From: an uncultured Gammaproteobacteria bacterium
GTDB lineage: Bacteria > Pseudomonadota > Gammaproteobacteria > PS1 > Pseudothioglobaceae
DNA: 64,000 nucleotides
Assembly: GCA_902511025.1 (NCBI GenBank)
Contig: CABXDP010000001.1
Location: forward strand, 1-64,000
Direction of reading: 5' to 3'
How positions within the stretch are numbered: the stretch's first letter is position 1; each line of letters opens with the position of its first letter. A model generated the notes under the pieces. That model searched no databases. It was given only the letters and a program-made list of their open reading frames with translations, and had not been told where the DNA came from. The position numbers and the translations under genes were made by a program. This document shows positions 1 to 64,000 of the stretch, one piece after another.

Positions 1-239
1 TTCCAGTAATATGAATGATGGCGCGCTAAAGAGTAATTAATTTCTTCTTTTAAATCCTCTTTCAATGCGTTGTAGTTGAGCGAACCTGCCCCACAAATAT
101 CTTCATAATAGTAAATTAATTGTTTTTTTGTCATTTGCTCTTGGGCAAATATAAACCATCGTATTCTGTCATACTTATGACGATTTTTGTCATAGTACTG
201 CTTGTCGAGGGATTCAAAAAACTCTTTATTTGAACTCAT
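1..239 (-). CDS. Unknown protein, partial (continues beyond window start)
   Basis: Reading the minus strand from the ATG at 239 gives an open frame of 79 codons that runs off the left edge (starts MSSNKEFFESLDKQYYDKNR). It is rich in Lys, Tyr and Glu and has no membrane segment or recognised motif in the visible part. It is absent from the ORF track, probably because it has no stop inside the window. It lies next to the integrase remnant and tRNA-Arg, so it probably belongs to the same integrated accessory region. No function is assigned. Confidence 0.5.
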   Translation of the reverse strand, partial: MSSNKEFFESLDKQYYDKNRHKYDRIRWFIFAQEQMTKKQLIYYYEDICGAGSLNYNALKEDLKEEINYSLARHHSYYW

Positions 240-437
240 TAATAAATTATAGTTCAAATAGAAGTCCAAATCCTCTCTGATATGCTAGTGAGACTTTATT
301 AATCAAACTAATCCCATTTTGGGTCCCTCCCCTATGTCTAGGTAAATGTGTAAGCGAGGGTGCTATTAATGCTTGCATCTAATTTTATTATATTGCTATA
401 TTGAACTATAATTGAGACTCAAGAATCGTGTCAATTA

Positions 438-1271
438 ATGCCTAAACTTAACCTCTTTCTTAGCTCCAAAAACGCTGATATTAAGCCTTCTTTAGAGGAT
501 TTAAGGAAAGAGATTGGTCTTATTAGAAAAGAGCAAACAAAGGCACTTATGCTCCTCCTGTGCAATCTTTTAGCACACCCTAATCAATCTATTAGAGCCT
601 CTCGTAAAACGTCAAGCATGATTAATAAAAGAGCCAATCCTCAAGGTGTAGGTTCACGCTCCATAGTTAGCTCTATGGATGCTCTAAATACACATGGATA
701 CATCATTCTTGAAATGGGTGCTTATTTAGATAACAAACAAACCACCATCAGCGCAACAACTAAGCTCATTGATTGGTTTAAAGCCAATCATTGGCACGAG
801 GATGATATTGATATCTTTGATGGGCAGTATGTCAAGCTGCGGCTTAATGAAGATAAGAGAAGCTTTGTGGACTTCGAAGATACAGAATACTCCCTATGGC
901 TGAGTAAAGAGCTTGAGCAGTACTCCAGCCTTCTTAATAAGTCAGACATCCGCCTGATGGATAAACATGGCAATATCGAGAAAGAGTATAAAAACCATTG
1001 TATTTCAAGAACCTTTATCAAGCATAAGAGCCACCCTACTAATGGTGAGTTTCTATTTGGAGGACGAATGGCGCCGCCTTGGGTTAATCTCTCTAAAGAA
1101 CAAAGAAAAAGAATCCTCATCAATGGTGAAGCTACTATAGAAATAGATAGACCCGCGAGTCATGTTAATGCGATGTATGAAGTCATTACAGGACAGCCTT
1201 ATTCAGATGGCTATCCATACGACTTAAGCATCAATGGTAGCTTAGTCCCTAGGTATGCATTCAGCAGGTAG
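438..1271 (+). pseudogene. Truncated unknown protein of a mobile-element type
   Basis: This 277-residue frame has no domain I can name with confidence. Its C-terminal part (residues about 205-265) reads FGGRMAPPWVNLSKEQRKR, then INGEATIEIDRPASHVNAMY. That resembles phage- or element-borne proteins of unknown function with a GRxYGGxW...INGxxxVExDY..HP pattern. The last residues (LVPRYAFSR) are read from DNA that on the other strand encodes the integrase stub, so the real gene was probably cut at about 1235-1255 and its 3' part lost. It sits inside the element bordered by tRNA-Arg. The similarity is from memory and weak; the truncation is inferred from the overlap. Confidence 0.45.
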
Positions 1272-1477
1272 CTTTCTGTAAGCTCATAAAATGAAAGCTT
1301 ATTCACTTTATTGCCGTAATACAAATGTATTTCCCTGCTCCCTTTTAGCTCACTAATGAAGGCTTTAGCTTCTGGTTTACTACTAAAGGTCTTGCTAATT
1401 GCAGGTAAGTTTTTATTACGGATTAATACTCTGTATGAATTGCCTTTCTTATTGCTTATCTTTTGTATAGTTGCCAT
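1250..1477 (-). pseudogene. Tyrosine recombinase (phage integrase), N-terminal fragment
   Basis: The frame 1211-1477 begins MATIQKISNKKGNSYRVLIR and continues KTFSSKPEAKAFISELK, the usual arm-type DNA-binding N-terminus of tyrosine integrases. The start of the SAM-like core-binding region (LTESYL) follows, and then the frame enters foreign sequence near 1250. The catalytic domain with its Arg-His-Arg-Tyr residues is missing, so the enzyme is dead. It starts about 85 bases from tRNA-Arg on the same strand, the normal arrangement for an integrase that targets a tRNA 3' end. The ORF track stop at 1211 lies beyond the probable deletion junction. Confidence 0.75.
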
Positions 1478-1560
1478 ATGAAATCTCCATGTAATTGTAC
1501 GAAAAATGTACGAAATACATTATTTCATGGGGAGGCAATCTTTAGAAAGGTTGTTGGGAT

Positions 1561-1637
1561 TGGTGCGCTCGAGGTGATTCGAACACCCGACATTCGGCTT
1601 CGGAGGCCGACACTCTATCCAGCTGAGCTACGAGCGC
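1561..1637 (-). tRNA. tRNA-Arg(CCG), CCA encoded
   Basis: The reverse complement folds as a full cloverleaf. The acceptor is GCGCTCG/CGAGCGC, the anticodon loop CTCCGAA has anticodon CCG, the T arm is GGGTG-TTCGAAT-CACCT, the discriminator is A, and the CCA end is encoded. It reads CGG codons. The integrase stub just downstream marks it as the likely integration target. Confidence 0.95.
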
Positions 1638-1694
1638 AATGATTAGTTAATACGCCGCAGTTCATTATTACTAAAGGTTTTATACTTTTTGCTC

Positions 1695-1729
1695 ATATAA
1701 TCTCACATTAAGTGTGAGTGTGATTATAT
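1695..1729. repeat. Inverted repeat (hairpin with 4-base bulge)
   Basis: ATATAATC-TCACA, a TTAAG loop, then TGTGA-GTGT-GATTATAT. This gives 8 plus 5 perfect pairs interrupted by one GTGT bulge. It lies about 60 bases upstream of tRNA-Arg in a stretch (1638-1933) with no convincing gene. It could be an operator or a remnant of a transcript end; there is no T-run to support a terminator. Confidence 0.4.
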
Positions 1730-1861
1730 GCAATATTTAATGGCTTTAGACCTAACTTTACTGCATTTGCGAAATGTGGCTTAGGTAAGCTTTTCACTAA
1801 TCGAAATGAAAGGCAAGCCATTATTCATGTACCCTGTAGAATCTTTATCAGCAACCCGGTG

Positions 1862-1902
1862 ATACTTAATGAAATTAAATAAGTGATAATGTTATTAAGT
1901 AT
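1862..1902. repeat. Inverted repeat ATACTTAAT...ATTAAGTAT
   Basis: A 9-base perfect inverted repeat encloses a 23-base AT-rich loop, about 30 bases past the 3' end of the small membrane gene at 1934-2137. It could act as a weak transcript end for the minus-strand genes, but no clear T-run follows. Together with the repeat at 1695 it is the only structure seen between tRNA-Arg and 1934. Confidence 0.3.
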
Positions 1903-1933
1903 TTATTGAGCATATTCTACGCATGTAAAGCGC

Positions 1934-2137
1934 TTAACCTGGATGGGCATTAAAAACTTTAGCTGATAGCAATGAGAGGAGAAAGCCTAAAACAGCATAT
2001 AATAAAAAACCAAAAAAAATTATTATTAGCGCAATACCGACTCTGCGAAACTTAGTGAGTTTAATTAGTAATAGTCCAAATACAGGTACTAATAAAAAAC
2101 CGATGGCAAATGGGATAGGAATAAGAAATTCTATCAT
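1934..2137 (-). CDS. Small two-helix membrane protein, unknown
   Basis: The 67-residue product is almost wholly hydrophobic. One helix spans residues about 3-27 (IPIPFAIGFLLVPVFGLLLI), there is a short basic turn (KLTKFRRVG), and a second helix spans about 34-60. The N-in/basic-loop layout fits a small inner-membrane protein. It lies 39 bases downstream of the CPXCG gene on the same strand and may be cotranscribed. I do not recognise a family. The composition makes a real protein plausible, but short hydrophobic frames can be spurious in AT-rich DNA. Confidence 0.45.
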   Translation of the reverse strand: MIEFLIPIPFAIGFLLVPVFGLLLIKLTKFRRVGIALIIIFFGFLLYAVLGFLLSLLSAKVFNAHPG

Positions 2138-2176
2138 TTGCTTAGAAAAACTCTCTTTTGTTTTAAATTTATGAGT

Positions 2177-2368
2177 TTACTCATTGCCATCACCAACGTA
2201 ATTAATGTTTATTTCCCCATCATAAACTTCATAATCAAGTTTATTGGGGTTACAACATACTTCACAATCATATATTTCAGAGTTATTGCCGTTAAAAGAT
2301 GTCCCAACTTCTAATGAAACTTCAAACTGTTCAAAACAAAAGAAACAGGTAATTATTTTATACGTCAT
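2177..2368 (-). CDS. CPXCG motif-containing cysteine-rich protein
   Basis: The 63-residue protein matches the Cys_rich_CPXG family (PF14255): an N-terminal Cys pair (C8, C11), a central acidic region, the signature DCEVCC (C35, C38, C39), and an acidic C-terminus. It probably binds one metal ion; the family's cellular role is unknown. The first knuckle reads CFFCF where the family normally has CPYCG, so the proline and glycine of the naming motif are gone while both cysteines remain. It lies in a minus-strand run of small genes. Confidence 0.75.
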   Translation of the reverse strand: MTYKIITCFFCFEQFEVSLEVGTSFNGNNSEIYDCEVCCNPNKLDYEVYDGEININYVGDGNE

Positions 2369-2444
2369 CGTTCAAAAGACTTAAATATACTATTAATGTC
2401 GTCAATAAATTTTTTTAAAGTCATTAAGAGTCTTTTAATAAAAG

Positions 2445-2732
2445 CTAAGACAAACATGTGTCTTCATTCTCACAGCTGAATACATAAATTTCGCCCTGAT
2501 TTTCTATTTGTATACTTTCAATATCACAAAAACTAGATGAGTGGTATTTTCTGAAATCCACATCCTGGCAATACTCTTCAATCACATCCTTCATATTACT
2601 GACAAAGTATTTATCTTTAAGGTCGTTGAGGTAGATAAACAGAACAACTAGAACAGGTAAAAGGAAGTATAGAGCCTTCTTCTGCTTGATCACAGATAGG
2701 TTGGTCTGCTCTTCTGTCCAATTGTTATTCAT
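2445..2732 (-). CDS. Single-span membrane protein, unknown
   Basis: The 95-residue product starts with about 17 polar residues, has one membrane helix (residues about 20-36, ALYFLLPVLVVLFIYL), and then an acidic outer domain. That domain has four cysteines (C54, C68, C90, C93 by count) that could form disulfides if it faces the periplasm. No family is recognised. It follows the secreted protein at 2792-3574 on the same strand with a 60-base gap. Confidence 0.5.
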   Translation of the reverse strand: MNNNWTEEQTNLSVIKQKKALYFLLPVLVVLFIYLNDLKDKYFVSNMKDVIEEYCQDVDFRKYHSSSFCDIESIQIENQGEIYVFSCENEDTCLS

Positions 2733-2791
2733 TCATATTTTGTATTTTATTCATTAAATCTTAGCAACGACATGAAGTTTAGAGTTTATTG

Positions 2792-3574
2792 TTAGTCCGC
2801 TGTAAATCTAATTTTTACCTCATTATTGAACAAAGCCTCATTTGAGGGGAGAGGAATAGGTGATGATCTGAAGACGGCTCTCCTAATTGAGCTACCAAAG
2901 GACTGAGATATACTTTTAGACAGAGTTTGATTCTCAGTATTACCAGAACTGCAACCTAAAATTTTGACTGCCTCAACTGCACCATTATCTGCCTGATTAA
3001 TTAAAACATCACAAAACCAGCTTTTTTCAGCATCATCATAACGCCAAAAAGACCTAATTTTTTCTTTTACAGTTCTCAAATAAGATGATTTAAGAGCTTT
3101 TAGTTCAGGAGTCATCTCGATATCATCTATCTGAAGTACACTCAGACTACTCTCATTTTCAAGCGCTTCATTTCTTTTTGTTAAAGCCTCAATTCGAAGA
3201 GTTTTCTGCTCAGGACTTAGTCTAGACATTTGGCAAATGAAGTTGAGTAGGACTTCAAAACCAGTATTGGGCTGGTAGTACTCCCAGGCACCGTTGATCT
3301 CTCTTTCTACGCCTTCACCTTCCCCCATTGGAAAAGAGTATCTAGTTCGCTTGATTACTCTAAATCCCTTTAACTTACAGTCACCCTGGGCATAGGTTTT
3401 CTCACTGCCTTTACCCCAAGAGTCTAGATACCACCAATATATGTAGCCATCTTTTTCTATTAAAGTATCAAAATCAATAAATAAAGAGGCATTATTTCCT
3501 GGAAGAACTTTAGTCCAATCCGCATAGGAGTTAAAAGAGACCAAAACAGAAAGAAGTAGAATTATTTTTTTCAT
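2792..3574 (-). CDS. Secreted adhesin-E-like protein with TolA/TonB-type C-terminal domain
   Basis: A signal peptide (MKKIILLLSVLVSFNSYA) is followed by a domain with the look of surface-adhesin protein E: a start like DWTKV, then FIDFDTLIEKDGYIYWWYLD and a conserved Cys in KTYAQGDCKL. The C-terminal 100 residues (YLRTVKEKIRSFWRYDD, FCDVLINQADNGAV, SSPIPLPSNEALFNNEVKIRF) match the TolA C-terminal fold, with a Cys pair typical of that domain. A periplasmic or envelope role is likely. Both domains are known, but the pairing is unusual. The gene ends 1 base before the SNase gene in a minus-strand pair, which suggests cotranscription. The domain calls are from sequence pattern only. Confidence 0.65.
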   Translation of the reverse strand: MKKIILLLSVLVSFNSYADWTKVLPGNNASLFIDFDTLIEKDGYIYWWYLDSWGKGSEKTYAQGDCKLKGFRVIKRTRYSFPMGEGEGVEREINGAWEYYQPNTGFEVLLNFICQMSRLSPEQKTLRIEALTKRNEALENESSLSVLQIDDIEMTPELKALKSSYLRTVKEKIRSFWRYDDAEKSWFCDVLINQADNGAVEAVKILGCSSGNTENQTLSKSISQSFGSSIRRAVFRSSPIPLPSNEALFNNEVKIRFTAD

Positions 3575-3575
3575 A

Positions 3576-4010
3576 TTATTTGCACCAACTCAATTTTTTG
3601 CCGCCCTTATATCTGTAAGCCAGATCATTTTCTAAAAGCTCTTTCTCAAGACTTACTCCATCAATAAACACTTTGGCGACAACCCTAAAGTATTTACCTC
3701 TTTGAATTTCATTAAGTTTTATTTCTTTTGCATTAAATAGCTTATCTCTAACAAAATCCCTAGCTAGAATTGCCACATCATTTTCATATTGACACTTCCC
3801 TTTAATTTCAGGGGTGTCAACTCCTTCAAGTCTTATGGCAATGTTTTTTCCAACAATAGGAGATAGAGAGTCAATATCAACTCTAAAAGTATCGCCATCA
3901 TAGACACTTATGACTTTGGATACTAATACTGATCCAAACTGATTTGCGGCCATAGAAGACTCAACACAAAGACAGAATGTTATTAAACAAATTTTTTTAA
4001 ATGACATCAT
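3576..4010 (-). CDS. Secreted thermonuclease-like (SNase) protein
   Basis: A signal peptide (ITFCLCVESSMA) precedes a staphylococcal-nuclease domain. The Ca2+/catalytic residues of the family are visible: YDGDTF with D40, IRLEGVDTPEIKG with R60, D65 and E68, and the second catalytic Arg in KYFRVVAKV (R109). At 144 residues it is a minimal SNase with no added domain. It would cleave DNA or RNA in the periplasm or outside the cell, perhaps for phosphate or nucleotide scavenging. The first Met is followed by another Met and either could start. It is upstream of the adhesin-E/TolA-like gene by 1 base. Confidence 0.85.
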   Translation of the reverse strand: MMSFKKICLITFCLCVESSMAANQFGSVLVSKVISVYDGDTFRVDIDSLSPIVGKNIAIRLEGVDTPEIKGKCQYENDVAILARDFVRDKLFNAKEIKLNEIQRGKYFRVVAKVFIDGVSLEKELLENDLAYRYKGGKKLSWCK

Positions 4011-4164
4011 TTGGATTAGAATGGATTTATTTTTTCATTCGTGATTTTATCGAACTCTATAAAAGTTACAATGCTCTTCATAAAAACTCTATTATTTCTT
4101 CATAATTAATAAATAATATATTAGTACAATTTTGACTTTTATTAAATAACTTATCACTTTTAAG

Positions 4165-5538
4165 ATGACTAATTTAAATTTTATTTCTAAAACCTTATGT
4201 ATTGCCCTAAGTTCAGTTTTTTTGTTTTCTTCTCCTTCAATAGCTGATGATGACAATTACTCACCTCTCGATTCTCCCTCTTTCTTCGAGGGGCTTAATA
4301 CTTTTACTGCGGTTTTCTCTCAAATCAAACAAATGTATGTTGATGAGATAGATGATGAAACCCTATTTAATAATGCAATTAGGGGTCTAATTGAGGGTTT
4401 AGATCCTCATTCAAGCTATCTTGAGCCTGTTGCTCAATCAAAGGTAAGTGAGAGCACTATGGGCAAATTTGGAGGCCTTGGAATAGTTATTGGAACCAAA
4501 GGTGATTACATTGAAGTTGTTTCGCCTATTGATGATACGCCGGCTTACAGAGCGGGTCTCAAGGCGGGAGATATTATTCTACAAATTGGTGACCAAAATG
4601 TAAGCCAAATCAATCTTGAAGAAGGTGTGAAGTTAATGAGGGGCGCACCAGGTACAACAATTAAGTTGACTATAGGCAGGCCAGATATTGCCCCATTCGT
4701 TGTAGAGATTACCCGCGAAGTCATAACAGTCACTTCTGCAAAAGGACTTCTTCTCGAAGAGGGTATTGGATATCTAAGAGTTGCTCAATTCCAAAGACCT
4801 ACAGCCGAGGTTGTAGAAAAGATTATTGGAGATTTAGTAGAAAAGAATGAGGCAGATCTTGATTCACTAATTATTGATTTAAGAAACAATCCTGGTGGAT
4901 TATTAGATTCTTCAATCGATATTTCAAATCTATTTATTGATGAGCCGGGCATTGTTGTTTACACTGAAGGTAGAACGCCAAGCTCAAATATGTCGTTCCC
5001 AACCAAACCTGGTGATATATTGAATGGGGCACCTATTGTTGTGCTCATGAATGTTGGCTCTGCGTCAGCCTCTGAGATTGTAGCTGGGGCTCTCCAGGAT
5101 CATAAGCGTGCAATTATTATGGGAGAGGAGTCTTTTGGTAAAGGCTCTGTGCAGTCAATGATGGGTCTTCAAGATGGCTATGGTCTTAAATTAACCACAG
5201 CAAGATACTTTACGCCTTCTGGCAGGTCTATTCAGGCCAAAGGGATATCACCTGATATTGAACTTGATAATATATCTCTGAGAGGTGATGATGAAGAAGA
5301 AGAGTCGATAGATTTCAGTTCGCAGGAAAAAGATCTTAAAAACTCTTTATCTGCCCAGGACGAAGAAGAGACAACTTCAGAGGATCCAACTGAGCTGAGC
5401 CCAGAAGAAATCTTAAAGTCTCAGGATGAGATTACAGATGCACGTGATCAGGAGTTTGTTGATTTGTTGATGGAAGACTACTATGTCCATGAAGCTGTCA
5501 ATGTATTGAAAGCACTAAGGATTTATAAGAATAAATAA
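4165..5538 (+). CDS. ctpA: Carboxy-terminal processing protease (S41 family)
   Basis: The periplasmic serine protease has a signal peptide to about residue 27 (VFLFSSPSIA), a PDZ domain at about 97-172 (GGLGIVIGTKGDYIEVVSPI) and the S41 core (LRNNPGGLLDSS). The catalytic Ser-Lys dyad is S301 (VGSASASEI) and K326 (ESFGKGSVQ), with the 25-residue spacing of the family. The last 80 residues form a very acidic linker (DDEEEES, DEEETTSEDPTE) before a short helical end, longer than the core needs. It would trim the C-termini of exported proteins. It is transcribed alone and ends in a strong bidirectional terminator. Confidence 0.95.
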   Translation: MTNLNFISKTLCIALSSVFLFSSPSIADDDNYSPLDSPSFFEGLNTFTAVFSQIKQMYVDEIDDETLFNNAIRGLIEGLDPHSSYLEPVAQSKVSESTMGKFGGLGIVIGTKGDYIEVVSPIDDTPAYRAGLKAGDIILQIGDQNVSQINLEEGVKLMRGAPGTTIKLTIGRPDIAPFVVEITREVITVTSAKGLLLEEGIGYLRVAQFQRPTAEVVEKIIGDLVEKNEADLDSLIIDLRNNPGGLLDSSIDISNLFIDEPGIVVYTEGRTPSSNMSFPTKPGDILNGAPIVVLMNVGSASASEIVAGALQDHKRAIIMGEESFGKGSVQSMMGLQDGYGLKLTTARYFTPSGRSIQAKGISPDIELDNISLRGDDEEEESIDFSSQEKDLKNSLSAQDEEETTSEDPTELSPEEILKSQDEITDARDQEFVDLLMEDYYVHEAVNVLKALRIYKNK

Positions 5539-5541
5539 TAT

Positions 5542-5576
5542 AAAAGCCCTCTATCTTAGACAGAGGGCTTTTTTTT
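5542..5576. terminator. Bidirectional intrinsic terminator between ctpA and lepB
   Basis: A perfect 8-base stem, AGCCCTCT (5545-5552) with AGAGGGCT (5562-5569), is flanked by AAAA on one side and eight Ts on the other, so it works for either strand. The lepB stop codon overlaps the T-run. Confidence 0.9.
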
Positions 5577-6489
5577 AATTGAAGCCACCTATTCTATTGA
5601 ATTGCATAGTGTTGTAATTCCAGTCCCAGTGCATCCAGATACCAATTGCTCGTCCAATTATGTACTCTTCTGGAACAAACCCCCAGAAACGAGAATCACT
5701 ACTGTGTGCGCGATTATCGCCCATAACAAAGTAATGCCCTTCTGGAATCGTTATTTCTGGTATACCTTTTGACTGGCCATTAGGATTTAAAAGCACCTCA
5801 TGAGGCTGTGAATCCATTAATTCCTGGACAAGCTTATAATTATTCATCGCTTTTCCAGAGTCTACTCCAAGGTAGGGACCAATATTTTTAAGTTCTAACA
5901 CTTCACCATTAACGATCAGTTGATCCTCGCTGTATGAAATCACATCTCCCGGTGTTGCAACAATACGTTTAATAAAGTCAACACCTGAATATCCAGGATT
6001 TTTTTCATAATTTGGGTACCTAAATACTATAACGTCACCTCTATTTGGTTTTGAGAATTCAACAAGTTTAGTGTTTGTAATTGGAAGTCTGAAGCCATAA
6101 TCAAACTTGTTTACCACTATAAAGTCACCTGTTAAGAGAGTTGGCATCATAGAGTTTGATGGGACACGAAACGGTTCAAAGATAAAACCCCTAAAAACGA
6201 ATACTAAAAGTAGAACTGGAAAAAGTTCAATCGACCATTGGACAAGCTTAGGCCTGTGATTGTATTTTTCAGATTTAGAGAACTTTAAAAAAATAAGAAA
6301 GTAAGCTATCCGTCCAAATTTAGATTTTTCTTGAACTGTATCTGAAACTGAGTCACTTGTTTCTTTTGACAGAAAAAGGTCAATTAAAACAATAGCAATG
6401 GCAAGAATCATTGCAATAAAGAGCCATGACAGAACATCCCAGGCAAAGAAAGGCTCTGCGTTTTTTAATACTGCTTCGTATATAGACAT
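5575..6489 (-). CDS. lepB: Signal peptidase I
   Basis: The membrane-bound leader peptidase has two N-terminal helices (residues about 17-40 and 87-104). The catalytic Ser is in PFRVPSNSMMPTLLTGD, the general-base Lys is in VDFIKRIVATPGD, and the closing box reads VMGDNRAHSSDSRFWG. It removes Sec and Tat signal peptides. At 304 residues it is slightly longer than average because of the linker between the helices. It follows aroA on the same strand at 68 bases and converges with ctpA. Confidence 0.97.
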   Translation of the reverse strand: MSIYEAVLKNAEPFFAWDVLSWLFIAMILAIAIVLIDLFLSKETSDSVSDTVQEKSKFGRIAYFLIFLKFSKSEKYNHRPKLVQWSIELFPVLLLVFVFRGFIFEPFRVPSNSMMPTLLTGDFIVVNKFDYGFRLPITNTKLVEFSKPNRGDVIVFRYPNYEKNPGYSGVDFIKRIVATPGDVISYSEDQLIVNGEVLELKNIGPYLGVDSGKAMNNYKLVQELMDSQPHEVLLNPNGQSKGIPEITIPEGHYFVMGDNRAHSSDSRFWGFVPEEYIIGRAIGIWMHWDWNYNTMQFNRIGGFN

Positions 6490-6557
6490 AGGAATAGAGC
6501 TATTTTTTTAAAGGGCGTATTATAACAACCTAGTGCTTCTAGTGCTTGCCATAGTGA

Positions 6558-7862
6558 CTATCCTACTTGTTTAATGCTCATCCCAATTGAGTTTGCTAAC
6601 TTAACAAAGTTAGGAAAAGAAGTTTTAACGTTATCAACTCCCTCAACCTCTATGTCAAATTTTGATCTCACAGATGCAATTGCAAACGCCATAGAGATTC
6701 TATGATCGTAATGAGATTTGATAGAGGAGGCTTGCTTAGTGAACTCTCCGCCAAGAATACGAATTCCATCTTCCAAAACATGATTTTCTATTCCTAACGA
6801 GGTGAGTCCATCAGCCATGACTTGTATTCGGTCTGACTCTTTTACTCTAAGTTCTTTTGCACCTGTGAGGACTGTTTCACCTTCTGCACAGCAAGCAGCA
6901 ATGAACAAAACAGGAAATTCATCTATGGCAAGTGGAACAAGATTTTCAGGAATTTGAATCCCTTTGAGGTTTGATGAGGCAACCTTTATATCGGCAATCA
7001 ACTCTCCTGCCTGAAGCTTTTGATTAAATAGTTCAATATTTCCACCCATTAACTTTAGAATATCGATGACTCCAGTTCTAGTTGGGTTTATATTGACTGA
7101 ATTAAGAGTTATGCTAGAGTCTTTTGAAATACAGCCTGCAACCATAAAAAATGCTGCAGAAGAGATATCGCTCGGCACCTCAATATCACAACCCTGTAAT
7201 GAGCCACCGCCTAATAATGAAATTCTATTGTTTGATGATGTGACATCATAGCCAAAGCCTCTAAGCATTCTCTCTGTATGATCTCGCGATATTTCATTCT
7301 CGATAACTGTAGTTATACCTTCACCATATAGGCCAGCCAAAAGTAGGCAAGATTTAATTTGAGCAGAGGCGACTGGAAGAGTATATTCAATACCAGATAA
7401 CTTGCTTCCACCTTTAATTGTCAATGGTGGTCTTGAATCATCTCCAAATATGTCAGCTCCCATTTCTAGAAGCGGGTTAATGACTCTTCCCATAGGTCTT
7501 GTTGATAGTGACTCGTCACCGCATAGCTCTGAGTCAAAATTTTGAGCACTGAGCAGACCCGACATTAAGCGAATTGAAGTTCCTGAATTTCCCAAATTAA
7601 GAGGTTTTTTAGGTTCCTTTAAACCTCTCATACCTACACCATGTATGACGACATTTGATCCATTCCTTTCAATTTGAACCCCCATATCCCTAAAAGCATT
7701 CAAAGTCGCAAGGCTATCTCCACCTTCCAAAAACCCTGAAACCCTTGTCACACCCTCGGCAATAGAGCCTAGCATAATTGATCTATGAGATATTGACTTA
7801 TCTCCAGGCACCTTAATTGAGCCCTTTAATGGCCCAGAATTTGATGTTAAAAAGTTTGACAT
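6558..7862 (-). CDS. aroA: 3-phosphoshikimate 1-carboxyvinyltransferase (EPSP synthase)
   Basis: It joins shikimate-3-phosphate and PEP on the way to chorismate. The family hallmarks are all present: VPGDKSISHRSIM near the N-terminus, LNLGNSGTSIRLMSG, RPMGRVINPL, the catalytic Asp/Glu region in DEFPVLFIAA, and the KESDRI motif. At 434 residues it is the normal length. It is the last aromatic gene of the overlapping run pheA-hisC-tyrA-aroA, 7 bases after tyrA. Confidence 0.97.
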   Translation of the reverse strand: MSNFLTSNSGPLKGSIKVPGDKSISHRSIMLGSIAEGVTRVSGFLEGGDSLATLNAFRDMGVQIERNGSNVVIHGVGMRGLKEPKKPLNLGNSGTSIRLMSGLLSAQNFDSELCGDESLSTRPMGRVINPLLEMGADIFGDDSRPPLTIKGGSKLSGIEYTLPVASAQIKSCLLLAGLYGEGITTVIENEISRDHTERMLRGFGYDVTSSNNRISLLGGGSLQGCDIEVPSDISSAAFFMVAGCISKDSSITLNSVNINPTRTGVIDILKLMGGNIELFNQKLQAGELIADIKVASSNLKGIQIPENLVPLAIDEFPVLFIAACCAEGETVLTGAKELRVKESDRIQVMADGLTSLGIENHVLEDGIRILGGEFTKQASSIKSHYDHRISMAFAIASVRSKFDIEVEGVDNVKTSFPNFVKLANSIGMSIKQVG

Positions 7863-7869
7863 TAGAGAG

Positions 7870-8721
7870 CTATCCTAACCATGAATCCCGAGTTTTTTTT
7901 GCTGTTGTAAATAAGTTCTCTAGCTTTTTACTATTTTCATCTCCAATAGCTTCCAAAAGGTCATTGAGAGTCGATTGATAGCCTTTCAAGTGGCAAATGA
8001 TTTGATCTTTATTGTGAAGACAAATATCACGCCACATAATTGCATCTCCAGATGCAATTCTTGAAAAATCCTTGAATCCACCACCCGCGTATATCGAAGC
8101 TGTCGGATTTTGATTTACAAGATAGTTCACTAGAGAAAAGGCGAGCATATGAGGAAGATGTGATGTCATCCCAAGTAAATTATCATGAGACTCTGCGCTC
8201 ATAAAATCTACCTCTGCGCCGACACCTTTCCACAACTCCTCTATCACTTGAATAGATTCAGAAGAGTTATTTTCTTGAGGTGTTATGATGACTTTCTTGC
8301 CATCAAAAAGCATTGAATCACTCACTTCAAAGCCGCTTCTTTCTTTTCCAGCAATTGGATGAGCTGGAATAAAGCAGTTTGACTTAACTTTTAATACATT
8401 ATGAACAATATTAACTATATCTGTTTTAGTGCTTCCAACATCAGTGATAATGACATTATCATTTACAAGTGGCTCAATCTCTCCAAGTATGCTTTGAAAT
8501 GTTCCTACTGGAGTGGCAATGACGATAATTTCAGCGCCAACGATAGCCTCTTCAATGCTAGTTGAAAACTGATCTATTACATTTAATTTTTGAGCATCTT
8601 TAAGGCGAGCTTGGTCTCTTCCATAGCCAAAAACAACCTTTGCTAAATTTCTTTCTTTCAAGCTTCTTGCAAGAGACCCTCCAATTAGTCCAACACCAAT
8701 TATTGTTATCTTATTAATCAT
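7870..8721 (-). CDS. tyrA: Prephenate (or arogenate) dehydrogenase
   Basis: This NAD(P)-dependent oxidative decarboxylase makes the tyrosine precursor. The Rossmann motif is IGVGLIGGSLARSL at the N-terminus, followed by DVGSTKTDIV and the catalytic HPIAGKERSG region. At 283 residues it is a stand-alone TyrA without a fused chorismate mutase. The start overlaps the end of hisC by 4 bases (ATGA), showing translational coupling. Whether prephenate or arogenate is preferred cannot be read from the sequence. Confidence 0.93.
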   Translation of the reverse strand: MINKITIIGVGLIGGSLARSLKERNLAKVVFGYGRDQARLKDAQKLNVIDQFSTSIEEAIVGAEIIVIATPVGTFQSILGEIEPLVNDNVIITDVGSTKTDIVNIVHNVLKVKSNCFIPAHPIAGKERSGFEVSDSMLFDGKKVIITPQENNSSESIQVIEELWKGVGAEVDFMSAESHDNLLGMTSHLPHMLAFSLVNYLVNQNPTASIYAGGGFKDFSRIASGDAIMWRDICLHNKDQIICHLKGYQSTLNDLLEAIGDENSKKLENLFTTAKKTRDSWLG

Positions 8722-9782
8722 AAAACTTTCTTAAGAGCTTCAAGTAAATGATCATTTTCATTTGGCGTACCAATAGAAATTCTGAGATAGTCTTTCATTT
8801 CAACTGGACGCACTATAACTCCTTCTTTCAGAAGACTATGATAAATACCCATGGCATCATCAAATTCAACTGCTATAAAGTTTGCAAATGAAGGAATATA
8901 GTTTAATCCGAATGCTTCAAATCCGCTCACTAGCTGATTATAGCCATCAGAATTCATTTTTACTGAGTCTTCAAGGTATTTATCATCACCAAGTGCAGCG
9001 ATTGCAGCCATTTGGGCTGTGTGATTGACATTAAATGGCTCCCGAACTCTGTTTATATAGTCTGCAATTAGAGTGCTACAAATCGAGTATCCAACGCGAA
9101 GACCTGCGAGACCATAGGCCTTTGAAAAGGTTCGAGAGATAATAAGATTTTCAAACTCATTTAACCAGCTAATAGCTTGATCATCTATATTCAAGTATTC
9201 AAAATAGGCTTGATCTAGAACAACCGGAATATTGCTAGGAACTTTTTTTAGGAAGCTATAGACATCTTCATCACTTAAAAGAGTGCCAGTTGGGTTGTTA
9301 GGATTAGCAACAAAAATAAGCTTTGTTTGATTAGATATTAGGCTCAGCATTGCGTCTAAATCATGGCCAAATTCATTTGCAGGAGAAACCACAGCAGTTG
9401 CCCCTAATGCCTGAGTCACTAGAGGGTAAACAACGAATGCATATTGAGAAAAAATGACCTCATCACTGTGCTCTGAAACAAACACCCTCGCTATGAGCTC
9501 CAAAAGCTCATTTGAGCCATTACCTAAAGAGACCATGCTTGATGAGACTCCATGTTTTTTGGCAATCGCTTCTTTAAGCTCAAAGCAGTTGCCATCAGGG
9601 TAGCGATTTAGATTAGACAAAGACTCATTGATGGCTTTCTGCACTTTTTGACTAACACCTAGTGGATTTTCATTGGAGGCCAATTTGGAAATTTTTGAAA
9701 GTCCAAGCTCTCTAGCAAGCTCTTCTATCGGCTTTCCTCCTTGATATGGACTCAAGCCAAGAATTGATTCACAAGCATTCAT
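8718..9782 (-). CDS. hisC: Histidinol-phosphate / aromatic aminotransferase (class I/II)
   Basis: A PLP enzyme of the HisC family, 354 residues. The internal aldimine Lys is in SRTFSKAYGLAGLRVGYS, with SNENPLG near the N-terminus and NPNNPTGTLL in the middle. Its place between pheA and tyrA, with 4-base overlaps on both sides, argues that it transaminates phenylpyruvate and hydroxyphenylpyruvate, with or without also serving histidine synthesis. The enzyme family is clear; the main substrate is inferred from context. Confidence 0.92.
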   Translation of the reverse strand: MNACESILGLSPYQGGKPIEELARELGLSKISKLASNENPLGVSQKVQKAINESLSNLNRYPDGNCFELKEAIAKKHGVSSSMVSLGNGSNELLELIARVFVSEHSDEVIFSQYAFVVYPLVTQALGATAVVSPANEFGHDLDAMLSLISNQTKLIFVANPNNPTGTLLSDEDVYSFLKKVPSNIPVVLDQAYFEYLNIDDQAISWLNEFENLIISRTFSKAYGLAGLRVGYSICSTLIADYINRVREPFNVNHTAQMAAIAALGDDKYLEDSVKMNSDGYNQLVSGFEAFGLNYIPSFANFIAVEFDDAMGIYHSLLKEGVIVRPVEMKDYLRISIGTPNENDHLLEALKKVL

Positions 9783-10858
9783 AAAACAGCAACCGGGTAG
9801 GACCCAAGTATCTCCAGCTTAGAAACTCTAGATTCAATTTTTGTGATGGCATGTTTGACGTTATCTTCAACTTGATGCCCTTCTATATCAATGAAAAAGA
9901 GGTACTCCCATTTGACTCCTGGGATTGGATGCCTTGCCAATTGAAGCATATTAATCTTATTTTCTTTGAAGGGCTCTAATAAGTCGAAAAGTGCGCCTGC
10001 CTCATGTTTTGTAACAACCAGTAACGAGGTTTTGTCATTGCCACCTTTCGGTACTTCATCCTTACCAATGACTATAAATCGAGTCACGTTGCCTGCGTTA
10101 TCTTCAATATTTTTGGCAACCCTCTGAAGTCCATAAATATTTAAAGCTACCTTTGATGCAATAGCAGCTGCATTGGGCTCATCCTTAACCATTCTAGCCG
10201 CTAGCGCATTAGAGGCTACAGGTCTAAGCTCAGTATTGGGATAGTGATTTGCAAGCCACCTATGGCATTGATCCAGGGCTTGCTGGTGAGCATAGATTAC
10301 TTGAATCTCTTTTGATTGATCTTGCATCATCAAGTGATGCGCCACAGCAATCTCAACCTCACCACAAATATTTAAATCATGACTATAGAGCATATCAAGA
10401 GAAGTGCCAATGACACCATTAGAGGAGTTCTCTATTGGAACAACGCCATATTGGGCGTTATCCGTCTCAACCTGATGGAAAATCTCATCGATTGTCCCAC
10501 AATCAAGCGGAGAAACCCCATGACCAAAGTGCTTAAGAGCAGCTTCTTGAGTAAATGTACCCTCAGGACCTAGAAATGCAATTTTTAAAGGCTGCTCTAG
10601 AGCTAGACACGCCGACATGATCTCTCTAAAAATAAGAGCAATATCTTTATCTTTAAGGAGACTTTTGTTTCTTTTAATCACTTTACTGAGAACTTCAGCC
10701 TCTCTCTCAGGGCGGTAAAAGGCGGTTTGTGCATTAGACTCTTGCTTTACCAGAGCGACCTCTGCAGCAAGGTCTGCACGCTCAGAAATTAGAAGCTGAA
10801 TCTTTTGATCCAGTTCATCAATTTCTGACCTTAAATTTTGCAGTGACCTACTTTTCAT
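9779..10858 (-). CDS. pheA: Bifunctional chorismate mutase / prephenate dehydratase
   Basis: It makes phenylpyruvate from chorismate. An AroQ chorismate mutase helix bundle covers residues 1-90 (LRSEIDELDQKIQLLISER). The dehydratase follows (GPEGTFTQEAALKHFG, IENSSNGVIGTSLDML), then a C-terminal ACT domain (SLLVVTKHEAGALFDLLEPF). In the ACT domain the usual ESRP motif that binds phenylalanine is replaced by LARHP before WEYLFFIDIEGH, which may weaken feedback inhibition. It is the first gene of the aromatic operon and overlaps hisC by 4 bases. Confidence 0.95.
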   Translation of the reverse strand: MKSRSLQNLRSEIDELDQKIQLLISERADLAAEVALVKQESNAQTAFYRPEREAEVLSKVIKRNKSLLKDKDIALIFREIMSACLALEQPLKIAFLGPEGTFTQEAALKHFGHGVSPLDCGTIDEIFHQVETDNAQYGVVPIENSSNGVIGTSLDMLYSHDLNICGEVEIAVAHHLMMQDQSKEIQVIYAHQQALDQCHRWLANHYPNTELRPVASNALAARMVKDEPNAAAIASKVALNIYGLQRVAKNIEDNAGNVTRFIVIGKDEVPKGGNDKTSLLVVTKHEAGALFDLLEPFKENKINMLQLARHPIPGVKWEYLFFIDIEGHQVEDNVKHAITKIESRVSKLEILGSYPVAVL

Positions 10859-10969
10859 TAGTAAAGCTATTGTTTTATGTTTTGGGTGTATTTTACCTAA
10901 GACTTAATATACTTCAAACCATTGTTATTATTATGTTTGGGAGTGTAAAAGAAATTAAGATATTAACTA

Positions 10970-10997
10970 TTGCGCAATTTATAAAAAAAGATATAAT
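10970..10997 (+). promoter_or_regulatory. Predicted sigma70 promoter near the cobalamin riboswitch
   Basis: TTGCGC (10970-10975), a 16-base spacer and a perfect TATAAT (10992-10997) precede the B12 element. The -10 box overlaps the 5' strand of the proposed P1 stem. If this promoter is used, the transcript would start near 11004 and lack that strand. An alternative -10 (TTATAA, about 10979) would keep P1 intact. A prediction only. Confidence 0.4.
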
Positions 10998-11087
10998 CTG
11001 ATTAAATTTGATGACGGAAGTTGGTGCGATTCCAACGCTGCCCTCGCAACGGTGTTTCTTCTAGATGAGTCCGATACGTATCAGATT
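10995..11087 (+). promoter_or_regulatory. Cobalamin riboswitch, compact form
   Basis: The conserved core reads GGTGCGATTCC...CGCTGCCCTCGCAACGGT, which matches the B12 box. The hairpin GTTGG/CCAAC precedes it and a late GAGTCCGATACG segment follows. A perfect 8-base outer stem (AATCTGAT 10995-11002 with ATCAGATT 11080-11087) closes the element at only 93 bases. This is shorter than the usual 150-220 and lacks long peripheral arms, as in class II/AdoCbl-variant types seen in marine bacteria. It lies directly upstream of the BtuB-like receptor gene. Confidence 0.88.
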
Positions 11088-11117
11088 GTTTTACTTAATA
11101 CTACGATGGGTGGTGAG

Positions 11118-11175
11118 TTAAGGATTCATAATTGTTTGACTCTTTATCTCTCAATCCCTCTTTAAATTTTTTTTT
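11118..11175 (+). terminator. Possible riboswitch-controlled terminator
   Basis: TTAAGGATT (11118-11126) can pair with AATCC...TTAA (11153-11165) with a CTCT bulge, followed by nine Ts (11167-11175). It sits between the riboswitch and the ribosome binding site AAGGGG (11182-11187). It could be the expression platform for early termination. The stem is AT-rich and weak, so translation control is also possible. Confidence 0.4.
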
Positions 11176-11192
11176 ATTTATAAGGGGTCATA

Positions 11193-13199
11193 ATGTTTAA
11201 TAAAAAGCTACTTCTTGCTGTCTCTTTTTCAGCGCTTGTGTTATCGCAGCCTTCAAACGCTGTAATCGGTCCAATCAAAATTACTTTAAATCCTACTGAG
11301 CTATCTTCAAATTATTTTAATGATGTCGATACGTATGCTCCTTTCTCATCAGAGGTTTATACTCAGAGTGATATTAAAAATTCTAAAGCTACAAATATTT
11401 ATGATTTTTTATCACAAAATACCTCGCTATCACTTGCTCCATCGTCTGGAAATAGATTTTCTAAAAAAATCTCCGCTCGTGGTTATGGTTTAACTATTGG
11501 GTCTCATAATCTTGTTGTTACGCTCAATGGAAGAAGATTAAATAACATTGACACTAGCGGCCCTGCAATAAGTGAAGTAAACATTAATGACATAGAAAGA
11601 GTCGAAATCACTAAAGGAAGTGGTTCAGTAATCTATGGAGATAGTGCCATGGCAGGAGCAGTTCATCTTTACACTAAAGAGAACTTTGAGACAAAAATTT
11701 CAACAACCCCAGGTAATTATGGTTTAGTTCAAACTTCAGCATCTGTTGGAATTAATGATGAAAAAATTAATGTAAATCTTTCGATGGAAAGTTTAAAGCA
11801 TGGTGGATATCATGTAGCTGGCCCTGATGGTAATAAAGATAAGGGTGAGCAAACCAAGTCAAGCGTGGGTGCAGCTTACACTACTGATAATGGAACGGTA
11901 ATATCGTTAGATATTTCTAGAGATAGTTCTGATACAAGATACCCAAGCTATCTGACTGACGCACAATTTGATGCTGACCCCTCTCAAAATGGAACTGGAA
12001 ATAACTACACCTTCCGTGAAGCTGAGTCTTCGACAACAAATTTAAAAATTAAGCGTAAGTGGGGAAATAATTTTGAATTTACAACCAATCGATCAGCAAT
12101 TGATAGAGAAAGTCAAAATACTTATTGGTATTCCTCTGGAACAGTTGATAAGTACAAATATGATTACAACAGTAATGATTATTTACTTACTTATACAAAT
12201 GGAAACATCAAGATAGATACTGGTGTCAATATATTTGACGGCAAAAGAACGGTCACTTCTACAACTGCAAGTTCAAGAAATACTACATCTAAAGAAAACC
12301 TAGGTATCTTCTCTCAGCTTCAATACTCAAGAGATAACTCTGTCTTTATAATTGGCGCTCGTAATGAAAAAGTTGATTATGAATACAATCCTGAGTCAGG
12401 TAGTAAACTCACTGGAGAATATGATTTAAATGCTTTTGAAATAGGTGTTAATAACAGTTTGAGTCCCAATACCTCCGTATTTGCGAACTACAATCATGCA
12501 TTTCAAGCACCTTTGATTGATAGATTCTTTATATCTGCATCATGGCCAGCAACTGGTCAAGTATTCAATGGCTTTGTGAAACCTTCTAAGAGTAAAAATA
12601 TAAATTTTGGTCTAAATCATCTAACAAACAATTCAAAAACAAAACTGGCGTTATATCGATCAAACGTCACAGACGAAATGTTCTTGTGTAAATCTAATGC
12701 GGCTTCTGACTGTGGACAATTTGGAGAGAATCTCAATCTTGATAAATCACATAAGCAAGGCTTAGAGCTTCAAAATAAATATGTTTTTAGTCCAAAATGG
12801 TCAACAGATTTGAATTATGCTTATACAATTGCAAAAATAGATTCTGATGATAAAGGTAATGGTGCACTGAATGGAAAAACTAATCCAATGACATCTAAGC
12901 ATAATATCTCAGCTTCAGTTATTTATAGCCTTAATGATAATGCGAACATGATGCTAACTCAGAAATATCGCAGTAAGGCTTTTGCTGAAGAGGATTATGC
13001 AAATATATTTACAAAAAAACAGTCTGAATACAACTCAACAAACTTCAACTTTTCTTATAGTCCAAATGAAGACTTAAAGTTTAATTTTGATATTGAGAAT
13101 TTATTTAAAAATAGTTACGGCACCCGTTTGAGAGATGACGTCATCTATCCTGGAAACTCTACTAGAAACATTAAAGCAGGGCTTACTTATAAGTTTTAA
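11193..13199 (+). CDS. btuB: TonB-dependent outer membrane receptor, BtuB-like (cobalamin)
   Basis: A signal peptide (LLLAVSFSALVLSQPSNA) precedes a plug domain at about residues 45-155 (VYTQSDIKNSKATNIYDFLS, VVTLNGRRLNNI, INDIERVEITKGSGSVIYG) and a 22-strand barrel ending in AGLTYKF with a terminal Phe. The 668-residue length fits. The upstream B12 riboswitch and the downstream corrinoid adenosyltransferase point to cobalamin or cobinamide as substrate. The receptor fold is certain; the ligand is inferred from context. No clear TonB box was identified near the mature N-terminus. Confidence 0.88.
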   Translation: MFNKKLLLAVSFSALVLSQPSNAVIGPIKITLNPTELSSNYFNDVDTYAPFSSEVYTQSDIKNSKATNIYDFLSQNTSLSLAPSSGNRFSKKISARGYGLTIGSHNLVVTLNGRRLNNIDTSGPAISEVNINDIERVEITKGSGSVIYGDSAMAGAVHLYTKENFETKISTTPGNYGLVQTSASVGINDEKINVNLSMESLKHGGYHVAGPDGNKDKGEQTKSSVGAAYTTDNGTVISLDISRDSSDTRYPSYLTDAQFDADPSQNGTGNNYTFREAESSTTNLKIKRKWGNNFEFTTNRSAIDRESQNTYWYSSGTVDKYKYDYNSNDYLLTYTNGNIKIDTGVNIFDGKRTVTSTTASSRNTTSKENLGIFSQLQYSRDNSVFIIGARNEKVDYEYNPESGSKLTGEYDLNAFEIGVNNSLSPNTSVFANYNHAFQAPLIDRFFISASWPATGQVFNGFVKPSKSKNINFGLNHLTNNSKTKLALYRSNVTDEMFLCKSNAASDCGQFGENLNLDKSHKQGLELQNKYVFSPKWSTDLNYAYTIAKIDSDDKGNGALNGKTNPMTSKHNISASVIYSLNDNANMMLTQKYRSKAFAEEDYANIFTKKQSEYNSTNFNFSYSPNEDLKFNFDIENLFKNSYGTRLRDDVIYPGNSTRNIKAGLTYKF

Positions 13200-13221
13200 T
13201 GAAGTATGATGAGTTCATAAC

Positions 13222-13815
13222 ATGATTGAAAGTAATTATAAAAAGCGCATGCAGCGCAAAAAGGAATATATTGATTCTAGGATTGATCAAGCCAATATCG
13301 ATAAGGGAATCATTGTTCTTCTAACAGGCAATGGCAAAGGTAAATCATCCTCAGCAATGGGCATGATTTGCAGAGCCTTGGGCTATGATATGAATGTTGG
13401 TCTTGTTCGTTTCTTGAAAGGAGACCAGCAAACAGGAGAAGACTTGTTTTTGGAGAATCACCCAAATATTATTTCTGCTCATATGGAGAGTGGATTTACT
13501 TGGGATACTCAAGACAAGGAGCAGGACAAGATTAAAGCAACTGCAACCTGGCATGAAGCAAAGCAATTTCTATCTAACCCAAAGATAGCTGTTGTAGTTC
13601 TTGATGAAATTACTTACATGATTAACTATAAGTATCTCGATGAGAGTGATATTTTAGAAACCTTACAAAATAGACCAAAAGATCAGCATGTTGTAATTAC
13701 GGGAAGAGCGGCTAGCCAAGGCTTAATTGACGCTTCAGATACAGTTAGTGAGGTTGAAGATATAAAGCATGCTTTTAGAGCCAATATTAGAGCCCAAAAA
13801 GGCATTGATCTATAG
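13222..13815 (+). CDS. cobO: Corrinoid adenosyltransferase (CobO/BtuR type)
   Basis: It transfers the adenosyl group of ATP to cob(I)alamin or a precursor. The modified P-loop is VLLTGNGKGKSSSAMGM (residues about 32-48), and the Walker B-like region is VVVLDEITYMINY. Its 197 residues are typical of the CobA/CobO family. It starts 22 bases after the BtuB-like gene and so lies under the same riboswitch. No other B12 synthesis gene is in the window, so the pair suggests salvage. It ends 3 bases from convergent radA. Confidence 0.95.
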   Translation: MIESNYKKRMQRKKEYIDSRIDQANIDKGIIVLLTGNGKGKSSSAMGMICRALGYDMNVGLVRFLKGDQQTGEDLFLENHPNIISAHMESGFTWDTQDKEQDKIKATATWHEAKQFLSNPKIAVVVLDEITYMINYKYLDESDILETLQNRPKDQHVVITGRAASQGLIDASDTVSEVEDIKHAFRANIRAQKGIDL

Positions 13816-13818
13816 TTA

Positions 13819-15180
13819 CTAGCTATTTTCAAGCAAATACTGAATCGCTTGATATAGGTACCCTACTGAGACAATTTTCAAGCCTTTAATGCTTTTCTTT
13901 GGGTGATTACCCTTGGGAATGATAGCTACTTCAAATCCCTGTTTTTGAGCTTCAGATAGCCTTTCTTGGGCGTTGTAGACAGGTCTTACTTCACCAGTTA
14001 AGCCAACCTCGCCAAACGCAATCCAATTATTTGGAATTACCTTGTCTCTTAGGCTTGAAACAATAGAAAGCATGACAACTAGGTCTGATGCAGTTTCACT
14101 GACCTTAATTCCACCAACCACATTAATAAAGACGTCTTGATCAAAGGTTGATATTCCAGAATGCTTATGAAGAATGGCTAACTGAAGAGCCAGTCTGTTT
14201 TGATCAAGGCCAACGCTAACTCGCTTTGGAGTAACATTGGACTGGTCAACTAATGCTTGAATTTCAATTAAAAGAGGCCTTGTAGCCTCCCTAGTGACCA
14301 TCACCATAGACCCTGAGGATGGGTTTTCTTGATTTGATAAAAAAATAGATGAAGGATTGCTTACTTGCTTAAGACCCTTCTCACCCATTGCAAAAACGCT
14401 TATTTCGTTTACTGCTCCAAAGCGATTTTTTACCGCCCTAATAATACGATAACGGCCTCCTGCATCACCCTCAAAATAAAGAACTGCATCAACCATATGC
14501 TCAAGTATTCTTGGTCCCGCAAGCGCTCCACCCTTAGTTACATGGCCAATCATCAAGAGAATCGTGTTCGTTTGTTTAGCATATTGAGTGAGCTGAGCAG
14601 CACAGTCTCTAACCTGAGTTACTGAACCGGGAGCTGACGTTGAAAGGTCAGTCACCATGGTTTGAATTGAGTCAATGACAATGACTTTGGGCTGAACATC
14701 CTTCGACAGTTTAAGAATTTTCTCTAAGTGTGTTTCACCAATAAAAAGAACATCCTCCTTAATTCCAATTCTAACTGACCTTTCACTCACTTGCTCTGCA
14801 GACTCTTCTCCGCTCACATACAGAGTGGTGTTTGCTTGATTAAGAGCTGATAAGGCTTGAAGAATCAGAGTCGACTTACCAATACCAGGATCACCACCAA
14901 TAAGGACAACAGATCCATCAACTAGGCCCCCTCCAAGAGTTCGATCGAGCTCCGTGAGTCCAGTTGAAAGTCGGTCTTTGTTTTGAGATTTGATTTCTGA
15001 CAAGTGCTGAACTTTAGATGCTGGAAGATCTTTAAGACTCTCAGGCTTTGAAGCTGTTACCTGGGATATGACAACCTCTTCCAGAGTATTCCATGCCTTA
15101 CAATCTAAACACTGGCCGGCCCATTGATGTTGGGAAGCTCCGCATTCTCGGCACACAAACTCAACTTTTGTCTTTGCCAT
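13819..15180 (-). CDS. radA: DNA repair protein RadA
   Basis: A RecA-like branch-migration helicase. It has the N-terminal zinc finger CRECGASQHQWAGQCLDC, Walker A GGDPGIGKSTL, the RadA-specific KNRFGAVNEI motif, and a C-terminal Lon-protease-like domain (VNVVGGIKVSETASDL, IAFGEVGLTGEVRPV). At 453 residues it is full length. It follows nrdR by 4 bases and is probably in the glyA-nrdR-radA transcript. Confidence 0.97.
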   Translation of the reverse strand: MAKTKVEFVCRECGASQHQWAGQCLDCKAWNTLEEVVISQVTASKPESLKDLPASKVQHLSEIKSQNKDRLSTGLTELDRTLGGGLVDGSVVLIGGDPGIGKSTLILQALSALNQANTTLYVSGEESAEQVSERSVRIGIKEDVLFIGETHLEKILKLSKDVQPKVIVIDSIQTMVTDLSTSAPGSVTQVRDCAAQLTQYAKQTNTILLMIGHVTKGGALAGPRILEHMVDAVLYFEGDAGGRYRIIRAVKNRFGAVNEISVFAMGEKGLKQVSNPSSIFLSNQENPSSGSMVMVTREATRPLLIEIQALVDQSNVTPKRVSVGLDQNRLALQLAILHKHSGISTFDQDVFINVVGGIKVSETASDLVVMLSIVSSLRDKVIPNNWIAFGEVGLTGEVRPVYNAQERLSEAQKQGFEVAIIPKGNHPKKSIKGLKIVSVGYLYQAIQYLLENS

Positions 15181-15184
15181 AAGC

Positions 15185-15637
15185 TTACTTGTTCATTAAT
15201 TTGTCAATTTCGCTTTTGAATGCCTCAATATCTTGGAATTGCCTATAAACCGAAGCAAAACGAATGTATGCAACCTCATCGAGCGCTCTAAGCTCTTCCA
15301 TTACCCACTCACCCAAGGTTGACGAAGGAACCTCTCTGTCATTCTGGGCCATCAGCCTTCTCTGAATCTTTTGAATGGCAGTTTCTATTTTTGAGATTTC
15401 AACAGGTCTTTTTTCAAGAGCTTTCAAGAGCCCTGATCTAAGTTTGTCCTCACTAAAGGTTTGTCTTGAATCATCGCTCTTAATAAGTCTTGGGAGATTC
15501 AAATCAACGGTTTCTCTTGTTGAGTGCCTCTCACCACAGGCTATGCACTCTCTTCTTCTTCGAACCTGAGATCCATCATCTAGCAACCTAGTATCTAAAA
15601 CCTTGGTGTCATCAGATTGACAAAAAGGACAGCGCAT
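15185..15637 (-). CDS. nrdR: Transcriptional repressor NrdR
   Basis: An ATP/dATP-sensing repressor of ribonucleotide reductase genes. The zinc ribbon MRCPFCQSDDTKVLDTRLL...RRRRECIACGERHSTRE is followed by the ATP-cone (residues about 47-137). At 150 residues it is the standard length. It lies between glyA and radA with gaps of 5 and 4 bases. Confidence 0.97.
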   Translation of the reverse strand: MRCPFCQSDDTKVLDTRLLDDGSQVRRRRECIACGERHSTRETVDLNLPRLIKSDDSRQTFSEDKLRSGLLKALEKRPVEISKIETAIQKIQRRLMAQNDREVPSSTLGEWVMEELRALDEVAYIRFASVYRQFQDIEAFKSEIDKLMNK

Positions 15638-15642
15638 TTAGA

Positions 15643-16896
15643 TTATTTATAGACTGGAAATCTTGAACAAAGTTCTTCGACTTTAGCTCGAACTTCATTA
15701 ACAACGTCTGGATTCTCAATGTCATCACAAATGTCACAAATCCAGTGAGTAATATCTTTGCACTCACTTTCACCAAAACCTCGAGTCGTCGCTGCAGGTG
15801 TACCAATTCTAATACCGCTTGTTACAAATGGAGACTGAGGATCATTAGGTACAGAGTTCTTATTAACTGTTATGTGCGCTGACCCTAATATTGCATCAAC
15901 GGCTTTTCCAGTGAGACCCTGCTCAATAAAGCTAACAAGAAATACGTGGTTATCCGTACCACCTGAGACAACATCGTATCCCCTTTCCATAAAAACACTA
16001 GCCATCGCTCTTGCATTTTTAACCACCTGCTTTTGGTACGACTTAAAGTCATCGCTCATAGCCTCTTTAAAAGCAACCGCTTTAGCTGCAATAATGTGCA
16101 TCAAAGGGCCTCCCTGAATACCAGGAAAAATGGCAGAATTCAATTTTTTTTCAATTTTCTCATTCGCCCTTGCAACAATCAATCCACCTCTTGGCCCCCT
16201 GAGAGTCTTATGGGTGGTCGTCGTACATACATCAGCAATATGAATGGGTGATGGATAATCTCCAGTAGCAACAAGGCCTGCTACATGAGCCATGTCAACA
16301 AGAAGATAGGCTTCAACCATATCAGCAATATCTCTAAAGCGTTGCCAGTCAATGATTCTAGAATAAGCAGAGAATCCAGCAATCACCATCTTAGGTTTAT
16401 GCTCTAGGGCTAACCTCTCAACTTCATCATAATCAATTTCACCCGTATCCTCATCAAGACCATACTGAAAAGCCTTGTAATGTTTTCCTGAAAAGGATGG
16501 ACCTGCGCCATGCGTCAAGTGACCTCCATGAGCCAGACTCATACCTAAAATAGTGTCTCCAGGAACTAATAGTGCTTGAAATACAGCTGCGTTAGCAGTT
16601 GAACCTGAGTGAGGCTGAACATTAGCATAGGCAGCACCAAAAAGCTCTTTTGCACGGCTTATTGCAAGATCTTCAGCAACATCAACGTGTTCACAGCCCC
16701 CATAGTATCTCTTTGACGGATACCCTTCTGCGTATTTATTAGTTAACTGCGATCCTTGTAAAGCCATGACTGCAGGTGAAGTATAGTTTTCTGATGCAAT
16801 TAATTCAATATGCGCTTCTTGTCTTGCTTCTTCTGCCGCAACAACATTTGCTATGTCAGAATCAACGTCGTTTAGTGTAAGATTTTTATTAAACAT
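15643..16896 (-). CDS. glyA: Serine hydroxymethyltransferase
   Basis: This PLP enzyme interconverts serine and glycine with tetrahydrofolate. The PLP Lys is in [15 protein letters not shown]. Other hallmarks are [16 protein letters not shown] at the start, YYGGCEHVD, and HSGSTAN. At 417 residues it is normal. It is preceded by AGGAAGCCTCC before the ATG. The 268-base gap upstream to dadA is AT-rich, and I saw no glycine-riboswitch-like sequence in it. Confidence 0.97.
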
Positions 16897-17164
16897 GGAG
16901 GCTTCCTAGAAAAGATAAAAAATGGTATTTCAACGTAAATATTTTTTAACAAGAATATACCTTAATGACACTCTCATTCTAAATGATTTTGGTTGATAAT
17001 TCTATGATTTTATTTAATTCTTTTTAATTAATAAAAATCACCTTTCAATCGCATCATTGATAAGAAGAAATTAAAAAATATTATCTATCATTTAAGAAGA
17101 TTTATAAGAATAAAATAAAACATTTCAAGTGGTAAAATTTAATTTTTAAACCCATAATTATTTA

Positions 17165-18451
17165 ATGAAAGTAGTTGTTCTTGGTGCTGGAATTATCGGC
17201 ACAACATCCGCTTATTTTTTAGCAAAACAGGGCCATGAAGTCACTGTTATTGACCGGCAGGATAGTGTTTCAATGGAAACTAGTCACGCCAATGCAGGCT
17301 GTCTGTCTTACGGATTTACATCGCCTTGGGCTTCTCCAGGACTACCATTTAGTGTTCTCAAGTGGGTCTTAACTGGGCGCTCTCCACTCATCATTAATCC
17401 AAACATGAGTGTTGAGACCATAAAGTTTATATATCGCATCTATAAAAACTGTAATTCACGTAGTTATGAAATCAATAAAAGTCGAATGCTAAGGGTGGCC
17501 AATTACTCTCAGAAAGCACTCTTAGAAATTGAGACAGATTTTGATCTTTATTATGAACAAAAGAAACAAGGCTCTCTTCAACTTTTTTGGGATTCAAAAG
17601 AGATCGAAAAAGTGCAAAAAGATATTGCAATTTTAGATAAATTTAATATTAATTCAAAGATTCTAAGTGCTGAAGAATGCGTCAAGATTGAGCCTGGACT
17701 CCAATACGTTAAAAATAAACTCGCTGGCGGAATCCAATTTATGGATGACTTTACTGGTAATTGCTACTTGTTTTCAACTGAGGTCTATAAAAAATGTGTT
17801 GAAATGGGGGTTAATTTTGAGTTCAATACTGAAATTAAATCCTTACAAATCAGTAATGATAGAATCGCTTCAGTTTCAACGGATAGAGGTGAAATTAAAG
17901 CAGATTGTTATTCAGTATCACTCGGAAGCTACTCAACTAAAATCCTCTCAAAGATTGGCATTGAGATTCCTATATATCCTGTTAAAGGTTATTCAATTAC
18001 GCTGCCCGTCTTATCTAATGAGGATGCTCCTCAGTCTACAATTATGGATGAAAAAAACAAGATTGCCATAACTAGGCTAGGAGACAGAATTAGAGTCGCT
18101 GGTATGGCTCACCTAACTGATTTTGATAAAAACCTGAGAGCTAAATCATTAGATTCGTTGATGAACGGTCTGGACCTATTATTTCCCAAAAGTTATGAGT
18201 CTTCTAAAGAGACGAATTTTTGGACAGGTTTTCGACCTAGCACTCCTGATGGGACTCCCATTATTGGCCCTACTCACTTCAATAACTTGTTTCTTAACAC
18301 GGGTCATGGAACGCTTGGATGGACAATGTCCGCTGGTTCTGGCAAACTGTTAGCTAACCTTGTCTCAGGAATTGATCCTGAAATCTCTACAGAAGGGATT
18401 GACATGAGTCGATACAGATTTTCAAACAAGATGATAAAAAATTATGGCTAG
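17165..18451 (+). CDS. dadA: D-amino acid dehydrogenase (DadA)
   Basis: This FAD-dependent dehydrogenase oxidises D-alanine and other D-amino acids to 2-oxoacids and passes electrons to the respiratory chain. The FAD motif VVVLGAGIIGTTSAYFLA is at the N-terminus, with SHANAGCLSYGFTSPWASPG next to it and the C-terminal box TGFRPSTPDGTPIIGPT...GHGTLGWTMSAGSG. At 428 residues it is full length. It overlaps alr by 8 bases, giving a coupled L-to-D-alanine-to-pyruvate route. Confidence 0.95.
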   Translation: MKVVVLGAGIIGTTSAYFLAKQGHEVTVIDRQDSVSMETSHANAGCLSYGFTSPWASPGLPFSVLKWVLTGRSPLIINPNMSVETIKFIYRIYKNCNSRSYEINKSRMLRVANYSQKALLEIETDFDLYYEQKKQGSLQLFWDSKEIEKVQKDIAILDKFNINSKILSAEECVKIEPGLQYVKNKLAGGIQFMDDFTGNCYLFSTEVYKKCVEMGVNFEFNTEIKSLQISNDRIASVSTDRGEIKADCYSVSLGSYSTKILSKIGIEIPIYPVKGYSITLPVLSNEDAPQSTIMDEKNKIAITRLGDRIRVAGMAHLTDFDKNLRAKSLDSLMNGLDLLFPKSYESSKETNFWTGFRPSTPDGTPIIGPTHFNNLFLNTGHGTLGWTMSAGSGKLLANLVSGIDPEISTEGIDMSRYRFSNKMIKNYG

Positions 18452-19523
18452 GAATTGTGTTGCATCAATTAATCTAAATGCAATCAAAAAAAACTACCTT
18501 TACGCTAAGTCTCTCGCTCCTAAATCAAATGCCATAGCCATTATTAAAGGTAACGCCTATGGTCATGGTGCAATCAAAGTTGCTAGCCATCTTGAAACAT
18601 CTGCTGATTGTTTTGGAGTGGCATGCATCGAGGAGGCATTAGATTTAACAAATGCTGGCATTTTGAAAGCGCCCATCCTACTTTTAGAGGGTGTTTTTGA
18701 AAAATCTGAGCTGAGCTTGGTTGACAGAAATAGCTTCTGGATGGTAGTTTGCAATACCGCACAGATTGAATGGATTCTGAAAAGTAAGCCAATTAATAAA
18801 TATGATATTTTTGTAAAGATCGATACAGGAATGGGACGATTAGGCTTTCAAGAAGTGGACTCGATTAAAGTCATCAGCGCCTTAGAAAAATCAAATAACG
18901 TTAGAAAAATAACATTAATGACTCACTTCTCAAGTGCGGATAATCAAGAAAGTGATTCAACAAAGACTCAAATCAATAAGTTTAATCAAATTATTGAAAC
19001 AAAACAAAACGATCAATCACTTTCAAATTCTGCTGCCATAATGGCGTTTACTGAGACCCACCGTGAATTCACTCGACCTGGGATTATGCTCTATGGATCA
19101 TCTCCATTTTCGTTTGATGAACAGCCTAATGAATTGATTCCAGCAATGACTCTTGAAACTTCACTGATCTCACTAAAAAAATTTAAATCAGGAGATACAA
19201 TTGGTTATGGTGAGAGGTATGTTTGTAAGAAGGATACTTTGATTGGTGTTGCTGCAATTGGTTATGCTGATGGATACCCAAGAAGTGCTAAAGATGGTAC
19301 CCCTGTCTTCATTAATGGAGGTATTGCAAGGCTTGCTGGAAGAGTTTCTATGGACATGATAACTATTGACCTTACAGGCATTAATAGTCCACAAATTGGA
19401 GATCGCGTAGAGCTTTTTGGTTCGAATGTTTCAATCGACGAAGTCGCTCAATATTGCGATACAATCTCCTATGAAATTTTTTCTCAAATAACGAGTCGTG
19501 TTTATAAAACTTATGTGCCATAG
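18444..19523 (+). CDS. alr: Alanine racemase
   Basis: A fold-type III PLP racemase. The PLP Lys is in AIIKGNAYGHG (usually KANAYGHG, here with Gly), the second catalytic Tyr is in AAIGYADGYPR, and VSMDMITIDLT lies near the C-terminus. At 359 residues it is complete. Overlap with dadA means it probably acts as the catabolic racemase (DadX role), though if it is the only copy in the genome it would also supply D-Ala for peptidoglycan. Confidence 0.95.
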   Translation: MARNCVASINLNAIKKNYLYAKSLAPKSNAIAIIKGNAYGHGAIKVASHLETSADCFGVACIEEALDLTNAGILKAPILLLEGVFEKSELSLVDRNSFWMVVCNTAQIEWILKSKPINKYDIFVKIDTGMGRLGFQEVDSIKVISALEKSNNVRKITLMTHFSSADNQESDSTKTQINKFNQIIETKQNDQSLSNSAAIMAFTETHREFTRPGIMLYGSSPFSFDEQPNELIPAMTLETSLISLKKFKSGDTIGYGERYVCKKDTLIGVAAIGYADGYPRSAKDGTPVFINGGIARLAGRVSMDMITIDLTGINSPQIGDRVELFGSNVSIDEVAQYCDTISYEIFSQITSRVYKTYVP

Positions 19524-19573
19524 TTTTTCAAATACTAATATAATTCAAGTCATATTCATCAAACCAATTAGAT

Positions 19574-20389
19574 ATGTTGTCTCAAAATCAAATTTCCTCT
19601 TTCAATAGAGATGGCTATCTCGTTGTAGAAGATTTTCTAGATAAAGAGCAAAGGGAGCTTATCATTAATCGTGCTCAGGATATGATTGAAGACTTTGACC
19701 CCACTTCATCAAGCTCTATCTTTACAACCAATGAGCAGGAAAGAGCAAGCGACGAGTATTTTTTAAAGTCTGGAAATCAGATTAGATTTTTCTTTGAAGA
19801 AAAAGCGATAGATAGCAAAGGAAACTTTACAGTCCCAAAACAGCAATCGATCAACAAAATTGGTCATGCTCAGCACGCTCTAGATCCCACCTACAAGAAG
19901 GTCATCAATTCACTTGATATTCCTTCAATGGGTAAGCAATTAGGAATTGAAAAGCCTAGACAGCTTCAATCTATGCATATTTTCAAGCAACCAAACATAG
20001 GCGGTGAGGTTGGGCTTCATCAAGACTCAACCTTTCTTTATACGACGCCGATGAGCTGTATTGGCTTTTGGATGGCGCTCGAGGACGCTACTATTGAAAA
20101 TGGTTGTCTTCAAGCTATGACCGGAGGACACAAATTACCTCTGAAAAAGCGCTTTAAATTGGCCCAGTCAGGAGGTACAGAGTTTGAAGTTCTAGATGAA
20201 AGTCCTTGGCCAAATCATCAACTTGACCTTCTAGAAGTTAAGGCAGGTACTCTTGTAATTCTTCATGGGCAGTTGCCTCATTATAGCGCAGAGAATACTT
20301 CAAATAAATCCAGGCAAGCTTACAGCATTCATCTGGTCGATTCAAATTGCCATTACGCCGAAGATAATTGGCTACAATCTGAAATATAA
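19574..20389 (+). CDS. Phytanoyl-CoA dioxygenase family protein (PHYHD1-like)
   Basis: An Fe(II)/2-oxoglutarate oxygenase of 271 residues. The metal ligands are H149 and D151 in VGLHQDSTFLYTTP and the distal His in LHGQLPHYSAE (H236). The 2-oxoglutarate Arg is in NKSRQAYSIHLVD (R247). ALEDATIENGCLQAM and the C-terminal NWLQ are very like animal PHYHD1 and its bacterial homologues. The substrate is unknown. It lies 50 bases after alr and 23 bases before a cupin gene, in a run of same-strand small-molecule genes. Confidence 0.88.
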   Translation: MLSQNQISSFNRDGYLVVEDFLDKEQRELIINRAQDMIEDFDPTSSSSIFTTNEQERASDEYFLKSGNQIRFFFEEKAIDSKGNFTVPKQQSINKIGHAQHALDPTYKKVINSLDIPSMGKQLGIEKPRQLQSMHIFKQPNIGGEVGLHQDSTFLYTTPMSCIGFWMALEDATIENGCLQAMTGGHKLPLKKRFKLAQSGGTEFEVLDESPWPNHQLDLLEVKAGTLVILHGQLPHYSAENTSNKSRQAYSIHLVDSNCHYAEDNWLQSEI

Positions 20390-20412
20390 CTGTATTAATT
20401 CAATGCTTAAAT

Positions 20413-20766
20413 ATGAAAGATAGACAAGTTATAGATATTCACAACATAGAGTTTAAACCTTTTGATCGGTATGGCTCAACTGTTCCAAAAATGAGTTGGC
20501 ATATCATAAGCTATAACCAAACTAGTGGCCAAGGGAGTTACGTACTTAAAATGGAGCCAGGCGCTCAAACTGTCCCGCATATGCATATGGGTTTTGAAGA
20601 ATTTTTAATGATTGAAGGTGAGTTGATTGATTCGGATGGAACTGTCTTTAAAAGTGGTGAATTTGTTTCCTTTGAGCCTGGAAGCAAGCACTCTTCATAT
20701 TCTAAAAATGGGGCATTGATTGTGGTCTTTCAAAGAGGGCTCAATGAGGCCACTGATGAAGACTAA
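20413..20766 (+). CDS. Single-domain cupin protein
   Basis: The 117-residue protein has the two cupin motifs: VPHMHMGFEEFLMIEGEL with His and Glu metal ligands, and FKSGEFVSFEPGSKHSSYS with the last His. It is probably a small metal-dependent enzyme or sensor; substrate unknown. It sits between the PHYHD1-like oxygenase and the AA_synth gene with short gaps (23 and 19 bases), so joint transcription is likely. Confidence 0.85.
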   Translation: MKDRQVIDIHNIEFKPFDRYGSTVPKMSWHIISYNQTSGQGSYVLKMEPGAQTVPHMHMGFEEFLMIEGELIDSDGTVFKSGEFVSFEPGSKHSSYSKNGALIVVFQRGLNEATDED

Positions 20767-20785
20767 TTAATACGGGAGCTAAATA

Positions 20786-21400
20786 ATGCCAGCAGAAATA
20801 AGAAAAACTCTTTTACATGTTGAAACAACAATGGTTGAGGGTAACAAAAAAGCTCAAAAACCACTGATTCTAATTGCAGCAGTGGCTGTTATTAAAAATC
20901 CATGGGTTGACCTGAATAGCCCAAATAAATTTGTTGATGACCTCAAGCCAGGTATTTTAGATGTTGCGCCCGGCCTTGGAGAAATGCTTACATCTATGAT
21001 CATTAATGAGTCCGGATCCGGTGAGAATGTTGAGGGGTATGGAAAGTCAGCCGTGGTTGGCCTAAAAGGGGAAATTGAGCACGCTTCAGGAATCATTCAT
21101 ACGCTTCGATTTGGTAATTATTATCGAGAAGCAGTTGGTGCTAAATCTTATCTTTCCTTTTGTAATACTCGCTCTGGTGCAAATGCCCCTATTATGATTC
21201 CATTGATGGATAAGAATGATGCTGGACGACGATCTCATTACTTGACCATTCAGCTTTCAATTCCAGATGCACCAAATGATGATGAAATTGTAGTTGCTCT
21301 TGGGGCTTCCATTGGAGGCAGGCCTCATCATAGGATTGGTGATCGATACCAAGATCTCAAAGACTTAGGTCACGATCTAGATAACCCAGCTAGCGTCTAG
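20786..21400 (+). CDS. AA_synth (amino acid synthesis) family protein
   Basis: The 204-residue protein begins MPAEIRKTLLHVETTMVEGN and continues LILIAAVAVIKNPW, the pattern of the PF06684 family. That family is named for a loose link to amino acid synthesis, but its reaction is not established. A clear RBS (ACGGGAGCTAA) precedes the ATG. The gene ends 4 bases from the convergent MFS gene. The family call is firm; the function is unknown, and the context suggests catabolism of a small amide or amino-acid-like compound. Confidence 0.8.
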   Translation: MPAEIRKTLLHVETTMVEGNKKAQKPLILIAAVAVIKNPWVDLNSPNKFVDDLKPGILDVAPGLGEMLTSMIINESGSGENVEGYGKSAVVGLKGEIEHASGIIHTLRFGNYYREAVGAKSYLSFCNTRSGANAPIMIPLMDKNDAGRRSHYLTIQLSIPDAPNDDEIVVALGASIGGRPHHRIGDRYQDLKDLGHDLDNPASV

Positions 21401-21404
21401 GTTG

Positions 21405-22658
21405 TCAACTCTCAGTATCGAGTTGAGATTCTAGAGCCTCTTCAGCGATTACCTCCATTCCAATAACACTTGGCCTTTGTGTCATGACCTGGAAGTTGGC
21501 TTGATCGGACTCATCCACATCGTCAGTGATGAACATCATTGAGAAAACGATAGCTGCGATCAATAGGTGGACAAAAATGAGATAAATGAGGAATCCCGAG
21601 CTATCGAATAAGTCAATGAAGTAACTCATCGAGAGAGGCCCTAATGATGCAAATACACTGTAAACCAATACAATGGTCCCGCTGGCACTGACCATTTGAC
21701 TGGGCCTTAAACGGTCGTTCGTTTGAGCAACTCCGAGTGAATACAAAGGCAACGTGCTGGCTCCAATGAGACCATTCAAAATTAAAAAAACAGTTTTTGA
21801 AAATTCAAATAATGAAAGTAAAACACAGATCACTGTAACCAAAGCACAACAAAGAAGGATTACTTTTCGACGATCTATCTTGTCTGAGAGCCATCCAAGG
21901 GGCCACTGAGAGGCAGCTCCAAAACCAATGAATAGAGTCATAAATAGAGCAGTCTCAGAAACGCTAAGCCCCGACTTAATTGCATAAATCGTTCCAACTC
22001 CAAAGAAACCAGCTGAGGCAAGTCCTGAGACTCCTATTGTAACTATACCTGAAGGAGATGCCTTCCATAATTCACTGATTCCAAGAGACTCCTGTATTTC
22101 CGTATCTGGAGCTTTAATTTCGGTCAAAAGGATTGGAATTAATGACACTGAGAGCAAAATAGAGGCTAGAAGAAATAACTGGAAGCCAGAGGGATCATCA
22201 ATTGCAAACAATCCCTGGCCAAGCGCAAGGCCACCCCAAACTACACCCATATGGATAGAGAAGATTTGACCCCTATTTTCGTTGGAAGATATCGAGTTCA
22301 GCCAACCTTCTACAATAATCATTATTCCCGCAATACAAAACCCCGATAAAAAACGAGAAACAAACCATACCGGGGGCTCGATAAACAATATCTGCAAAAG
22401 GATTGCTGTTGATGCAATTGATGCGTAAGCTGCATAAGTTCGAATTTGTCCAGTTTTTCTTATCTGTCTTGGCGAAATCATGGAGCTTATAAAAGCGCCT
22501 ACAAAATAGCCCGACATAACCAAACCCGTTGTCAAAACTGAAAAACCCTCATAGTCTGCTCTCCAGCTACTCAGGGTTCCTTGAAGGCCGTTACCTAGTC
22601 CAATAAAAAGAATGCCTAAAAATAGAGGCCAAATTGTCCGCATCACAACTGTTAACAT
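21405..22658 (-). CDS. MFS transporter (YcaD-like)
   Basis: The 417-residue product has about 12 hydrophobic helices. An opening of IGLGNGLQGTLSSWRADYEG and the loop GWLSDKIDRRKVILLCC, matching the MFS motif between TM6/TM8-type segments, place it near the YcaD group. The C-terminus is a polar 35-residue tail. The substrate cannot be read from sequence. It is convergent with the alr-PhyH-cupin-AA_synth run and may import or export a related compound. Confidence 0.82.
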   Translation of the reverse strand: MLTVVMRTIWPLFLGILFIGLGNGLQGTLSSWRADYEGFSVLTTGLVMSGYFVGAFISSMISPRQIRKTGQIRTYAAYASIASTAILLQILFIEPPVWFVSRFLSGFCIAGIMIIVEGWLNSISSNENRGQIFSIHMGVVWGGLALGQGLFAIDDPSGFQLFLLASILLSVSLIPILLTEIKAPDTEIQESLGISELWKASPSGIVTIGVSGLASAGFFGVGTIYAIKSGLSVSETALFMTLFIGFGAASQWPLGWLSDKIDRRKVILLCCALVTVICVLLSLFEFSKTVFLILNGLIGASTLPLYSLGVAQTNDRLRPSQMVSASGTIVLVYSVFASLGPLSMSYFIDLFDSSGFLIYLIFVHLLIAAIVFSMMFITDDVDESDQANFQVMTQRPSVIGMEVIAEEALESQLDTES

Positions 22659-22747
22659 ATTCTATTACTCAGAGATAGGTTTAAAAAAACACGCGAATTA
22701 TAGAGCAATTTATTATTCTAATTTAATAATATGCAAAAAAGTTTTTA

Positions 22748-23044
22748 ATGATTGATATTCCTAAGAAAATTTGGACTGTATACCTGCTTAAATGCAGTGA
22801 CAAATCGTTGTACTGCGGGATCACAAACAACTTAGATAATCGATTGAAACAACACAGAGGGGAATTACCGGGCGGAGCAAAGTATACTCGCTCTAGAGCG
22901 CCATTTAAATTGGTATATCAAGAAAAACGTAATTCAAGGAGCGAGGCACTAAAAAGAGAGTTGGTGATTAAAAAAATGTCGAGAAACGCTAAGCTTGAAC
23001 TAATTAGAAATAGAATTAGTTCTGAAGTTGATTTAAGTCATTAA
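22748..23044 (+). CDS. GIY-YIG endonuclease-domain protein (YhbQ/UPF0213 type)
   Basis: The 98-residue protein consists of a single GIY-YIG domain. WTVYLLKCSDKSLYCGITNN carries the GIY and YIG-equivalent motifs, followed by the catalytic Arg region NRLKQHR, AKYTRSRAPFKLVY and a Glu in SEALKRELVIK. YhbQ-type proteins are linked to DNA or nucleotide processing, but the exact role is not settled. The 3' end overlaps the convergent peroxiredoxin gene by 29 bases. Confidence 0.88.
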   Translation: MIDIPKKIWTVYLLKCSDKSLYCGITNNLDNRLKQHRGELPGGAKYTRSRAPFKLVYQEKRNSRSEALKRELVIKKMSRNAKLELIRNRISSEVDLSH

Positions 23045-23540
23045 GTACCATTTGAGAGTGTGTGCTGGGCTTGACTGAAAGATATATTTTGGCAATTTTG
23101 CCTTCAGGATCAATAATAAAAGTGTTTCTCTTGGAGGACTTAAAGCTGATGAAGTTGTTAAGTGAATCATACGCCTTGGATACGCTACCACCCTGGTCTG
23201 AGAGCAGTGAAAATTGCAAATTATTCTTTTCAGCAAAACGTTTGTGAGATTCGACGCTATCTAGGCTAACTCCAAAAACAGTAGATCTGCTTGCGATAAT
23301 TCTCTCTACCGCGTCACGAAAGTCACAGGCCTGAGTGGTACATCCAGGGGTATCGTCTTTAGGGTAGAAATACAAAATTACCCAACTGCCCTTGTAATCA
23401 CTTAAGTCATGAGAGATATTGTTCTGGTCACTAAGAATAAAATTTGGCGCCTGACTACCAACGCTTAAAGAGGCGAAACTACCCAAGGAAATGGACACAA
23501 AAAGGAGTGAAACAAATGATTGCTTTAAATTTCTTAACAT
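23016..23540 (-). CDS. Exported peroxiredoxin of the Bcp/PrxQ type
   Basis: A thiol peroxidase with peroxidatic C67 and resolving C72 in DDTPGCTTQACDFRD, the Bcp spacing, followed by FGVSLDSVESHKRFAEKNNL. The N-terminus (LKQSFVSLLFVSISLGSFAS) looks like a signal peptide, which ordinary Bcp lacks, so it probably works in the periplasm. At 174 residues it equals Bcp plus a leader. Its 3' end overlaps the GIY-YIG gene. Confidence 0.9.
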   Translation of the reverse strand: MLRNLKQSFVSLLFVSISLGSFASLSVGSQAPNFILSDQNNISHDLSDYKGSWVILYFYPKDDTPGCTTQACDFRDAVERIIASRSTVFGVSLDSVESHKRFAEKNNLQFSLLSDQGGSVSKAYDSLNNFISFKSSKRNTFIIDPEGKIAKIYLSVKPSTHSQMVLNDLNQLQN

Positions 23541-23566
23541 GTGTAAAAAAATCTTATACTAACTGA

Positions 23567-23731
23567 TTAGGGTTTTGTAAAGGAAATTAAGTCTGAATAG
23601 TCTTTATTGCTGCCTTTGGCACTTAGATACCAATTCATAGCCTTCACAAGTTGCTTTTCATCAATATTGTTTCTTCTGCAATATGATATGGTTGATTTTT
23701 TTAGCGTATTTTTTGTCATTGTTTTTTTCAT
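23567..23731 (-). CDS. Possible small protein, 54 residues
   Basis: A minus-strand ATG frame gives MKKTMTKNTLKKSTISYCRR, then KQLVKAMNWYLSAKGSNKDYSDL. It is basic with a possible amphipathic helix and a faint Sel1-repeat flavour (AMNWYLSAKG). No Shine-Dalgarno is visible. The product-like composition makes a small gene possible, but no family is recognised. It lies just before a GC-rich structured stretch on the same strand, whose transcript it could follow. Confidence 0.3.
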   Translation of the reverse strand: MKKTMTKNTLKKSTISYCRRNNIDEKQLVKAMNWYLSAKGSNKDYSDLISFTKP

Positions 23732-23753
23732 TTTTTAATTGTTAAGTTGCTTT

Positions 23754-23840
23754 GGTTGGCCGGTAGGAGTAACCTGCCAACCAGAGCGGGTACCTCAAGA
23801 GCCAAACGGAGAGAGAATGGCATAGGTATTCGAGGTTCTT
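23754..23840. ncRNA. Candidate structured RNA, GC-rich island
   Basis: In an AT-rich gap, 23754-23782 forms a strong hairpin: GGTTGGC (23754-23760) with GCCAACC (23776-23782) and an inner AGG/CCT. A second arm pairs ACCTC (23792-23796) with GAGGT (23832-23836), with GCC/GGC inside. The raised GC content and nested pairing suggest a structured RNA or leader. The strand is not known, and no match to 6S, 4.5S, tmRNA or a known riboswitch was recognised. Confidence 0.4.
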
Positions 23841-23864
23841 AAAAATTACACTTAAATAATCTAA

Positions 23865-24004
23865 ATATTGTTTTAGGTATTAGAGACTCACAAAATGGTT
23901 ATGTATAATCTAAGCTAAGCATAGAGAACAATAACGCTCTGTTTAATTAGTAACCTAAAGGGGTAGTAGTTACCAAATAAGTCTCTAATACACTAAAACA
24001 ATAT
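23865..24004. repeat. 140-base element with 24/25-base inverted repeat ends
   Basis: The left arm ATATTGTTTTAGGTATTAGA continues GACT (23865-23888). The right arm (23980-24004) is its exact reverse complement apart from one extra base. The 91-base interior has no gene but holds small stems such as GTAAC/GTTAC. No target duplication flanks it. It could be a MITE-like element or a long-stem non-coding RNA. Confidence 0.75.
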
Positions 24005-24057
24005 GCACATGATAAGCTGCCATTTGTGCCGTCAAATGTTTTCTATATGGAGTTTTG

Positions 24058-24073
24058 ATGAAGACTTAATGAA
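24058..24073 (-). promoter_or_regulatory. Candidate CreB-type operator (direct repeat, 11-base period)
   Basis: On the minus strand the sequence reads TTCAT-TAAGTC-TTCAT, which differs from the E. coli cre tag TTCAC-N6-TTCAC only in the last base of each half. It lies 26 bases upstream of a plausible -35 for the creB-like gene. The 11-base direct-repeat spacing is typical of OmpR-family regulators. Chance occurrence in AT-rich DNA cannot be excluded. Confidence 0.4.
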
Positions 24074-24098
24074 GATTCTTTCTTTTATAAAGTTTTGA

Positions 24099-24126
24099 TT
24101 TACAATGCAATTTTTATTTCTATATT
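24099..24126 (+). promoter_or_regulatory. Predicted promoter of the creBC-like operon
   Basis: TTTACA (24099-24104), a 16-base spacer and TATATT (24121-24126) lie just before the ATG at 24138. The short distance to the start codon would give an almost leaderless transcript. Prediction only. Confidence 0.3.
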
Positions 24127-24137
24127 AAAATCTCATT

Positions 24138-24806
24138 ATGCAAACAATTCTGATAGTAGAAGATGATAAAACCATAGCTGAAAGTATCTGCTTTATTCTC
24201 GAAAAAGACTCTTTCAACTGCAAATGGTTTGACAATGGATCCGATGCGATAGAGTTTCATAAAGACAATGAAGTTGATCTTATTTTATTAGATGTTGGGC
24301 TCCCTGACATGAGTGGCTTTGATTTACTCAGAAAAGTTAGAGAAAAATCAAATATTCCAGTGATTATTATCTCTGCAAGAGACGATGAGTCAGATCAAGT
24401 TCTTGGACTAGAGGGTCTGGGTGCGAATGCATATGTCACAAAGCCTTTGAGCCCAAGGCTTGTGGTTGCCCATGTTCGAGCTCAGCTCAGAATGGTTAAG
24501 CCCGAAGTCAAAAGTGGTGACTCAAAATTCAGTATAAATCACGCCATGCAGCGAGTGGTATTTTTAAATCAGGAGCTAACTTTAACCCCTGCAGAATACA
24601 AGATACTTTCACATCTAGTTAAGAATCCAAACAGAGTCCATTCAAGAGAGTATTTAATGAGTATTATTTGGGACAGGCCTCATGGCTCCGATATCAAGAC
24701 CATAAACACTCACATTAAATCAATACGTAAACGCCTTCATGAGTTGGATGAAGATAACGAATATATCGAGACTCATCGAGGGATAGGATACAGCCTTATT
24801 GAATGA
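24138..24806 (+). CDS. OmpR-family response regulator, CreB-like
   Basis: The receiver domain (residues 1-115) has the acidic pocket VEDD, phospho-acceptor D52 in LILLDVGLPDMSG, and Lys in AYVTKPLS. A winged-helix DNA-binding domain follows (LTPAEYKILSHLVKNPNRVH, IKTINTHIKSIRKRL, THRGIGYSL). It overlaps the kinase gene by 4 bases (ATGA). The kinase partner resembles CreC, so CreB is the best guess, which in enterics responds to carbon metabolism. The downstream neighbours are etfBA. Confidence 0.9.
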   Translation: MQTILIVEDDKTIAESICFILEKDSFNCKWFDNGSDAIEFHKDNEVDLILLDVGLPDMSGFDLLRKVREKSNIPVIIISARDDESDQVLGLEGLGANAYVTKPLSPRLVVAHVRAQLRMVKPEVKSGDSKFSINHAMQRVVFLNQELTLTPAEYKILSHLVKNPNRVHSREYLMSIIWDRPHGSDIKTINTHIKSIRKRLHELDEDNEYIETHRGIGYSLIE

Positions 24807-26263
24807 AGCGCTTAAGGCTCAATATTGGTACTAAGTTATTTCTGCTTTACTTTATTGTCAGTTCAAGTCTTTTATGGGTCTTTGCCCAAAGAACAACCTT
24901 TGAGTCTGCAAAATCAGTAATGGTTGAGGTCTCTAGCCTTATGAGTAGAGTTGCCTCTCAGAATAACCATGATGGTGAGATTGATTTAGAAACCTTCGAA
25001 AGCCTTATTGTGAACTATCTTCGTTCACAAAGGAATACCATTGATAAAAACAGTCTACAAAAACTAGAAAATCTAGCAATCTATGTAACTGATAGGGACG
25101 GGCTTCTGGTACTTGACTCAAGAGGACTTACCTTGGGCACAGATATGCGCGACGTTAATGAAGTGGAGTCTGCCCTTAGTGGAGTGACAGACACAACCAA
25201 CATAATTGTTGAGGAGACACGAGGCACTAGAAAAGCAAGAGGCGCCGCGATTGAGTACTTCCTTAAATCAAGATATCTTAATGCTTCTAACCCAATTTAT
25301 GGTGACAATGGTGAAATTTTAGGAGCAGTAGTGGTTGTTGCCCCTCTTATCGATTTAATGGGGGAGAGTTATCTTTTAAGGTTCATCTTTTATATTTTTG
25401 TTATCGCTTTATTATTTGGATTCCTTGGGAGTTATCGAATATCAAGAAACATAAACAGAGTCCAGAAATATACCTCAAATCTCTTTAGTGGCGAGGATGT
25501 ATTGATGCCTGACCTTAATAACCAGTTCAATAAGCTAGCCAGAACCATAAGAGATGCACGTGCAGACGTTGAGCTGAAGGACGATGTAGAGCAGTACATT
25601 GACACCCTTGCACACGAGCTAAGAACACCCATAACAGGAATTCAACTTACAGCAGAAAACCTTTTAACTCCGATGTCAGATCCTCAAAGAAAGCGCTTTG
25701 TTGAGAATATTCTTGAATCCAACAAGCATATGGACCTATTGGTTAATAGGCTTTTAGAGCTATCAAGGATTGAGCGCCGTGAAGCTCTTAAAAATGTAGA
25801 ATCTTTAAACATTAGAGAGATTATTCAAACTGTTTTGAAAGCACCAAGCAGAGAAAAAACGATTAGCGACAAAGATTTAAGGATAGACCTTCAGATTAAT
25901 TCAGGTGCATCTCTAAATGCTGAAAAAATTTTATTGGAACAGGCTATTGGAAACATTATTAATAATGCTCTAGACTTTAGTCCCTCATCTGGAAGAATCA
26001 CAATCAAAGCATCTCAAACCAATGCAGCTATTTCAATCATCGTTTTAGATGATGGACCAGGCATTCCTCCCCAGGTTATCAACAAATTATTTACAAGATT
26101 CTTCTCAGTTTCTAGGCCTGATACTGGTGTCAGGGGAAATGGTCTTGGTTTAAGGTTCGTTCGTAAGATAATGAAACTTCATGGCGGCGAAGTAAGTCTT
26201 CAAAATCGCTTTATACAGCAAGGTGCGGAGGCCAAACTAAGGTTTCCAATAAATATAAAATAA
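24803..26263 (+). CDS. Sensor histidine kinase, CreC-like
   Basis: Two membrane helices (residues about 11-29 and 191-211) bracket a 160-residue periplasmic sensor domain with a cache-like end (LAIYVTDRDGLLVLDSRG, GEILGAVVVVAPL), as in CreC. A HAMP-like linker, the phospho-acceptor H271 in LAHELRTPITGIQLTAENLL, the N box, and the G boxes DDGPGIPP and GNGLGLRFVRKIM follow. At 486 residues it is close to E. coli CreC. The ligand is unknown. Confidence 0.88.
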   Translation: MKRLRLNIGTKLFLLYFIVSSSLLWVFAQRTTFESAKSVMVEVSSLMSRVASQNNHDGEIDLETFESLIVNYLRSQRNTIDKNSLQKLENLAIYVTDRDGLLVLDSRGLTLGTDMRDVNEVESALSGVTDTTNIIVEETRGTRKARGAAIEYFLKSRYLNASNPIYGDNGEILGAVVVVAPLIDLMGESYLLRFIFYIFVIALLFGFLGSYRISRNINRVQKYTSNLFSGEDVLMPDLNNQFNKLARTIRDARADVELKDDVEQYIDTLAHELRTPITGIQLTAENLLTPMSDPQRKRFVENILESNKHMDLLVNRLLELSRIERREALKNVESLNIREIIQTVLKAPSREKTISDKDLRIDLQINSGASLNAEKILLEQAIGNIINNALDFSPSSGRITIKASQTNAAISIIVLDDGPGIPPQVINKLFTRFFSVSRPDTGVRGNGLGLRFVRKIMKLHGGEVSLQNRFIQQGAEAKLRFPINIK

Positions 26264-26326
26264 CCAATAATAATCAAACCATTAGGACACGAACAATTTG
26301 CACTCAAAAATAGTATTTTCTAGTTA

Positions 26327-26354
26327 TAGACAAAAGTTTTTAATATGGTATTAT
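26327..26354 (+). promoter_or_regulatory. Predicted promoter of etfBA-ETF-QO
   Basis: TAGACA (26327-26332) and TATTAT (26349-26354) are separated by 16 bases, about 33 bases before the etfB start. A weak prediction from sequence only. Confidence 0.3.
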
Positions 26355-26387
26355 TCGCGGGTTTTGTAATGAATTTTATAATCTAAT

Positions 26388-27149
26388 ATGAAAATAATCA
26401 TCCCAGTTAAAAGAGTTCTTGACCCATACACTCAAGCAAGAGTAAACAAACAAACTCAACAAGTTGACCTGAGCAATGCCAAAATGGCGATGAATCCATT
26501 TTGTGAAATTGCAGTTGAGGAGGCTTTAACTCTTAAAGAGAGTGGCTCAGCTTCAGAAACAATTGCTGTCAGTATTGGAACGGATAAAACAGTCGACACC
26601 CTAAGAACTGCCTTGGCCATGGGTGTTGATCGAGCTATTTTTATTAAGACTGACTCGGAGCTAGATCTTCAGCCACTTCATGTTGCTAAGATCCTGGCTA
26701 ACATCATTAAGCGTGAAGAAGCAGAGCTCGTCATAATGGGTAAGCAAGCTGTTGACAATGATAACAACCAAACAGGTCAAATGTTATCGGGTCTTATTGA
26801 CTTTTCGCTTGGTACGTTTATTTCAAAATTTGACCTAAATTCTGATGCAAGTAGTGTTGAAGTTTCTCGTGAAATTGACTCAGGCATTGAAACGAGAAAA
26901 CTTAACCTTCCTGCCATCGTTACTGTTGATCTTAGACTCAATGAACCAAGGTATGCTTCCCTTCCAAATATCATGAAAGCTAGATCTAAGCCCCTTGAGA
27001 CTATTGAGTTATCAAGTCTTGGAATAGACACAGCACCGCGCATCAAAGTTGTTAGTGTTGAGGAGTCTGGGACTAAAGACAGAGCGTCAAAGCAGATTAG
27101 TTCTGCTGAAGAGTTATTTACAGAATTAAATCAAATGGGAGTTATTTAA
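26388..27149 (+). CDS. etfB: Electron transfer flavoprotein, beta subunit
   Basis: The small ETF subunit (253 residues) binds AMP. It opens MKIIIPVKRVLDPYTQARVN, has the signature VDNDNNQTGQMLSGLIDFS, and carries the C-terminal LPAIVTVDLRLNEPRYASLP motif. With EtfA it takes electrons from acyl-CoA and other flavin dehydrogenases. It overlaps etfA by 1 base. Confidence 0.97.
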   Translation: MKIIIPVKRVLDPYTQARVNKQTQQVDLSNAKMAMNPFCEIAVEEALTLKESGSASETIAVSIGTDKTVDTLRTALAMGVDRAIFIKTDSELDLQPLHVAKILANIIKREEAELVIMGKQAVDNDNNQTGQMLSGLIDFSLGTFISKFDLNSDASSVEVSREIDSGIETRKLNLPAIVTVDLRLNEPRYASLPNIMKARSKPLETIELSSLGIDTAPRIKVVSVEESGTKDRASKQISSAEELFTELNQMGVI

Positions 27150-28075
27150 TGTCAGCACTCATATTAATCGAGCTTAATGGCTCAGAAGTAAGCGCAAATA
27201 GCAGAGCTGCAATTACAGCGGCTACTCAATTATCAGACACTATAGATGCATTAGTTCTCACGAATAATGCATCGAATGGCACGTCCGTTTCAGCACTTGC
27301 AGGAATCAATACTGTAAAGATAATTGTCGATGATTCTTTAGAAAATGCCAACGTTGAAGTGGCTAGCAAACTCATTGCTGATGCCATGTCGGGTTATGGC
27401 TATTTAATCTCAGGCTCATCAACATTTAGTAAGAATATTTTGCCGCGCGTAGGCGCCCTTCTAGATGTTCAACCTATCTCAGATGTTTGTGAAATTAAGT
27501 CGAATAACACTTTTGTTCGTCCTCTTTATGCTGGAAACGTTATGGCAACGGTTGAATCCTCTGATGAAACCATTGTTATGACCGTCAGAGCAACTGCCTT
27601 TGAACATTCTGGAGATGGTGGTTCAGCTTCTATAGAAACGATTACGTCTTCAATGCCAGAGTCTAATTCAGAGTTTATCTCACTTCAAGAGTCTGAGTCT
27701 GAACGCCCAGAACTGACTACTGCAGAGCGAATAGTCTCTGGTGGAAGGGGTCTTGGCTCAAAAGAAAACTTTACTCTGATCGAGCAATTAGCTGACAAGC
27801 TAGATGCAGCAATTGGCGCTTCAAGAGCAGCAGTGGATGCCGGATTTATTTCGAACGACTACCAGGTTGGTCAAACGGGCAAAGTGGTTGCTCCTAAACT
27901 GTACCTAGCAGTTGGTATTTCAGGAGCCATTCAGCATCTTGCTGGCATGAAAGACTCTCAAGTAATCGTGGTAATCAATAACGATCCAGATGCTCCAATG
28001 TCTAGAATGGCTGATTTAGTTTGGCAAGTTGATTTATTTGATGCTCTTAATGAGCTGAATGCTTATCAGGTATAA
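27149..28075 (+). CDS. etfA: Electron transfer flavoprotein, alpha subunit
   Basis: The large ETF subunit (308 residues) binds FAD through its C-terminal domain: ERIVSGGRGLGSKENFTLI, SRAAVDAGFISNDYQVGQTG and LYLAVGISGAIQHLAGM. It sits between etfB and the ETF-quinone oxidoreductase, so the whole electron path to quinone is encoded as one unit. Start codon overlaps the etfB stop. Confidence 0.97.
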   Translation: MSALILIELNGSEVSANSRAAITAATQLSDTIDALVLTNNASNGTSVSALAGINTVKIIVDDSLENANVEVASKLIADAMSGYGYLISGSSTFSKNILPRVGALLDVQPISDVCEIKSNNTFVRPLYAGNVMATVESSDETIVMTVRATAFEHSGDGGSASIETITSSMPESNSEFISLQESESERPELTTAERIVSGGRGLGSKENFTLIEQLADKLDAAIGASRAAVDAGFISNDYQVGQTGKVVAPKLYLAVGISGAIQHLAGMKDSQVIVVINNDPDAPMSRMADLVWQVDLFDALNELNAYQV

Positions 28076-28086
28076 AATAGTAGTTA

Positions 28087-29706
28087 ATGGAAAGAGAATC
28101 AATTGAATATGATGTAGTAATTGTTGGAGGCGGTCCTTCGGGTCTTGCTTCTGCTTGCAAACTCAAACAACTCAATCCAAACCTTTCGGTATGTCTTCTC
28201 GAAAAAGGCTCTGAGATTGGCTCTCATATTCTCTCAGGCGCAGTCTTTGAACCTAAAACACTGTTTGATCTTTTTCCTGATGATGCTAAGGATTGCCCTA
28301 CTCTTAATACACCAGTTGCAAAAGATGATCTTTTCTGGCTGATAGGAGATAGTAAAAGCATTAAAGTTCCTTCATGGCTCATGCCTAAAAGCCTTCACAA
28401 CAAAGGAAACTATATTATTTCTTTGGGGGAGCTTTGCCAATGGATTTCAGAGAAAGCAATGGAGTTAGGCGTTGATATCTTTCCAGGATTTCCTGCACAA
28501 AGCTACTTAAAAGATGAAAGTGGCCGAGTTATTGGAATATCCACTGGCGACATGGGAATTGATAAAGAAGGTAATCAAAAAGTCACCTATACGCCTGGTA
28601 TGGATATTCTAGCTAAGCAGACCATTTTTGCAGAAGGTGCAAGAGGTCATCTTGGAAAACAATTAATCAAAGAATTTAACCTTGATGAAAGGAAAACGCC
28701 GCAACATTTTGCTATTGGCTTTAAAGAAATTTGGGAAATTGAGAATGGTAATCACAGCCCTGGAGATGTAGTTCATACGATGGGCTGGCCTCTTAATGAG
28801 GGCACAACTGGTGGAGGCTTTCTTTACCATTTTGACAATAAAAGAGTTGCAGTGGGTTTGATTGTAGACCTGAACTATACGAATACAAGTCATAGCCCGT
28901 TCCAAGAATTTCAACAATTCAAAAAGCATCCAAAAATTAAACAGTTTTTAGATTCAGGGAAACGTGTTTCGTATGGTGCAAGAGCTATTACTAAGGGGGG
29001 CATCAATTCCCTCGTTAAGATGGATTTTAATGGTGGAATGATCATTGGTTGCGATGCTGGAACGCTCAACCCTAGTAAGATAAAAGGGAGTCATTGCGCC
29101 CTGCAGTCTGGAATTCTTGCTGCAGAATATATTCACAAGATTCTTAATGAAGAAATCTGTGATTTTGATGACTTATTTAAAGGTAGTTCTCTTTATCAAG
29201 AATTATACAAGTCAAGAAACTTTAGCGCTGCAATGCATAAGTTTGGTTTTTATTTGGGCGCGGCATACAATTTCATAGAGTCTAACATCTTTAGAAATTC
29301 GCTGCCTTTTACGATCAAGGATGAGCAGAGAGATTGTGACTCTTTGAATCTTAATAATCCTCTTTATGCGAAAGAGTACCCTGCCCCTGACAATGTTCTC
29401 AGTTTTGATATAACCTCATCTTTGTTCCTGTCTGGAACAAACCATGAGGAGGATCAACCTGTTCACCTTAAGTTGACTGACCCAACAATCCCTCTTACAA
29501 GAAATAAAGAACTCTTTGATGAGCCTGCCCAGAGGTATTGCCCTGCCGGTGTTTATGAAATAATTGACAAAGAAGGTGAAGATTATTTTCAAATCAACGC
29601 CCAAAATTGTCTTCACTGTAAGACCTGTGATATTAAGGATCCGTCGCAAAATATTAACTGGACACCGCCAGAAGGTGGAGGTGGACCCAACTATATTGGA
29701 ATGTAA
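28087..29706 (+). CDS. ETF-ubiquinone oxidoreductase
   Basis: This monotopic membrane enzyme moves electrons from ETF to ubiquinone. The FAD motif is YDVVIVGGGPSGLASACKL, the quinone-domain region includes GGINSLVKMDFNGGMIIGCD, and a C-terminal 4Fe-4S site is formed by CPAGVYEI and NCLHCKTCDIKDPSQNINW. At 539 residues it is the normal length. It follows etfA by 11 bases and ends 2 bases from the convergent pta gene. Confidence 0.96.
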   Translation: MERESIEYDVVIVGGGPSGLASACKLKQLNPNLSVCLLEKGSEIGSHILSGAVFEPKTLFDLFPDDAKDCPTLNTPVAKDDLFWLIGDSKSIKVPSWLMPKSLHNKGNYIISLGELCQWISEKAMELGVDIFPGFPAQSYLKDESGRVIGISTGDMGIDKEGNQKVTYTPGMDILAKQTIFAEGARGHLGKQLIKEFNLDERKTPQHFAIGFKEIWEIENGNHSPGDVVHTMGWPLNEGTTGGGFLYHFDNKRVAVGLIVDLNYTNTSHSPFQEFQQFKKHPKIKQFLDSGKRVSYGARAITKGGINSLVKMDFNGGMIIGCDAGTLNPSKIKGSHCALQSGILAAEYIHKILNEEICDFDDLFKGSSLYQELYKSRNFSAAMHKFGFYLGAAYNFIESNIFRNSLPFTIKDEQRDCDSLNLNNPLYAKEYPAPDNVLSFDITSSLFLSGTNHEEDQPVHLKLTDPTIPLTRNKELFDEPAQRYCPAGVYEIIDKEGEDYFQINAQNCLHCKTCDIKDPSQNINWTPPEGGGGPNYIGM

Positions 29707-29708
29707 GC

Positions 29709-30674
29709 CTATCTAACTTGATTCGCTGTCACAACAACCGTATCAACAATCTCATCTACGCTGCAACCTCTTGACAAGTCATTCACCGGCTTAGATAGCC
29801 CTTGAAGAATCGGCCCAACTGCTTTGGCGCCAGAGAAGCGCTGTACAAGCTTGTATCCAATGTTGCCCGCGTCAAGGTTAGGAAAGACAAAGACATTAGC
29901 TGGCGCGTAAAAAGAAGAGTCAGGATCTTTAATCTTTAAAACTTCTGAATCAAGCGCAGCATCAAGCTGAACATTTCCGATAATTTGAGCATTTGGAAGC
30001 TTAGAGCGGACCATTTCAGTTGCCTGCCTTACTTTGTCTACTTCGCTATGTTTTGCGCTTTGATTAGTCGAAAAAGAGAGCATTGCAAGCTTAGGCTCTT
30101 CATTTGAAAATGATTGAGCCGTCTCATAGGCACTAAAAGCAATCTCAGCAAGTTCGTCAGAGTTTGGTGAGATATTCATAGCACAATCTGTAAAAATTAA
30201 GTTTTCACCATACCTGTTGTGATCTTCATCAAACACCATTAAAAATAAACTCGAAACCAGACTGCTGTTCTCAGAGACTCCAATAATTCTAAGCGCGCTA
30301 CTCAAAACTTCCTGGCTTGGCGTAATGGCGCCTGTAACAACGCCATCCACCTCAGATCTGTGCAGTGCAATCATAGCGCATATGCTTGGACTTGAAAGCA
30401 TTTCTAATGCAGCCTCAAAGGAGACGCCCTTGTGTTTTCTGAGATCAAATAATGTTTGAGCATATTCGAGCCTCAAATCTTCGTTTTTAAGGTTTATTGA
30501 ATCAACACCGAGAGAAGATGCTACATCTTCATCAAAAAGGACGATTTGAGCCAATTTTTGATCTGCAATAGTGTGAGCCGCCTCTATCACTCTAGAGTCA
30601 CTTGATTCAGGTAATAAAATACGTGGATATTTGGTCTGAGCCCTTCTGTTTAAATCATCAAATAACGGCATCAT
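29709..30674 (-). CDS. pta: Phosphate acetyltransferase
   Basis: It interconverts acetyl-CoA and acetyl phosphate. This is the short form (321 residues, the PTA_PTB domain only), with RILLPESSDSRVIEAAH, AITPSQEVLSSALRIIG and the C-terminal VFPNLDAGNIGYKLVQRF. No acetate kinase gene is adjacent, so its partner is elsewhere or absent. Convergent with the ETF operon, which suits acetyl-CoA metabolism. Confidence 0.93.
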   Translation of the reverse strand: MMPLFDDLNRRAQTKYPRILLPESSDSRVIEAAHTIADQKLAQIVLFDEDVASSLGVDSINLKNEDLRLEYAQTLFDLRKHKGVSFEAALEMLSSPSICAMIALHRSEVDGVVTGAITPSQEVLSSALRIIGVSENSSLVSSLFLMVFDEDHNRYGENLIFTDCAMNISPNSDELAEIAFSAYETAQSFSNEEPKLAMLSFSTNQSAKHSEVDKVRQATEMVRSKLPNAQIIGNVQLDAALDSEVLKIKDPDSSFYAPANVFVFPNLDAGNIGYKLVQRFSGAKAVGPILQGLSKPVNDLSRGCSVDEIVDTVVVTANQVR

Positions 30675-30853
30675 ATATTCCCAATAAAGTTAAATATAGT
30701 TTACATGATTTTTTTTAATTCAATTTGAACTGTCTACTTTATTCTTCAAAATCTATGATTACTTGAAGACTTATAAGATTAGTCCAAATAAATAATTTTT
30801 TAACACATATATATGAGTATACTTTTATAAATAAAAAATCATAAATTTAGTTA

Positions 30854-31801
30854 ATGGCCCAAAAGCTTTACCAAACTGTTATAGATCATATAAACGATAG
30901 AATTTCCAGTGAAGACTTTAAGATTGGTGATTTCATCCCTTCTGAATCTCAACTTTCAAAGCATCTAAATGTTAGCGTTGGAACTATTAGAAAGGCAATT
31001 GATAAGCTAGAAAATAATAATATTCTTCATCGATATCATGGAAAAGGCACTTGTGTAAAATCAAATTTATTGACTATGAAAAATGACTTTAGAGCTGAAA
31101 GATTAGATTTGGCCGCTGCATTCAGATTTGCAGCAAGGCTTAATATGCATGAGGCAGTTGCTAATCACTTCAGTTTGGCAGTTAATAAGAGTGGGTCAAA
31201 GTTTCTGTTAAATCCAATAGGTAAGCATTTCAGTGAAATCTCAGCAAGCGACTTGATTCTCATTGATGCTAACAATAAAGATACAATGAATCATCAAGAT
31301 GCCCCTGACCCTACTGCATGGGCAATTCATAGTGCTTTACACCGAAACAATCCTCAGGCTCGCTGCATCCTTCATGCTCACCCTCAATATGCAACAATTC
31401 TGTCATCCCTTGATGACAAAGAAATGAAGCCGATTGATCAAAACACAATGCGTTTTTATGACAGAGTTTCAATTGATAGAGACTATAGTGGAATGGGTCT
31501 AGGTAAGGAAGCTGAAAGGTTGAGCACCCTTCTGGGTGACAATCCAGTTCTCATGATGGGAAATCATGGTGTTTTGACTGCTGCTAGAACAGTCGCGAGC
31601 GCCTTTGATGAATTATATTACTTTGAGAGATCATGCCAAACACTCATTGGAGCATACCAAACAGGAAAAAAAATTCATGTTGTAAGCGATAAAGTAGCTA
31701 AAAAGACCGCTCAGCAGTGGATAGATTATGACGCTTCTGATTTGCATTTTGCAGCTCTAAAACGTATTTTAGACAAAGAAGAACCTGACTATAAAAACTA
31801 A
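30854..31801 (+). CDS. Fusion: GntR-type winged helix + class II aldolase/adducin domain
   Basis: Residues 1-70 are a complete GntR helix-turn-helix (FIPSESQLSKHLNVSVGTIR, then DKLENNNILHRYHGKGT). Residues about 82-310 are a class II aldolase fold with its zinc ligands H174 and H176 (CILHAHPQYA) and H238 (MGNHGVLTA). The catalytic Glu of fuculose aldolase is replaced: the matching segment reads PTAWAIHS, as in adducin-type members. GntR regulators normally carry FCD, UTRA or aminotransferase effector domains, so this fusion is unusual and suggests an enzyme-derived ligand sensor or a trigger enzyme. It lies 14 bases before the aminotransferase class V gene. Upstream, CATATATATG (30806-30815) and GTATAC (30817-30822) are possible operator parts. 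Confidence 0.85.
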   Translation: MAQKLYQTVIDHINDRISSEDFKIGDFIPSESQLSKHLNVSVGTIRKAIDKLENNNILHRYHGKGTCVKSNLLTMKNDFRAERLDLAAAFRFAARLNMHEAVANHFSLAVNKSGSKFLLNPIGKHFSEISASDLILIDANNKDTMNHQDAPDPTAWAIHSALHRNNPQARCILHAHPQYATILSSLDDKEMKPIDQNTMRFYDRVSIDRDYSGMGLGKEAERLSTLLGDNPVLMMGNHGVLTAARTVASAFDELYYFERSCQTLIGAYQTGKKIHVVSDKVAKKTAQQWIDYDASDLHFAALKRILDKEEPDYKN

Positions 31802-31815
31802 TAATAGGAGAGATC

Positions 31816-33051
31816 ATGCCAAAACTTGACGTTGATTATGTAAGAGAACAGTTTCCAGCTTTTAGAGACCCGCTAAGCTCTAAATGGTCGTTCTTTGAAA
31901 ATGCAGGTGGTAGCTATGTCCCATCCAATGTAATTGAGCGCTTAAATCATTTTATGACATCGACTAAGGTTCAGCCTTACGCAGAGTTCGACACCTCAGC
32001 TATAGCTGGAGATAACATGGATAAGGCGACTAATTTTTTTGCTGAGATGATTAACGCTGATAATGATGAAATCATAATTGGTGGCTCTACAACTATGAAT
32101 ATGTATGTGTTATCTAACGCAATGAGAAGTCTTTTAAGTCCTGGCGACGAAGTGATTGTCACTAATCAGGACCATGAAGCAAATGTAGGTGCTTGGAGAA
32201 GGCTTGCTGATCATGGCATGGTAGTTAAGGAGTGGCAAATCAATAAAGATACTGCTGAACTTGAAATAGATGACTTAAAGGCACTCCTATCTAAAAAAAC
32301 AAAAATTGTTGCGGTGACTCACTGCTCAAATATTGTTGGATCTATCAATGACCTAAAATCAATTGCTGAGCTTGTCCATCAATACGATGCATTCATTGTC
32401 GGTGATGGCGTCTCCTATGCTCCTCACGGATTCCCGGATGTGAAAGATCTAGACGTTGATTTCTATGCCTTTAGCCTTTACAAAACATACGGACCACACT
32501 TAGGTCTTCTTTATGGAAAGAAAGAGATACTGGATACACTTCCAAACCAAAACCATGAGTTTTTAGAGGGAGATGTGCCCTACACTCTAAATCCAGGTGG
32601 GCCGAATCATGAGGAACTCTCATGCCTTGTTGGAGTTTATGAATACTTTATGAATCTCTTTGAGCATCACTATCCGGGTGAAAACCCATCTATAAGAGAG
32701 AAAATTCATAAGGTAAATGAGTTAATTGCAGAGCATGAAAAGGATATTGCAAATCCGCTCCTTGATTACTTAACTAATAGAAGCGACATAAAACTCATCG
32801 GTAAAAATACAATCACTGATAAAGATAGAGCTCCAACAATTGCTTTTACAATGAATAACAAGTCATCCAAAGAGCTAAGCAGTGAGCTTGTAAAGCATGG
32901 AATTGCAACAAGGAATGATAATTTCTATGCCTGGAGATGTTTAATGGCTTTAGGTATAGATGTGGATGATGGCGTAGTTAGAACCAGCATGGTCCATTAC
33001 AATTCTCTTGAAGATGTTGAAAATTTAATTAATGCTTTACAAAAGATTTAG
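31816..33051 (+). CDS. Aminotransferase class V / cysteine desulfurase-like protein
   Basis: A fold-type I PLP enzyme of 411 residues. The PLP Lys is in YAFSLYKTYGPHLGLLYG, the PLP Asp region is AFIVGDGVSYAPHG, and FFENAGGSYVP is at the N-terminus. The pattern fits the VC1184/TIGR01976 group of cysteine desulfurase-like proteins, whose substrate is not settled. It has a good RBS (TAGGAGAGATC) and is cotranscribed with the GntR-aldolase fusion. It may be a C-N or C-S lyase for the same compound that the fusion senses. Confidence 0.88.
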   Translation: MPKLDVDYVREQFPAFRDPLSSKWSFFENAGGSYVPSNVIERLNHFMTSTKVQPYAEFDTSAIAGDNMDKATNFFAEMINADNDEIIIGGSTTMNMYVLSNAMRSLLSPGDEVIVTNQDHEANVGAWRRLADHGMVVKEWQINKDTAELEIDDLKALLSKKTKIVAVTHCSNIVGSINDLKSIAELVHQYDAFIVGDGVSYAPHGFPDVKDLDVDFYAFSLYKTYGPHLGLLYGKKEILDTLPNQNHEFLEGDVPYTLNPGGPNHEELSCLVGVYEYFMNLFEHHYPGENPSIREKIHKVNELIAEHEKDIANPLLDYLTNRSDIKLIGKNTITDKDRAPTIAFTMNNKSSKELSSELVKHGIATRNDNFYAWRCLMALGIDVDDGVVRTSMVHYNSLEDVENLINALQKI

Positions 33052-33064
33052 AATTAAAAGCCCT

Positions 33065-33862
33065 TTATTTGATATTGCTAATCAATTCATCAATTACACT
33101 ATCATCAATTGAAACTGAATACTCTTTGTTGGCAAAGAAATTGCTTTCAACATCTAAGATATATTCTTTATAAGCCTTCACTCTCTCATGATGCAATCTT
33201 TCATACTCTTTCGAGAAGTCTCTATACTTTTTAGCGTGCCGAGGAATGAAATCTTTATTTTCACCCAGAATATCTGAAGAAAACAAATATTGTGCGTCAC
33301 ATTCTGCGCCTGAACCTAATGAGATAGTAAACAAAGATGTTCTTTTAGTAATCTCTGCAGCTAGTCTGTCAGGAATGACCTCTAACTCAATAGCAAAGGC
33401 ACCTGCAGACTCATAGCTCTTAGCTCTTTTCCAGACGGCTTTTGCCTCACCTAAAGATTTTCCAACAGCCCTATAGCCTCCAGTTAAAGTAATTTTTGGA
33501 GGGATGAGTCCTGCATGAGCAATGACTGGAACCCCTTCTCTAGCAAGTACTTCAACGACTTTTGGGCTCATAGAGCAATAAATTGACTGGGCACCGTGGT
33601 TCATAGCTTGCATAGCGCTTCTCAAAGCTTCATCTGCATTAGTATGATCACCCCACTGTAATCCAAACTGAAAATGAACCCCTTCTAATAATCTTGGAAA
33701 GTGCGACTTAGATTCTGAATACCCAGTACCAATCATTTCTATGCCAGCCTCTTTAGCTGCAATTGCTTGATCTAACGTATCCACTTGAACAAATTTAATT
33801 GTTCTTTTACCTTTGAGATTTTTTAAATCAAAAACGGTCAATCCTAGATCACTCATCATCAA
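33065..33862 (-). CDS. PanB-like protein (ketopantoate hydroxymethyltransferase family, divergent)
   Basis: The C-terminal half matches PanB closely (VPVIAHAGLIPP, LTGGYRAVGK, ESAGAFAIELEVIPDRLAAEI, SLGSGAECDAQYLFSSDILG). The N-terminal half lacks PanB's metal-binding DSxGM and ADxPF segments and reads GTGYSESKSHFP and GLQWGDHTNADE instead. It is therefore a TIM-barrel relative of PanB and the PEP-mutase superfamily with a different substrate, not a pantothenate enzyme. At 265 residues it has normal length. It overlaps the PhyH gene by 4 bases. Confidence 0.78.
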   Translation of the reverse strand: MMMSDLGLTVFDLKNLKGKRTIKFVQVDTLDQAIAAKEAGIEMIGTGYSESKSHFPRLLEGVHFQFGLQWGDHTNADEALRSAMQAMNHGAQSIYCSMSPKVVEVLAREGVPVIAHAGLIPPKITLTGGYRAVGKSLGEAKAVWKRAKSYESAGAFAIELEVIPDRLAAEITKRTSLFTISLGSGAECDAQYLFSSDILGENKDFIPRHAKKYRDFSKEYERLHHERVKAYKEYILDVESNFFANKEYSVSIDDSVIDELISNIK

Positions 33863-34692
33863 ATCCTTTGATACAGTGTAGGAAACATTTTTCCTGATAA
33901 ATCGTCACCATTTTGATAACCATTTGACTCCATTATTGCCCTTTCAGCTTGAGCCCAATCTCCTCGATACTCAATTCTAGAGCCCTCTTTGGCCATTCTG
34001 AGCGTGTATCTATGAATAGTATTCTTTGGTACAGACTGACTTAAGCTTCCGTGCAGAGTTCTAATATCAAAAAAGACACAATCACCTATATCTAAGTCCC
34101 ACTGAAGGAATTCATAATCATCCTTATTATTAAGAATATCAGGGGTAATATCATAGCTTTTTCCATTCACTACCCCAGCCCTCCCATCGTCTGGATGTCC
34201 TTCTTGGAATCGAGTACGAATATAGAGCTTATCCCAGAGATGTGAACCCTTAATCCAAGAAATTGCTTCTTCTTTGAGGACTGGCTCCAAAGGAAGCCAT
34301 AAAACACACATTGAGCCATCAAAATCAAAGTATGAAATATCATGATGGAATGGCGCTCCAGATTTAGAACCCGCCTCTCTAAGAAACCAGTTGTCCATAA
34401 CTAGGTTGACTTGACTTGCATCCATCAGTTCGGAGGCAATTTGAGCCGTTGGTGAATTATGAACGAAATCTGTAAATTCATCAAAAAGATCCCACGTCCA
34501 AAAATCTTCGAAGTAACCAGGCAAGTCATCATCTTTAGTGTGCCTTACAAAACGCGGGCTAGGATTTAGTATGTCTTTAGAAATGCCCTCTCTAAGACAT
34601 TCAATCCAAGCTTTATCAAACTTCCCTTTAATTAAAACTGCACCATCTTTTCTATACTGATTAATTTGATCAGTATTAAGCAATTTACTCAT
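33859..34692 (-). CDS. Phytanoyl-CoA dioxygenase family protein
   Basis: An Fe(II)/2-oxoglutarate oxygenase of 277 residues. The metal motif is APFHHDISYFDFDGS (H116, D118), the distal His is in DIRTLHGSLSQS, and the 2-oxoglutarate Arg is in TIHRYTLRMAKEG. It is distinct from the PHYHD1-like protein at 19574. Coupled to the PanB-like gene by an ATGA overlap and 14 bases after the zinc-ribbon gene, it belongs to a three-gene minus-strand operon. Substrate unknown. Confidence 0.88.
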   Translation of the reverse strand: MSKLLNTDQINQYRKDGAVLIKGKFDKAWIECLREGISKDILNPSPRFVRHTKDDDLPGYFEDFWTWDLFDEFTDFVHNSPTAQIASELMDASQVNLVMDNWFLREAGSKSGAPFHHDISYFDFDGSMCVLWLPLEPVLKEEAISWIKGSHLWDKLYIRTRFQEGHPDDGRAGVVNGKSYDITPDILNNKDDYEFLQWDLDIGDCVFFDIRTLHGSLSQSVPKNTIHRYTLRMAKEGSRIEYRGDWAQAERAIMESNGYQNGDDLSGKMFPTLYQRI

Positions 34693-34706
34693 ACAACTTC
34701 TCTAGC

Positions 34707-34898
34707 TTATATAGCGCAGCTCATGTCGTTACCACAACACATTGGCGATTTAATTTTGCCATGGCCATTTGGACATTTTGAGATTTGGACTGAACTTCCA
34801 TCGTTTAGCTTTAGAGAGTCGTCTGTAAGTGGCTCATCACACTTAGCACAGGTCGCATTTACAGCCATTCCACAGTTATTACATTCATAAGTTGCCAT
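34707..34898 (-). CDS. Small zinc-ribbon protein, 63 residues
   Basis: Two Cys knuckles at the start (YECNNCGMAVNATCAKCDEP: C6, C9, C17, C20) and further cysteines at C42, C54, C55 and C61 with H46 suggest one or two bound metal ions. A strong RBS (AAGGAG) precedes the ATG. It leads the operon with the PhyH and PanB-like genes. No named family is recognised. It could deliver metal to the oxygenase or act as a regulator, both guesses. Confidence 0.75.
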   Translation of the reverse strand: MATYECNNCGMAVNATCAKCDEPLTDDSLKLNDGSSVQISKCPNGHGKIKSPMCCGNDMSCAI

Positions 34899-35023
34899 AG
34901 CATTCTCCTTAGTAAGTTATCAATATCTTAACAGATTGAAACTCATTTTTATCGATTATATTCATCAAATGACCATCAATATTTCATCACTATGACAAAC
35001 TTAAGGTATATCATTTGTAAGTA

Positions 35024-35431
35024 ATGAAAAACTTTCTTTTAATTTTATTTCTTTCGCTTGGTCTTTTAAATTTTTCATATGCTGGCGGGGATGACAGGGA
35101 CCAACAACTCCCACTCAACTCACTCAATTCAGAGGAAGAAATCAATGAAGAAGGGGTTCCACGTTTTTTAAAGGAAGATGATGAAGTCATTCAAGACAAA
35201 GAGGTTCAGCAAGGACAAAAAGAAATAGAAGAGCTCATCCAAAATAAGTTAGTTAATCAAGAAACACCCACAAAAACTGAAGAATTTATAGAGTCAGATG
35301 TTGACTCAAGCTCTAAGGTTCAAAAACTCATTAATCGTTATATCAAGTCGGATCAAGGAATCCTAGTCATGCTTTTTCTCTTAGTGGTGTCGCTGATATT
35401 AATATTTAATTTCTTTATGCGAGAAAAGTAG
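35024..35431 (+). CDS. Exported/membrane-anchored acidic protein, unknown
   Basis: A signal peptide (FLLILFLSLGLLNFSYAGG) leads to a 90-residue, very acidic, probably disordered region (NSEEEINEEG, EDDEVIQDKE). A C-terminal helix follows (residues about 112-131, GILVMLFLLVVSLILIFNFF) and a short basic end. The protein is likely held in the inner membrane with the acidic part in the periplasm. No family is recognised. Its stop is 1 base from the psuG stop on the other strand. Confidence 0.6.
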   Translation: MKNFLLILFLSLGLLNFSYAGGDDRDQQLPLNSLNSEEEINEEGVPRFLKEDDEVIQDKEVQQGQKEIEELIQNKLVNQETPTKTEEFIESDVDSSSKVQKLINRYIKSDQGILVMLFLLVVSLILIFNFFMREK

Positions 35432-36352
35432 CTAATCCTCTTTTGAATAGTGAAGTGCAATCTTGGACGCTAAATCTGCGTTGTTTTGAATAAGTTTAAT
35501 ATTGGCATCCAAACTCTTGCCCTGAGTTATTTCGTTCACTTTAGACAATAAGTAAGGCGTGATTTCCTTGCCAGTGATATTTTCATGATCAGCATCAATA
35601 ATTGCCTGGTAAATTGCCTCATTCATAATGCCAGTATCTAACTCAAAGGCAACAGGAATTGGATTTGTAACAAGGACACCACCATCAATAGATAAATTCC
35701 ATTTGGTTTTTAGTATCTCAGAAATCTCTTGAGCTGAATCAATCTTATAGTCGACATCAAAACCAGACTCAGAGGAATAAAAGGCTGGAAGTTCAGAGGT
35801 TTTGTAGCCAATCACAGGAACACCCTTAGTCTCAAGGTACTCCAAGGTCAGACCTAAATCTAAAATTGCCTTAGCTCCTGCGCACACAACGCAGACATTA
35901 GTATTCGCAAGCTCCTCAAGGTCAGCAGAAATATCGAGGGTATTTTCTCCACCCCTATGCACTCCACCAATACCGCCAGTAGCAAATATCGCTATGTTGG
36001 CAAGGCTTGCTATGATCATTGTCGAGGCAACCGTAGTTGAGCCTGATAGTTTCTGAGCGACAGTGATGGGCAGGTCTCTTCTGGAGACTTTTTTAACGTC
36101 TTCGTTGGTCGCTAAAAACTCAATTTCTTCAGTTGTTAGTCCAACCTTTAATCGCCCATTAATTATAGCTATAGTTGCTGGTACGGCGCTATTTGAACGA
36201 ACAGTCTCCTCAACCATGAGGGCAGTTTCAACGTTTTTAGGATACGGCATTCCATGAGAGATAATGGTCGACTCTAGGGCAACAATGGGCTCCTTATTTT
36301 TTAATGCATTCTCTACTTCAGGATGAATATCTAAGTAGTTACTAAAATTCAT
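35432..36352 (-). CDS. psuG: Pseudouridine-5'-phosphate glycosidase
   Basis: It splits pseudouridine phosphate to uracil and ribose 5-phosphate. Hallmarks are VALESTIISHGMPYPKN near the start, AIINGRLKVGLT, FATGGIGGVHRG, and VLVTNPIPVAFELD. At 306 residues it is complete. Its start overlaps psuK by 4 bases, so kinase and glycosidase are made together for pseudouridine salvage. Confidence 0.96.
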   Translation of the reverse strand: MNFSNYLDIHPEVENALKNKEPIVALESTIISHGMPYPKNVETALMVEETVRSNSAVPATIAIINGRLKVGLTTEEIEFLATNEDVKKVSRRDLPITVAQKLSGSTTVASTMIIASLANIAIFATGGIGGVHRGGENTLDISADLEELANTNVCVVCAGAKAILDLGLTLEYLETKGVPVIGYKTSELPAFYSSESGFDVDYKIDSAQEISEILKTKWNLSIDGGVLVTNPIPVAFELDTGIMNEAIYQAIIDADHENITGKEITPYLLSKVNEITQGKSLDANIKLIQNNADLASKIALHYSKED

Positions 36353-37290
36353 GATCCCTCTTCCTTTAATAATAATTGAACTCGCTCTTCTGACAAATCA
36401 TCACTAATAGTGTTGGCACTCCTAAGGGCAATCACAGCCGCTGCAGAAGCAAATTCAGCTGTCTCTTTAATGCTATTGAGATTAAGAAAACCATAGACAA
36501 CTCCAGCAGTAAAAGCATCTCCAGCTCCGTTTGCGCTAATCATGTTAGCGTCTTCATGAAGGTGTAGACCAAAATCTTTACCATCATAATAAAAAACCCC
36601 TTCTTCTCCTAGCGTAATAAAAATTTGCTTACAGCCCATGTCAAAAATTTTTTGAGCCGCCTCGAGCATACTATCTTTGTCTGTAATCTTTACGCCAGAG
36701 ATCAGTTCAGTCTCTAGCCTATTTGGTTTGACCGTATGAAACCGACCAATGAGTTTAATAATCTTAGAGGTTTTAGCAAATGAAACAGGGTCCAAGAATA
36801 GAGGAATATAGCTATATTCATCGGTCAAATGTTCAATGACTGGTATAGGAATATTTGTATCTACTACGATTGCACTACTTTGAGCTATGGCTTGGTCCCA
36901 GTTATGAATGTCTTGGATTGTCATTTCATCAATAATGCGCATATCTGATATAGACACAAGCATATCGTTGTTATCATCCAACACTGATAAATATTGACTA
37001 GTTGGGAGATGGCTATCTTTTTTTATGAGCGAAGTGTCGACACCTGATTCTTTAGATTTATTGACGACAAAGTCTCCTAATGCGTCATTCCCTACATAAG
37101 AGAGTATCTTTGAATGAATGTTAAGTTTTGCTATATTCTCAGCAATATTTCTACCAACACCTCCTGCCGACATTGTTATCTCTCCAGGGTTTGAATCATT
37201 GAAAACGAGTGGATTTTCAGTGGAACCTTGCAGGTCTATATTCAAGCCACCGATAACTGAAACGAAAGGCTGAGCTGTTTTATTTTGCAT
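36349..37290 (-). CDS. psuK: Pseudouridine kinase (PfkB family)
   Basis: A ribokinase-fold sugar kinase of 313 residues. VIGGLNIDLQG is at the N-terminus, GGVGRNIAENIAKL is the first PfkB signature, and NGAGDAFTAGVVYGFL holds the catalytic Asp. Overlap with psuG makes pseudouridine the most likely substrate. It is the first gene of the pair. Confidence 0.93.
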   Translation of the reverse strand: MQNKTAQPFVSVIGGLNIDLQGSTENPLVFNDSNPGEITMSAGGVGRNIAENIAKLNIHSKILSYVGNDALGDFVVNKSKESGVDTSLIKKDSHLPTSQYLSVLDDNNDMLVSISDMRIIDEMTIQDIHNWDQAIAQSSAIVVDTNIPIPVIEHLTDEYSYIPLFLDPVSFAKTSKIIKLIGRFHTVKPNRLETELISGVKITDKDSMLEAAQKIFDMGCKQIFITLGEEGVFYYDGKDFGLHLHEDANMISANGAGDAFTAGVVYGFLNLNSIKETAEFASAAAVIALRSANTISDDLSEERVQLLLKEEGS

Positions 37291-37409
37291 GGAGCATAAA
37301 AGTTGAAATTTGATTATATTATCTCATTATTTGAGTACACAAAATACCACAAAAAAATAATATAAATTACTTGATAGAATAGAAATGAATTCACTAAAAT
37401 TAGGTTCCA

Positions 37410-38900
37410 ATGAATAACGTATTTGTCGCACTTGGAAACCAACTTTTTGAGCCTCAGCTTTTAATAAAGTTAGGTTGTAAACATGTATTTATGTCAGAAG
37501 ATTTTGAGCTATGCCGCTATGAAAAGCATCATAAACTCAAGCTCTATCTTTTTCTGACAGCAATGAGAGAGTATCGAGATGAACTTGAGGATGCAGGCCT
37601 ATCAGTTCAATACTCCCAGCTTGAAGATAGAACTGAGAATGAGACATTCTTAGAGCATCTTGTTGACTTTGCAACGAAGAACAATATCCAGCAACTTAAT
37701 TTCTTTGAAATTGAAGACAAACCCTTTGAAAAAATTCTATTAGAGGGCCTTACTAACTCCAACATTAAATCAATTATTCATTCATCCCCAAATTTCTTAT
37801 TTTCAAGGGAAGAATTTCAACTACTTAATAAAGATAAAAAAGTTTTCAGAATGGCAAATTTCTATCAGCAAGGTAGAAAGAAGTTTGATATCTTGATTGA
37901 TGAAAATCAAAAACCAATTGGTGGGAAGTGGTCATTTGATCAAGAAAATCGAAAAAAAATACCCTTAAAAACGCCTATTCCTGTGATGCCAAATTTTGAA
38001 CTTTCTAAGTATCACGAAAGCATCTCTAGTCTCATTAATGAGCACTTTAGTGACCACCCTGGTTACCTTAATAATCCTTGGTTTCCTGTCAACCGGCAAG
38101 ATGCAGAACACCAATTTACTGACTTTATTAAAAATAGGATGACTAATTTTGGCATCTATGAGGATGCAATGCTTGAGGGTCAAAACTTCTTATTTCACAG
38201 CTGTATCAGCTCCTCCATGAATATTGGTCTCTTGTCTCCACAAAAGGTCATTCAAACACTTCTAGATTGTGCAAAAGAGTTTGAAATTCCAATGAACTCT
38301 CTGGAGGGCTTTATAAGGCAAGTATTAGGATGGAGAGAATTTATTAGAGGAATCTATCAAGTCAAAGGCGATGACCAAATGAAACGTAATTACTGGCAAC
38401 ATACTGGCAAGCTGACAGAGAGCTGGTATGAGGCTTCGACTGGAATAGTACCATTAGATGACTCCATTAAAACAGCCCTTGAAGACGGCTACAATCATCA
38501 TATACCTAGGCTTATGGTCATTAGTAATCTAATGAACCTTTGCGAGATTAACCCAAAAGAAATTTATCGATGGTTTATGGAGATGTATATCGACTCATCA
38601 GAATGGGTCATGGTGCCAAATGTGTTTGGTATGGCGACATACTCAGATGGAGGCTTGATGTCGACAAAGCCCTACACTTGTGGATCTAACTATTTCTTAA
38701 AAATGAGTAACTATAAGAAAGGCGAGTGGTGCGATGTTGTAGACGGTCTTTATTGGCGCTTTATTGAAAAGAATAGAAGTTTTTATCAATCCAATCCTCG
38801 GCTTTCCTTGCAAGCAACATTTCTAGATAGACTCTCCCCTGAGCGAAAAGAGAGGATTTTTAGTAAAGCTGAAAACTTCATTCATGAACACACCGCTTAA
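37410..38900 (+). CDS. Photolyase-related protein (DPRP / FeS-BCP family), reduced Cys set
   Basis: The 496-residue flavoprotein matches the deoxyribodipyrimidine photolyase-related family (PF04244). It opens FVALGNQLFEPQL and has GFIRQVLGWREFIRGIY and the C-terminal GLYWRFIEKNR. Known members (PhrB type) repair 6-4 photoproducts and hold a 4Fe-4S cluster by four Cys. Here C378 (LMNLCEINP) and C441 (WCDVVDGLYW) align with the first and last, but the middle CxxC loop after the KMSNY segment is shortened and reads NYKKGEW. C424 (YTCGSNY) is the only other candidate nearby. Cluster binding is therefore doubtful. Confidence 0.9.
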   Translation: MNNVFVALGNQLFEPQLLIKLGCKHVFMSEDFELCRYEKHHKLKLYLFLTAMREYRDELEDAGLSVQYSQLEDRTENETFLEHLVDFATKNNIQQLNFFEIEDKPFEKILLEGLTNSNIKSIIHSSPNFLFSREEFQLLNKDKKVFRMANFYQQGRKKFDILIDENQKPIGGKWSFDQENRKKIPLKTPIPVMPNFELSKYHESISSLINEHFSDHPGYLNNPWFPVNRQDAEHQFTDFIKNRMTNFGIYEDAMLEGQNFLFHSCISSSMNIGLLSPQKVIQTLLDCAKEFEIPMNSLEGFIRQVLGWREFIRGIYQVKGDDQMKRNYWQHTGKLTESWYEASTGIVPLDDSIKTALEDGYNHHIPRLMVISNLMNLCEINPKEIYRWFMEMYIDSSEWVMVPNVFGMATYSDGGLMSTKPYTCGSNYFLKMSNYKKGEWCDVVDGLYWRFIEKNRSFYQSNPRLSLQATFLDRLSPERKERIFSKAENFIHEHTA

Positions 38901-38904
38901 ATAA

Positions 38905-38930
38905 AAAGGGCTAACGTTAGCCAGCCCTTT
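38905..38930 (+). terminator. Intrinsic terminator after the photolyase gene
   Basis: AAAGGGCT (38905-38912) pairs with AGCCCTTT (38923-38930), with a 10-base loop and an interrupted T-rich tail (TATCCTTTT). It lies between convergent genes and may also serve the 5'-nucleotidase transcript. Confidence 0.75.
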
Positions 38931-38948
38931 ATCCTTTTAAGATTCTAG

Positions 38949-40589
38949 CTAGTTCTGCATGATGCGACCATCAGTATAACCAGAATACCCAGGATTTGCA
39001 CCAATATAGTCAGCAACAACTTCAGCTAAGTCTGGACCAAAGTCATAGATATCAGAAGCTGATCTGAAAACTTTATAACCGTCGCCACCGCCGCGAATAA
39101 AGTTATTAGAAACCATGCCATAGGTTTTATTTAAATCAAGTGGAACCCAAGTCCCATCTTCATCAATATCTATGGAGGTTACTCTTCCACCATTAGCTGG
39201 CTGAGACGCATCAAAGGTAAATCTCATTCCAGAAACTTGTGGGAATCTGCCAGCTACATCTTCGACTTCACTGACACCATTCTCAATGGCAGTTAAAAGC
39301 TGTTTTCCAGTTACCTTGAAAGTAGATAGTGTGTTCTGGAAAGGAAGAATTGTCATAACTTCTCCTAGCGTCACATCGCCTGCATCAAGGGATGCCCTTA
39401 TCCCTCCAGAGTTTGCTAGAGCAATCGTGTAGCCTTTGTCAATCACCGCACCTCTCATTGCATCAGCAATCATATTTCCCATGTCACATTCTTGAACGCG
39501 GCACACTGACCTATCTCCATTAAGTGATGCAGAAACATTACCAACCTGTGTCTCTTTTAGCTTATTAATTGGCTTTTCTAAAATATCTAAGCGAGTAACG
39601 ATTTGTGGGTCTTCAGCTACTGAAGAGTCAATCAAGATAGGCTCACCTTCAGCCGAAATGACATTGCCTGCCTCATCAAAGATTATATTAAGCTCTCCAA
39701 GATACTTTCCATAGGCATAAGCCTGAATAATCTGGACATCATTAACAACTGTGGGGTAAGGACCAACTGCCCTCTTATTGGTATTTGACAGCAACGCGTT
39801 ATCATGACCGCCTACAATGACATCAACTCCATAAGTATTGGCAGCAATCTCTTTGTCTATCGCGTAAGATGAGTGTGATAGAAGAATAATTTTATTAACC
39901 CCTTTTGCCTTTAAAACACGAACTTCAGACTGAACTGCATTGATTGCATCGGTAAAAATGATGTTATCTCCAGGACTTGATAGATCTTTGACATCTTCAG
40001 TCACTACCCCAATAAGTCCAATTTTTTCACCACCCTTCTCAACTATTGTCGACTTTTGAAGAATATCTCTTAATGCTGGCTCTAAACTTATGTGAGCATT
40101 AGCCATAAGTACCGGAAAATCTACAGCCTCCATAAAGTCTCTCAAGGTCTCTGGGCCATCATCAAACTCATGGTTACCAACAGCCATGCCATCATACTCA
40201 AGCGCATTCATCATGCCTGCTGCAACTTTACCTTTATAAAGATTATAAAAAAGCGTTCCTTGGAACTGATCACCACCATCTAGTAGTATCGTATTTTCAT
40301 GTCTTACTCGTGCTTCTTTAATAGCTGAAATTAATCTTGCTGTTCCTCCAAAACACTTACCCTCAGCATTACTATCTGCAGAGCAGTTATTGTCGTACTT
40401 GCTGATAGGTCTAAATCTAGCATGAAAGTCGTTTGTGTGCAGAATGGTGAGCTTAAAACCTTCATGTCCATCAGCCATGACTGGCTGAGAAAACATACCA
40501 AATGTTAAAAAACAACTAAGCCCAATTAGAATTGGCATTGCTTTATTCTTCTTCAATCTTAGTGATTGAAATGTATCAAATAGCCTCAT
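38949..40589 (-). CDS. Periplasmic 5'-nucleotidase / 2',3'-cyclic phosphodiesterase (UshA/NutA type)
   Basis: An N-terminal signal (MPILIGLSCFLTFGMFSQPVMA) lies after a charged lead, then a calcineurin-like metallophosphatase (LTILHTNDFHARF, ILLDGGDQFQGT, AVGNHEFDDG, VGGHDN) and the C-terminal nucleotidase domain (ANSGGIRASLDAGDVT, VSNNFIRGGGDGY). At 546 residues it is the normal size. It would release nucleosides and phosphate from nucleotides outside the cytoplasm, feeding the salvage genes nearby. Confidence 0.93.
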   Translation of the reverse strand: MRLFDTFQSLRLKKNKAMPILIGLSCFLTFGMFSQPVMADGHEGFKLTILHTNDFHARFRPISKYDNNCSADSNAEGKCFGGTARLISAIKEARVRHENTILLDGGDQFQGTLFYNLYKGKVAAGMMNALEYDGMAVGNHEFDDGPETLRDFMEAVDFPVLMANAHISLEPALRDILQKSTIVEKGGEKIGLIGVVTEDVKDLSSPGDNIIFTDAINAVQSEVRVLKAKGVNKIILLSHSSYAIDKEIAANTYGVDVIVGGHDNALLSNTNKRAVGPYPTVVNDVQIIQAYAYGKYLGELNIIFDEAGNVISAEGEPILIDSSVAEDPQIVTRLDILEKPINKLKETQVGNVSASLNGDRSVCRVQECDMGNMIADAMRGAVIDKGYTIALANSGGIRASLDAGDVTLGEVMTILPFQNTLSTFKVTGKQLLTAIENGVSEVEDVAGRFPQVSGMRFTFDASQPANGGRVTSIDIDEDGTWVPLDLNKTYGMVSNNFIRGGGDGYKVFRSASDIYDFGPDLAEVVADYIGANPGYSGYTDGRIMQN

Positions 40590-40701
40590 AACACATCTCC
40601 CTTTAATAGAATAGTTAGAAAATATATTGATTAATCAATAATTTGCATTTTTATTGTAGACCTTTACAAACTAAAGTGGAGGCTTCTTTTAAAAAAATTA
40701 T

Positions 40702-43700
40702 TTAAGTAAATCTGGCTTTTAATCTGGAAAGCCAGTTAGAGATATCAAGATTAATTGAGTAAAGGCAAGGAAGTAGTATTAAAGTTACAAAAGTACCAAA
40801 CAATAAACCATAACCCAAAGCCATAACCATCGGCTGAAGAAAGGCATCTTTACCACCGAAACCATAGATAAGTGGGAGAACTCCTGCAAGTGTTGTAAGG
40901 GTTGTTAAGATAACTGCCCTTAAACGATCTTTTGCACCCCTGGCAATCCATTCTTTGGAAACAAAACTCTCTCCAACTTCTTTTTTGATGTGATTCAAAT
41001 GACTAATCATAACCAGAGAATCGTTAACCACAACACCAACCAGCGCCAAAACCCCCAGTAAAACGAAAAAGCTAAATGTCTCAGAGTGAAAGAAAAAGGC
41101 CCAAACAACGCCAATCATAGCAAAGGGGATGCTAAGGATAACTAGCAACGGCTGTGAGTACGAATTAAACAATAGGGATATAAGCATATATATACCAAAT
41201 ACAGCAAAACCAAGCGCTAAAGAAAAGTCACTCAAGGCCTCTTTTGCTTCCAAGGAGCTGCCTCCTTCTATGGCGCGAACTTCAGGAAAATTGTTAATCA
41301 AATCAAGATCTTCAAGAGCCCTTTGCGAAACAGATTGAGCAGTAGTTATAGAGTCCTCAACCGCTGCACTTACTTTAACAACTCGCTCTCCATTTAAGTG
41401 CTTGTAGTTTGGGTCGCCTGGCGTCTCGATAACACTGGCAAATTGAGACATGGGAATCATTCTCCCTTGACTATTTCTGATCGAGGTTTTCGTAATATAG
41501 TCATCAGAATAGTTACTATCACCAAGATACATTTTCACATTTAGGCTAGTGTTATCAAAATCTACATCAGAAACATCCATGCCAGAATAAATTGTCCTCA
41601 AATGACTATAAACCTGCTGATATTGAATTCCTAGTCTTGCCATTGATTCGTAATCTAACAAAACCTCGATACGATTTTTACTTAAATCATCATCACGATC
41701 AATGTCGCTGACGCCGTTATAACTGTTCAGAATTTTTTCAAGTTGATCAACAGCCGCTTGTCGCTGACCATCATTACTTCCAATCAAACTGAGCTCAATG
41801 TCAAGTGCTCCTCTAGGACCACCCCTGTTTGTCCTAAAATTAATCCTTGAAACGCCTTCAATAGCTTTAGTTTCTGCTTTAAGAATTTCTATAATTTCTT
41901 TGGCAGAGATTTCACGATCATTAGCTGGAATCAAGGTGATTGCAATAGAAGCGCGATTAGATCCTCTTGATCCAATTGTGCTAGTAAAAAAGTCCAGGTT
42001 TTCACCCACCTTATCTATAATAATTTCATCAATTTTAATGATGGACTGTTCTGTAGTTTCAACTGGAGTTCCAAGAGGAGCTTGGACTCTTATATTTATG
42101 GAATTTGTCCCGCTCGATGGCCACTGAATATAACTAATCTCTTTTGTTCCAACATAGGCACTAAATGCAAGCAGCCCAATAAACAAACTCAAGACGATAA
42201 ATCGCCACCTCAAGATTACCAATAATACTTTTTCAAACCATCTCTCAACAGGCTTAAACCATGTTTTTTGTTTTTTAGCCCTACTCCCAGACATGTGCGC
42301 AGGCAAAGCAATACTTACCTCAAGTAATGAGAAAGCTAAGGCGCAGATAACAGTAATTGGCAATATATATATAAATTTACCGGTCGTACCACTGACTAAT
42401 AGAACCGTTGATATGGCCAGAACTGTCGTTAAAATAGTGGTAATAACTGGCATGATGACCCTTTTGAGGCCATCAACGATATTTTGATAAACGTCACCGC
42501 CCTTCTCTTTGTAGTGATGAATACTCTCAGCTATGATGATGCTGTCATCTACAACTAGACCTAAGACCAAAACCATTCCAATCGTTGAAATTAAATTAAT
42601 AGTTTCACCTGCAAAACCAAGAAAAGCAACGGTACCCAAAAGGGTAACTGGGATACTGATGGCAACCCAAAACGCAGTCTTTAAAGATAAAAATAAGCCC
42701 AAAACAACCATAATGAGAGCTAGTCCCACTAAGGCGTTATTCATGACAATACTTAATCGATTGGAGACTGACTTTGATCTATCATCGGTAACTATTAAAT
42801 TAAGGTCAGAGGGATACGTTTCTTTTAGTGTGTTTAAAGTCTCTCTTACTTTTTCAACCGTTCTAATAACGTCGGCTTTTTCTGTTTTTGTAACCTTTAG
42901 AATATAACCCTTAGTTCCATTAATACGAGTAATTGTATTTAAACCAATCTCACCTTCATCGATTGTTGCAATGTCTTTTAAAAGAATTGTAGGCCCATCA
43001 AAGCTAGACTTAACAACAACATTCTCCAAAGACTCCATCGTTTCATATTCAGAGATAATAACTATATTTTTTTGGTTTCTCCCTTGATTATTGTCACCAA
43101 TGGCAGAACGAATATTTTGATCCGCGATAACACTTCTGACCTGATCAAAAGAGAGCTGATACTGCAAAAGCTTTTCTGGATTAATTCTGATCTGCACTTC
43201 TCTGTCTGAATCTCCACTCACATTAACACTTGAAACGCCATCAATCAACGATAGGTTTTTCTCAATATTATTTGCTATGGCTTTGGCAGTCTCGATATTT
43301 ATATTGTCACCCCCTATGACTATCGTGAGAATTGGCCACTCCGTGCTGGTTCTGTCAATCACTCGTGGATCGTTAGCATCTTCAGGTAAGTCTTCAATCT
43401 CATTGACCGCCTCAGAAATACTGTCCTTCACTGATTGAATGTCATCCACATCTTCCTCAATTTCAATATTGATTCTAGATGACCCTTCAGAGGAGGTAGA
43501 GGTTAACTCCTTGATTCCGTAGATTCCCTTTATTTTGTTCTCAATAACATTCGTAATATTCTTCTCAACATCTCTAGGTGATGCACTCGGATAAGAAGTG
43601 TTTATTGAAAGTCGATCAAATTCAATAACTGGGTATGTATCACGCTGTATTTTTTGAAGCGTCATAAAGCCCAATATCACAACAGACAATGTAAAAAGGA

Positions 43701-43746
43701 GTGCTAGTTTTTTTTGTTTTGCAAAAAATAAAAGGAAAGTATTCAT
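40702..43746 (-). CDS. RND-family efflux transporter (HAE-1/AcrB-like)
   Basis: The 1014-residue inner-membrane pump has two repeats of one plus five helices with large periplasmic loops. The proton-relay Asp pair is in VLGLVVDDSIIIAES (TM4), and the matching second-half motif is LVGVVVNDSLVMIS. It would export small molecules with a membrane-fusion protein and an outer-membrane channel, but neither partner is adjacent, so they are elsewhere. It opens FFAKQKKLALLFTLSVVILG. Monocistronic in appearance. Confidence 0.93.
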   Translation of the reverse strand: MNTFLLFFAKQKKLALLFTLSVVILGFMTLQKIQRDTYPVIEFDRLSINTSYPSASPRDVEKNITNVIENKIKGIYGIKELTSTSSEGSSRINIEIEEDVDDIQSVKDSISEAVNEIEDLPEDANDPRVIDRTSTEWPILTIVIGGDNINIETAKAIANNIEKNLSLIDGVSSVNVSGDSDREVQIRINPEKLLQYQLSFDQVRSVIADQNIRSAIGDNNQGRNQKNIVIISEYETMESLENVVVKSSFDGPTILLKDIATIDEGEIGLNTITRINGTKGYILKVTKTEKADVIRTVEKVRETLNTLKETYPSDLNLIVTDDRSKSVSNRLSIVMNNALVGLALIMVVLGLFLSLKTAFWVAISIPVTLLGTVAFLGFAGETINLISTIGMVLVLGLVVDDSIIIAESIHHYKEKGGDVYQNIVDGLKRVIMPVITTILTTVLAISTVLLVSGTTGKFIYILPITVICALAFSLLEVSIALPAHMSGSRAKKQKTWFKPVERWFEKVLLVILRWRFIVLSLFIGLLAFSAYVGTKEISYIQWPSSGTNSINIRVQAPLGTPVETTEQSIIKIDEIIIDKVGENLDFFTSTIGSRGSNRASIAITLIPANDREISAKEIIEILKAETKAIEGVSRINFRTNRGGPRGALDIELSLIGSNDGQRQAAVDQLEKILNSYNGVSDIDRDDDLSKNRIEVLLDYESMARLGIQYQQVYSHLRTIYSGMDVSDVDFDNTSLNVKMYLGDSNYSDDYITKTSIRNSQGRMIPMSQFASVIETPGDPNYKHLNGERVVKVSAAVEDSITTAQSVSQRALEDLDLINNFPEVRAIEGGSSLEAKEALSDFSLALGFAVFGIYMLISLLFNSYSQPLLVILSIPFAMIGVVWAFFFHSETFSFFVLLGVLALVGVVVNDSLVMISHLNHIKKEVGESFVSKEWIARGAKDRLRAVILTTLTTLAGVLPLIYGFGGKDAFLQPMVMALGYGLLFGTFVTLILLPCLYSINLDISNWLSRLKARFT

Positions 43747-43944
43747 AAGCTTAGTATTTTAAAACGCATTTCGTTCAGTTTGTTCATTGATAAACCTACT
43801 TTAATTCACAATTAATCACTAGTGGTCTTAGGATTAAAAAATACTATGTTATTCTCAAACACTTACTGGAAAATGAAGAAAGAGTGAATGTTTAATATAT
43901 TCAAAGTGGTTATAGTTAATAAAGCATTAACTGAATGTTATTTT

Positions 43945-44718
43945 TTATAATTGATTCAATAAAAATTCTCTAACTTGCCTTCCCACTATTTCAGGGGCCT
44001 CAATCAATATTGAATGTTTCAACTTCTCTAAAATACAGAGCTCAGAATGACGCAAACTGTCTGCAATTAACTTATTGAGTCTTGGATTACAGCCACCATC
44101 ATTTTCCCCAGTAAGAACAAGACAGGGCTGCTTAATTTGATTCAGCCATGGAGACATTTCGGTTTCTGCATAGATACGAAAAACCTCTAGGAAGACTTCT
44201 GAATCTGTATCAAGGACCTGCTTTAATCGAAACTCTACAGAGTCATAGTTTTCATTGATAAATTTGTCTGTAAACCATCGATCAGTCAAAGTGCTTAATA
44301 TTGGCTCGATGCCTTTCTGGTTCATACTCTCAACGATAGCAATCACTTTACTTTGGTCTTCTTTTGTTCTAAATGCGGCAGTACTGAGCAGTGAAATTGA
44401 AAGAACATGATTAGGATAAGACTTTGCATACCTTGGACCAATCATTCCGCCTAATGAGTGGCCAACAAGATGAATTTTTCGAAGATTGAGAGTCAGTCTA
44501 ATAGCCTCTAAGTCCTCTACTAAGACATCTAAACTGTATGGTAACTCACCTTTAGAAGAGTCTCCGTGACCTCTTAAATCATAACTTATGCAGGTAAAGT
44601 TGTTTTCTAGATGAGGGATAACATGATCCCAGGCAGATTTACGAGCTCCAATGCCGTGAATGAAGATGATTGCCGGCCCTGAACCCGAAATACTATAGCT
44701 TGAATCAATGCTGGCCAT
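43945..44718 (-). CDS. Alpha/beta hydrolase
   Basis: The 257-residue enzyme has the nucleophile elbow HLVGHSLGGMIG, oxyanion-hole region IIFIHGIGARKSAWD, acid in VLTGENDGG and His in LEKLKHSILIEAP. It follows the luciferase-like monooxygenase by 3 bases, so a monooxygenase-plus-hydrolase pair is likely, as in Baeyer-Villiger-type or amide/ester breakdown. The substrate is not known. Confidence 0.9.
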   Translation of the reverse strand: MASIDSSYSISGSGPAIIFIHGIGARKSAWDHVIPHLENNFTCISYDLRGHGDSSKGELPYSLDVLVEDLEAIRLTLNLRKIHLVGHSLGGMIGPRYAKSYPNHVLSISLLSTAAFRTKEDQSKVIAIVESMNQKGIEPILSTLTDRWFTDKFINENYDSVEFRLKQVLDTDSEVFLEVFRIYAETEMSPWLNQIKQPCLVLTGENDGGCNPRLNKLIADSLRHSELCILEKLKHSILIEAPEIVGRQVREFLLNQL

Positions 44719-44721
44719 AAT

Positions 44722-45738
44722 CTATGAAAAATGAGGAATCACTTTATCAGAAAACTCTTCAATTGAAGCCATTGTATCTTCATGACTCGCACCAAAATTC
44801 ATATTCAAAATCAATCGATCAATGCCGATTTCTTCATAGGGCGAGAGCTTATCAATCATCTCCTCAACCGAGCAAATCAATAAACTCTCATTCAATTCCT
44901 CCATGCTTTGCTTTCTAGGCAATATATCAATCATTCCATGGTTTACCTTACCGGGGCCAGTAAAGACATTATCAAAACGTGAATAGTATTCATAAGCCGT
45001 CTCAAGTTTCTCTCTCTTGTCTTGCTCATTTTTTACAACAAATGCAACTCTTGATAAAGATAAACTTAAGTCATCGCCCTTTTGACCTAGATCTCTCTTG
45101 CCTCTATTAAATCCGTCAACTTGATTCAACATTAACTGGTGGTCACCCGAAAGTGGCGTTGTCATAATATGAAAGCCTCTCTTAGTGCACTCATAGATTC
45201 CCTCTGGATCTAAGACAGCCATCATAATTGGAGGACCATTTTTAGTCATTGGTCTTGGCATCACCGTTAATTTGTCAAAATTATAGTATTTTCCGCTCCA
45301 AGACACTTCTTCTCTTGAAAGGAGAGCCGTTAAGACATCAAGGGACTCGTTAAACTTTTCTCTACTTTCATCTAGAGGGGAGTCTAATCGAGCCATTTCG
45401 TATGCAAAAGCGCCCCTACCAACTCCCAAGAATAGTCGATCATTAGTAAATATTTGAGAAGCAATAACTTCTCCAGCGTAAACCCTCATATCATGAAGAG
45501 GCAAAACAACAACAGCTGTAATAATATTAATGTTTTGGGTCGCCTCAGCAATCTTCACTGCAAACTGGAGGGGCGCAGGCATCATCAAAATATTGATTAA
45601 ATGATGCTCTGTTAAAGCAACGCTATCGTAGCCACCTTGGTCACATAGAACAGCCTGCTCAAACATATCGCCATATAGACGATTTCCAGTGTATTCTTTA
45701 GTCCTTAAGTAGGAGGATAATTGCTGGCAAAACTTCAT
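44722..45738 (-). CDS. Luciferase-like (LLM) flavin monooxygenase
   Basis: The 338-residue TIM-barrel protein shows the bacterial luciferase family pattern: EQAVLCDQGGYDSVALTEHH, IITAVVVLPLHDMRVYAGEV, RLFLGVGRGAFAYEMARL, VMPRPMTKNGPPIMMAV. Members use FMNH2 (or F420) and O2 on diverse organic compounds. It is paired with the alpha/beta hydrolase downstream. Confidence 0.9.
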   Translation of the reverse strand: MKFCQQLSSYLRTKEYTGNRLYGDMFEQAVLCDQGGYDSVALTEHHLINILMMPAPLQFAVKIAEATQNINIITAVVVLPLHDMRVYAGEVIASQIFTNDRLFLGVGRGAFAYEMARLDSPLDESREKFNESLDVLTALLSREEVSWSGKYYNFDKLTVMPRPMTKNGPPIMMAVLDPEGIYECTKRGFHIMTTPLSGDHQLMLNQVDGFNRGKRDLGQKGDDLSLSLSRVAFVVKNEQDKREKLETAYEYYSRFDNVFTGPGKVNHGMIDILPRKQSMEELNESLLICSVEEMIDKLSPYEEIGIDRLILNMNFGASHEDTMASIEEFSDKVIPHFS

Positions 45739-45833
45739 AAATTAGTTATTAGAGGCTAAAGATTCTTAGTGACAACTTTATCATAAAGCATAACTTTATT
45801 TTTTAAAATTTCAAACTCAAATATAATGCAATT

Positions 45834-46019
45834 GTGAATAAAATCTTACCGTCTATATTTGCCATCATTCTTTTGGCTACTGGCCTAATCTATAAAGATA
45901 TTTATTTGATTCTTAAGCTTGCTCTTTATTTTGGTTTTTGGTACTCAATCATATGGTTAACGAAGTTTTTATCTCGAGACTTTACAGATGGAAGAAAGAA
46001 TGATTTTTTTGGAGAATAA
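45834..46019 (+). CDS. Small membrane protein, GTG start, unknown
   Basis: Sixty-one residues with two hydrophobic stretches (about 5-21 and 24-43) and a charged C-terminus (SRDFTDGRKNDFFGE). It starts at GTG and ends 5 bases before the nucleoside phosphorylase start, which suggests translational coupling. No family is recognised. Confidence 0.55.
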   Translation: MNKILPSIFAIILLATGLIYKDIYLILKLALYFGFWYSIIWLTKFLSRDFTDGRKNDFFGE

Positions 46020-46024
46020 CGGTT

Positions 46025-46951
46025 TTGCTGAATAAAAAATCAGAAATTGTAATTGTTAATGACAAACTCTATCACCTCGGCATTAAAAAATCTGATCTTG
46101 CTGAAAATATCTTTATTGTTGGTGATCCTGCTAGGGCCATTCGAGTGTCTCTAGAGTTTGACCAGATTGATTGTGAAATTTCAAATCGTGAGTACTTAAC
46201 TTTTACTGGGAGTTATCAAGGTATGCCCGTTTCAGTTATTGGTACAGGTATAGGAACAGATAACGTTGAAATTGCCCTAGTGGAGGCCTATATTGCTCAT
46301 GAATTTGATTTAGAGAGCGGAGAAAGGCAGAATAACTGTAAACCATTAACCATTATTCGTCTTGGCACTTCTGGAGGCATTCAGTCAGATGTCACACCAG
46401 GATCAATTGCGATCTCTTCATATGCACTTGGTCTTGATAGTACTGGAATTTATTACGAACAGCCTGCTGAAGATCAGGTTGTAAAAAAAATAGAAGTAGA
46501 ATCATCAAAAATTCTAAATAGTGCGATTTCTGAAAAATCTCGGTTTAAAGGAAAAATAACACCATATGCTTCTAAAGCTTCAAGCAAGGTGACAAAAGCA
46601 CTCATCAACCAAGCTAAGCTTCAGGGCGTCGAATTTGCAACTGGAATTACTGTGTCTTCTCCAGGCTTTTATGGCCCTTCGTCTCGATATATCGAAGGAT
46701 TAAACAATACGCTAGAAGATATTAAAGGTAGTCTCTCAACGCTTAATATTGATGGCTTAAAAGTTCATAATATGGAGATGGAGTCTAGCCTTCTTTTTCA
46801 TTTATGCTCTCAGCTTGACTATCATGCTGGAACGATCTGTACAATTATCAGCGGACCTGACGATAGTGACTCAATTATTGATTATGAAGCTGCAATAGGC
46901 AGCACAATCAAAATAGGATTGAACGCCCTTAAGGAGCTTAATGGTGCTTAA
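46025..46951 (+). CDS. Nucleoside phosphorylase (PNP/UDP family)
   Basis: The 308-residue enzyme has the family signature IFIVGDPARAIRVSLEF, phosphate- and ribose-site segments IGTGIGTDNVEIAL and IRLGTSGGIQSDVTPGSI, and VHNMEMESSLLFHL, which is closest to uridine phosphorylase. TTG is the only sensible start given the spacing to the upstream small gene. It cleaves nucleosides to base and ribose 1-phosphate and complements the periplasmic nucleotidase and PsuGK. Specificity between uridine and purines is not resolved. Confidence 0.85.
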   Translation: MLNKKSEIVIVNDKLYHLGIKKSDLAENIFIVGDPARAIRVSLEFDQIDCEISNREYLTFTGSYQGMPVSVIGTGIGTDNVEIALVEAYIAHEFDLESGERQNNCKPLTIIRLGTSGGIQSDVTPGSIAISSYALGLDSTGIYYEQPAEDQVVKKIEVESSKILNSAISEKSRFKGKITPYASKASSKVTKALINQAKLQGVEFATGITVSSPGFYGPSSRYIEGLNNTLEDIKGSLSTLNIDGLKVHNMEMESSLLFHLCSQLDYHAGTICTIISGPDDSDSIIDYEAAIGSTIKIGLNALKELNGA

Positions 46952-47363
46952 TAAATCAATTCGAAAGCAGATACTATTAATCGCTTTATTATTCTTTGGA
47001 AGCTCAATATGTGCTGACGAAGCAAATAAAATGTCAATCATCGATGACCAGACTAATCACATCATGGTTGAGAGTTTTAATTTTGAGCGTTTAGACTCTG
47101 AAGACGCTACAACAATAAAAATTGAAACCAATAAAATAACTAAAGTGAGCTGCTCTATCTTTGATAAAAATAATAGACCCGTTACTACTCTAGAGGGGGA
47201 GATTAAGCCGCCATTAACCGAGATTAAAGCGTTCTCTAAAAACGTAATGGTCACCTCTGTCAGGTGTCTTGAGATAGAAGAAGATATTAATCAGCAAGGA
47301 GATGAGCTAATGGAGATGTACTTCAAAATGCCAACATTCCTATTAGATAATATTCAAGATTAA
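46941..47363 (+). CDS. Secreted protein, unknown
   Basis: A signal peptide (KQILLIALLFFGSSICADE) leads a 115-residue mostly beta-rich domain with two cysteines (VSCSIFDKNN, SVRCLEIEE). The start codon lies inside the phosphorylase gene (11-base overlap); a GTG one codon later is an alternative. No family recognised. Confidence 0.6.
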   Translation: MVLNKSIRKQILLIALLFFGSSICADEANKMSIIDDQTNHIMVESFNFERLDSEDATTIKIETNKITKVSCSIFDKNNRPVTTLEGEIKPPLTEIKAFSKNVMVTSVRCLEIEEDINQQGDELMEMYFKMPTFLLDNIQD

Positions 47364-47378
47364 ACCCTTAAAGAAATA

Positions 47379-47405
47379 ACCGCAGGAAATAACCTTCACT
47401 GCGGT
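47379..47405. terminator. Candidate terminator between convergent transcripts
   Basis: ACCGCAG (47379-47385) pairs perfectly with CTGCGGT (47399-47405). It lies just past the secreted-protein gene on the plus strand and past the tiny membrane gene at 47420 on the minus strand. The flanking T-runs are short, so efficiency is uncertain. Confidence 0.5.
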
Positions 47406-47419
47406 CTAAGATTTAAATT

Positions 47420-47527
47420 CTATTTCTGATTTTCAATGTTCTTGAATTCTTTTACAGTTAAAACTGCACCAATAATAGCAAGAACAAAACAGAATAGCCC
47501 GGTAAGAAATATTAATGAATCATCCAT
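47420..47527 (-). CDS. Tiny membrane protein, 35 residues
   Basis: It reads MDDSLIFLTGLFCFVLAIIG, then AVLTVKEFKNIENQK: one membrane helix and a charged cytoplasmic tail. A near-ideal RBS (AGGAAGGA) is placed 6-8 bases before the ATG. It starts 2 bases after the end of the 58-residue gene on the same strand. Too short for the ORF track. The size and form resemble accessory subunits of membrane complexes, but no partner is identified. Confidence 0.6.
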   Translation of the reverse strand: MDDSLIFLTGLFCFVLAIIGAVLTVKEFKNIENQK

Positions 47528-47529
47528 AA

Positions 47530-47706
47530 TCAGTCCTTCCTAGCTATTATCTTGAAGTAAATAGCAAATGTTAAAATTGACGGTATCCAAGTAGAGGTAA
47601 ACAAAGCTTCTTGCCTTGTATCAACCCCTTGAAACCACAGATATGCTGTGGTTACAAATGCAACACCAACAGAAACCAAAATACATATATCTGACGTTTT
47701 AATCAT
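47530..47706 (-). CDS. Small two-helix membrane protein, 58 residues
   Basis: MIKTSDICILVSVGVAFVTT is followed by AYLWFQGVDTRQEALFTSTW and a second helix (IPSILTFAIYFKIIARKD). The RBS AAGGATG lies at good spacing. It sits between two other tiny membrane genes (gaps of 21 and 2 bases). The loop WFQGVDTRQEALF has the look of a conserved motif, but I cannot name a family. Not in the ORF track because of its size. Confidence 0.6.
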   Translation of the reverse strand: MIKTSDICILVSVGVAFVTTAYLWFQGVDTRQEALFTSTWIPSILTFAIYFKIIARKD

Positions 47707-47727
47707 AATTACATCCTTGTTAAAAAA

Positions 47728-47916
47728 TTAGTCTTCATTCCAAAAAGCCCAAGAAGCAATCAGTAAAAAGAGCACCGCAAAGGATGCATGCGCCCTTATA
47801 CTTGTTTCCTGAGGTAACACTATTAAAAATGGAACAATATTAGCCATACCTAATAAAAGCCAAACTACACCCAACGATGCTAATGAAAGCGCTAATACCC
47901 CTAATTTTTTTCTCAT
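47728..47916 (-). CDS. Small two-helix membrane protein, 62 residues
   Basis: Two hydrophobic helices (residues about 6-23 and 44-59) flank a short loop (LPQETSIRAHAS); it ends AFWNED. It is the first of three tiny membrane genes on the minus strand, suggesting a small multi-subunit membrane complex or a set of accessory peptides. No family is recognised. Confidence 0.6.
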   Translation of the reverse strand: MRKKLGVLALSLASLGVVWLLLGMANIVPFLIVLPQETSIRAHASFAVLFLLIASWAFWNED

Positions 47917-48065
47917 ATCCAGTTAGTAGTTCAACTTCAGAAGTTAGTTTAGAGAACACAAGTAAACGATAAATGTGGAATTCATGAATATTGAGTGTAG
48001 ATTAAAGCAATGAATTTATCAATATGAAATAATTAGCCAATCAACTTTAGATAACCGCTCTAATA

Positions 48066-48281
48066 ATGAATGTAATTTCTCCAAAAAAACTCATCAATAG
48101 TAAGTGGACTAAACTGAATCCATTAAATTCAGAAAGGCACTTTATTGTAACCAAGGTTGAGTTTAACGAAAATCTAACTATCACTCATTGTTTGATTGAG
48201 GCTGTGGTCACTAAAAGAGTTGAAGAGATAGAATGGAGCGAACTGAAGGATGATAATGCTTGGAAGCATGGCTGGAAATAA
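48066..48281 (+). CDS. Trp-rich small protein (TIGR02450 family)
   Basis: The 71-residue sequence matches the small Trp-rich family in full: SPKKLINSKWTKLNPLNSER, HFIVTKVEF, IEAVVTKRVEEIEWSELKD and the C-terminal WKHGWK. Its function is unknown. It is often found in gammaproteobacteria and cyanobacteria, sometimes near photolyases (one lies 9 kb upstream). It is monocistronic or first of a plus-strand run of small genes. Confidence 0.85.
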   Translation: MNVISPKKLINSKWTKLNPLNSERHFIVTKVEFNENLTITHCLIEAVVTKRVEEIEWSELKDDNAWKHGWK

Positions 48282-48327
48282 AAATGAAGGGCACTTTCAT
48301 ACCTAAAATAAATTATATAATGCCTTT

Positions 48328-48714
48328 ATGAGCAAAAAAAATGGACTAAATACTGAGCTATTAGAGAACGGAATGACTCTTCAAACGAACTATTTAAATG
48401 GTTTGAAAAGTGGCTCTGAAACCTATTATTACTCTAATGGTCAAAAGGCATCTGAAGGTTTCTATAAAGACAATAAATTAGAAGGCTCCCTAATTTACTG
48501 GTATGACAACGGGCAAAAAGCATCTGAAGGCCATTACATCAATGACAAACCTGAAGGTATCCAAACGGCCTGGGATGAAAATGGACAAATTGAATCAGAG
48601 CAAGAGTACAAAAATGGTGAACTCAACGGTAAATCTATTTTTTATGAAAATGGCATCAAAACTTCAGAGTTTGAATTAAAAAATGGCGATGTTGTCAGAG
48701 AGCTAAATGGATAA
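48328..48714 (+). CDS. MORN-type repeat protein (YwqK-like)
   Basis: The 128-residue protein is made of about five tandem repeats of the pattern YxNGxKxxEGxYKDNKxEG (YYSNGQKASEGFYKDNK, YDNGQKASEGHYINDK, DENGQIESEQEYKNGE, FYENGIKTSEF). These beta-hairpin repeats are listed as YwqK-family antitoxin-like, but most members have no proven toxin partner. The downstream 55-residue gene overlaps by 8 bases and would be a place to look for a partner. Confidence 0.85.
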   Translation: MSKKNGLNTELLENGMTLQTNYLNGLKSGSETYYYSNGQKASEGFYKDNKLEGSLIYWYDNGQKASEGHYINDKPEGIQTAWDENGQIESEQEYKNGELNGKSIFYENGIKTSEFELKNGDVVRELNG

Positions 48715-48874
48715 CAGAGTTGTTGATTGCTATGCTGAACTTAAACGTCTCAGAGACTTACAGTATGAATCCGACTTTATTGATGATCACAAGCAGTCTG
48801 GCTTGTATAGAGAAAAAGCTGAACATATACAAAGTTTAATCAATCAAGGTGTTGAGTACATACCCAACTTTTAA
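48707..48874 (+). CDS. Small protein, 55 residues, coupled to the MORN gene
   Basis: The ATG lies inside the end of the MORN-repeat gene (8-base overlap), and the stop is 3 bases before the gamma-glutamylcyclotransferase-like start. The product, MDNRVVDCYAELKRLRDLQY and on, is charged and helical with one Cys. The tight packing on both sides strongly suggests a real coupled gene. It was below the size cut of the ORF track. Function unknown. Confidence 0.6.
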   Translation: MDNRVVDCYAELKRLRDLQYESDFIDDHKQSGLYREKAEHIQSLINQGVEYIPNF

Positions 48875-48877
48875 AAA

Positions 48878-49321
48878 ATGATGACTGAACACACTCAATA
48901 CTACTTTGGATATGGGTCAAACCTCTCAAAGGAACAGATGGCAATTCGCTGCCCGGAATCCAAGTATTTTGCATCAGGAATGCTGTCAGGCTACTCATGG
49001 CTCATCAATACAAGAGGATATGCAAGCATCAAGCCCTCTGAAAATGATTTTGTCCTTGGAGAAGTATTTACTTTGAGTCAGCAAGATGTTGACTATTTGG
49101 ATATCTATGAAAGCGTTGAAGAAGGCATGTACTTAAAGTCTAATTTGAGTGTTGAAACCTCAAAAGGCAGTATTGATTGCCTGGTTTATATTGCCTCTGA
49201 TAGCACTCCAGGTATTCCTCAAGAAGAGTACATTGAAAGAATCAACCTGGGGATAAAGAGTGCAAATTTGCCGGATGACTACGTTCAAAAAGCAATTAGG
49301 CCCTTTATTCCAGAGAGCTAG
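48878..49321 (+). CDS. Gamma-glutamylcyclotransferase-like protein
   Basis: The 147-residue protein has the GGCT fold pattern: YYFGYGSNLSKEQMAIRCP (the YGSN loop), GEVFTLSQQDVDYLDIYE and the catalytic Glu in YESVEEGMYLKSNLSV. Members cleave gamma-glutamyl bonds of amino acids, glutathione or antibiotic intermediates. The substrate is unknown. The stop overlaps the convergent hydroxylase gene by 4 bases. Confidence 0.85.
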   Translation: MMTEHTQYYFGYGSNLSKEQMAIRCPESKYFASGMLSGYSWLINTRGYASIKPSENDFVLGEVFTLSQQDVDYLDIYESVEEGMYLKSNLSVETSKGSIDCLVYIASDSTPGIPQEEYIERINLGIKSANLPDDYVQKAIRPFIPES

Positions 49322-49920
49322 AGAACCACTTTTAATTCTTCATTCATATAGCAGTCAACAACGAGATGGTAGCGATCTAAACTGCTGTTATTGCTGACCG
49401 AGTGAGGCTTAGTGACATCCAAATAATAGAAGTGTCCTACTTTTAGGTTAAGTTTTTCTCCATTCTCATCTTCATCGTTTTTATACATTGTGAACACAAC
49501 TTCACTATTGGTTCGGATCGGAACATGAATTCTGACTATCTTTTTGTTTTCGATGTCTGGATCAATGTTGTCATTGTGTTTACGTAATGACTTACCTGCT
49601 GCAAGCTTCATGAGACGTATTCTCTCAAACTTGCATGGCAATCTAGCTATTATTTCCCTTATCGGCTCCATGATGGGTTTATTCAGTATTGATGTCCATT
49701 GAAGTTTTTTATCAATTTTTTTGTCATTTCTAGCGAAGCCTGGTTTGTATATATCTGATGGATTAACCCCATAGCCATGAACGGATAAAGCTGTCCATAT
49801 ATTATTATTCTTGTAGGGAGCAATTTGTGTTAAAAGTTGAAATTTTGCATGATCGAGATAATCTGATACATCAGATAAATCTTGCATATAAGGCTCTATT
49901 TTTATCTCATAATTATTCAT
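49318..49920 (-). CDS. Aspartyl/asparaginyl beta-hydroxylase-like protein
   Basis: The 200-residue protein resembles the Asp/Asn hydroxylase family of Fe(II)/2-oxoglutarate enzymes. The likely metal and cosubstrate residues are in KHNDNIDPD, RIHVPIRTNSEVVF, FYYLDVTKPHSVSNNSSLDR and HLVVDC. It may act on a protein side chain or a free small molecule. It is monocistronic and convergent with the GGCT-like gene. Confidence 0.8.
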   Translation of the reverse strand: MNNYEIKIEPYMQDLSDVSDYLDHAKFQLLTQIAPYKNNNIWTALSVHGYGVNPSDIYKPGFARNDKKIDKKLQWTSILNKPIMEPIREIIARLPCKFERIRLMKLAAGKSLRKHNDNIDPDIENKKIVRIHVPIRTNSEVVFTMYKNDEDENGEKLNLKVGHFYYLDVTKPHSVSNNSSLDRYHLVVDCYMNEELKVVL

Positions 49921-50036
49921 AATAAAAAAAAATTTAAATGATTGATAGAGTCTTAAAGTTAATGATTTTTAGTAAGAACAGTTCATCTATATGATATACA
50001 ATTGATGCTGAGAAAATTATATCTTCTTATAGGTAG

Positions 50037-50198
50037 GTCACTAGCCCTATTAAAACTAAAATACCTCAAGAAATCTGTGACAATGATGATGAATTAAAGA
50101 CTATCTATCACAGCAGAGATACAGTTTGTATTTGGGTTCTTAAATCGCGAGAGGATCGTAATCGTTTTGTGGATGAAACTGCTGGAACTTTAAGATGA
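50037..50198 (+). pseudogene. Startless open stretch, possible gene remnant
   Basis: Between a TAG at 50034 and a TGA at 50196, 53 codons are open without ATG, GTG or TTG near the front: SPIKTKIPQEICDNDDELKT, IYHSRDTVCIWVLKSREDRN, RFVDETAGTLR. The composition is protein-like, so this could be the end of a decayed gene. The rest of the 49921-50251 gap shows nothing clear. Weak evidence. Confidence 0.2.
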
Positions 50199-50251
50199 AA
50201 GAGAAAAAAAACTTTAAATCTTTTTATTAATAATTTACAAAGGAATGTAAT

Positions 50252-51028
50252 ATGAGTTGGTGGTCAACGGTTATTGGTGGTGCGGTAGGCTTCATGATTG
50301 GGGGTCCATTAGGGGCAATGCTTGGTGTAGCGTTTGCAGGTAATTTCTCAAAACGAAGAGCGCAATCTGGCTTTAATAATAATTTTGGCCCTGGAAACCA
50401 ACAGCGAGTCCAGGCGGCTTTCTTTAGTGGTGTCTTTTCAGTCATGGGTTATATCTCTAAAGCTGATGGAAAAGTTTCAAAATCTGAAATTATTATGGCG
50501 CAACAGGTCATGGAGCATATGCAGTTATCAGAGGATATGATTAAAGTGGCTAAGGATCTTTTTAATCAAGGGAAACAAGAAGATTTTAATCTAGATGAGG
50601 TGCTTGAGCAGTTTCGAGTTGAAACGCATAGAAGGTCTCATCTAATTCGTATGTTTCTAGAAATTCAAATCCAAGCGGCATATGCTGATGGCGTCTTTGA
50701 TCAGAGTGAGCATAGCGCACTTAAAAATATCGCTCAGAAGCTTCGATTTCCTCTCAACGAGTTAGAAAATCTGATTCAGCAATTTTCAGCTGCCAAAAGT
50801 GGAAGTAAGCAAACCTCTATTGAGGATGCCTATAAGACCCTAGGCATAGATGAGTCTCTTACTGACAAAGAGGTTAAACGCGCCTATAGGCGACTTCTTG
50901 CGCAGCACCACCCAGATAAACTTGTTGCCAAGGGGCTTCCTGAAGAGATGCAAAAACTAGCCAATGAAAAAACCCAAGAAATTATTAGTGCTTACGAGAC
51001 AATCAAAAAGCATAGAGGTATGCGTTAA
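50252..51028 (+). CDS. djlA: DnaJ-like co-chaperone DjlA
   Basis: Three parts are visible. An N-terminal glycine-zipper membrane segment (WWSTVIGGAVGFMIGGPLGA) is followed by a TerB-like domain (residues about 50-175, ISKADGKVSKSEIIMAQQVM, AAYADGVFDQSEHSAL). A C-terminal J domain has the HPD motif (RRLLAQHHPDKLVAKG). At 258 residues it matches DjlA, which stimulates DnaK at the inner membrane. It has a proper RBS (AAAGGA). Confidence 0.93.
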   Translation: MSWWSTVIGGAVGFMIGGPLGAMLGVAFAGNFSKRRAQSGFNNNFGPGNQQRVQAAFFSGVFSVMGYISKADGKVSKSEIIMAQQVMEHMQLSEDMIKVAKDLFNQGKQEDFNLDEVLEQFRVETHRRSHLIRMFLEIQIQAAYADGVFDQSEHSALKNIAQKLRFPLNELENLIQQFSAAKSGSKQTSIEDAYKTLGIDESLTDKEVKRAYRRLLAQHHPDKLVAKGLPEEMQKLANEKTQEIISAYETIKKHRGMR

Positions 51029-51053
51029 GAATTTAGCTTATACTGTTTGCGAT

Positions 51054-51335
51054 TTATCCCCAATAGTCCTTTGATATAGTATCAATAACCTCTTGGCTTT
51101 CTAGCTCAACACCAGCATTAGCTCTCTTTTGAGTGATGTCTGTTCGCTGTGTTAGAACTTCAAATTTGGATGGATCTTTCACTTCAGTAACGTCATAGAC
51201 TTTGGTTTCATCATCATTCGTTCCAGCCCAAAGTATTTTAATTCCCAGCTCATTCAAGTCTGGTTCAATATCCTTGTACATTGCAAGCCAATTATCAAAA
51301 CCTTTAGTAATTTTAAAAGTTGATAAAAACTTCAT
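51054..51335 (-). CDS. Small ferredoxin-fold-like protein (DUF3764-like), unknown
   Basis: The 93-residue sequence (FKITKGFDNWLAMYKDIEPD, LNELGIKILWAGTNDDETKV, YDVTEVKDPSKFEVLTQR) has the beta-alpha-beta pattern of dimeric alpha-beta barrel proteins. The opening resembles DUF3764. Two further proteins of this general form are in the window (53111 and 55207). RBS AAGGAG lies before the ATG. Function unknown. Confidence 0.6.
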   Translation of the reverse strand: MKFLSTFKITKGFDNWLAMYKDIEPDLNELGIKILWAGTNDDETKVYDVTEVKDPSKFEVLTQRTDITQKRANAGVELESQEVIDTISKDYWG

Positions 51336-51418
51336 AGATTGCTCCTTTTTTGAATTATGAATACTTATTTTAATTCAAGTTTCAATAGAGCTCAAGAATG
51401 AATTAATACTCAACAGAA

Positions 51419-51748
51419 TCAATTTTTCTGGCTCATATAATCCCAATATTGCTCTAAATCTTTTTCAAAAGAAATGACATTGTCACCCTTTCTAAAGAGC
51501 CTTTTCTCTTTCTTTTTAGTGTTCCATTTGAGATCTTGATTGAGATTATTGTATGCCCTTACTAGTTCTTGTTTGGTTGAATTCTCAATACTATCAACCC
51601 AATCGTCTTTCTGAATATTTACCTCAACCCAACCATTCATAATGCAAACCTCACGCCAAATTTCATAGGATAAATCGTCCTCATTTTTTTCAGCAATACG
51701 ATTAATAAATTCTTGAAGTAATGGAGACTCATTAAGATAATAACTCAT
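51419..51748 (-). CDS. Hypothetical protein downstream of the AlpA-like regulator
   Basis: The 109-residue protein is rich in Asp, Glu, Trp and Lys and has no membrane segment or known motif (SYEIWREVCIMNGWVEVNIQ). It starts 18 bases after the AlpA-like gene on the same strand, so it probably shares its transcript. This is typical of leftover prophage or island genes. Confidence 0.5.
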   Translation of the reverse strand: MSYYLNESPLLQEFINRIAEKNEDDLSYEIWREVCIMNGWVEVNIQKDDWVDSIENSTKQELVRAYNNLNQDLKWNTKKKEKRLFRKGDNVISFEKDLEQYWDYMSQKN

Positions 51749-51766
51749 TGATATTCAATCAAAAAT

Positions 51767-52000
51767 TTATGATAACAAGTCGTCAAAAAATTTACCTATT
51801 TCAGTAAATATTCCATTGTCCTTGTGGATCTCTTCTTTCTCTTTCTTGAGCCATTCGTCTATATCACTCTCAAACCATCTATTTGCTCTCCCGTATTTTT
51901 TGGGAGCAGGAAAGTCACCTTTTTTGATCATCTGATATAGCTTAGTCCTTTTAAAGCCAACAATTTCAATGACTTGTTTTTCGGTGAGTAACTTATCCAT
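51767..52000 (-). CDS. AlpA-family HTH regulator / excisionase-like
   Basis: The 77-residue protein has the AlpA/MerR-like winged helix (LLTEKQVIEIVGFKRTKLYQ, GDFPAPKKYGRANRWFESDI). AlpA proteins regulate integrase or excision in islands. No integrase is nearby, so the gene is an orphan of a past element or has been kept for another job. It lies between djlA-region genes and the YeiH transporter. Confidence 0.8.
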   Translation of the reverse strand: MDKLLTEKQVIEIVGFKRTKLYQMIKKGDFPAPKKYGRANRWFESDIDEWLKKEKEEIHKDNGIFTEIGKFFDDLLS

Positions 52001-52026
52001 CCCTAAATTATATTCAAACTGAGAAA

Positions 52027-53031
52027 TTAAATGAGGTCAGTTGATACTGCAAGAATAGCAATAGCTAGCAAGGCTAGAGTTTGCATAACTAGAAGCGCAA
52101 TAGATCTGCCGCCTAACTCCATCATTGACTTGAGTGATGTCGTAACGCCCAAACCTGCAATAGCAAAAACCAGAGACCATTGAGAGACGTTAGCTAGAAA
52201 CTGAGATAGTATGATTGGTATATATCCGCTACTATTAATAACTAAGCAGACTGCAAAAGCGAGAGCAAACCAAGGGAATGCTTTTGAACTAATCGATTTA
52301 GATTCTCCTCTATTGAGAATAACTGCAATTATGATGACGATAAATGGTAGCATAGAAATCCTTAGCAGCTTGATAAAGGTCGCTATATCCCCAGCCTCGT
52401 TTGACACCGCATAACCCGCACCAACAACCTGAGCAACATCATGAATTGTTGAACCAATGAGGATACCAATTTCAGCGTCACTGAACTCTGCTACCGAGAA
52501 AAGAATGGGGTACGCAATCATGGCAATAGTCGAGAGTGCTGTGACGCAGACAACGATAAACAATGTATCGCGATGCCTCTCCTTCCAGTTAGGTAGGACT
52601 GAGGCAACAGCAAGGGTAGCAGCAGCACCGCAGATAGAAACGGCGCAAGCGGTCAATAGGCTAAACAGATACCTTCTTCCCATAAGTTTGGCAATCAGAA
52701 TACTGGCTCCTATAGACAGAATGACTAAAATTGGAACAAATAACAAGGTGTTCATACCTAGTCCAGAAATTTGCTCGATGGTAACCCTAAAACCTAATAA
52801 TGCGACCCCAAAGCGCAAAATTTTCTTACTGGAAAACTCAATTCCTGGGGCGCAGCGCTCATCAGCTGAAAGAAAATTAAAAGCAATTCCAATTAGTAAG
52901 GCAAACAGCATGACTGGCGCTTTGTAATGAAGACTCAAAAAACCTGCAGCGGCAGCAATAGTGCCAACCACAATGAGGCCAGGAGAAAGGACAGAAAGTC
53001 GATTCTGTAAGTTAAGAAAAAGTGAATTCAT
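52027..53031 (-). CDS. YeiH-family (UPF0324) membrane transporter
   Basis: The 334-residue protein has about ten membrane helices and the family patterns: ERCAPGIEFSSKKILRFGVALLG, GRRYLFSLLTACAVSICGAAAT, IGILIGSTIHDVAQVVGAGYAVS. Family members are called putative sulfate exporters, but transport is not firmly shown. The start at 53031 is supported by the hydrophobic N-terminus. The ORF-track frame 52457-52927 on the other strand is its shadow. Confidence 0.88.
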   Translation of the reverse strand: MNSLFLNLQNRLSVLSPGLIVVGTIAAAAGFLSLHYKAPVMLFALLIGIAFNFLSADERCAPGIEFSSKKILRFGVALLGFRVTIEQISGLGMNTLLFVPILVILSIGASILIAKLMGRRYLFSLLTACAVSICGAAATLAVASVLPNWKERHRDTLFIVVCVTALSTIAMIAYPILFSVAEFSDAEIGILIGSTIHDVAQVVGAGYAVSNEAGDIATFIKLLRISMLPFIVIIIAVILNRGESKSISSKAFPWFALAFAVCLVINSSGYIPIILSQFLANVSQWSLVFAIAGLGVTTSLKSMMELGGRSIALLVMQTLALLAIAILAVSTDLI

Positions 53032-53110
53032 AAATAATGGTATTTTACTTTATGTGAAAAATATAAATCGTAGTATCATGATAGTTTTAATAATAAAAAA
53101 GGAGTCAGTT

Positions 53111-53368
53111 ATGAATGTATGCGTAGTATCTACTTTTGAAGGGACTACTGAGGACTATTTGGACATGTTTAATTCAACCAAAGAGAGTGCTCAAGGCTTT
53201 ATGGTTGATTATGAATTAGGAGTGATTAGAGAGGGAAAGGTGATGCTAATGATGAACATTACGGATATGAATAAAATGCAGGAAGTAATGGGCTCTGAGG
53301 AAATGAAAGCCTGGGACGAGAAATTTAATTGTGTAGATGAAATCTATGCTCTTGATAAAATGAACTAA
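53111..53368 (+). CDS. Small dimeric alpha-beta-barrel-like protein, unknown
   Basis: The real start is the ATG at 53111, preceded by AAAAAGGAG at 6 bases from it. The longer ORF-track start at 52961 would run through the YeiH start region. The 85-residue product (MNVCVVSTFEGTTEDYLDMF, VMLMMNITDMNKMQEVMGSE) has an antibiotic-monooxygenase-like beta-alpha-beta pattern. It is similar in style to the protein at 55207. Function unknown. Confidence 0.65.
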   Translation: MNVCVVSTFEGTTEDYLDMFNSTKESAQGFMVDYELGVIREGKVMLMMNITDMNKMQEVMGSEEMKAWDEKFNCVDEIYALDKMN

Positions 53369-53475
53369 TGAAAGTCCAGCACAAGCACCTCATCGTCAGG
53401 GCTAAGGTTAATCAGCCTCCAACTGATCAGAATTGCTGGCTGACAGATCTCGTCTCAAAAAAGGAAATAAATTAG
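53368..53475 (+). pseudogene. N-terminal fragment of a SpeD-like (AdoMet decarboxylase family) protein
   Basis: The ATG overlaps the previous stop (TAATG). The 35 codons read MKVQHKHLIVRAKVNQPPTD, QNCWLTDLVSKKEIN, then stop. The opening HKHLIVRA..N.P matches my memory of the start of small marine SpeD-like proteins (PF02675), which go on for about 80 more residues with the self-cleaving Ser-His region. Here that part is missing, so the gene is truncated. Similarity judged from memory. Confidence 0.45.
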
Positions 53476-53479
53476 TTTC

Positions 53480-55111
53480 CTAGGAATTAAAAGCAAATTT
53501 TGCCTTTATAGGGCTTAATTGATCCCTTCCTAAGATCATGTCCGCTGCTCGAGAGGCTATCATTTGAGTTGGTGCATTTAAGTTTCCAGAAATAATTTGT
53601 GGCATGACTGACGCGTCAACGACGCGAAGTCTTTCAATTCCTCGCACTTTCATTTGGTCATCAACGACCGCCATCTCTCCATTACCCATAGCACAGGAAC
53701 AACTAGGGTGATAATCCGTCTCTGCAGCAGATTTAATAAATTCGATAATTTGTGCATCAGACTGCACTTTCGGCCCCGGTATTAGTTCAATCCCCCTAAA
53801 TTCATCAAAAGCTGGCTGTAAAATGAGTTCTCGAGCTTTTTTGATTCCATTTAGCATTTCAGATAAATCCTCTGGATGTTGCAAGTAATTGAAAGTCATT
53901 AATGGCTTATCGAGCGGATTTGCTGACTTCAAAGTGACTTGCCCCTTACTTCGAGGTCGAAGCTGATCAACGTGAATTGCGAAAGCTTGAAGCAAAGATA
54001 TTTTATTAGCATTGTATTCAAATCCTACGGGACCAAAGTGGTACTGAATATCCGGATATATGGCATTTGAACTACTTCTTATGAGTCCACCTGCCTCCCA
54101 TATATTTGATGACGCAATCCCCTTTCGAGTAAAGACCCATCTGATGCCAGTTGCTAATTTACGATGAGGCTGGTTCACCTTGTGAATAGGAAAACTTTTT
54201 TTGCATGCGTACTGAAGTATGATGCAAGAATGGTCTTGTAGGTTTTGGCCAACCCCTGGAAGATCAAGGTGAACGTCTATTCCATGCTCTTTTAGATGCT
54301 TTGAAGGACCGATACCCGAGAGCATAAGTAGGTGCGGCGAGTTAATGGCACCGCCCGATAGGATTACTTCTTTATTAGTCTCTACTGAGTGAATCTTACC
54401 TTTGTGCTGAAAGGTCACTCCGCTAACTGAATGACCCTCAATATCAATTTTCAAGACCTGCGCTCTTGTGAGCAGCGTTATGTTTCCTCGAGCAAGAGCA
54501 GGTTTAAGGTGAGCTGTTGCAGCACTACACCGTCGCCCATTTTTTCTTGTTGCATCAAGCCTTGCTATGCCTTCTGGCTTGTAACCATTAAGATCTTCTG
54601 AATAACCCTGTCCAGACTGAGGTCCAGCCTCTTCAAAGGCATCAAATAAGGGATTGTCGAAAGAACCTTTTGAGACGCCAAGGTTGCCGCTCCCACCGCG
54701 CCAGAGATTTTCACCGCGATCTGATGATTCACCCGACTTAAAATAAGGCAAGCACTGATTATAAGACCAGTCCTTTAATCCAAATTCAGATTGCCATCGA
54801 TCGTAGTCTAATGGATGGCCCCTCATATAAACCATTGAGTTAATCGACGATGAGCCTCCAACCACTTTACCTCGGGGTATAGGTATGTTTCGATTAAAAA
54901 GCTCTGGCTCGTCCTGACTGAAATAGTTCCAGTTAATCTTTGGATTTCTGTAGGCTTTATAGACGCCAGCAGGAATATGGATCATCAAATTGTAATCCAT
55001 TGGACCTGCTTCTAATATCAAGATTTTATTATTAGAATCTTCGCCAAGCTTGTTAGCAAGAACACACCCTGCTGAACCTGCCCCAACGATTACATAATCA
55101 TAATTATTCAT
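53480..55111 (-). CDS. GMC-family FAD oxidoreductase (choline dehydrogenase-like)
   Basis: The 543-residue enzyme has the FAD motif YDYVIVGAGSAGCVLANKLG, GMC signature 1 (PRGKVVGGSSSINSMVYMRG), signature 2 (GGAINSPHLLMLSGIGPSKH) and the catalytic His region YHPSCSCAMG followed by RVVDASVMPQIISGNLNAPT. It oxidises an alcohol such as choline; the true substrate is not shown. No betaine aldehyde dehydrogenase is adjacent. Confidence 0.93.
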   Translation of the reverse strand: MNNYDYVIVGAGSAGCVLANKLGEDSNNKILILEAGPMDYNLMIHIPAGVYKAYRNPKINWNYFSQDEPELFNRNIPIPRGKVVGGSSSINSMVYMRGHPLDYDRWQSEFGLKDWSYNQCLPYFKSGESSDRGENLWRGGSGNLGVSKGSFDNPLFDAFEEAGPQSGQGYSEDLNGYKPEGIARLDATRKNGRRCSAATAHLKPALARGNITLLTRAQVLKIDIEGHSVSGVTFQHKGKIHSVETNKEVILSGGAINSPHLLMLSGIGPSKHLKEHGIDVHLDLPGVGQNLQDHSCIILQYACKKSFPIHKVNQPHRKLATGIRWVFTRKGIASSNIWEAGGLIRSSSNAIYPDIQYHFGPVGFEYNANKISLLQAFAIHVDQLRPRSKGQVTLKSANPLDKPLMTFNYLQHPEDLSEMLNGIKKARELILQPAFDEFRGIELIPGPKVQSDAQIIEFIKSAAETDYHPSCSCAMGNGEMAVVDDQMKVRGIERLRVVDASVMPQIISGNLNAPTQMIASRAADMILGRDQLSPIKAKFAFNS

Positions 55112-55206
55112 ATAGACTTTCGTTTACAAAACGTAATTTAGTAGCTTAATTATTATATGAAAAATTAATCAAAAATTGTAAATCTTGAAAGGAGGTTTAT
55201 CTAAAT

Positions 55207-55470
55207 TTAACCCATTGCTTGAAGTTTATAAGGCGTTCTGACTACGCCCATCTCTTCGGCCATTTTTTTAGCTGCGTCCGAGTTAAACATTGCCATCATA
55301 CCCGTCGGGTCAAACACGTCCACGACAACAATAGCGGTATGGTCATCCACTTTACCGACTTTAGCATCTCTTGAGAATTGTAATCTTTGATCCTCTAAAG
55401 CATCAAAGCCCTTCTTCCATTCATCGAACGTTCCATTACTGATTTCAATCATAACCATTGTATTCATCAT
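55207..55470 (-). CDS. Small dimeric alpha-beta-barrel-like protein, unknown
   Basis: The 87-residue protein (MVMIEISNGTFDEWKKGFDA, AIVVVDVFDPTGMMAMFNSD) has the same beta-alpha-beta layout as the proteins at 51054 and 53111. It lies upstream of and in line with the GMC oxidoreductase gene, but a 95-base gap separates them. RBS AGGAGA precedes the start. Function unknown. Confidence 0.65.
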   Translation of the reverse strand: MMNTMVMIEISNGTFDEWKKGFDALEDQRLQFSRDAKVGKVDDHTAIVVVDVFDPTGMMAMFNSDAAKKMAEEMGVVRTPYKLQAMG

Positions 55471-55578
55471 CTTCTCCTATTATTAGTATTAGAGTTTTTA
55501 GTACTTTGAAAACTCAGTATATACCTAGACTCTAATTTAGGTCAAGCTGACATCAGTTTTATCATTGAAATGGTTGTT

Positions 55579-56151
55579 TTAGTTTTCTTCGACTCTTCTC
55601 ATAGTAAATACACCCAAGATAACCAAAACTAAGCTATTCAGCATCCATAAAGGTGCCACAATACTGTCTCCACTGTTTGATAACTGCTCAGGACTCAAGA
55701 TAGCAAGATAAGCAAACATCACAAAGGAGACAAGTGATAATAAACCCGATAGCCAAGTAGGGAAAAGATTGGTACATAAATATCCTAATCCAGTGAAGAA
55801 TATTCCAAGATACATAATTGACCAGCCTGTCCAGGCAATGGCCTCACCAATGAAACCAGACTCAGCACTGATCTCGGCGCTATTGATGGCATCTGAAACA
55901 AGCCCCATACTTAGACCAATAACTATCATTAGCAACCCGGCGTCAATGTATGTCTGAACTTTTATCAAAGCATTTTTTTCAACATTTCTTGTCGCCATGA
56001 AAGCTATTGGGATACTAATCAATGCATAAGCTGCAATTTTTTCAGTATGCGCCTTACTTAAGAGGCCAGTTTCACCAAGCAGCATATATACAACTAGTGA
56101 ACCCAGACCAGCGATTATAAATAGAATTCCGTTTACTTTTTTATCTGACAT
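55579..56151 (-). CDS. Six-helix membrane protein, unknown
   Basis: The 190-residue protein has about six hydrophobic helices (for example LFIIAGLGSLVVYMLLG, GLLMIVIGLSMGLVSDAI, WMLNSLVLVILGVFTM). No family recognised. RBS GGGGTAAG lies before the ATG. It is on the same strand as its secreted neighbour at 56191. Confidence 0.6.
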   Translation of the reverse strand: MSDKKVNGILFIIAGLGSLVVYMLLGETGLLSKAHTEKIAAYALISIPIAFMATRNVEKNALIKVQTYIDAGLLMIVIGLSMGLVSDAINSAEISAESGFIGEAIAWTGWSIMYLGIFFTGLGYLCTNLFPTWLSGLLSLVSFVMFAYLAILSPEQLSNSGDSIVAPLWMLNSLVLVILGVFTMRRVEEN

Positions 56152-56190
56152 GACTTACCCCTTATTGTGTGATTATTAAAGCTGATTTCT

Positions 56191-56529
56191 TTATTCAAAA
56201 ACCTTTCCTAAACACTTGACAATGCCTTGTGTTACCTCATCATTCTGAAGTAAGGTTGCAATTGCTTTTCTCTCAGCCTCTTCTTCTGAAATATTATCAG
56301 TCTCTAGTAGCTCAAGACCCAACCTAAGAATATCTTCAATGCTCAGTACTTTAGAGATGACGTTTGTCGTGCAACCGCAGTATTCATAAAGTTCGCCAGT
56401 TGTTAGCCAGTCCTCATCATCAGAAGCGCATCCATAAAATATCTCATCTAAAAGCTCTCTACTCTCAATTTCAGCCTTTGCATTGAATGAAATTAAAAGA
56501 GTGAAAATTATTAATGCAATCTTTTTCAT
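56191..56529 (-). CDS. Small secreted Cys-containing protein, unknown
   Basis: Signal peptide (KKIALIIFTLLISFNAKA) and a 93-residue acidic helical domain with five Cys (FYGCASDDED, LYEYCGCTTNVISK, VKCLGK), likely with disulfides. It is of the many small periplasmic proteins of marine gammaproteobacteria. No family recognised. Confidence 0.6.
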   Translation of the reverse strand: MKKIALIIFTLLISFNAKAEIESRELLDEIFYGCASDDEDWLTTGELYEYCGCTTNVISKVLSIEDILRLGLELLETDNISEEEAERKAIATLLQNDEVTQGIVKCLGKVFE

Positions 56530-56619
56530 AGTTTTTTATTGTACAGATTTATTTAATCGACATCTCTAAACACCCTCCACTTAGGAAAGGTCTTTCAAAG
56601 AGTAATAACGAATTAACTC

Positions 56620-58407
56620 CTAAAGAGTTTTTTTATTCGCTTGTATTTCCCAAAGTCTTGCATACTGGCCATTGAGATCAAGCAAATCTTGATGTTTCCC
56701 TTGCTCTGCAACACTGCCATTATCAAGTACAATAATTTGATCGGCATCGACAATGGTAGAGAGGCGATGAGCAATCACCATGGTTGAGTGCTTATGAGCC
56801 AAACTCACTAAGGCCTTTTGGACCATTTTCTCAGAATACGAATCAAGCGCTGAAGTGGCCTCATCAAAGATTAAGATCTGAGGATTTTTTAATAAAACTC
56901 TTGCAATCGCGAGTCGCTGTTTTTCTCCACCAGAGAGCTTTAAGCCTCTCTCACCAACCAATGTTTCATAGCCTTGCGGCAAAGAGTCAATAAAACTATC
57001 TATAAAGCTGAGCTCAGCTGCCCTCTTCACTTCTGTCTCAGTGGCACCTGAGCGCCCATAAGCAATGTTGTAGTAGATGCTCTCATTAAACATCACTGGG
57101 TCTTGAGGTACTACCCCTATTGCGCTTCGAACTGAGTCTTGGGTGAATAATTTAATGTCTTGCTGGTCAATACTTATCTGACCGCTAGAAATATCATAGA
57201 AACGAAACAGCAGCTTAGCAAGCGTCGACTTACCCGCACCAGATGGTCCCACAATCGCTATTTTTTGCCCCGGCTTAAGAGTAAAGTTAATATTTTTAAG
57301 AACTGCCTCCTTGCCAGGATAAGCAAAAGTAACGTTATCAAATTTAACCTCGCCTTGTGTAATTATAAGATCTGAGGCATTTTCAACATCAGTCACCTTA
57401 GAGGAGCGCTCCAAGAGGTCAAACATATTGTTCATATCGATGAAGTTATGTTTTATTTGGCGATAAATGATTCCCAAACCACCGAGCGGTAAAAACAGCT
57501 GTAGAAGGAGCGCCTGAATCATTATGAGGTCGCCCAAGCTAAGACTTTTATTAACAACGCCTTGTGCTGCCATAATTAAAATAATAGTGACACCAATTGC
57601 AATCACAGCGCCCTGAACAAAGTTAAGCGCAGTCATTGAAGTAAAGCTTTTAGTAGCAAGATTTTCCCAGCGCTGCATCGTGTCACCGTAACGATCAACC
57701 TCAAACTTTTCTTGATTGAAGTACTTGACGGTCTCGTAATTAATCAAGCTGTCCACCGCATTGGTATTGGCCTCGGACTGCATGTCATTCATCTGGTAGC
57801 GATACTTCATCCTCCATGTAGTAATGGCAAAGGTTAAAGCCGCATAAAAGAACACCGTCAATAGAGATACGCCGGCAAAAAGAAGGTTGTAGTTCAGCCA
57901 CAAAATACCAATCACTAAACAAATCTCAAATACGGTTGGCAGAATATTGAAAACAAAAATAGAGAGAAGCGTAGATACGCTCTGGGTTCCTCGATCAATA
58001 TCACGAGTAATACCCCCGATACGACGATCCAAATGAAAGGATAAGTCCAAGGTATGTAAATGTTTAAAGACGCCAAGCGCGATCAAATTCATTGCATGGT
58101 AACGCACCTTAGCAAAGATGGCATCGCGTAGCTCGTTAAAGAGAGAACTTGCGAGCCTTAAAAGGCCATAAGCCAGCAGCATACCCAGCGGCAATATCAG
58201 AACTAAATTAGTCTGATCAAGGCTATCCACAATCTCTTTTAGCGCAAGAGGAACAGCAACATTTGCTAATTTTGCTAGCATTAAAAAACTAACCGCCCAA
58301 ATAACGCGTGCACGCATTTTTATTAAGTAAGGCAAGAGCTTCTTTAAAACCTTAATGTCTCTGGTTTTAAAGTCGTAAGCTATAGTTTGATTGCTCTTTG
58401 ATTTCAT
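56620..58407 (-). CDS. ATM1-type ABC exporter (half transporter)
   Basis: The 595-residue protein has an N-terminal six-helix membrane domain (residues about 30-320, with the ATM1-like ETVKYFNQEKFE) and a nucleotide-binding domain. The latter shows Walker A IVGPSGAGKSTLAKLLF, Q-loop VVPQDPVMFN, signature LSGGEKQRLAIARVLL and Walker B ILIFDEATSALDS. Homologues export glutathione-type thiol or metal compounds. It works as a homodimer. Confidence 0.92.
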   Translation of the reverse strand: MKSKSNQTIAYDFKTRDIKVLKKLLPYLIKMRARVIWAVSFLMLAKLANVAVPLALKEIVDSLDQTNLVLILPLGMLLAYGLLRLASSLFNELRDAIFAKVRYHAMNLIALGVFKHLHTLDLSFHLDRRIGGITRDIDRGTQSVSTLLSIFVFNILPTVFEICLVIGILWLNYNLLFAGVSLLTVFFYAALTFAITTWRMKYRYQMNDMQSEANTNAVDSLINYETVKYFNQEKFEVDRYGDTMQRWENLATKSFTSMTALNFVQGAVIAIGVTIILIMAAQGVVNKSLSLGDLIMIQALLLQLFLPLGGLGIIYRQIKHNFIDMNNMFDLLERSSKVTDVENASDLIITQGEVKFDNVTFAYPGKEAVLKNINFTLKPGQKIAIVGPSGAGKSTLAKLLFRFYDISSGQISIDQQDIKLFTQDSVRSAIGVVPQDPVMFNESIYYNIAYGRSGATETEVKRAAELSFIDSFIDSLPQGYETLVGERGLKLSGGEKQRLAIARVLLKNPQILIFDEATSALDSYSEKMVQKALVSLAHKHSTMVIAHRLSTIVDADQIIVLDNGSVAEQGKHQDLLDLNGQYARLWEIQANKKTL

Positions 58408-58515
58408 TAAGTTATGTTGGAGATTAATGAAGCTTTATTGAAAGTTGACAAAATTATAAAGTGGTGCCCTCTTCAACATAAACAATATTTGGAATAGTGA
58501 ATTACTATTATGCTT

Positions 58516-59079
58516 TTAAAACGAGAGACCTTTATCATAAGCCTGTTTAATGTAACTCAGACATTCTGCTTTGGTTATTTTATTTGTCTCTTTTAAAAAC
58601 ATAATCTCTGAATTCTCAATACCGCAGTAATCTAATATTCCTATATTTAAAGAAGTATTTATAGCAGCTTCATAATCTCTCTTAATTAGTTGTTCTTTAG
58701 TAGCTCCAGCAACAGCAATCATTAGACCTTTTTTTACGTTATGCCCATTAGAGCCATACATTAATCCATAATTCCAAACCCTATCAATCCAACCTTTTAA
58801 CATAGCTGGCAAAGACCACCACCAAAGAGGAAAGACCATAACAACTGCATCATTATTATTGAGACGCTCAAATTCTGACTGTACTTCTAGAGAGTAGTTT
58901 TCAAGGCTCCCATCATTTGGCTCATCTTCAACTCTTAAGACAGGATCAAAATTTTCTTTGTAAAGATCTAATAATTTGACTTGATGCCCTACTTTAGAAG
59001 CTCCCTCAGAAAATGCTTCAGCTATTTGAGATGTCAAGGAATCGGAACGAGGATGGCATAACACGACAAGTATTTTCAT
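58516..59079 (-). CDS. NAD(P)H dehydrogenase (quinone) / flavodoxin-2 family
   Basis: The 187-residue FMN protein opens MKILVVLCHPRSDSLTSQIA and has the flavin-binding MVFPLWWWSLPAMLKGWIDR and GLMIAVAGATKEQ segments of the MdaB/KefF/NQO group. It reduces quinones by two electrons and protects from radical cycling. Monocistronic. Confidence 0.88.
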   Translation of the reverse strand: MKILVVLCHPRSDSLTSQIAEAFSEGASKVGHQVKLLDLYKENFDPVLRVEDEPNDGSLENYSLEVQSEFERLNNNDAVVMVFPLWWWSLPAMLKGWIDRVWNYGLMYGSNGHNVKKGLMIAVAGATKEQLIKRDYEAAINTSLNIGILDYCGIENSEIMFLKETNKITKAECLSYIKQAYDKGLSF

Positions 59080-59204
59080 TAGTAATTTATGGATTTATAT
59101 ATATTATTTAAGATTATAACTAAAAGACCCTCCCTCACACATCAAACGAAATTTGAATTCTTTTTGAGCTATAATTTACCCTTTTTTACATCTCTCCTTA
59201 TCTA

Positions 59205-60734
59205 ATGAAAAAAGTAATATCTTTTGTATTGTTTCTATTTTCAATTCAAGGGTTTGCTTCATCATGCCCTGATGGCAGTGAGCCAATCAAGAGTGTTTCT
59301 GATGATGGAACTTATTATGTTTTTAACTGTGATGGAAATAATGAACAAGCATCTTCGTCAAGTACCGATTCATCTTCTGGTAATTCAACTAATAGTAATT
59401 CAAACATAAAAGCATTAGCTGGTATTGAAATTGAAAATGACCCCAATATTGACTTTTTTAAACCACCACAAAAGCCTTATCCAATAGGTAAATTATACTG
59501 GTTTGGCATGATGTGGCAGATGGCAGATTTTAACAAGGATGGTTACAGTGATGTACTGTATATAGGTACTATGAATCCAAATAATGTTGAAATGACTGGT
59601 GAGGATACTGGTGGAATTTGTGGTGGTGAAGTTTGTAAAGGAAATAAACCACTACCATCACTATATTTGGGCGATGCAAAACAAAATTTGACTTATGCGC
59701 CTGAACTCCTTTTTGATAACCGCGATGATAGCGGAATGTCGTCTGGAAGGCAGCTTCTTGTTGCAGATTATAATAATGATAGCATTCTTGATTTTTATGT
59801 TGCTGACCACGGAGTTGGCACACACAATGGCGTTCGAGATAGCTATTTTTTAAGCCAGCCTAACGGCACCTGGGTTGAATCCTCAGAAACACATCTAAGC
59901 CACTCCAATTTTGTAGTATTTGACCACGGCGGGGCTACGGGTGATATTGACAATGATGGTGATATGGATGTTGTTATCACTGAATTGGCTCAGATGAAAC
60001 GTGGAACTGCCTTTTGGTGCTTGATCAATGATGGAGCAGGTTATCTTAAGAAGCGTGCATGTGGTGGAACTGGAGCTTCTGGATTGGAGCTTGCCGACCT
60101 AGATAATGATGGTGATTTGGATGCACTTGTGGGTGCTTCAGAATTTGATAATTACAATAGAAATTTTACTGGTATTGTTTGGAATGATGGCAATGGTAAT
60201 TTTCCTAAATACAACACCACATCCTTACCTCAACATAAGAAGAGATGGGGACATATACCTGAAGCTTCAGCAGCCGATTTAGATGCTGATGGCGACCTTG
60301 ATATTGTGTACAGCAGAGTAGGATATTTATATGTTGGAACAGCAATACAAATCATAGAAAATTTAGGTAACAAGAAGTTTAAAGACCACGGAATAATTCC
60401 TTTAGTTGAAGCGCCAGCTGACTACACACCAACTCACGAAGGGAATGAATGGAATGATTTTATTCAAATGATTAAATTTAGAGATCTTGATAAAGATGGG
60501 GATATCGACTTATATTTATCAAGTTCCCAGTCACAAAAAACTAATGGTATGGTTTTGCTAAATCAGAGTGATTTTGCTTTTGAGTTATTACTCCCCAACG
60601 TTGCTCAAAAATATGTGTCAATTGACTTCAATACACCTATCCTTCTCAGTGAAGAACAAAAAGCAGAAGAGCAAGCAATAGAAGACGAAATTGCAGCATT
60701 TGAGGCAGAACTGGCAATGGAACTTGGTGAATAA
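59205..60734 (+). CDS. Secreted FG-GAP/VCBS beta-propeller protein
   Basis: Signal peptide (VISFVLFLFSIQGFASS), a Ser/Asn-rich linker (ASSSSTDSSSGNSTNSNSN), then at least six calcium-binding repeats of DxDxDGxxD type: DFNKDGYSDVLY, DYNNDSILDFYV, DIDNDGDMDVVI, DLDNDGDLDALV, DLDADGDLDIVY, DLDKDGDIDLYL. The C-terminus is an acidic helix (EEQKAEEQAIEDEIAAFEAE). It is probably an extracellular binding or adhesion protein; no catalytic domain is visible. Confidence 0.88.
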   Translation: MKKVISFVLFLFSIQGFASSCPDGSEPIKSVSDDGTYYVFNCDGNNEQASSSSTDSSSGNSTNSNSNIKALAGIEIENDPNIDFFKPPQKPYPIGKLYWFGMMWQMADFNKDGYSDVLYIGTMNPNNVEMTGEDTGGICGGEVCKGNKPLPSLYLGDAKQNLTYAPELLFDNRDDSGMSSGRQLLVADYNNDSILDFYVADHGVGTHNGVRDSYFLSQPNGTWVESSETHLSHSNFVVFDHGGATGDIDNDGDMDVVITELAQMKRGTAFWCLINDGAGYLKKRACGGTGASGLELADLDNDGDLDALVGASEFDNYNRNFTGIVWNDGNGNFPKYNTTSLPQHKKRWGHIPEASAADLDADGDLDIVYSRVGYLYVGTAIQIIENLGNKKFKDHGIIPLVEAPADYTPTHEGNEWNDFIQMIKFRDLDKDGDIDLYLSSSQSQKTNGMVLLNQSDFAFELLLPNVAQKYVSIDFNTPILLSEEQKAEEQAIEDEIAAFEAELAMELGE

Positions 60735-60797
60735 TTATCCTGATTCTCCCATCAAACTGAGCTTGGACTTTAGTACAAGTTAATATACAATCTTAGG

Positions 60798-61427
60798 ATG
60801 ACTGAGAAAAAGGGTTTAAAAGATGCGTATTCATTGAAGACCCCTGAGGATTCTGTAAATTTATATAAGACTTGGGCTTCTACCTATGATGATGATTTTG
60901 CCAAGCAAAATGACTATCGCTCTCCAATAGAAATCGCTAAATTTTTTGCTCAATACTCTAATGATGAAGATACACCTATTCTCGATGTTGGCGCAGGAAC
61001 AGGACTCATTGGAGAGTGCTTAAATCTGAATTCAAAAGAAATAGATGCGATTGATATTTCTCCTGAAATGCTCAATATTGCAAGAACTAAAAATTGTTAT
61101 TCAGAAATAATTGAGGCAGACCTAACAAAAAGGTTATTGATCAATGATAATCATTATGGGGCCATTGTCAGTGCAGGGACTTTTACCCATGGACATGTTG
61201 GACCCAATGTATTAGATGAGCTCTTAAGGGTTGCAAGTCCCGGTGCTCTTTTTGTTTTTACGGTTCACTTTAAGTTATTTAATAAAGCTGGTTTTGACAA
61301 GAAACTTCTAGAAATTAAAAAAAATATTACTCAGCCAACTTTCCATGAAGTTGATGTTTATGGAAGCAATCCAGATAAAGAACACGGAAGTGATCAAGTC
61401 ATCATCACAGTATTTAGAAAAAAATAA
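60798..61427 (+). CDS. Class I SAM-dependent methyltransferase
   Basis: The 209-residue protein has AdoMet motif I ILDVGAGTGLIGECL, motif II acidic IDAIDISPEMLNIAR, and IVSAGTFTHGHVGPNVLDEL. The substrate is unknown; it resembles small-molecule methyltransferases of the Williams-Beuren-like or UbiE-like type. It lies 63 bases after the FG-GAP gene and just before tRNA-Ser on the other strand. Confidence 0.85.
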   Translation: MTEKKGLKDAYSLKTPEDSVNLYKTWASTYDDDFAKQNDYRSPIEIAKFFAQYSNDEDTPILDVGAGTGLIGECLNLNSKEIDAIDISPEMLNIARTKNCYSEIIEADLTKRLLINDNHYGAIVSAGTFTHGHVGPNVLDELLRVASPGALFVFTVHFKLFNKAGFDKKLLEIKKNITQPTFHEVDVYGSNPDKEHGSDQVIITVFRKK

Positions 61428-61432
61428 CTGCT

Positions 61433-61520
61433 TGGTGGAGGGAATGGGATTCGAACCCATGAAACCGTGAGGTTTACACGCTTTCCAAGCGTGCGCGATC
61501 GACCACTCTGCCATCCCTCC
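61433..61520 (-). tRNA. tRNA-Ser(GGA), CCA encoded
   Basis: The reverse complement starts GGAGGGATGGCAGAGTGGTC and has the anticodon loop TTGGAAA with anticodon GGA. It has a long variable arm, T arm ATGGG-TTCGAAT-CCCAT, acceptor end TCCCTCC and an encoded ACCA. The discriminator is A rather than the usual bacterial serine G. Confidence 0.95.
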
Positions 61521-61532
61521 TAAACTGAATTT

Positions 61533-63173
61533 TTAACCCTTTGAGGACTCTATCATTGATTCTATCTGTTCATCCTCTATGCGCGTCATGAGCGGCTTAA
61601 ATTTATTAATTTGGTGCCCTAACAATGGACTCTTAATGTCATTCCAGTTCAGGGAGTCAACATTCAAAAATGCTTCTGATTTCTCTGCCATCTCAGGGAG
61701 TACTGGCTTTAAGTAAGTCATCAGAACTCTGAAGAGGTTTATTGCTAGTGAGGTAATCTCGTGAACCTCCTGCATCTTGCCTTCTTCTTTTGCGAGCTGC
61801 CAGGGCTTCTTCTCATCAATGTACTGGTTGGCTTTGTCCGCATGCTTCATAATCGAGCGCATCGCCTGACCAAAGTTTCTGTCCTCATAGTGCCCTGCTA
61901 TATCACTGCTAGCAGCTACAAACTCATCATAGAGTCCTTGTTCACAGCATACTTTAGAGAGTTCTTTGTCAAACTTCTTGACAACGAATGAGGCGCTCCT
62001 CGAGGCAATATTAACCACCTTGCCAACAAGATCCGAGTTAACACGCTGCTTAAAGTCTTCAAGATTAAGATCAATATCGTCAATCTTAGAGGAAAGCTTG
62101 TAGGCATAGTAATATCGAAGGCACTCAGGATTAAGCGTTTCAAGATAAGTTCTGGCTTGTATGAAAGTTCCACGCGACTTACTCATCTTTTGCCCATTAA
62201 CGGACAAGAATCCGTGAGCAAAAATTGCGTTCGGCATTCTAAAGTTTGACCCAATGAGCGTAGCCGGCCAGAACAATGCATGGAAGTAGACAATGTCCTT
62301 ACCAATGAAGTGATAGAGTTCTGTATCAGAGCCCTTCTCAAAAAAATCATCAAACTCAAGGTTAGAGTTATCGCAGAGCTTTTTAAAGCTTGCCATATAG
62401 CCTATCGGAGCGTCTAACCATACATAGAAGTACTTGTCCTGTGTTCCCGGTATCTTAAAGCCAAAATATGGCTTATCTCTTGATATATCCCACTGCTGAA
62501 GCCCTTGATCAAACCATTCGGCCAATTTATTACTAACCTCATCTTGAAGGTGTCCTGCGTTAGTCCAGTCTTTGAGTTGTTGCTCAAATTGAGGCAGATC
62601 AAAGAAGTAGTGTTCAGAATCCTTCTCAACAGGCACAGCCCCAGAGACAACTGACTTTGCATTTTTAAGCTCAGTCGTTGAGTAGGTTGCACCGCACACT
62701 TCACAATTGTCTCCGTACTGATCGTCCGCACCACATTTAGGGCACTCACCTTTAATGAAGCGATCTGGCAAAAACATCTCTTTTTCAGGGTCAAATGCCT
62801 GGGATATAACCCGTGTCTTGATGAAGCCAGACTCTTTTAAACGTGAATAGATTAACTCAGAGAAATAACGATTCTCATCTGAGTGCGTTGAATGGAACTG
62901 ACTAAACTCAATATTAAAGTCTTTAAAGTCAGCCTGATGCCGCTTACTCACCTCAGCGATGAGCTCTTCAGGGTCAATACCCATCTCATTAGCTTTGAGC
63001 ATGATAGGAGTCCCGTGCGCATCATCAGCGCAGACGTAATGGCATTCATTACCTTGCATCTTTTGAAAACGAACCCATATATCAGTCTGAATATACTCCA
63101 GAAGATGGCCAAGGTGGATTTCACCATTGGCATAGGGAAGCGCTGAAGTAACAAGAATTCTGCGTTTAGTCAT
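61533..63173 (-). CDS. metG: Methionyl-tRNA synthetase
   Basis: A class I synthetase of 546 residues. The HIGH-type motif is [18 protein letters not shown], the zinc knuckles are [19 protein letters not shown], and the KMSKS loop is [14 protein letters not shown]. It ends after the anticodon-binding helical domain and lacks the C-terminal tRNA-binding (Trbp111-like) domain of E. coli MetRS (677). It lies 12 bases after tRNA-Ser on the same strand and diverges from apbC. Confidence 0.97.
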
Positions 63174-63263
63174 AATTAGTCTTCAATAATCCTAATATAA
63201 ATAAGGATTTGTGGGATAGTTGTACGATAAAATATCGCTATTTTACCGACCGAGGTCACCAAA

Positions 63264-64000
63264 TTGTCAAGTATAACCGAAGATAAAATTCAAACAATTC
63301 TAAGTGGCATCATTGATGAGAACACAGGTAAAGACCTTGTCTCTTCAGAAAATGTTAAGAATGTTTCAATTGATGATGAGATAGTAAATGTTGAACTGCT
63401 ACTTAAATATCCTGCAGCCAACTTCCATGAAGATCTTAAAGGTACCGTTGAAGAAGCGCTCTCTAAAGAAGGTGTCAACTATTCTAATATTTCTATTAAT
63501 TCAAAGATTCCATCATACGAAACCCAAGGCGTAGAAGCACTGCCTGGAGTTAAGAATATTATCGCTGTTGCCTCAGGAAAAGGCGGCGTTGGCAAGTCAA
63601 CTACCGCGGTCAATTTAGCGCTTGCATTACAGTCTGAAGGCGCTAACGTAGCGATACTGGATGCAGACATTTATGGACCCTCTCAGCCTCGTATGTTAGG
63701 TGCAAAAGACCTTAGGCCCCAAGAGTCTGAAGGCGGTAATATGAAGCCAGTTATGGCGCATGGCTTACAGTCTATGTCGATCGGTTTTTTGGTTGATGAA
63801 GCCTCACCTATGGTTTGGCGAGGCCCTATGGTCACTCAAGCTCTTGAGCAGCTTCTTAAGAACACAGAGTGGGACGATGTCGACTACATGATCATTGATA
63901 TGCCGCCGGGAACGGGTGACACTCAATTAACACTCTCTCAAAAGATTCCGGTCAGCGGAGCAGTCATTGTCACAACGCCTCAAGATATTGCTCTGATTGA
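63264..64000 (+). CDS. apbC: Iron-sulfur cluster carrier ATPase ApbC/Mrp, partial (continues past window end)
   Basis: A TTG start at 63264 has GAGGT 7 bases before it; no in-frame ATG occurs early. Residues 1-90 form the FeS_assembly_P (DUF59-like) domain (IQTILSGIIDENTGKDLVSS). The ParA/MinD-like ATPase follows with IIAVASGKGGVGKSTTAVNL, ILDADIYGPSQPRMLG and MIIDMPPGTGD. The CxxC cluster site expected further on lies past the window. The gene is missing from the ORF track because it has no stop here. Divergent from metG, a common gammaproteobacterial arrangement. Confidence 0.95.
   Translation, partial: MSSITEDKIQTILSGIIDENTGKDLVSSENVKNVSIDDEIVNVELLLKYPAANFHEDLKGTVEEALSKEGVNYSNISINSKIPSYETQGVEALPGVKNIIAVASGKGGVGKSTTAVNLALALQSEGANVAILDADIYGPSQPRMLGAKDLRPQESEGGNMKPVMAHGLQSMSIGFLVDEASPMVWRGPMVTQALEQLLKNTEWDDVDYMIIDMPPGTGDTQLTLSQKIPVSGAVIVTTPQDIALI

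Follow-up and report, generated by a model that had tools for sequence, protein, structure and literature searches.

The creBC-divergent locus

The window (the whole stretch of DNA that was analysed, 64,000 nt) carries two genes resembling creB and creC and, divergent from them on the minus strand, a set of helices and hairpins that we describe here as a predicted noncoding RNA, followed by a small open reading frame (ORF). The features of the locus, in the order of their coordinates, are the following.

23567..23731, minus strand: basic small ORF of 54 aa, conserved, directly downstream of the RNA (YCRRNNIDEKQLVKAMNWYLSA...)
23749..24002, minus strand: the whole predicted noncoding RNA, ~255 nt plus any tail
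23749..23787, minus strand: hairpin P1, with loop UACUCCUA, in the position of a terminator
23792..23836, minus strand: hairpin P2, with outer stem ACCUC/GAGGU, inner stem GCCA/UGGC and loop UUCUCUCUCCGUUU
23865..23888, minus strand: 3' arm of the closing helix, homologous to codons ~35-42 (V-I-A-K-N-N-I) of an SH3-domain gene in other genera
23950..23974, minus strand: hairpin SL2, inside the closing helix, whose loop holds CCCCUUU
23980..24004, minus strand: 5' arm of the closing helix, with the predicted RNA start at ~24002 (ATTGTTTTAG); homologous to the 5' untranslated region (5'UTR) of the SH3-domain gene in other genera
24009..24014, minus strand: predicted -10 hexamer TATCAT of the RNA promoter
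24030..24035, minus strand: predicted -35 hexamer TTGACG with a spacer of 15, or TTTGAC with a spacer of 16
24047..24073, minus strand: three repeats like the CreB tag, at 11-nt spacing, between the divergent RNA and creB promoters
24138..24806, plus strand: CreB-like response regulator (best NCBIfam match CreB, 237 bits, equivalog cut-off of 273 not reached)
24803..26263, plus strand: CreC-like sensor kinase (best NCBIfam match CreC, 300 bits, equivalog cut-off of 356 not reached)

The closing helix comprises 22-25 bp around ~91 nt, and the predicted start of the RNA lies at its foot. Three conserved C-rich loops, CCCCUUU, CUCUCUCC and ACUCC, are invariant in sequence, while the stems around them change and covary; in SL2, for example, the stem appears as GUAAC/GUUAC, GCAAU/AUUGC and GCGAC/GUUGC. 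In most relatives P1 is followed by a U-run, as in a terminator. In the window this U-run is degenerate and a terminator scan scored no terminator, so that transcription may here continue past P1 and make the RNA a leader of the small ORF. The start codon of the small ORF lies ~20-30 nt behind P1, an arrangement found in nearly all loci of the genus (Ca. Pseudothioglobus/SUP05), whereas at loci L028 and L029 and in other genera the ORF stands behind a sortase-like gene instead. The protein encoded by the small ORF matched no Pfam family, DUF1127 included.

Conservation of the inverted repeat

Apart from a single extra base, the two arms (23865-23888 and 23980-24004) are perfect reverse complements, and 91 bases lie between them. 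Folding of a 180-nt stretch gave -43.4 kcal/mol, compared to -27.7 ± 3.6 for shuffled sequences (z -4.3), and a 271-nt minus-strand stretch that takes in the flanking hairpins gave -83.4, compared to -49.2 ± 4.3 (z -8.0). Short inverted repeats are common enough in this AT-rich window, with 28 inverted pairs of 11-mers no more than 300 nt apart against 2-14 after shuffling; what is unusual is that two successive 12-mers match exactly and in register. That the inverted repeat is real is shown decisively by its conservation in alignments: of the 22 genus sequences aligned, 21 retain the long helix, as do most loci of other genera, and it has been lost in L030. The sequence-only reading had described a 140-base element with a near-perfect inverted repeat and no gene between the arms. 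The repeat is borne out by the arm sequences, the fold and the helix kept across relatives, as are the gene-free 91 bases, where the window's clade holds no conserved ORF. The extent of the element stood only in part: the arms are real, but 140 bases span only about half of a larger RNA object.

Strand and covariation of the stems

Read on the minus strand, the stems of 18 aligned sequences contain 90 G-U cells and 1 A-C cell. As an A-C on the minus strand is a G-U on the plus strand, this ratio of 90:1 indicates that the selected RNA is the minus strand, directed away from creB. A plus-strand RNA with GGA loops, similar to CsrB, was also considered and was excluded by the same asymmetry.

Compensatory changes were found in both structured parts of the RNA. 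In an alignment of the genus with other genera, 17 of the 26 pairs of P2/P1 changed on both sides, giving 86 such cells compared to 26.3 ± 5.6 in shuffles, and 89.9% of the cells were paired, a share that fell to 21-47% when one side was slid. For the long helix, changes on both sides affected 7 of 21 pairs (25 cells compared to 11.6 in shuffles), with 93.4% of cells paired against 36-55% after sliding; because the helix is nearly invariant within the genus, this covariation comes mainly from other genera and the deepest genus branches.

These data bear on the proposal, made from the sequence alone, of a long-hairpin regulatory RNA in the leader of the CreB-like gene. The position upstream of creB and a plus-strand match resembling TATAAT within the loop would suit a plus-strand leader of this kind, but the G-U/A-C asymmetry excludes plus-strand folding as the selected structure, and the operator and the creB promoter stand between the element and creB; we therefore consider such a leader highly improbable. 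What holds of the proposal is the kind of molecule, an RNA with compensatory stem changes, and what falls is its assignment to creB, the RNA being on the opposite strand and heading away from that gene.

A predicted promoter and CreB-tag-like repeats

The -35 region of the predicted RNA promoter is kept as CATTTGAC in most relatives; the promoter, with its spacer of 15-16 nt, was not picked up by a consensus promoter scan. The repeats between the two divergent promoters have the form TTCAT-N6-TTCAT-N6-TCCAT in the window and TTCAC-N6-TTCAC-N6-TTCAC in several relatives, and the published cre/blr tag is TTCAC-N6-TTCAC (PMC4689548). A single direct-repeat set, in window 24039-24075, is common to the creB-like gene and the RNA promoter. 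On this sequence evidence, the CreB-like regulator, encoded by the divergent neighbour of the RNA, is probably the controller of the RNA, and given that the repeat set is shared, it probably controls its own operon as well. The known members of the CreBC regulon are protein genes, e.g., creD. We know of no CreB-linked structured RNA, and a full-text literature search for a CreB-linked small RNA gave nothing relevant, with results dominated by eukaryotic CREB.

Copy number, synteny and distribution

The element is present in one copy in its own genome, and no copies elsewhere were found among the matches in 58 related genomes. Throughout the genus its position is fixed between bcp and the creBC-like genes, as a search of 58 relatives showed. 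A model of the P2/P1 hairpins, R1, matched 11 of the 11 genus genomes with a completeness of at least 90%; where a strong R1 match was lacking in the genus, the genome was incomplete or a contig ended at the locus. The terminal inverted repeats and the 140-bp size had led to the suggestion of a MITE or other mobile element served by a transposase in trans, and the search for second copies had been put forward as the way to tell such an element from an RNA. That search returned one conserved copy with compensatory changes, as an RNA predicts. Because the element is single-copy at the same site in every genus genome at least 90% complete, it is not a MITE; the lack of empty sites, vertical descent across genera and arms derived from an ancestral gene, one from its 5'UTR and the other from its coding sequence (see below), likewise speak against mobility, which we regard as scarcely credible in any form.

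A second model, R2, gave no match under strict filters in the other 368 genomes sampled from the class, of which 365 lie outside the family. Some family members were missed by R1 in the same kind of search and later found by hand, so weak distant copies may have escaped too. By these searches the RNA appears confined to Thioglobaceae. In Rfam, no family scored above its gathering threshold, and permissive thresholds applied to several relatives were likewise empty. The shape of the RNA had prompted a comparison with 6S RNA (RF00013), which gave no covariance-model match here and lies elsewhere in relatives. At a different place in the window, a cobalamin riboswitch was found at 10982-11099 on the plus strand (Rfam RF00174, 47.7 bits).

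Weak model matches elsewhere in far-group genomes proved to be a different hairpin family and not copies of the RNA. A hairpin resembling P1, AGCTGGYGGC-(A)CTTCTCC-TGCCRCCAGC, is found repeatedly in genomes from deep branches of the genus and has no Rfam match. At L096 (~1000-1110), L098 (two places), L102 and L103 it sits within a longer conserved leader before unrelated genes, which by eye are serA-like, a glycoside hydrolase of family 1 and an ANTAR-type regulator, and at L097, L099 and L100 it lies behind a sugar ABC binding-protein gene. From its sequence and placement, this hairpin is possibly a second, dispersed leader RNA family.

Ancestry of the RNA in an SH3-domain gene

In other genera of Thioglobaceae, where the P2/P1 hairpins were found by both R1 and R2, the locus consists of an intact SH3-domain gene, P2/P1 and a sortase-like gene, with creB divergent; the same promoter, long-range helix and P2/P1 thus surround a protein gene. 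Its product is a coiled-coil, membrane-anchored protein (SH3_and_anchor, TIGR04211, 75 bits against a cut-off of 65). The class GN sortase-like protein of these genera lacks the catalytic Cys (95 bits against a cut-off of 158), and genes further downstream encode a small-ORF homologue and, in the loci checked for it, a marine sortase target protein. At L028, L029 and L089-L095 a class GN sortase-like protein adjoins the RNA, with the catalytic Cys of the TLxTC type replaced (LVTPWPF, LVSAWPF). Several such genomes also encode, farther along, a full-length class GN sortase besides the Cys-less one.

The mRNA of the SH3-domain gene begins with the same ATTGTTTTTAG, and its first 22 nt pair with codons ~35-42 at -16.7 to -22.2 kcal/mol, compared to about -10 in shuffles; the pairing energy was below that of 99-100% of shuffles in the seven of seven loci examined first, and pairing of the 5' end was also clear in most further loci. 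At the 3' arm, significant DNA homology connects the genus RNA with the SH3 gene (26 nt, 96%, E 2e-7; 52 nt, 79%, E 6e-8). Between the two states lies a series of losses, from the full gene through relic ORFs of 50-76 aa (L024-L026, L028-L031) to no ORF; in deep genus branches, for example, a relic reads MRQTLLLFTNASS...VITIPMRANVLETKNNTIE, compared to VKIPMRADDVIAKNNIID. In the window's clade the start codon of the former SH3 gene is also gone, and genus genomes retain only another, unlinked SH3 paralogue. The possibility that the element encodes a protein was considered and rejected: the window's clade keeps no ORF, and the best relic ORF, used as a protein query, retrieved only itself.

Since this sequence forms the beginning of a functional protein gene in relatives, the locus looks like a gene that gave up its protein and kept its RNA. 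By sequence comparison, the 140-base element is a remnant of the 5' region of a protein-coding gene and has survived as an RNA structure. Selection on the RNA is not explained by the flanking ancestral protein genes, because the RNA persists where both are gone.

Proposed function and rival explanations

We put at about 60% the probability that the locus encodes, divergent from creBC on the minus strand, a noncoding RNA of ~255 nt that is closed by the repeat helix, controlled by CreB, descended from the SH3 mRNA and active in trans through its C-rich loops. The sequence comparisons show the strand, structure, conservation and ancestry of the RNA and the operator-like repeats, whereas its transcription, its control by CreB and its action in trans are inferred. 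The ancestor was the mRNA of a TIGR04211-type SH3 membrane-protein gene, the first gene of a sortase operon adjacent to creB. Ca. Pseudothioglobus lost the SH3 protein stepwise and retained the promoter, the helix from the 5'UTR to codons 35-42 and both of the hairpins that had followed the gene. Activity of the CreBC-like system would lead to synthesis of the RNA; the long helix would fold and protect its 5' end, and P1 would end it, although some transcripts would read through into the small ORF. The three C-rich loops might then bind target mRNAs at purine-rich ribosome-binding regions, in the manner of LhrC. The proposition that an SH3 mRNA turned into a regulatory RNA, its protein lost in one genus and its promoter, helix and C-loop hairpins selected as a CreB-controlled, trans-acting RNA, seems to us evenly balanced.

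A search for targets by loop complementarity gave total matches not above those of a reversed-pattern control. In a post hoc match, the P2 loop has 13-14 nt of complementarity (-24 kcal/mol) to the 5'UTR of an ammonium-transporter-like (amt-like) gene in the genome of the window and its closest relatives; the gene was recognised by eye on the basis of its N-terminus. The site (G000 contig C2, ~17960-18004, minus strand; L158, L161) carries AAAACGGAGAGAGAT ~25-40 nt before the start codon, TTG, and apart from the gene's own Shine-Dalgarno sequence; its 8-nt core is present in 12 of 13 of the near clade and absent from deeper branches. This complementarity makes the amt-like 5'UTR a candidate target of the P2 loop, as a lead only.

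The main rival to a trans-acting RNA is a cis-acting leader, in which the structure would be the long 5'UTR of the small ORF and P1 an attenuator or translation-control hairpin, with no targets in trans. Its best case is the clade of the window, in which decay of the terminator U-run makes one transcript likely, and it agrees with the conservation of the small ORF directly behind P1 in nearly all genus loci. However, the junction between RNA and ORF is not constant, as a sortase-like gene intervenes in other genera and at L028/L029. The C-rich loops, which are conserved best of all, have no obvious partner in cis, and no mutually exclusive antiterminator was found. We judge this explanation unlikely, yet worth carrying beside the trans-acting one. 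Less probable still, and in our view doubtful, is a passive stabiliser or terminator, with the 5' helix and P2/P1 guarding or ending the transcript and the loops having no pairing role. A stem-loop at the 5' end and hairpins behind an ORF, as in other genera, are indeed where stability elements are expected, but the loops are invariant while the stems covary, and the RNA outlives the protein whose message it would have protected.

The locus suggests that the CreBC system has an RNA arm, and it adds a conserved RNA to a lineage that is abundant in the ocean, has very small genomes and is little known for riboregulation. Most bacterial small RNAs change too fast for their origin to be traced, and the traceable origin of this RNA from an mRNA is unusual. 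Its steps can be read in living relatives, as intact gene, relic ORF and no ORF, with the RNA structure kept throughout; the birth of a small RNA from an mRNA by protein loss thereby becomes directly testable.

Comparison with known systems

With respect to the genes around it, the locus touches two described systems. The class GN sortase/marine sortase target system (TIGR03784, TIGR03788) is represented in the ancestral operon of other genera, which holds these genes beside the RNA, whereas the window locus is without any sortase gene. The likeness to the CreBC (BlrAB) regulon lies in the direct repeats similar to TTCAC-N6-TTCAC upstream of the RNA promoter (PMC4689548) and in CreB and CreC as the best NCBIfam matches of the neighbouring genes.

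As for the RNA, loops of the CCUCCUCC type in other Thioglobaceae genera resemble the motif of the CcsR/cuckoo family. These RNAs share with the present locus their C-rich loops and the linkage to a small conserved protein; in alphaproteobacteria, the 71-aa DUF1127 RNA-binding protein CcaF1 is co-transcribed with CcsR1-4 (PMC10253847). Here, in contrast, there is a single RNA with a different regulator and no Rfam match, and the small protein has no Pfam or DUF1127 match and follows the RNA rather than preceding it. That the small ORF could encode an RNA-binding partner, by analogy with CcsR, is speculation.

The LhrC1-5 RNAs of Listeria monocytogenes, which are under envelope-stress control by the two-component system LisRK, pair with ribosome-binding regions through three CU-rich sites, of which one lies in the loop of the terminator (PMC4132741). 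The RNA predicted here likewise has three C-rich loops, one of them in P1, and lies beside two-component genes. There is no homology between the two; LhrC is shorter, multicopy and Gram-positive, and it differs from the present RNA in lacking the long-range closing helix and the descent from an mRNA. By analogy, the RNA would resemble the two-component-controlled small RNAs with C-rich loops in its working, and it would stand outside any described family.
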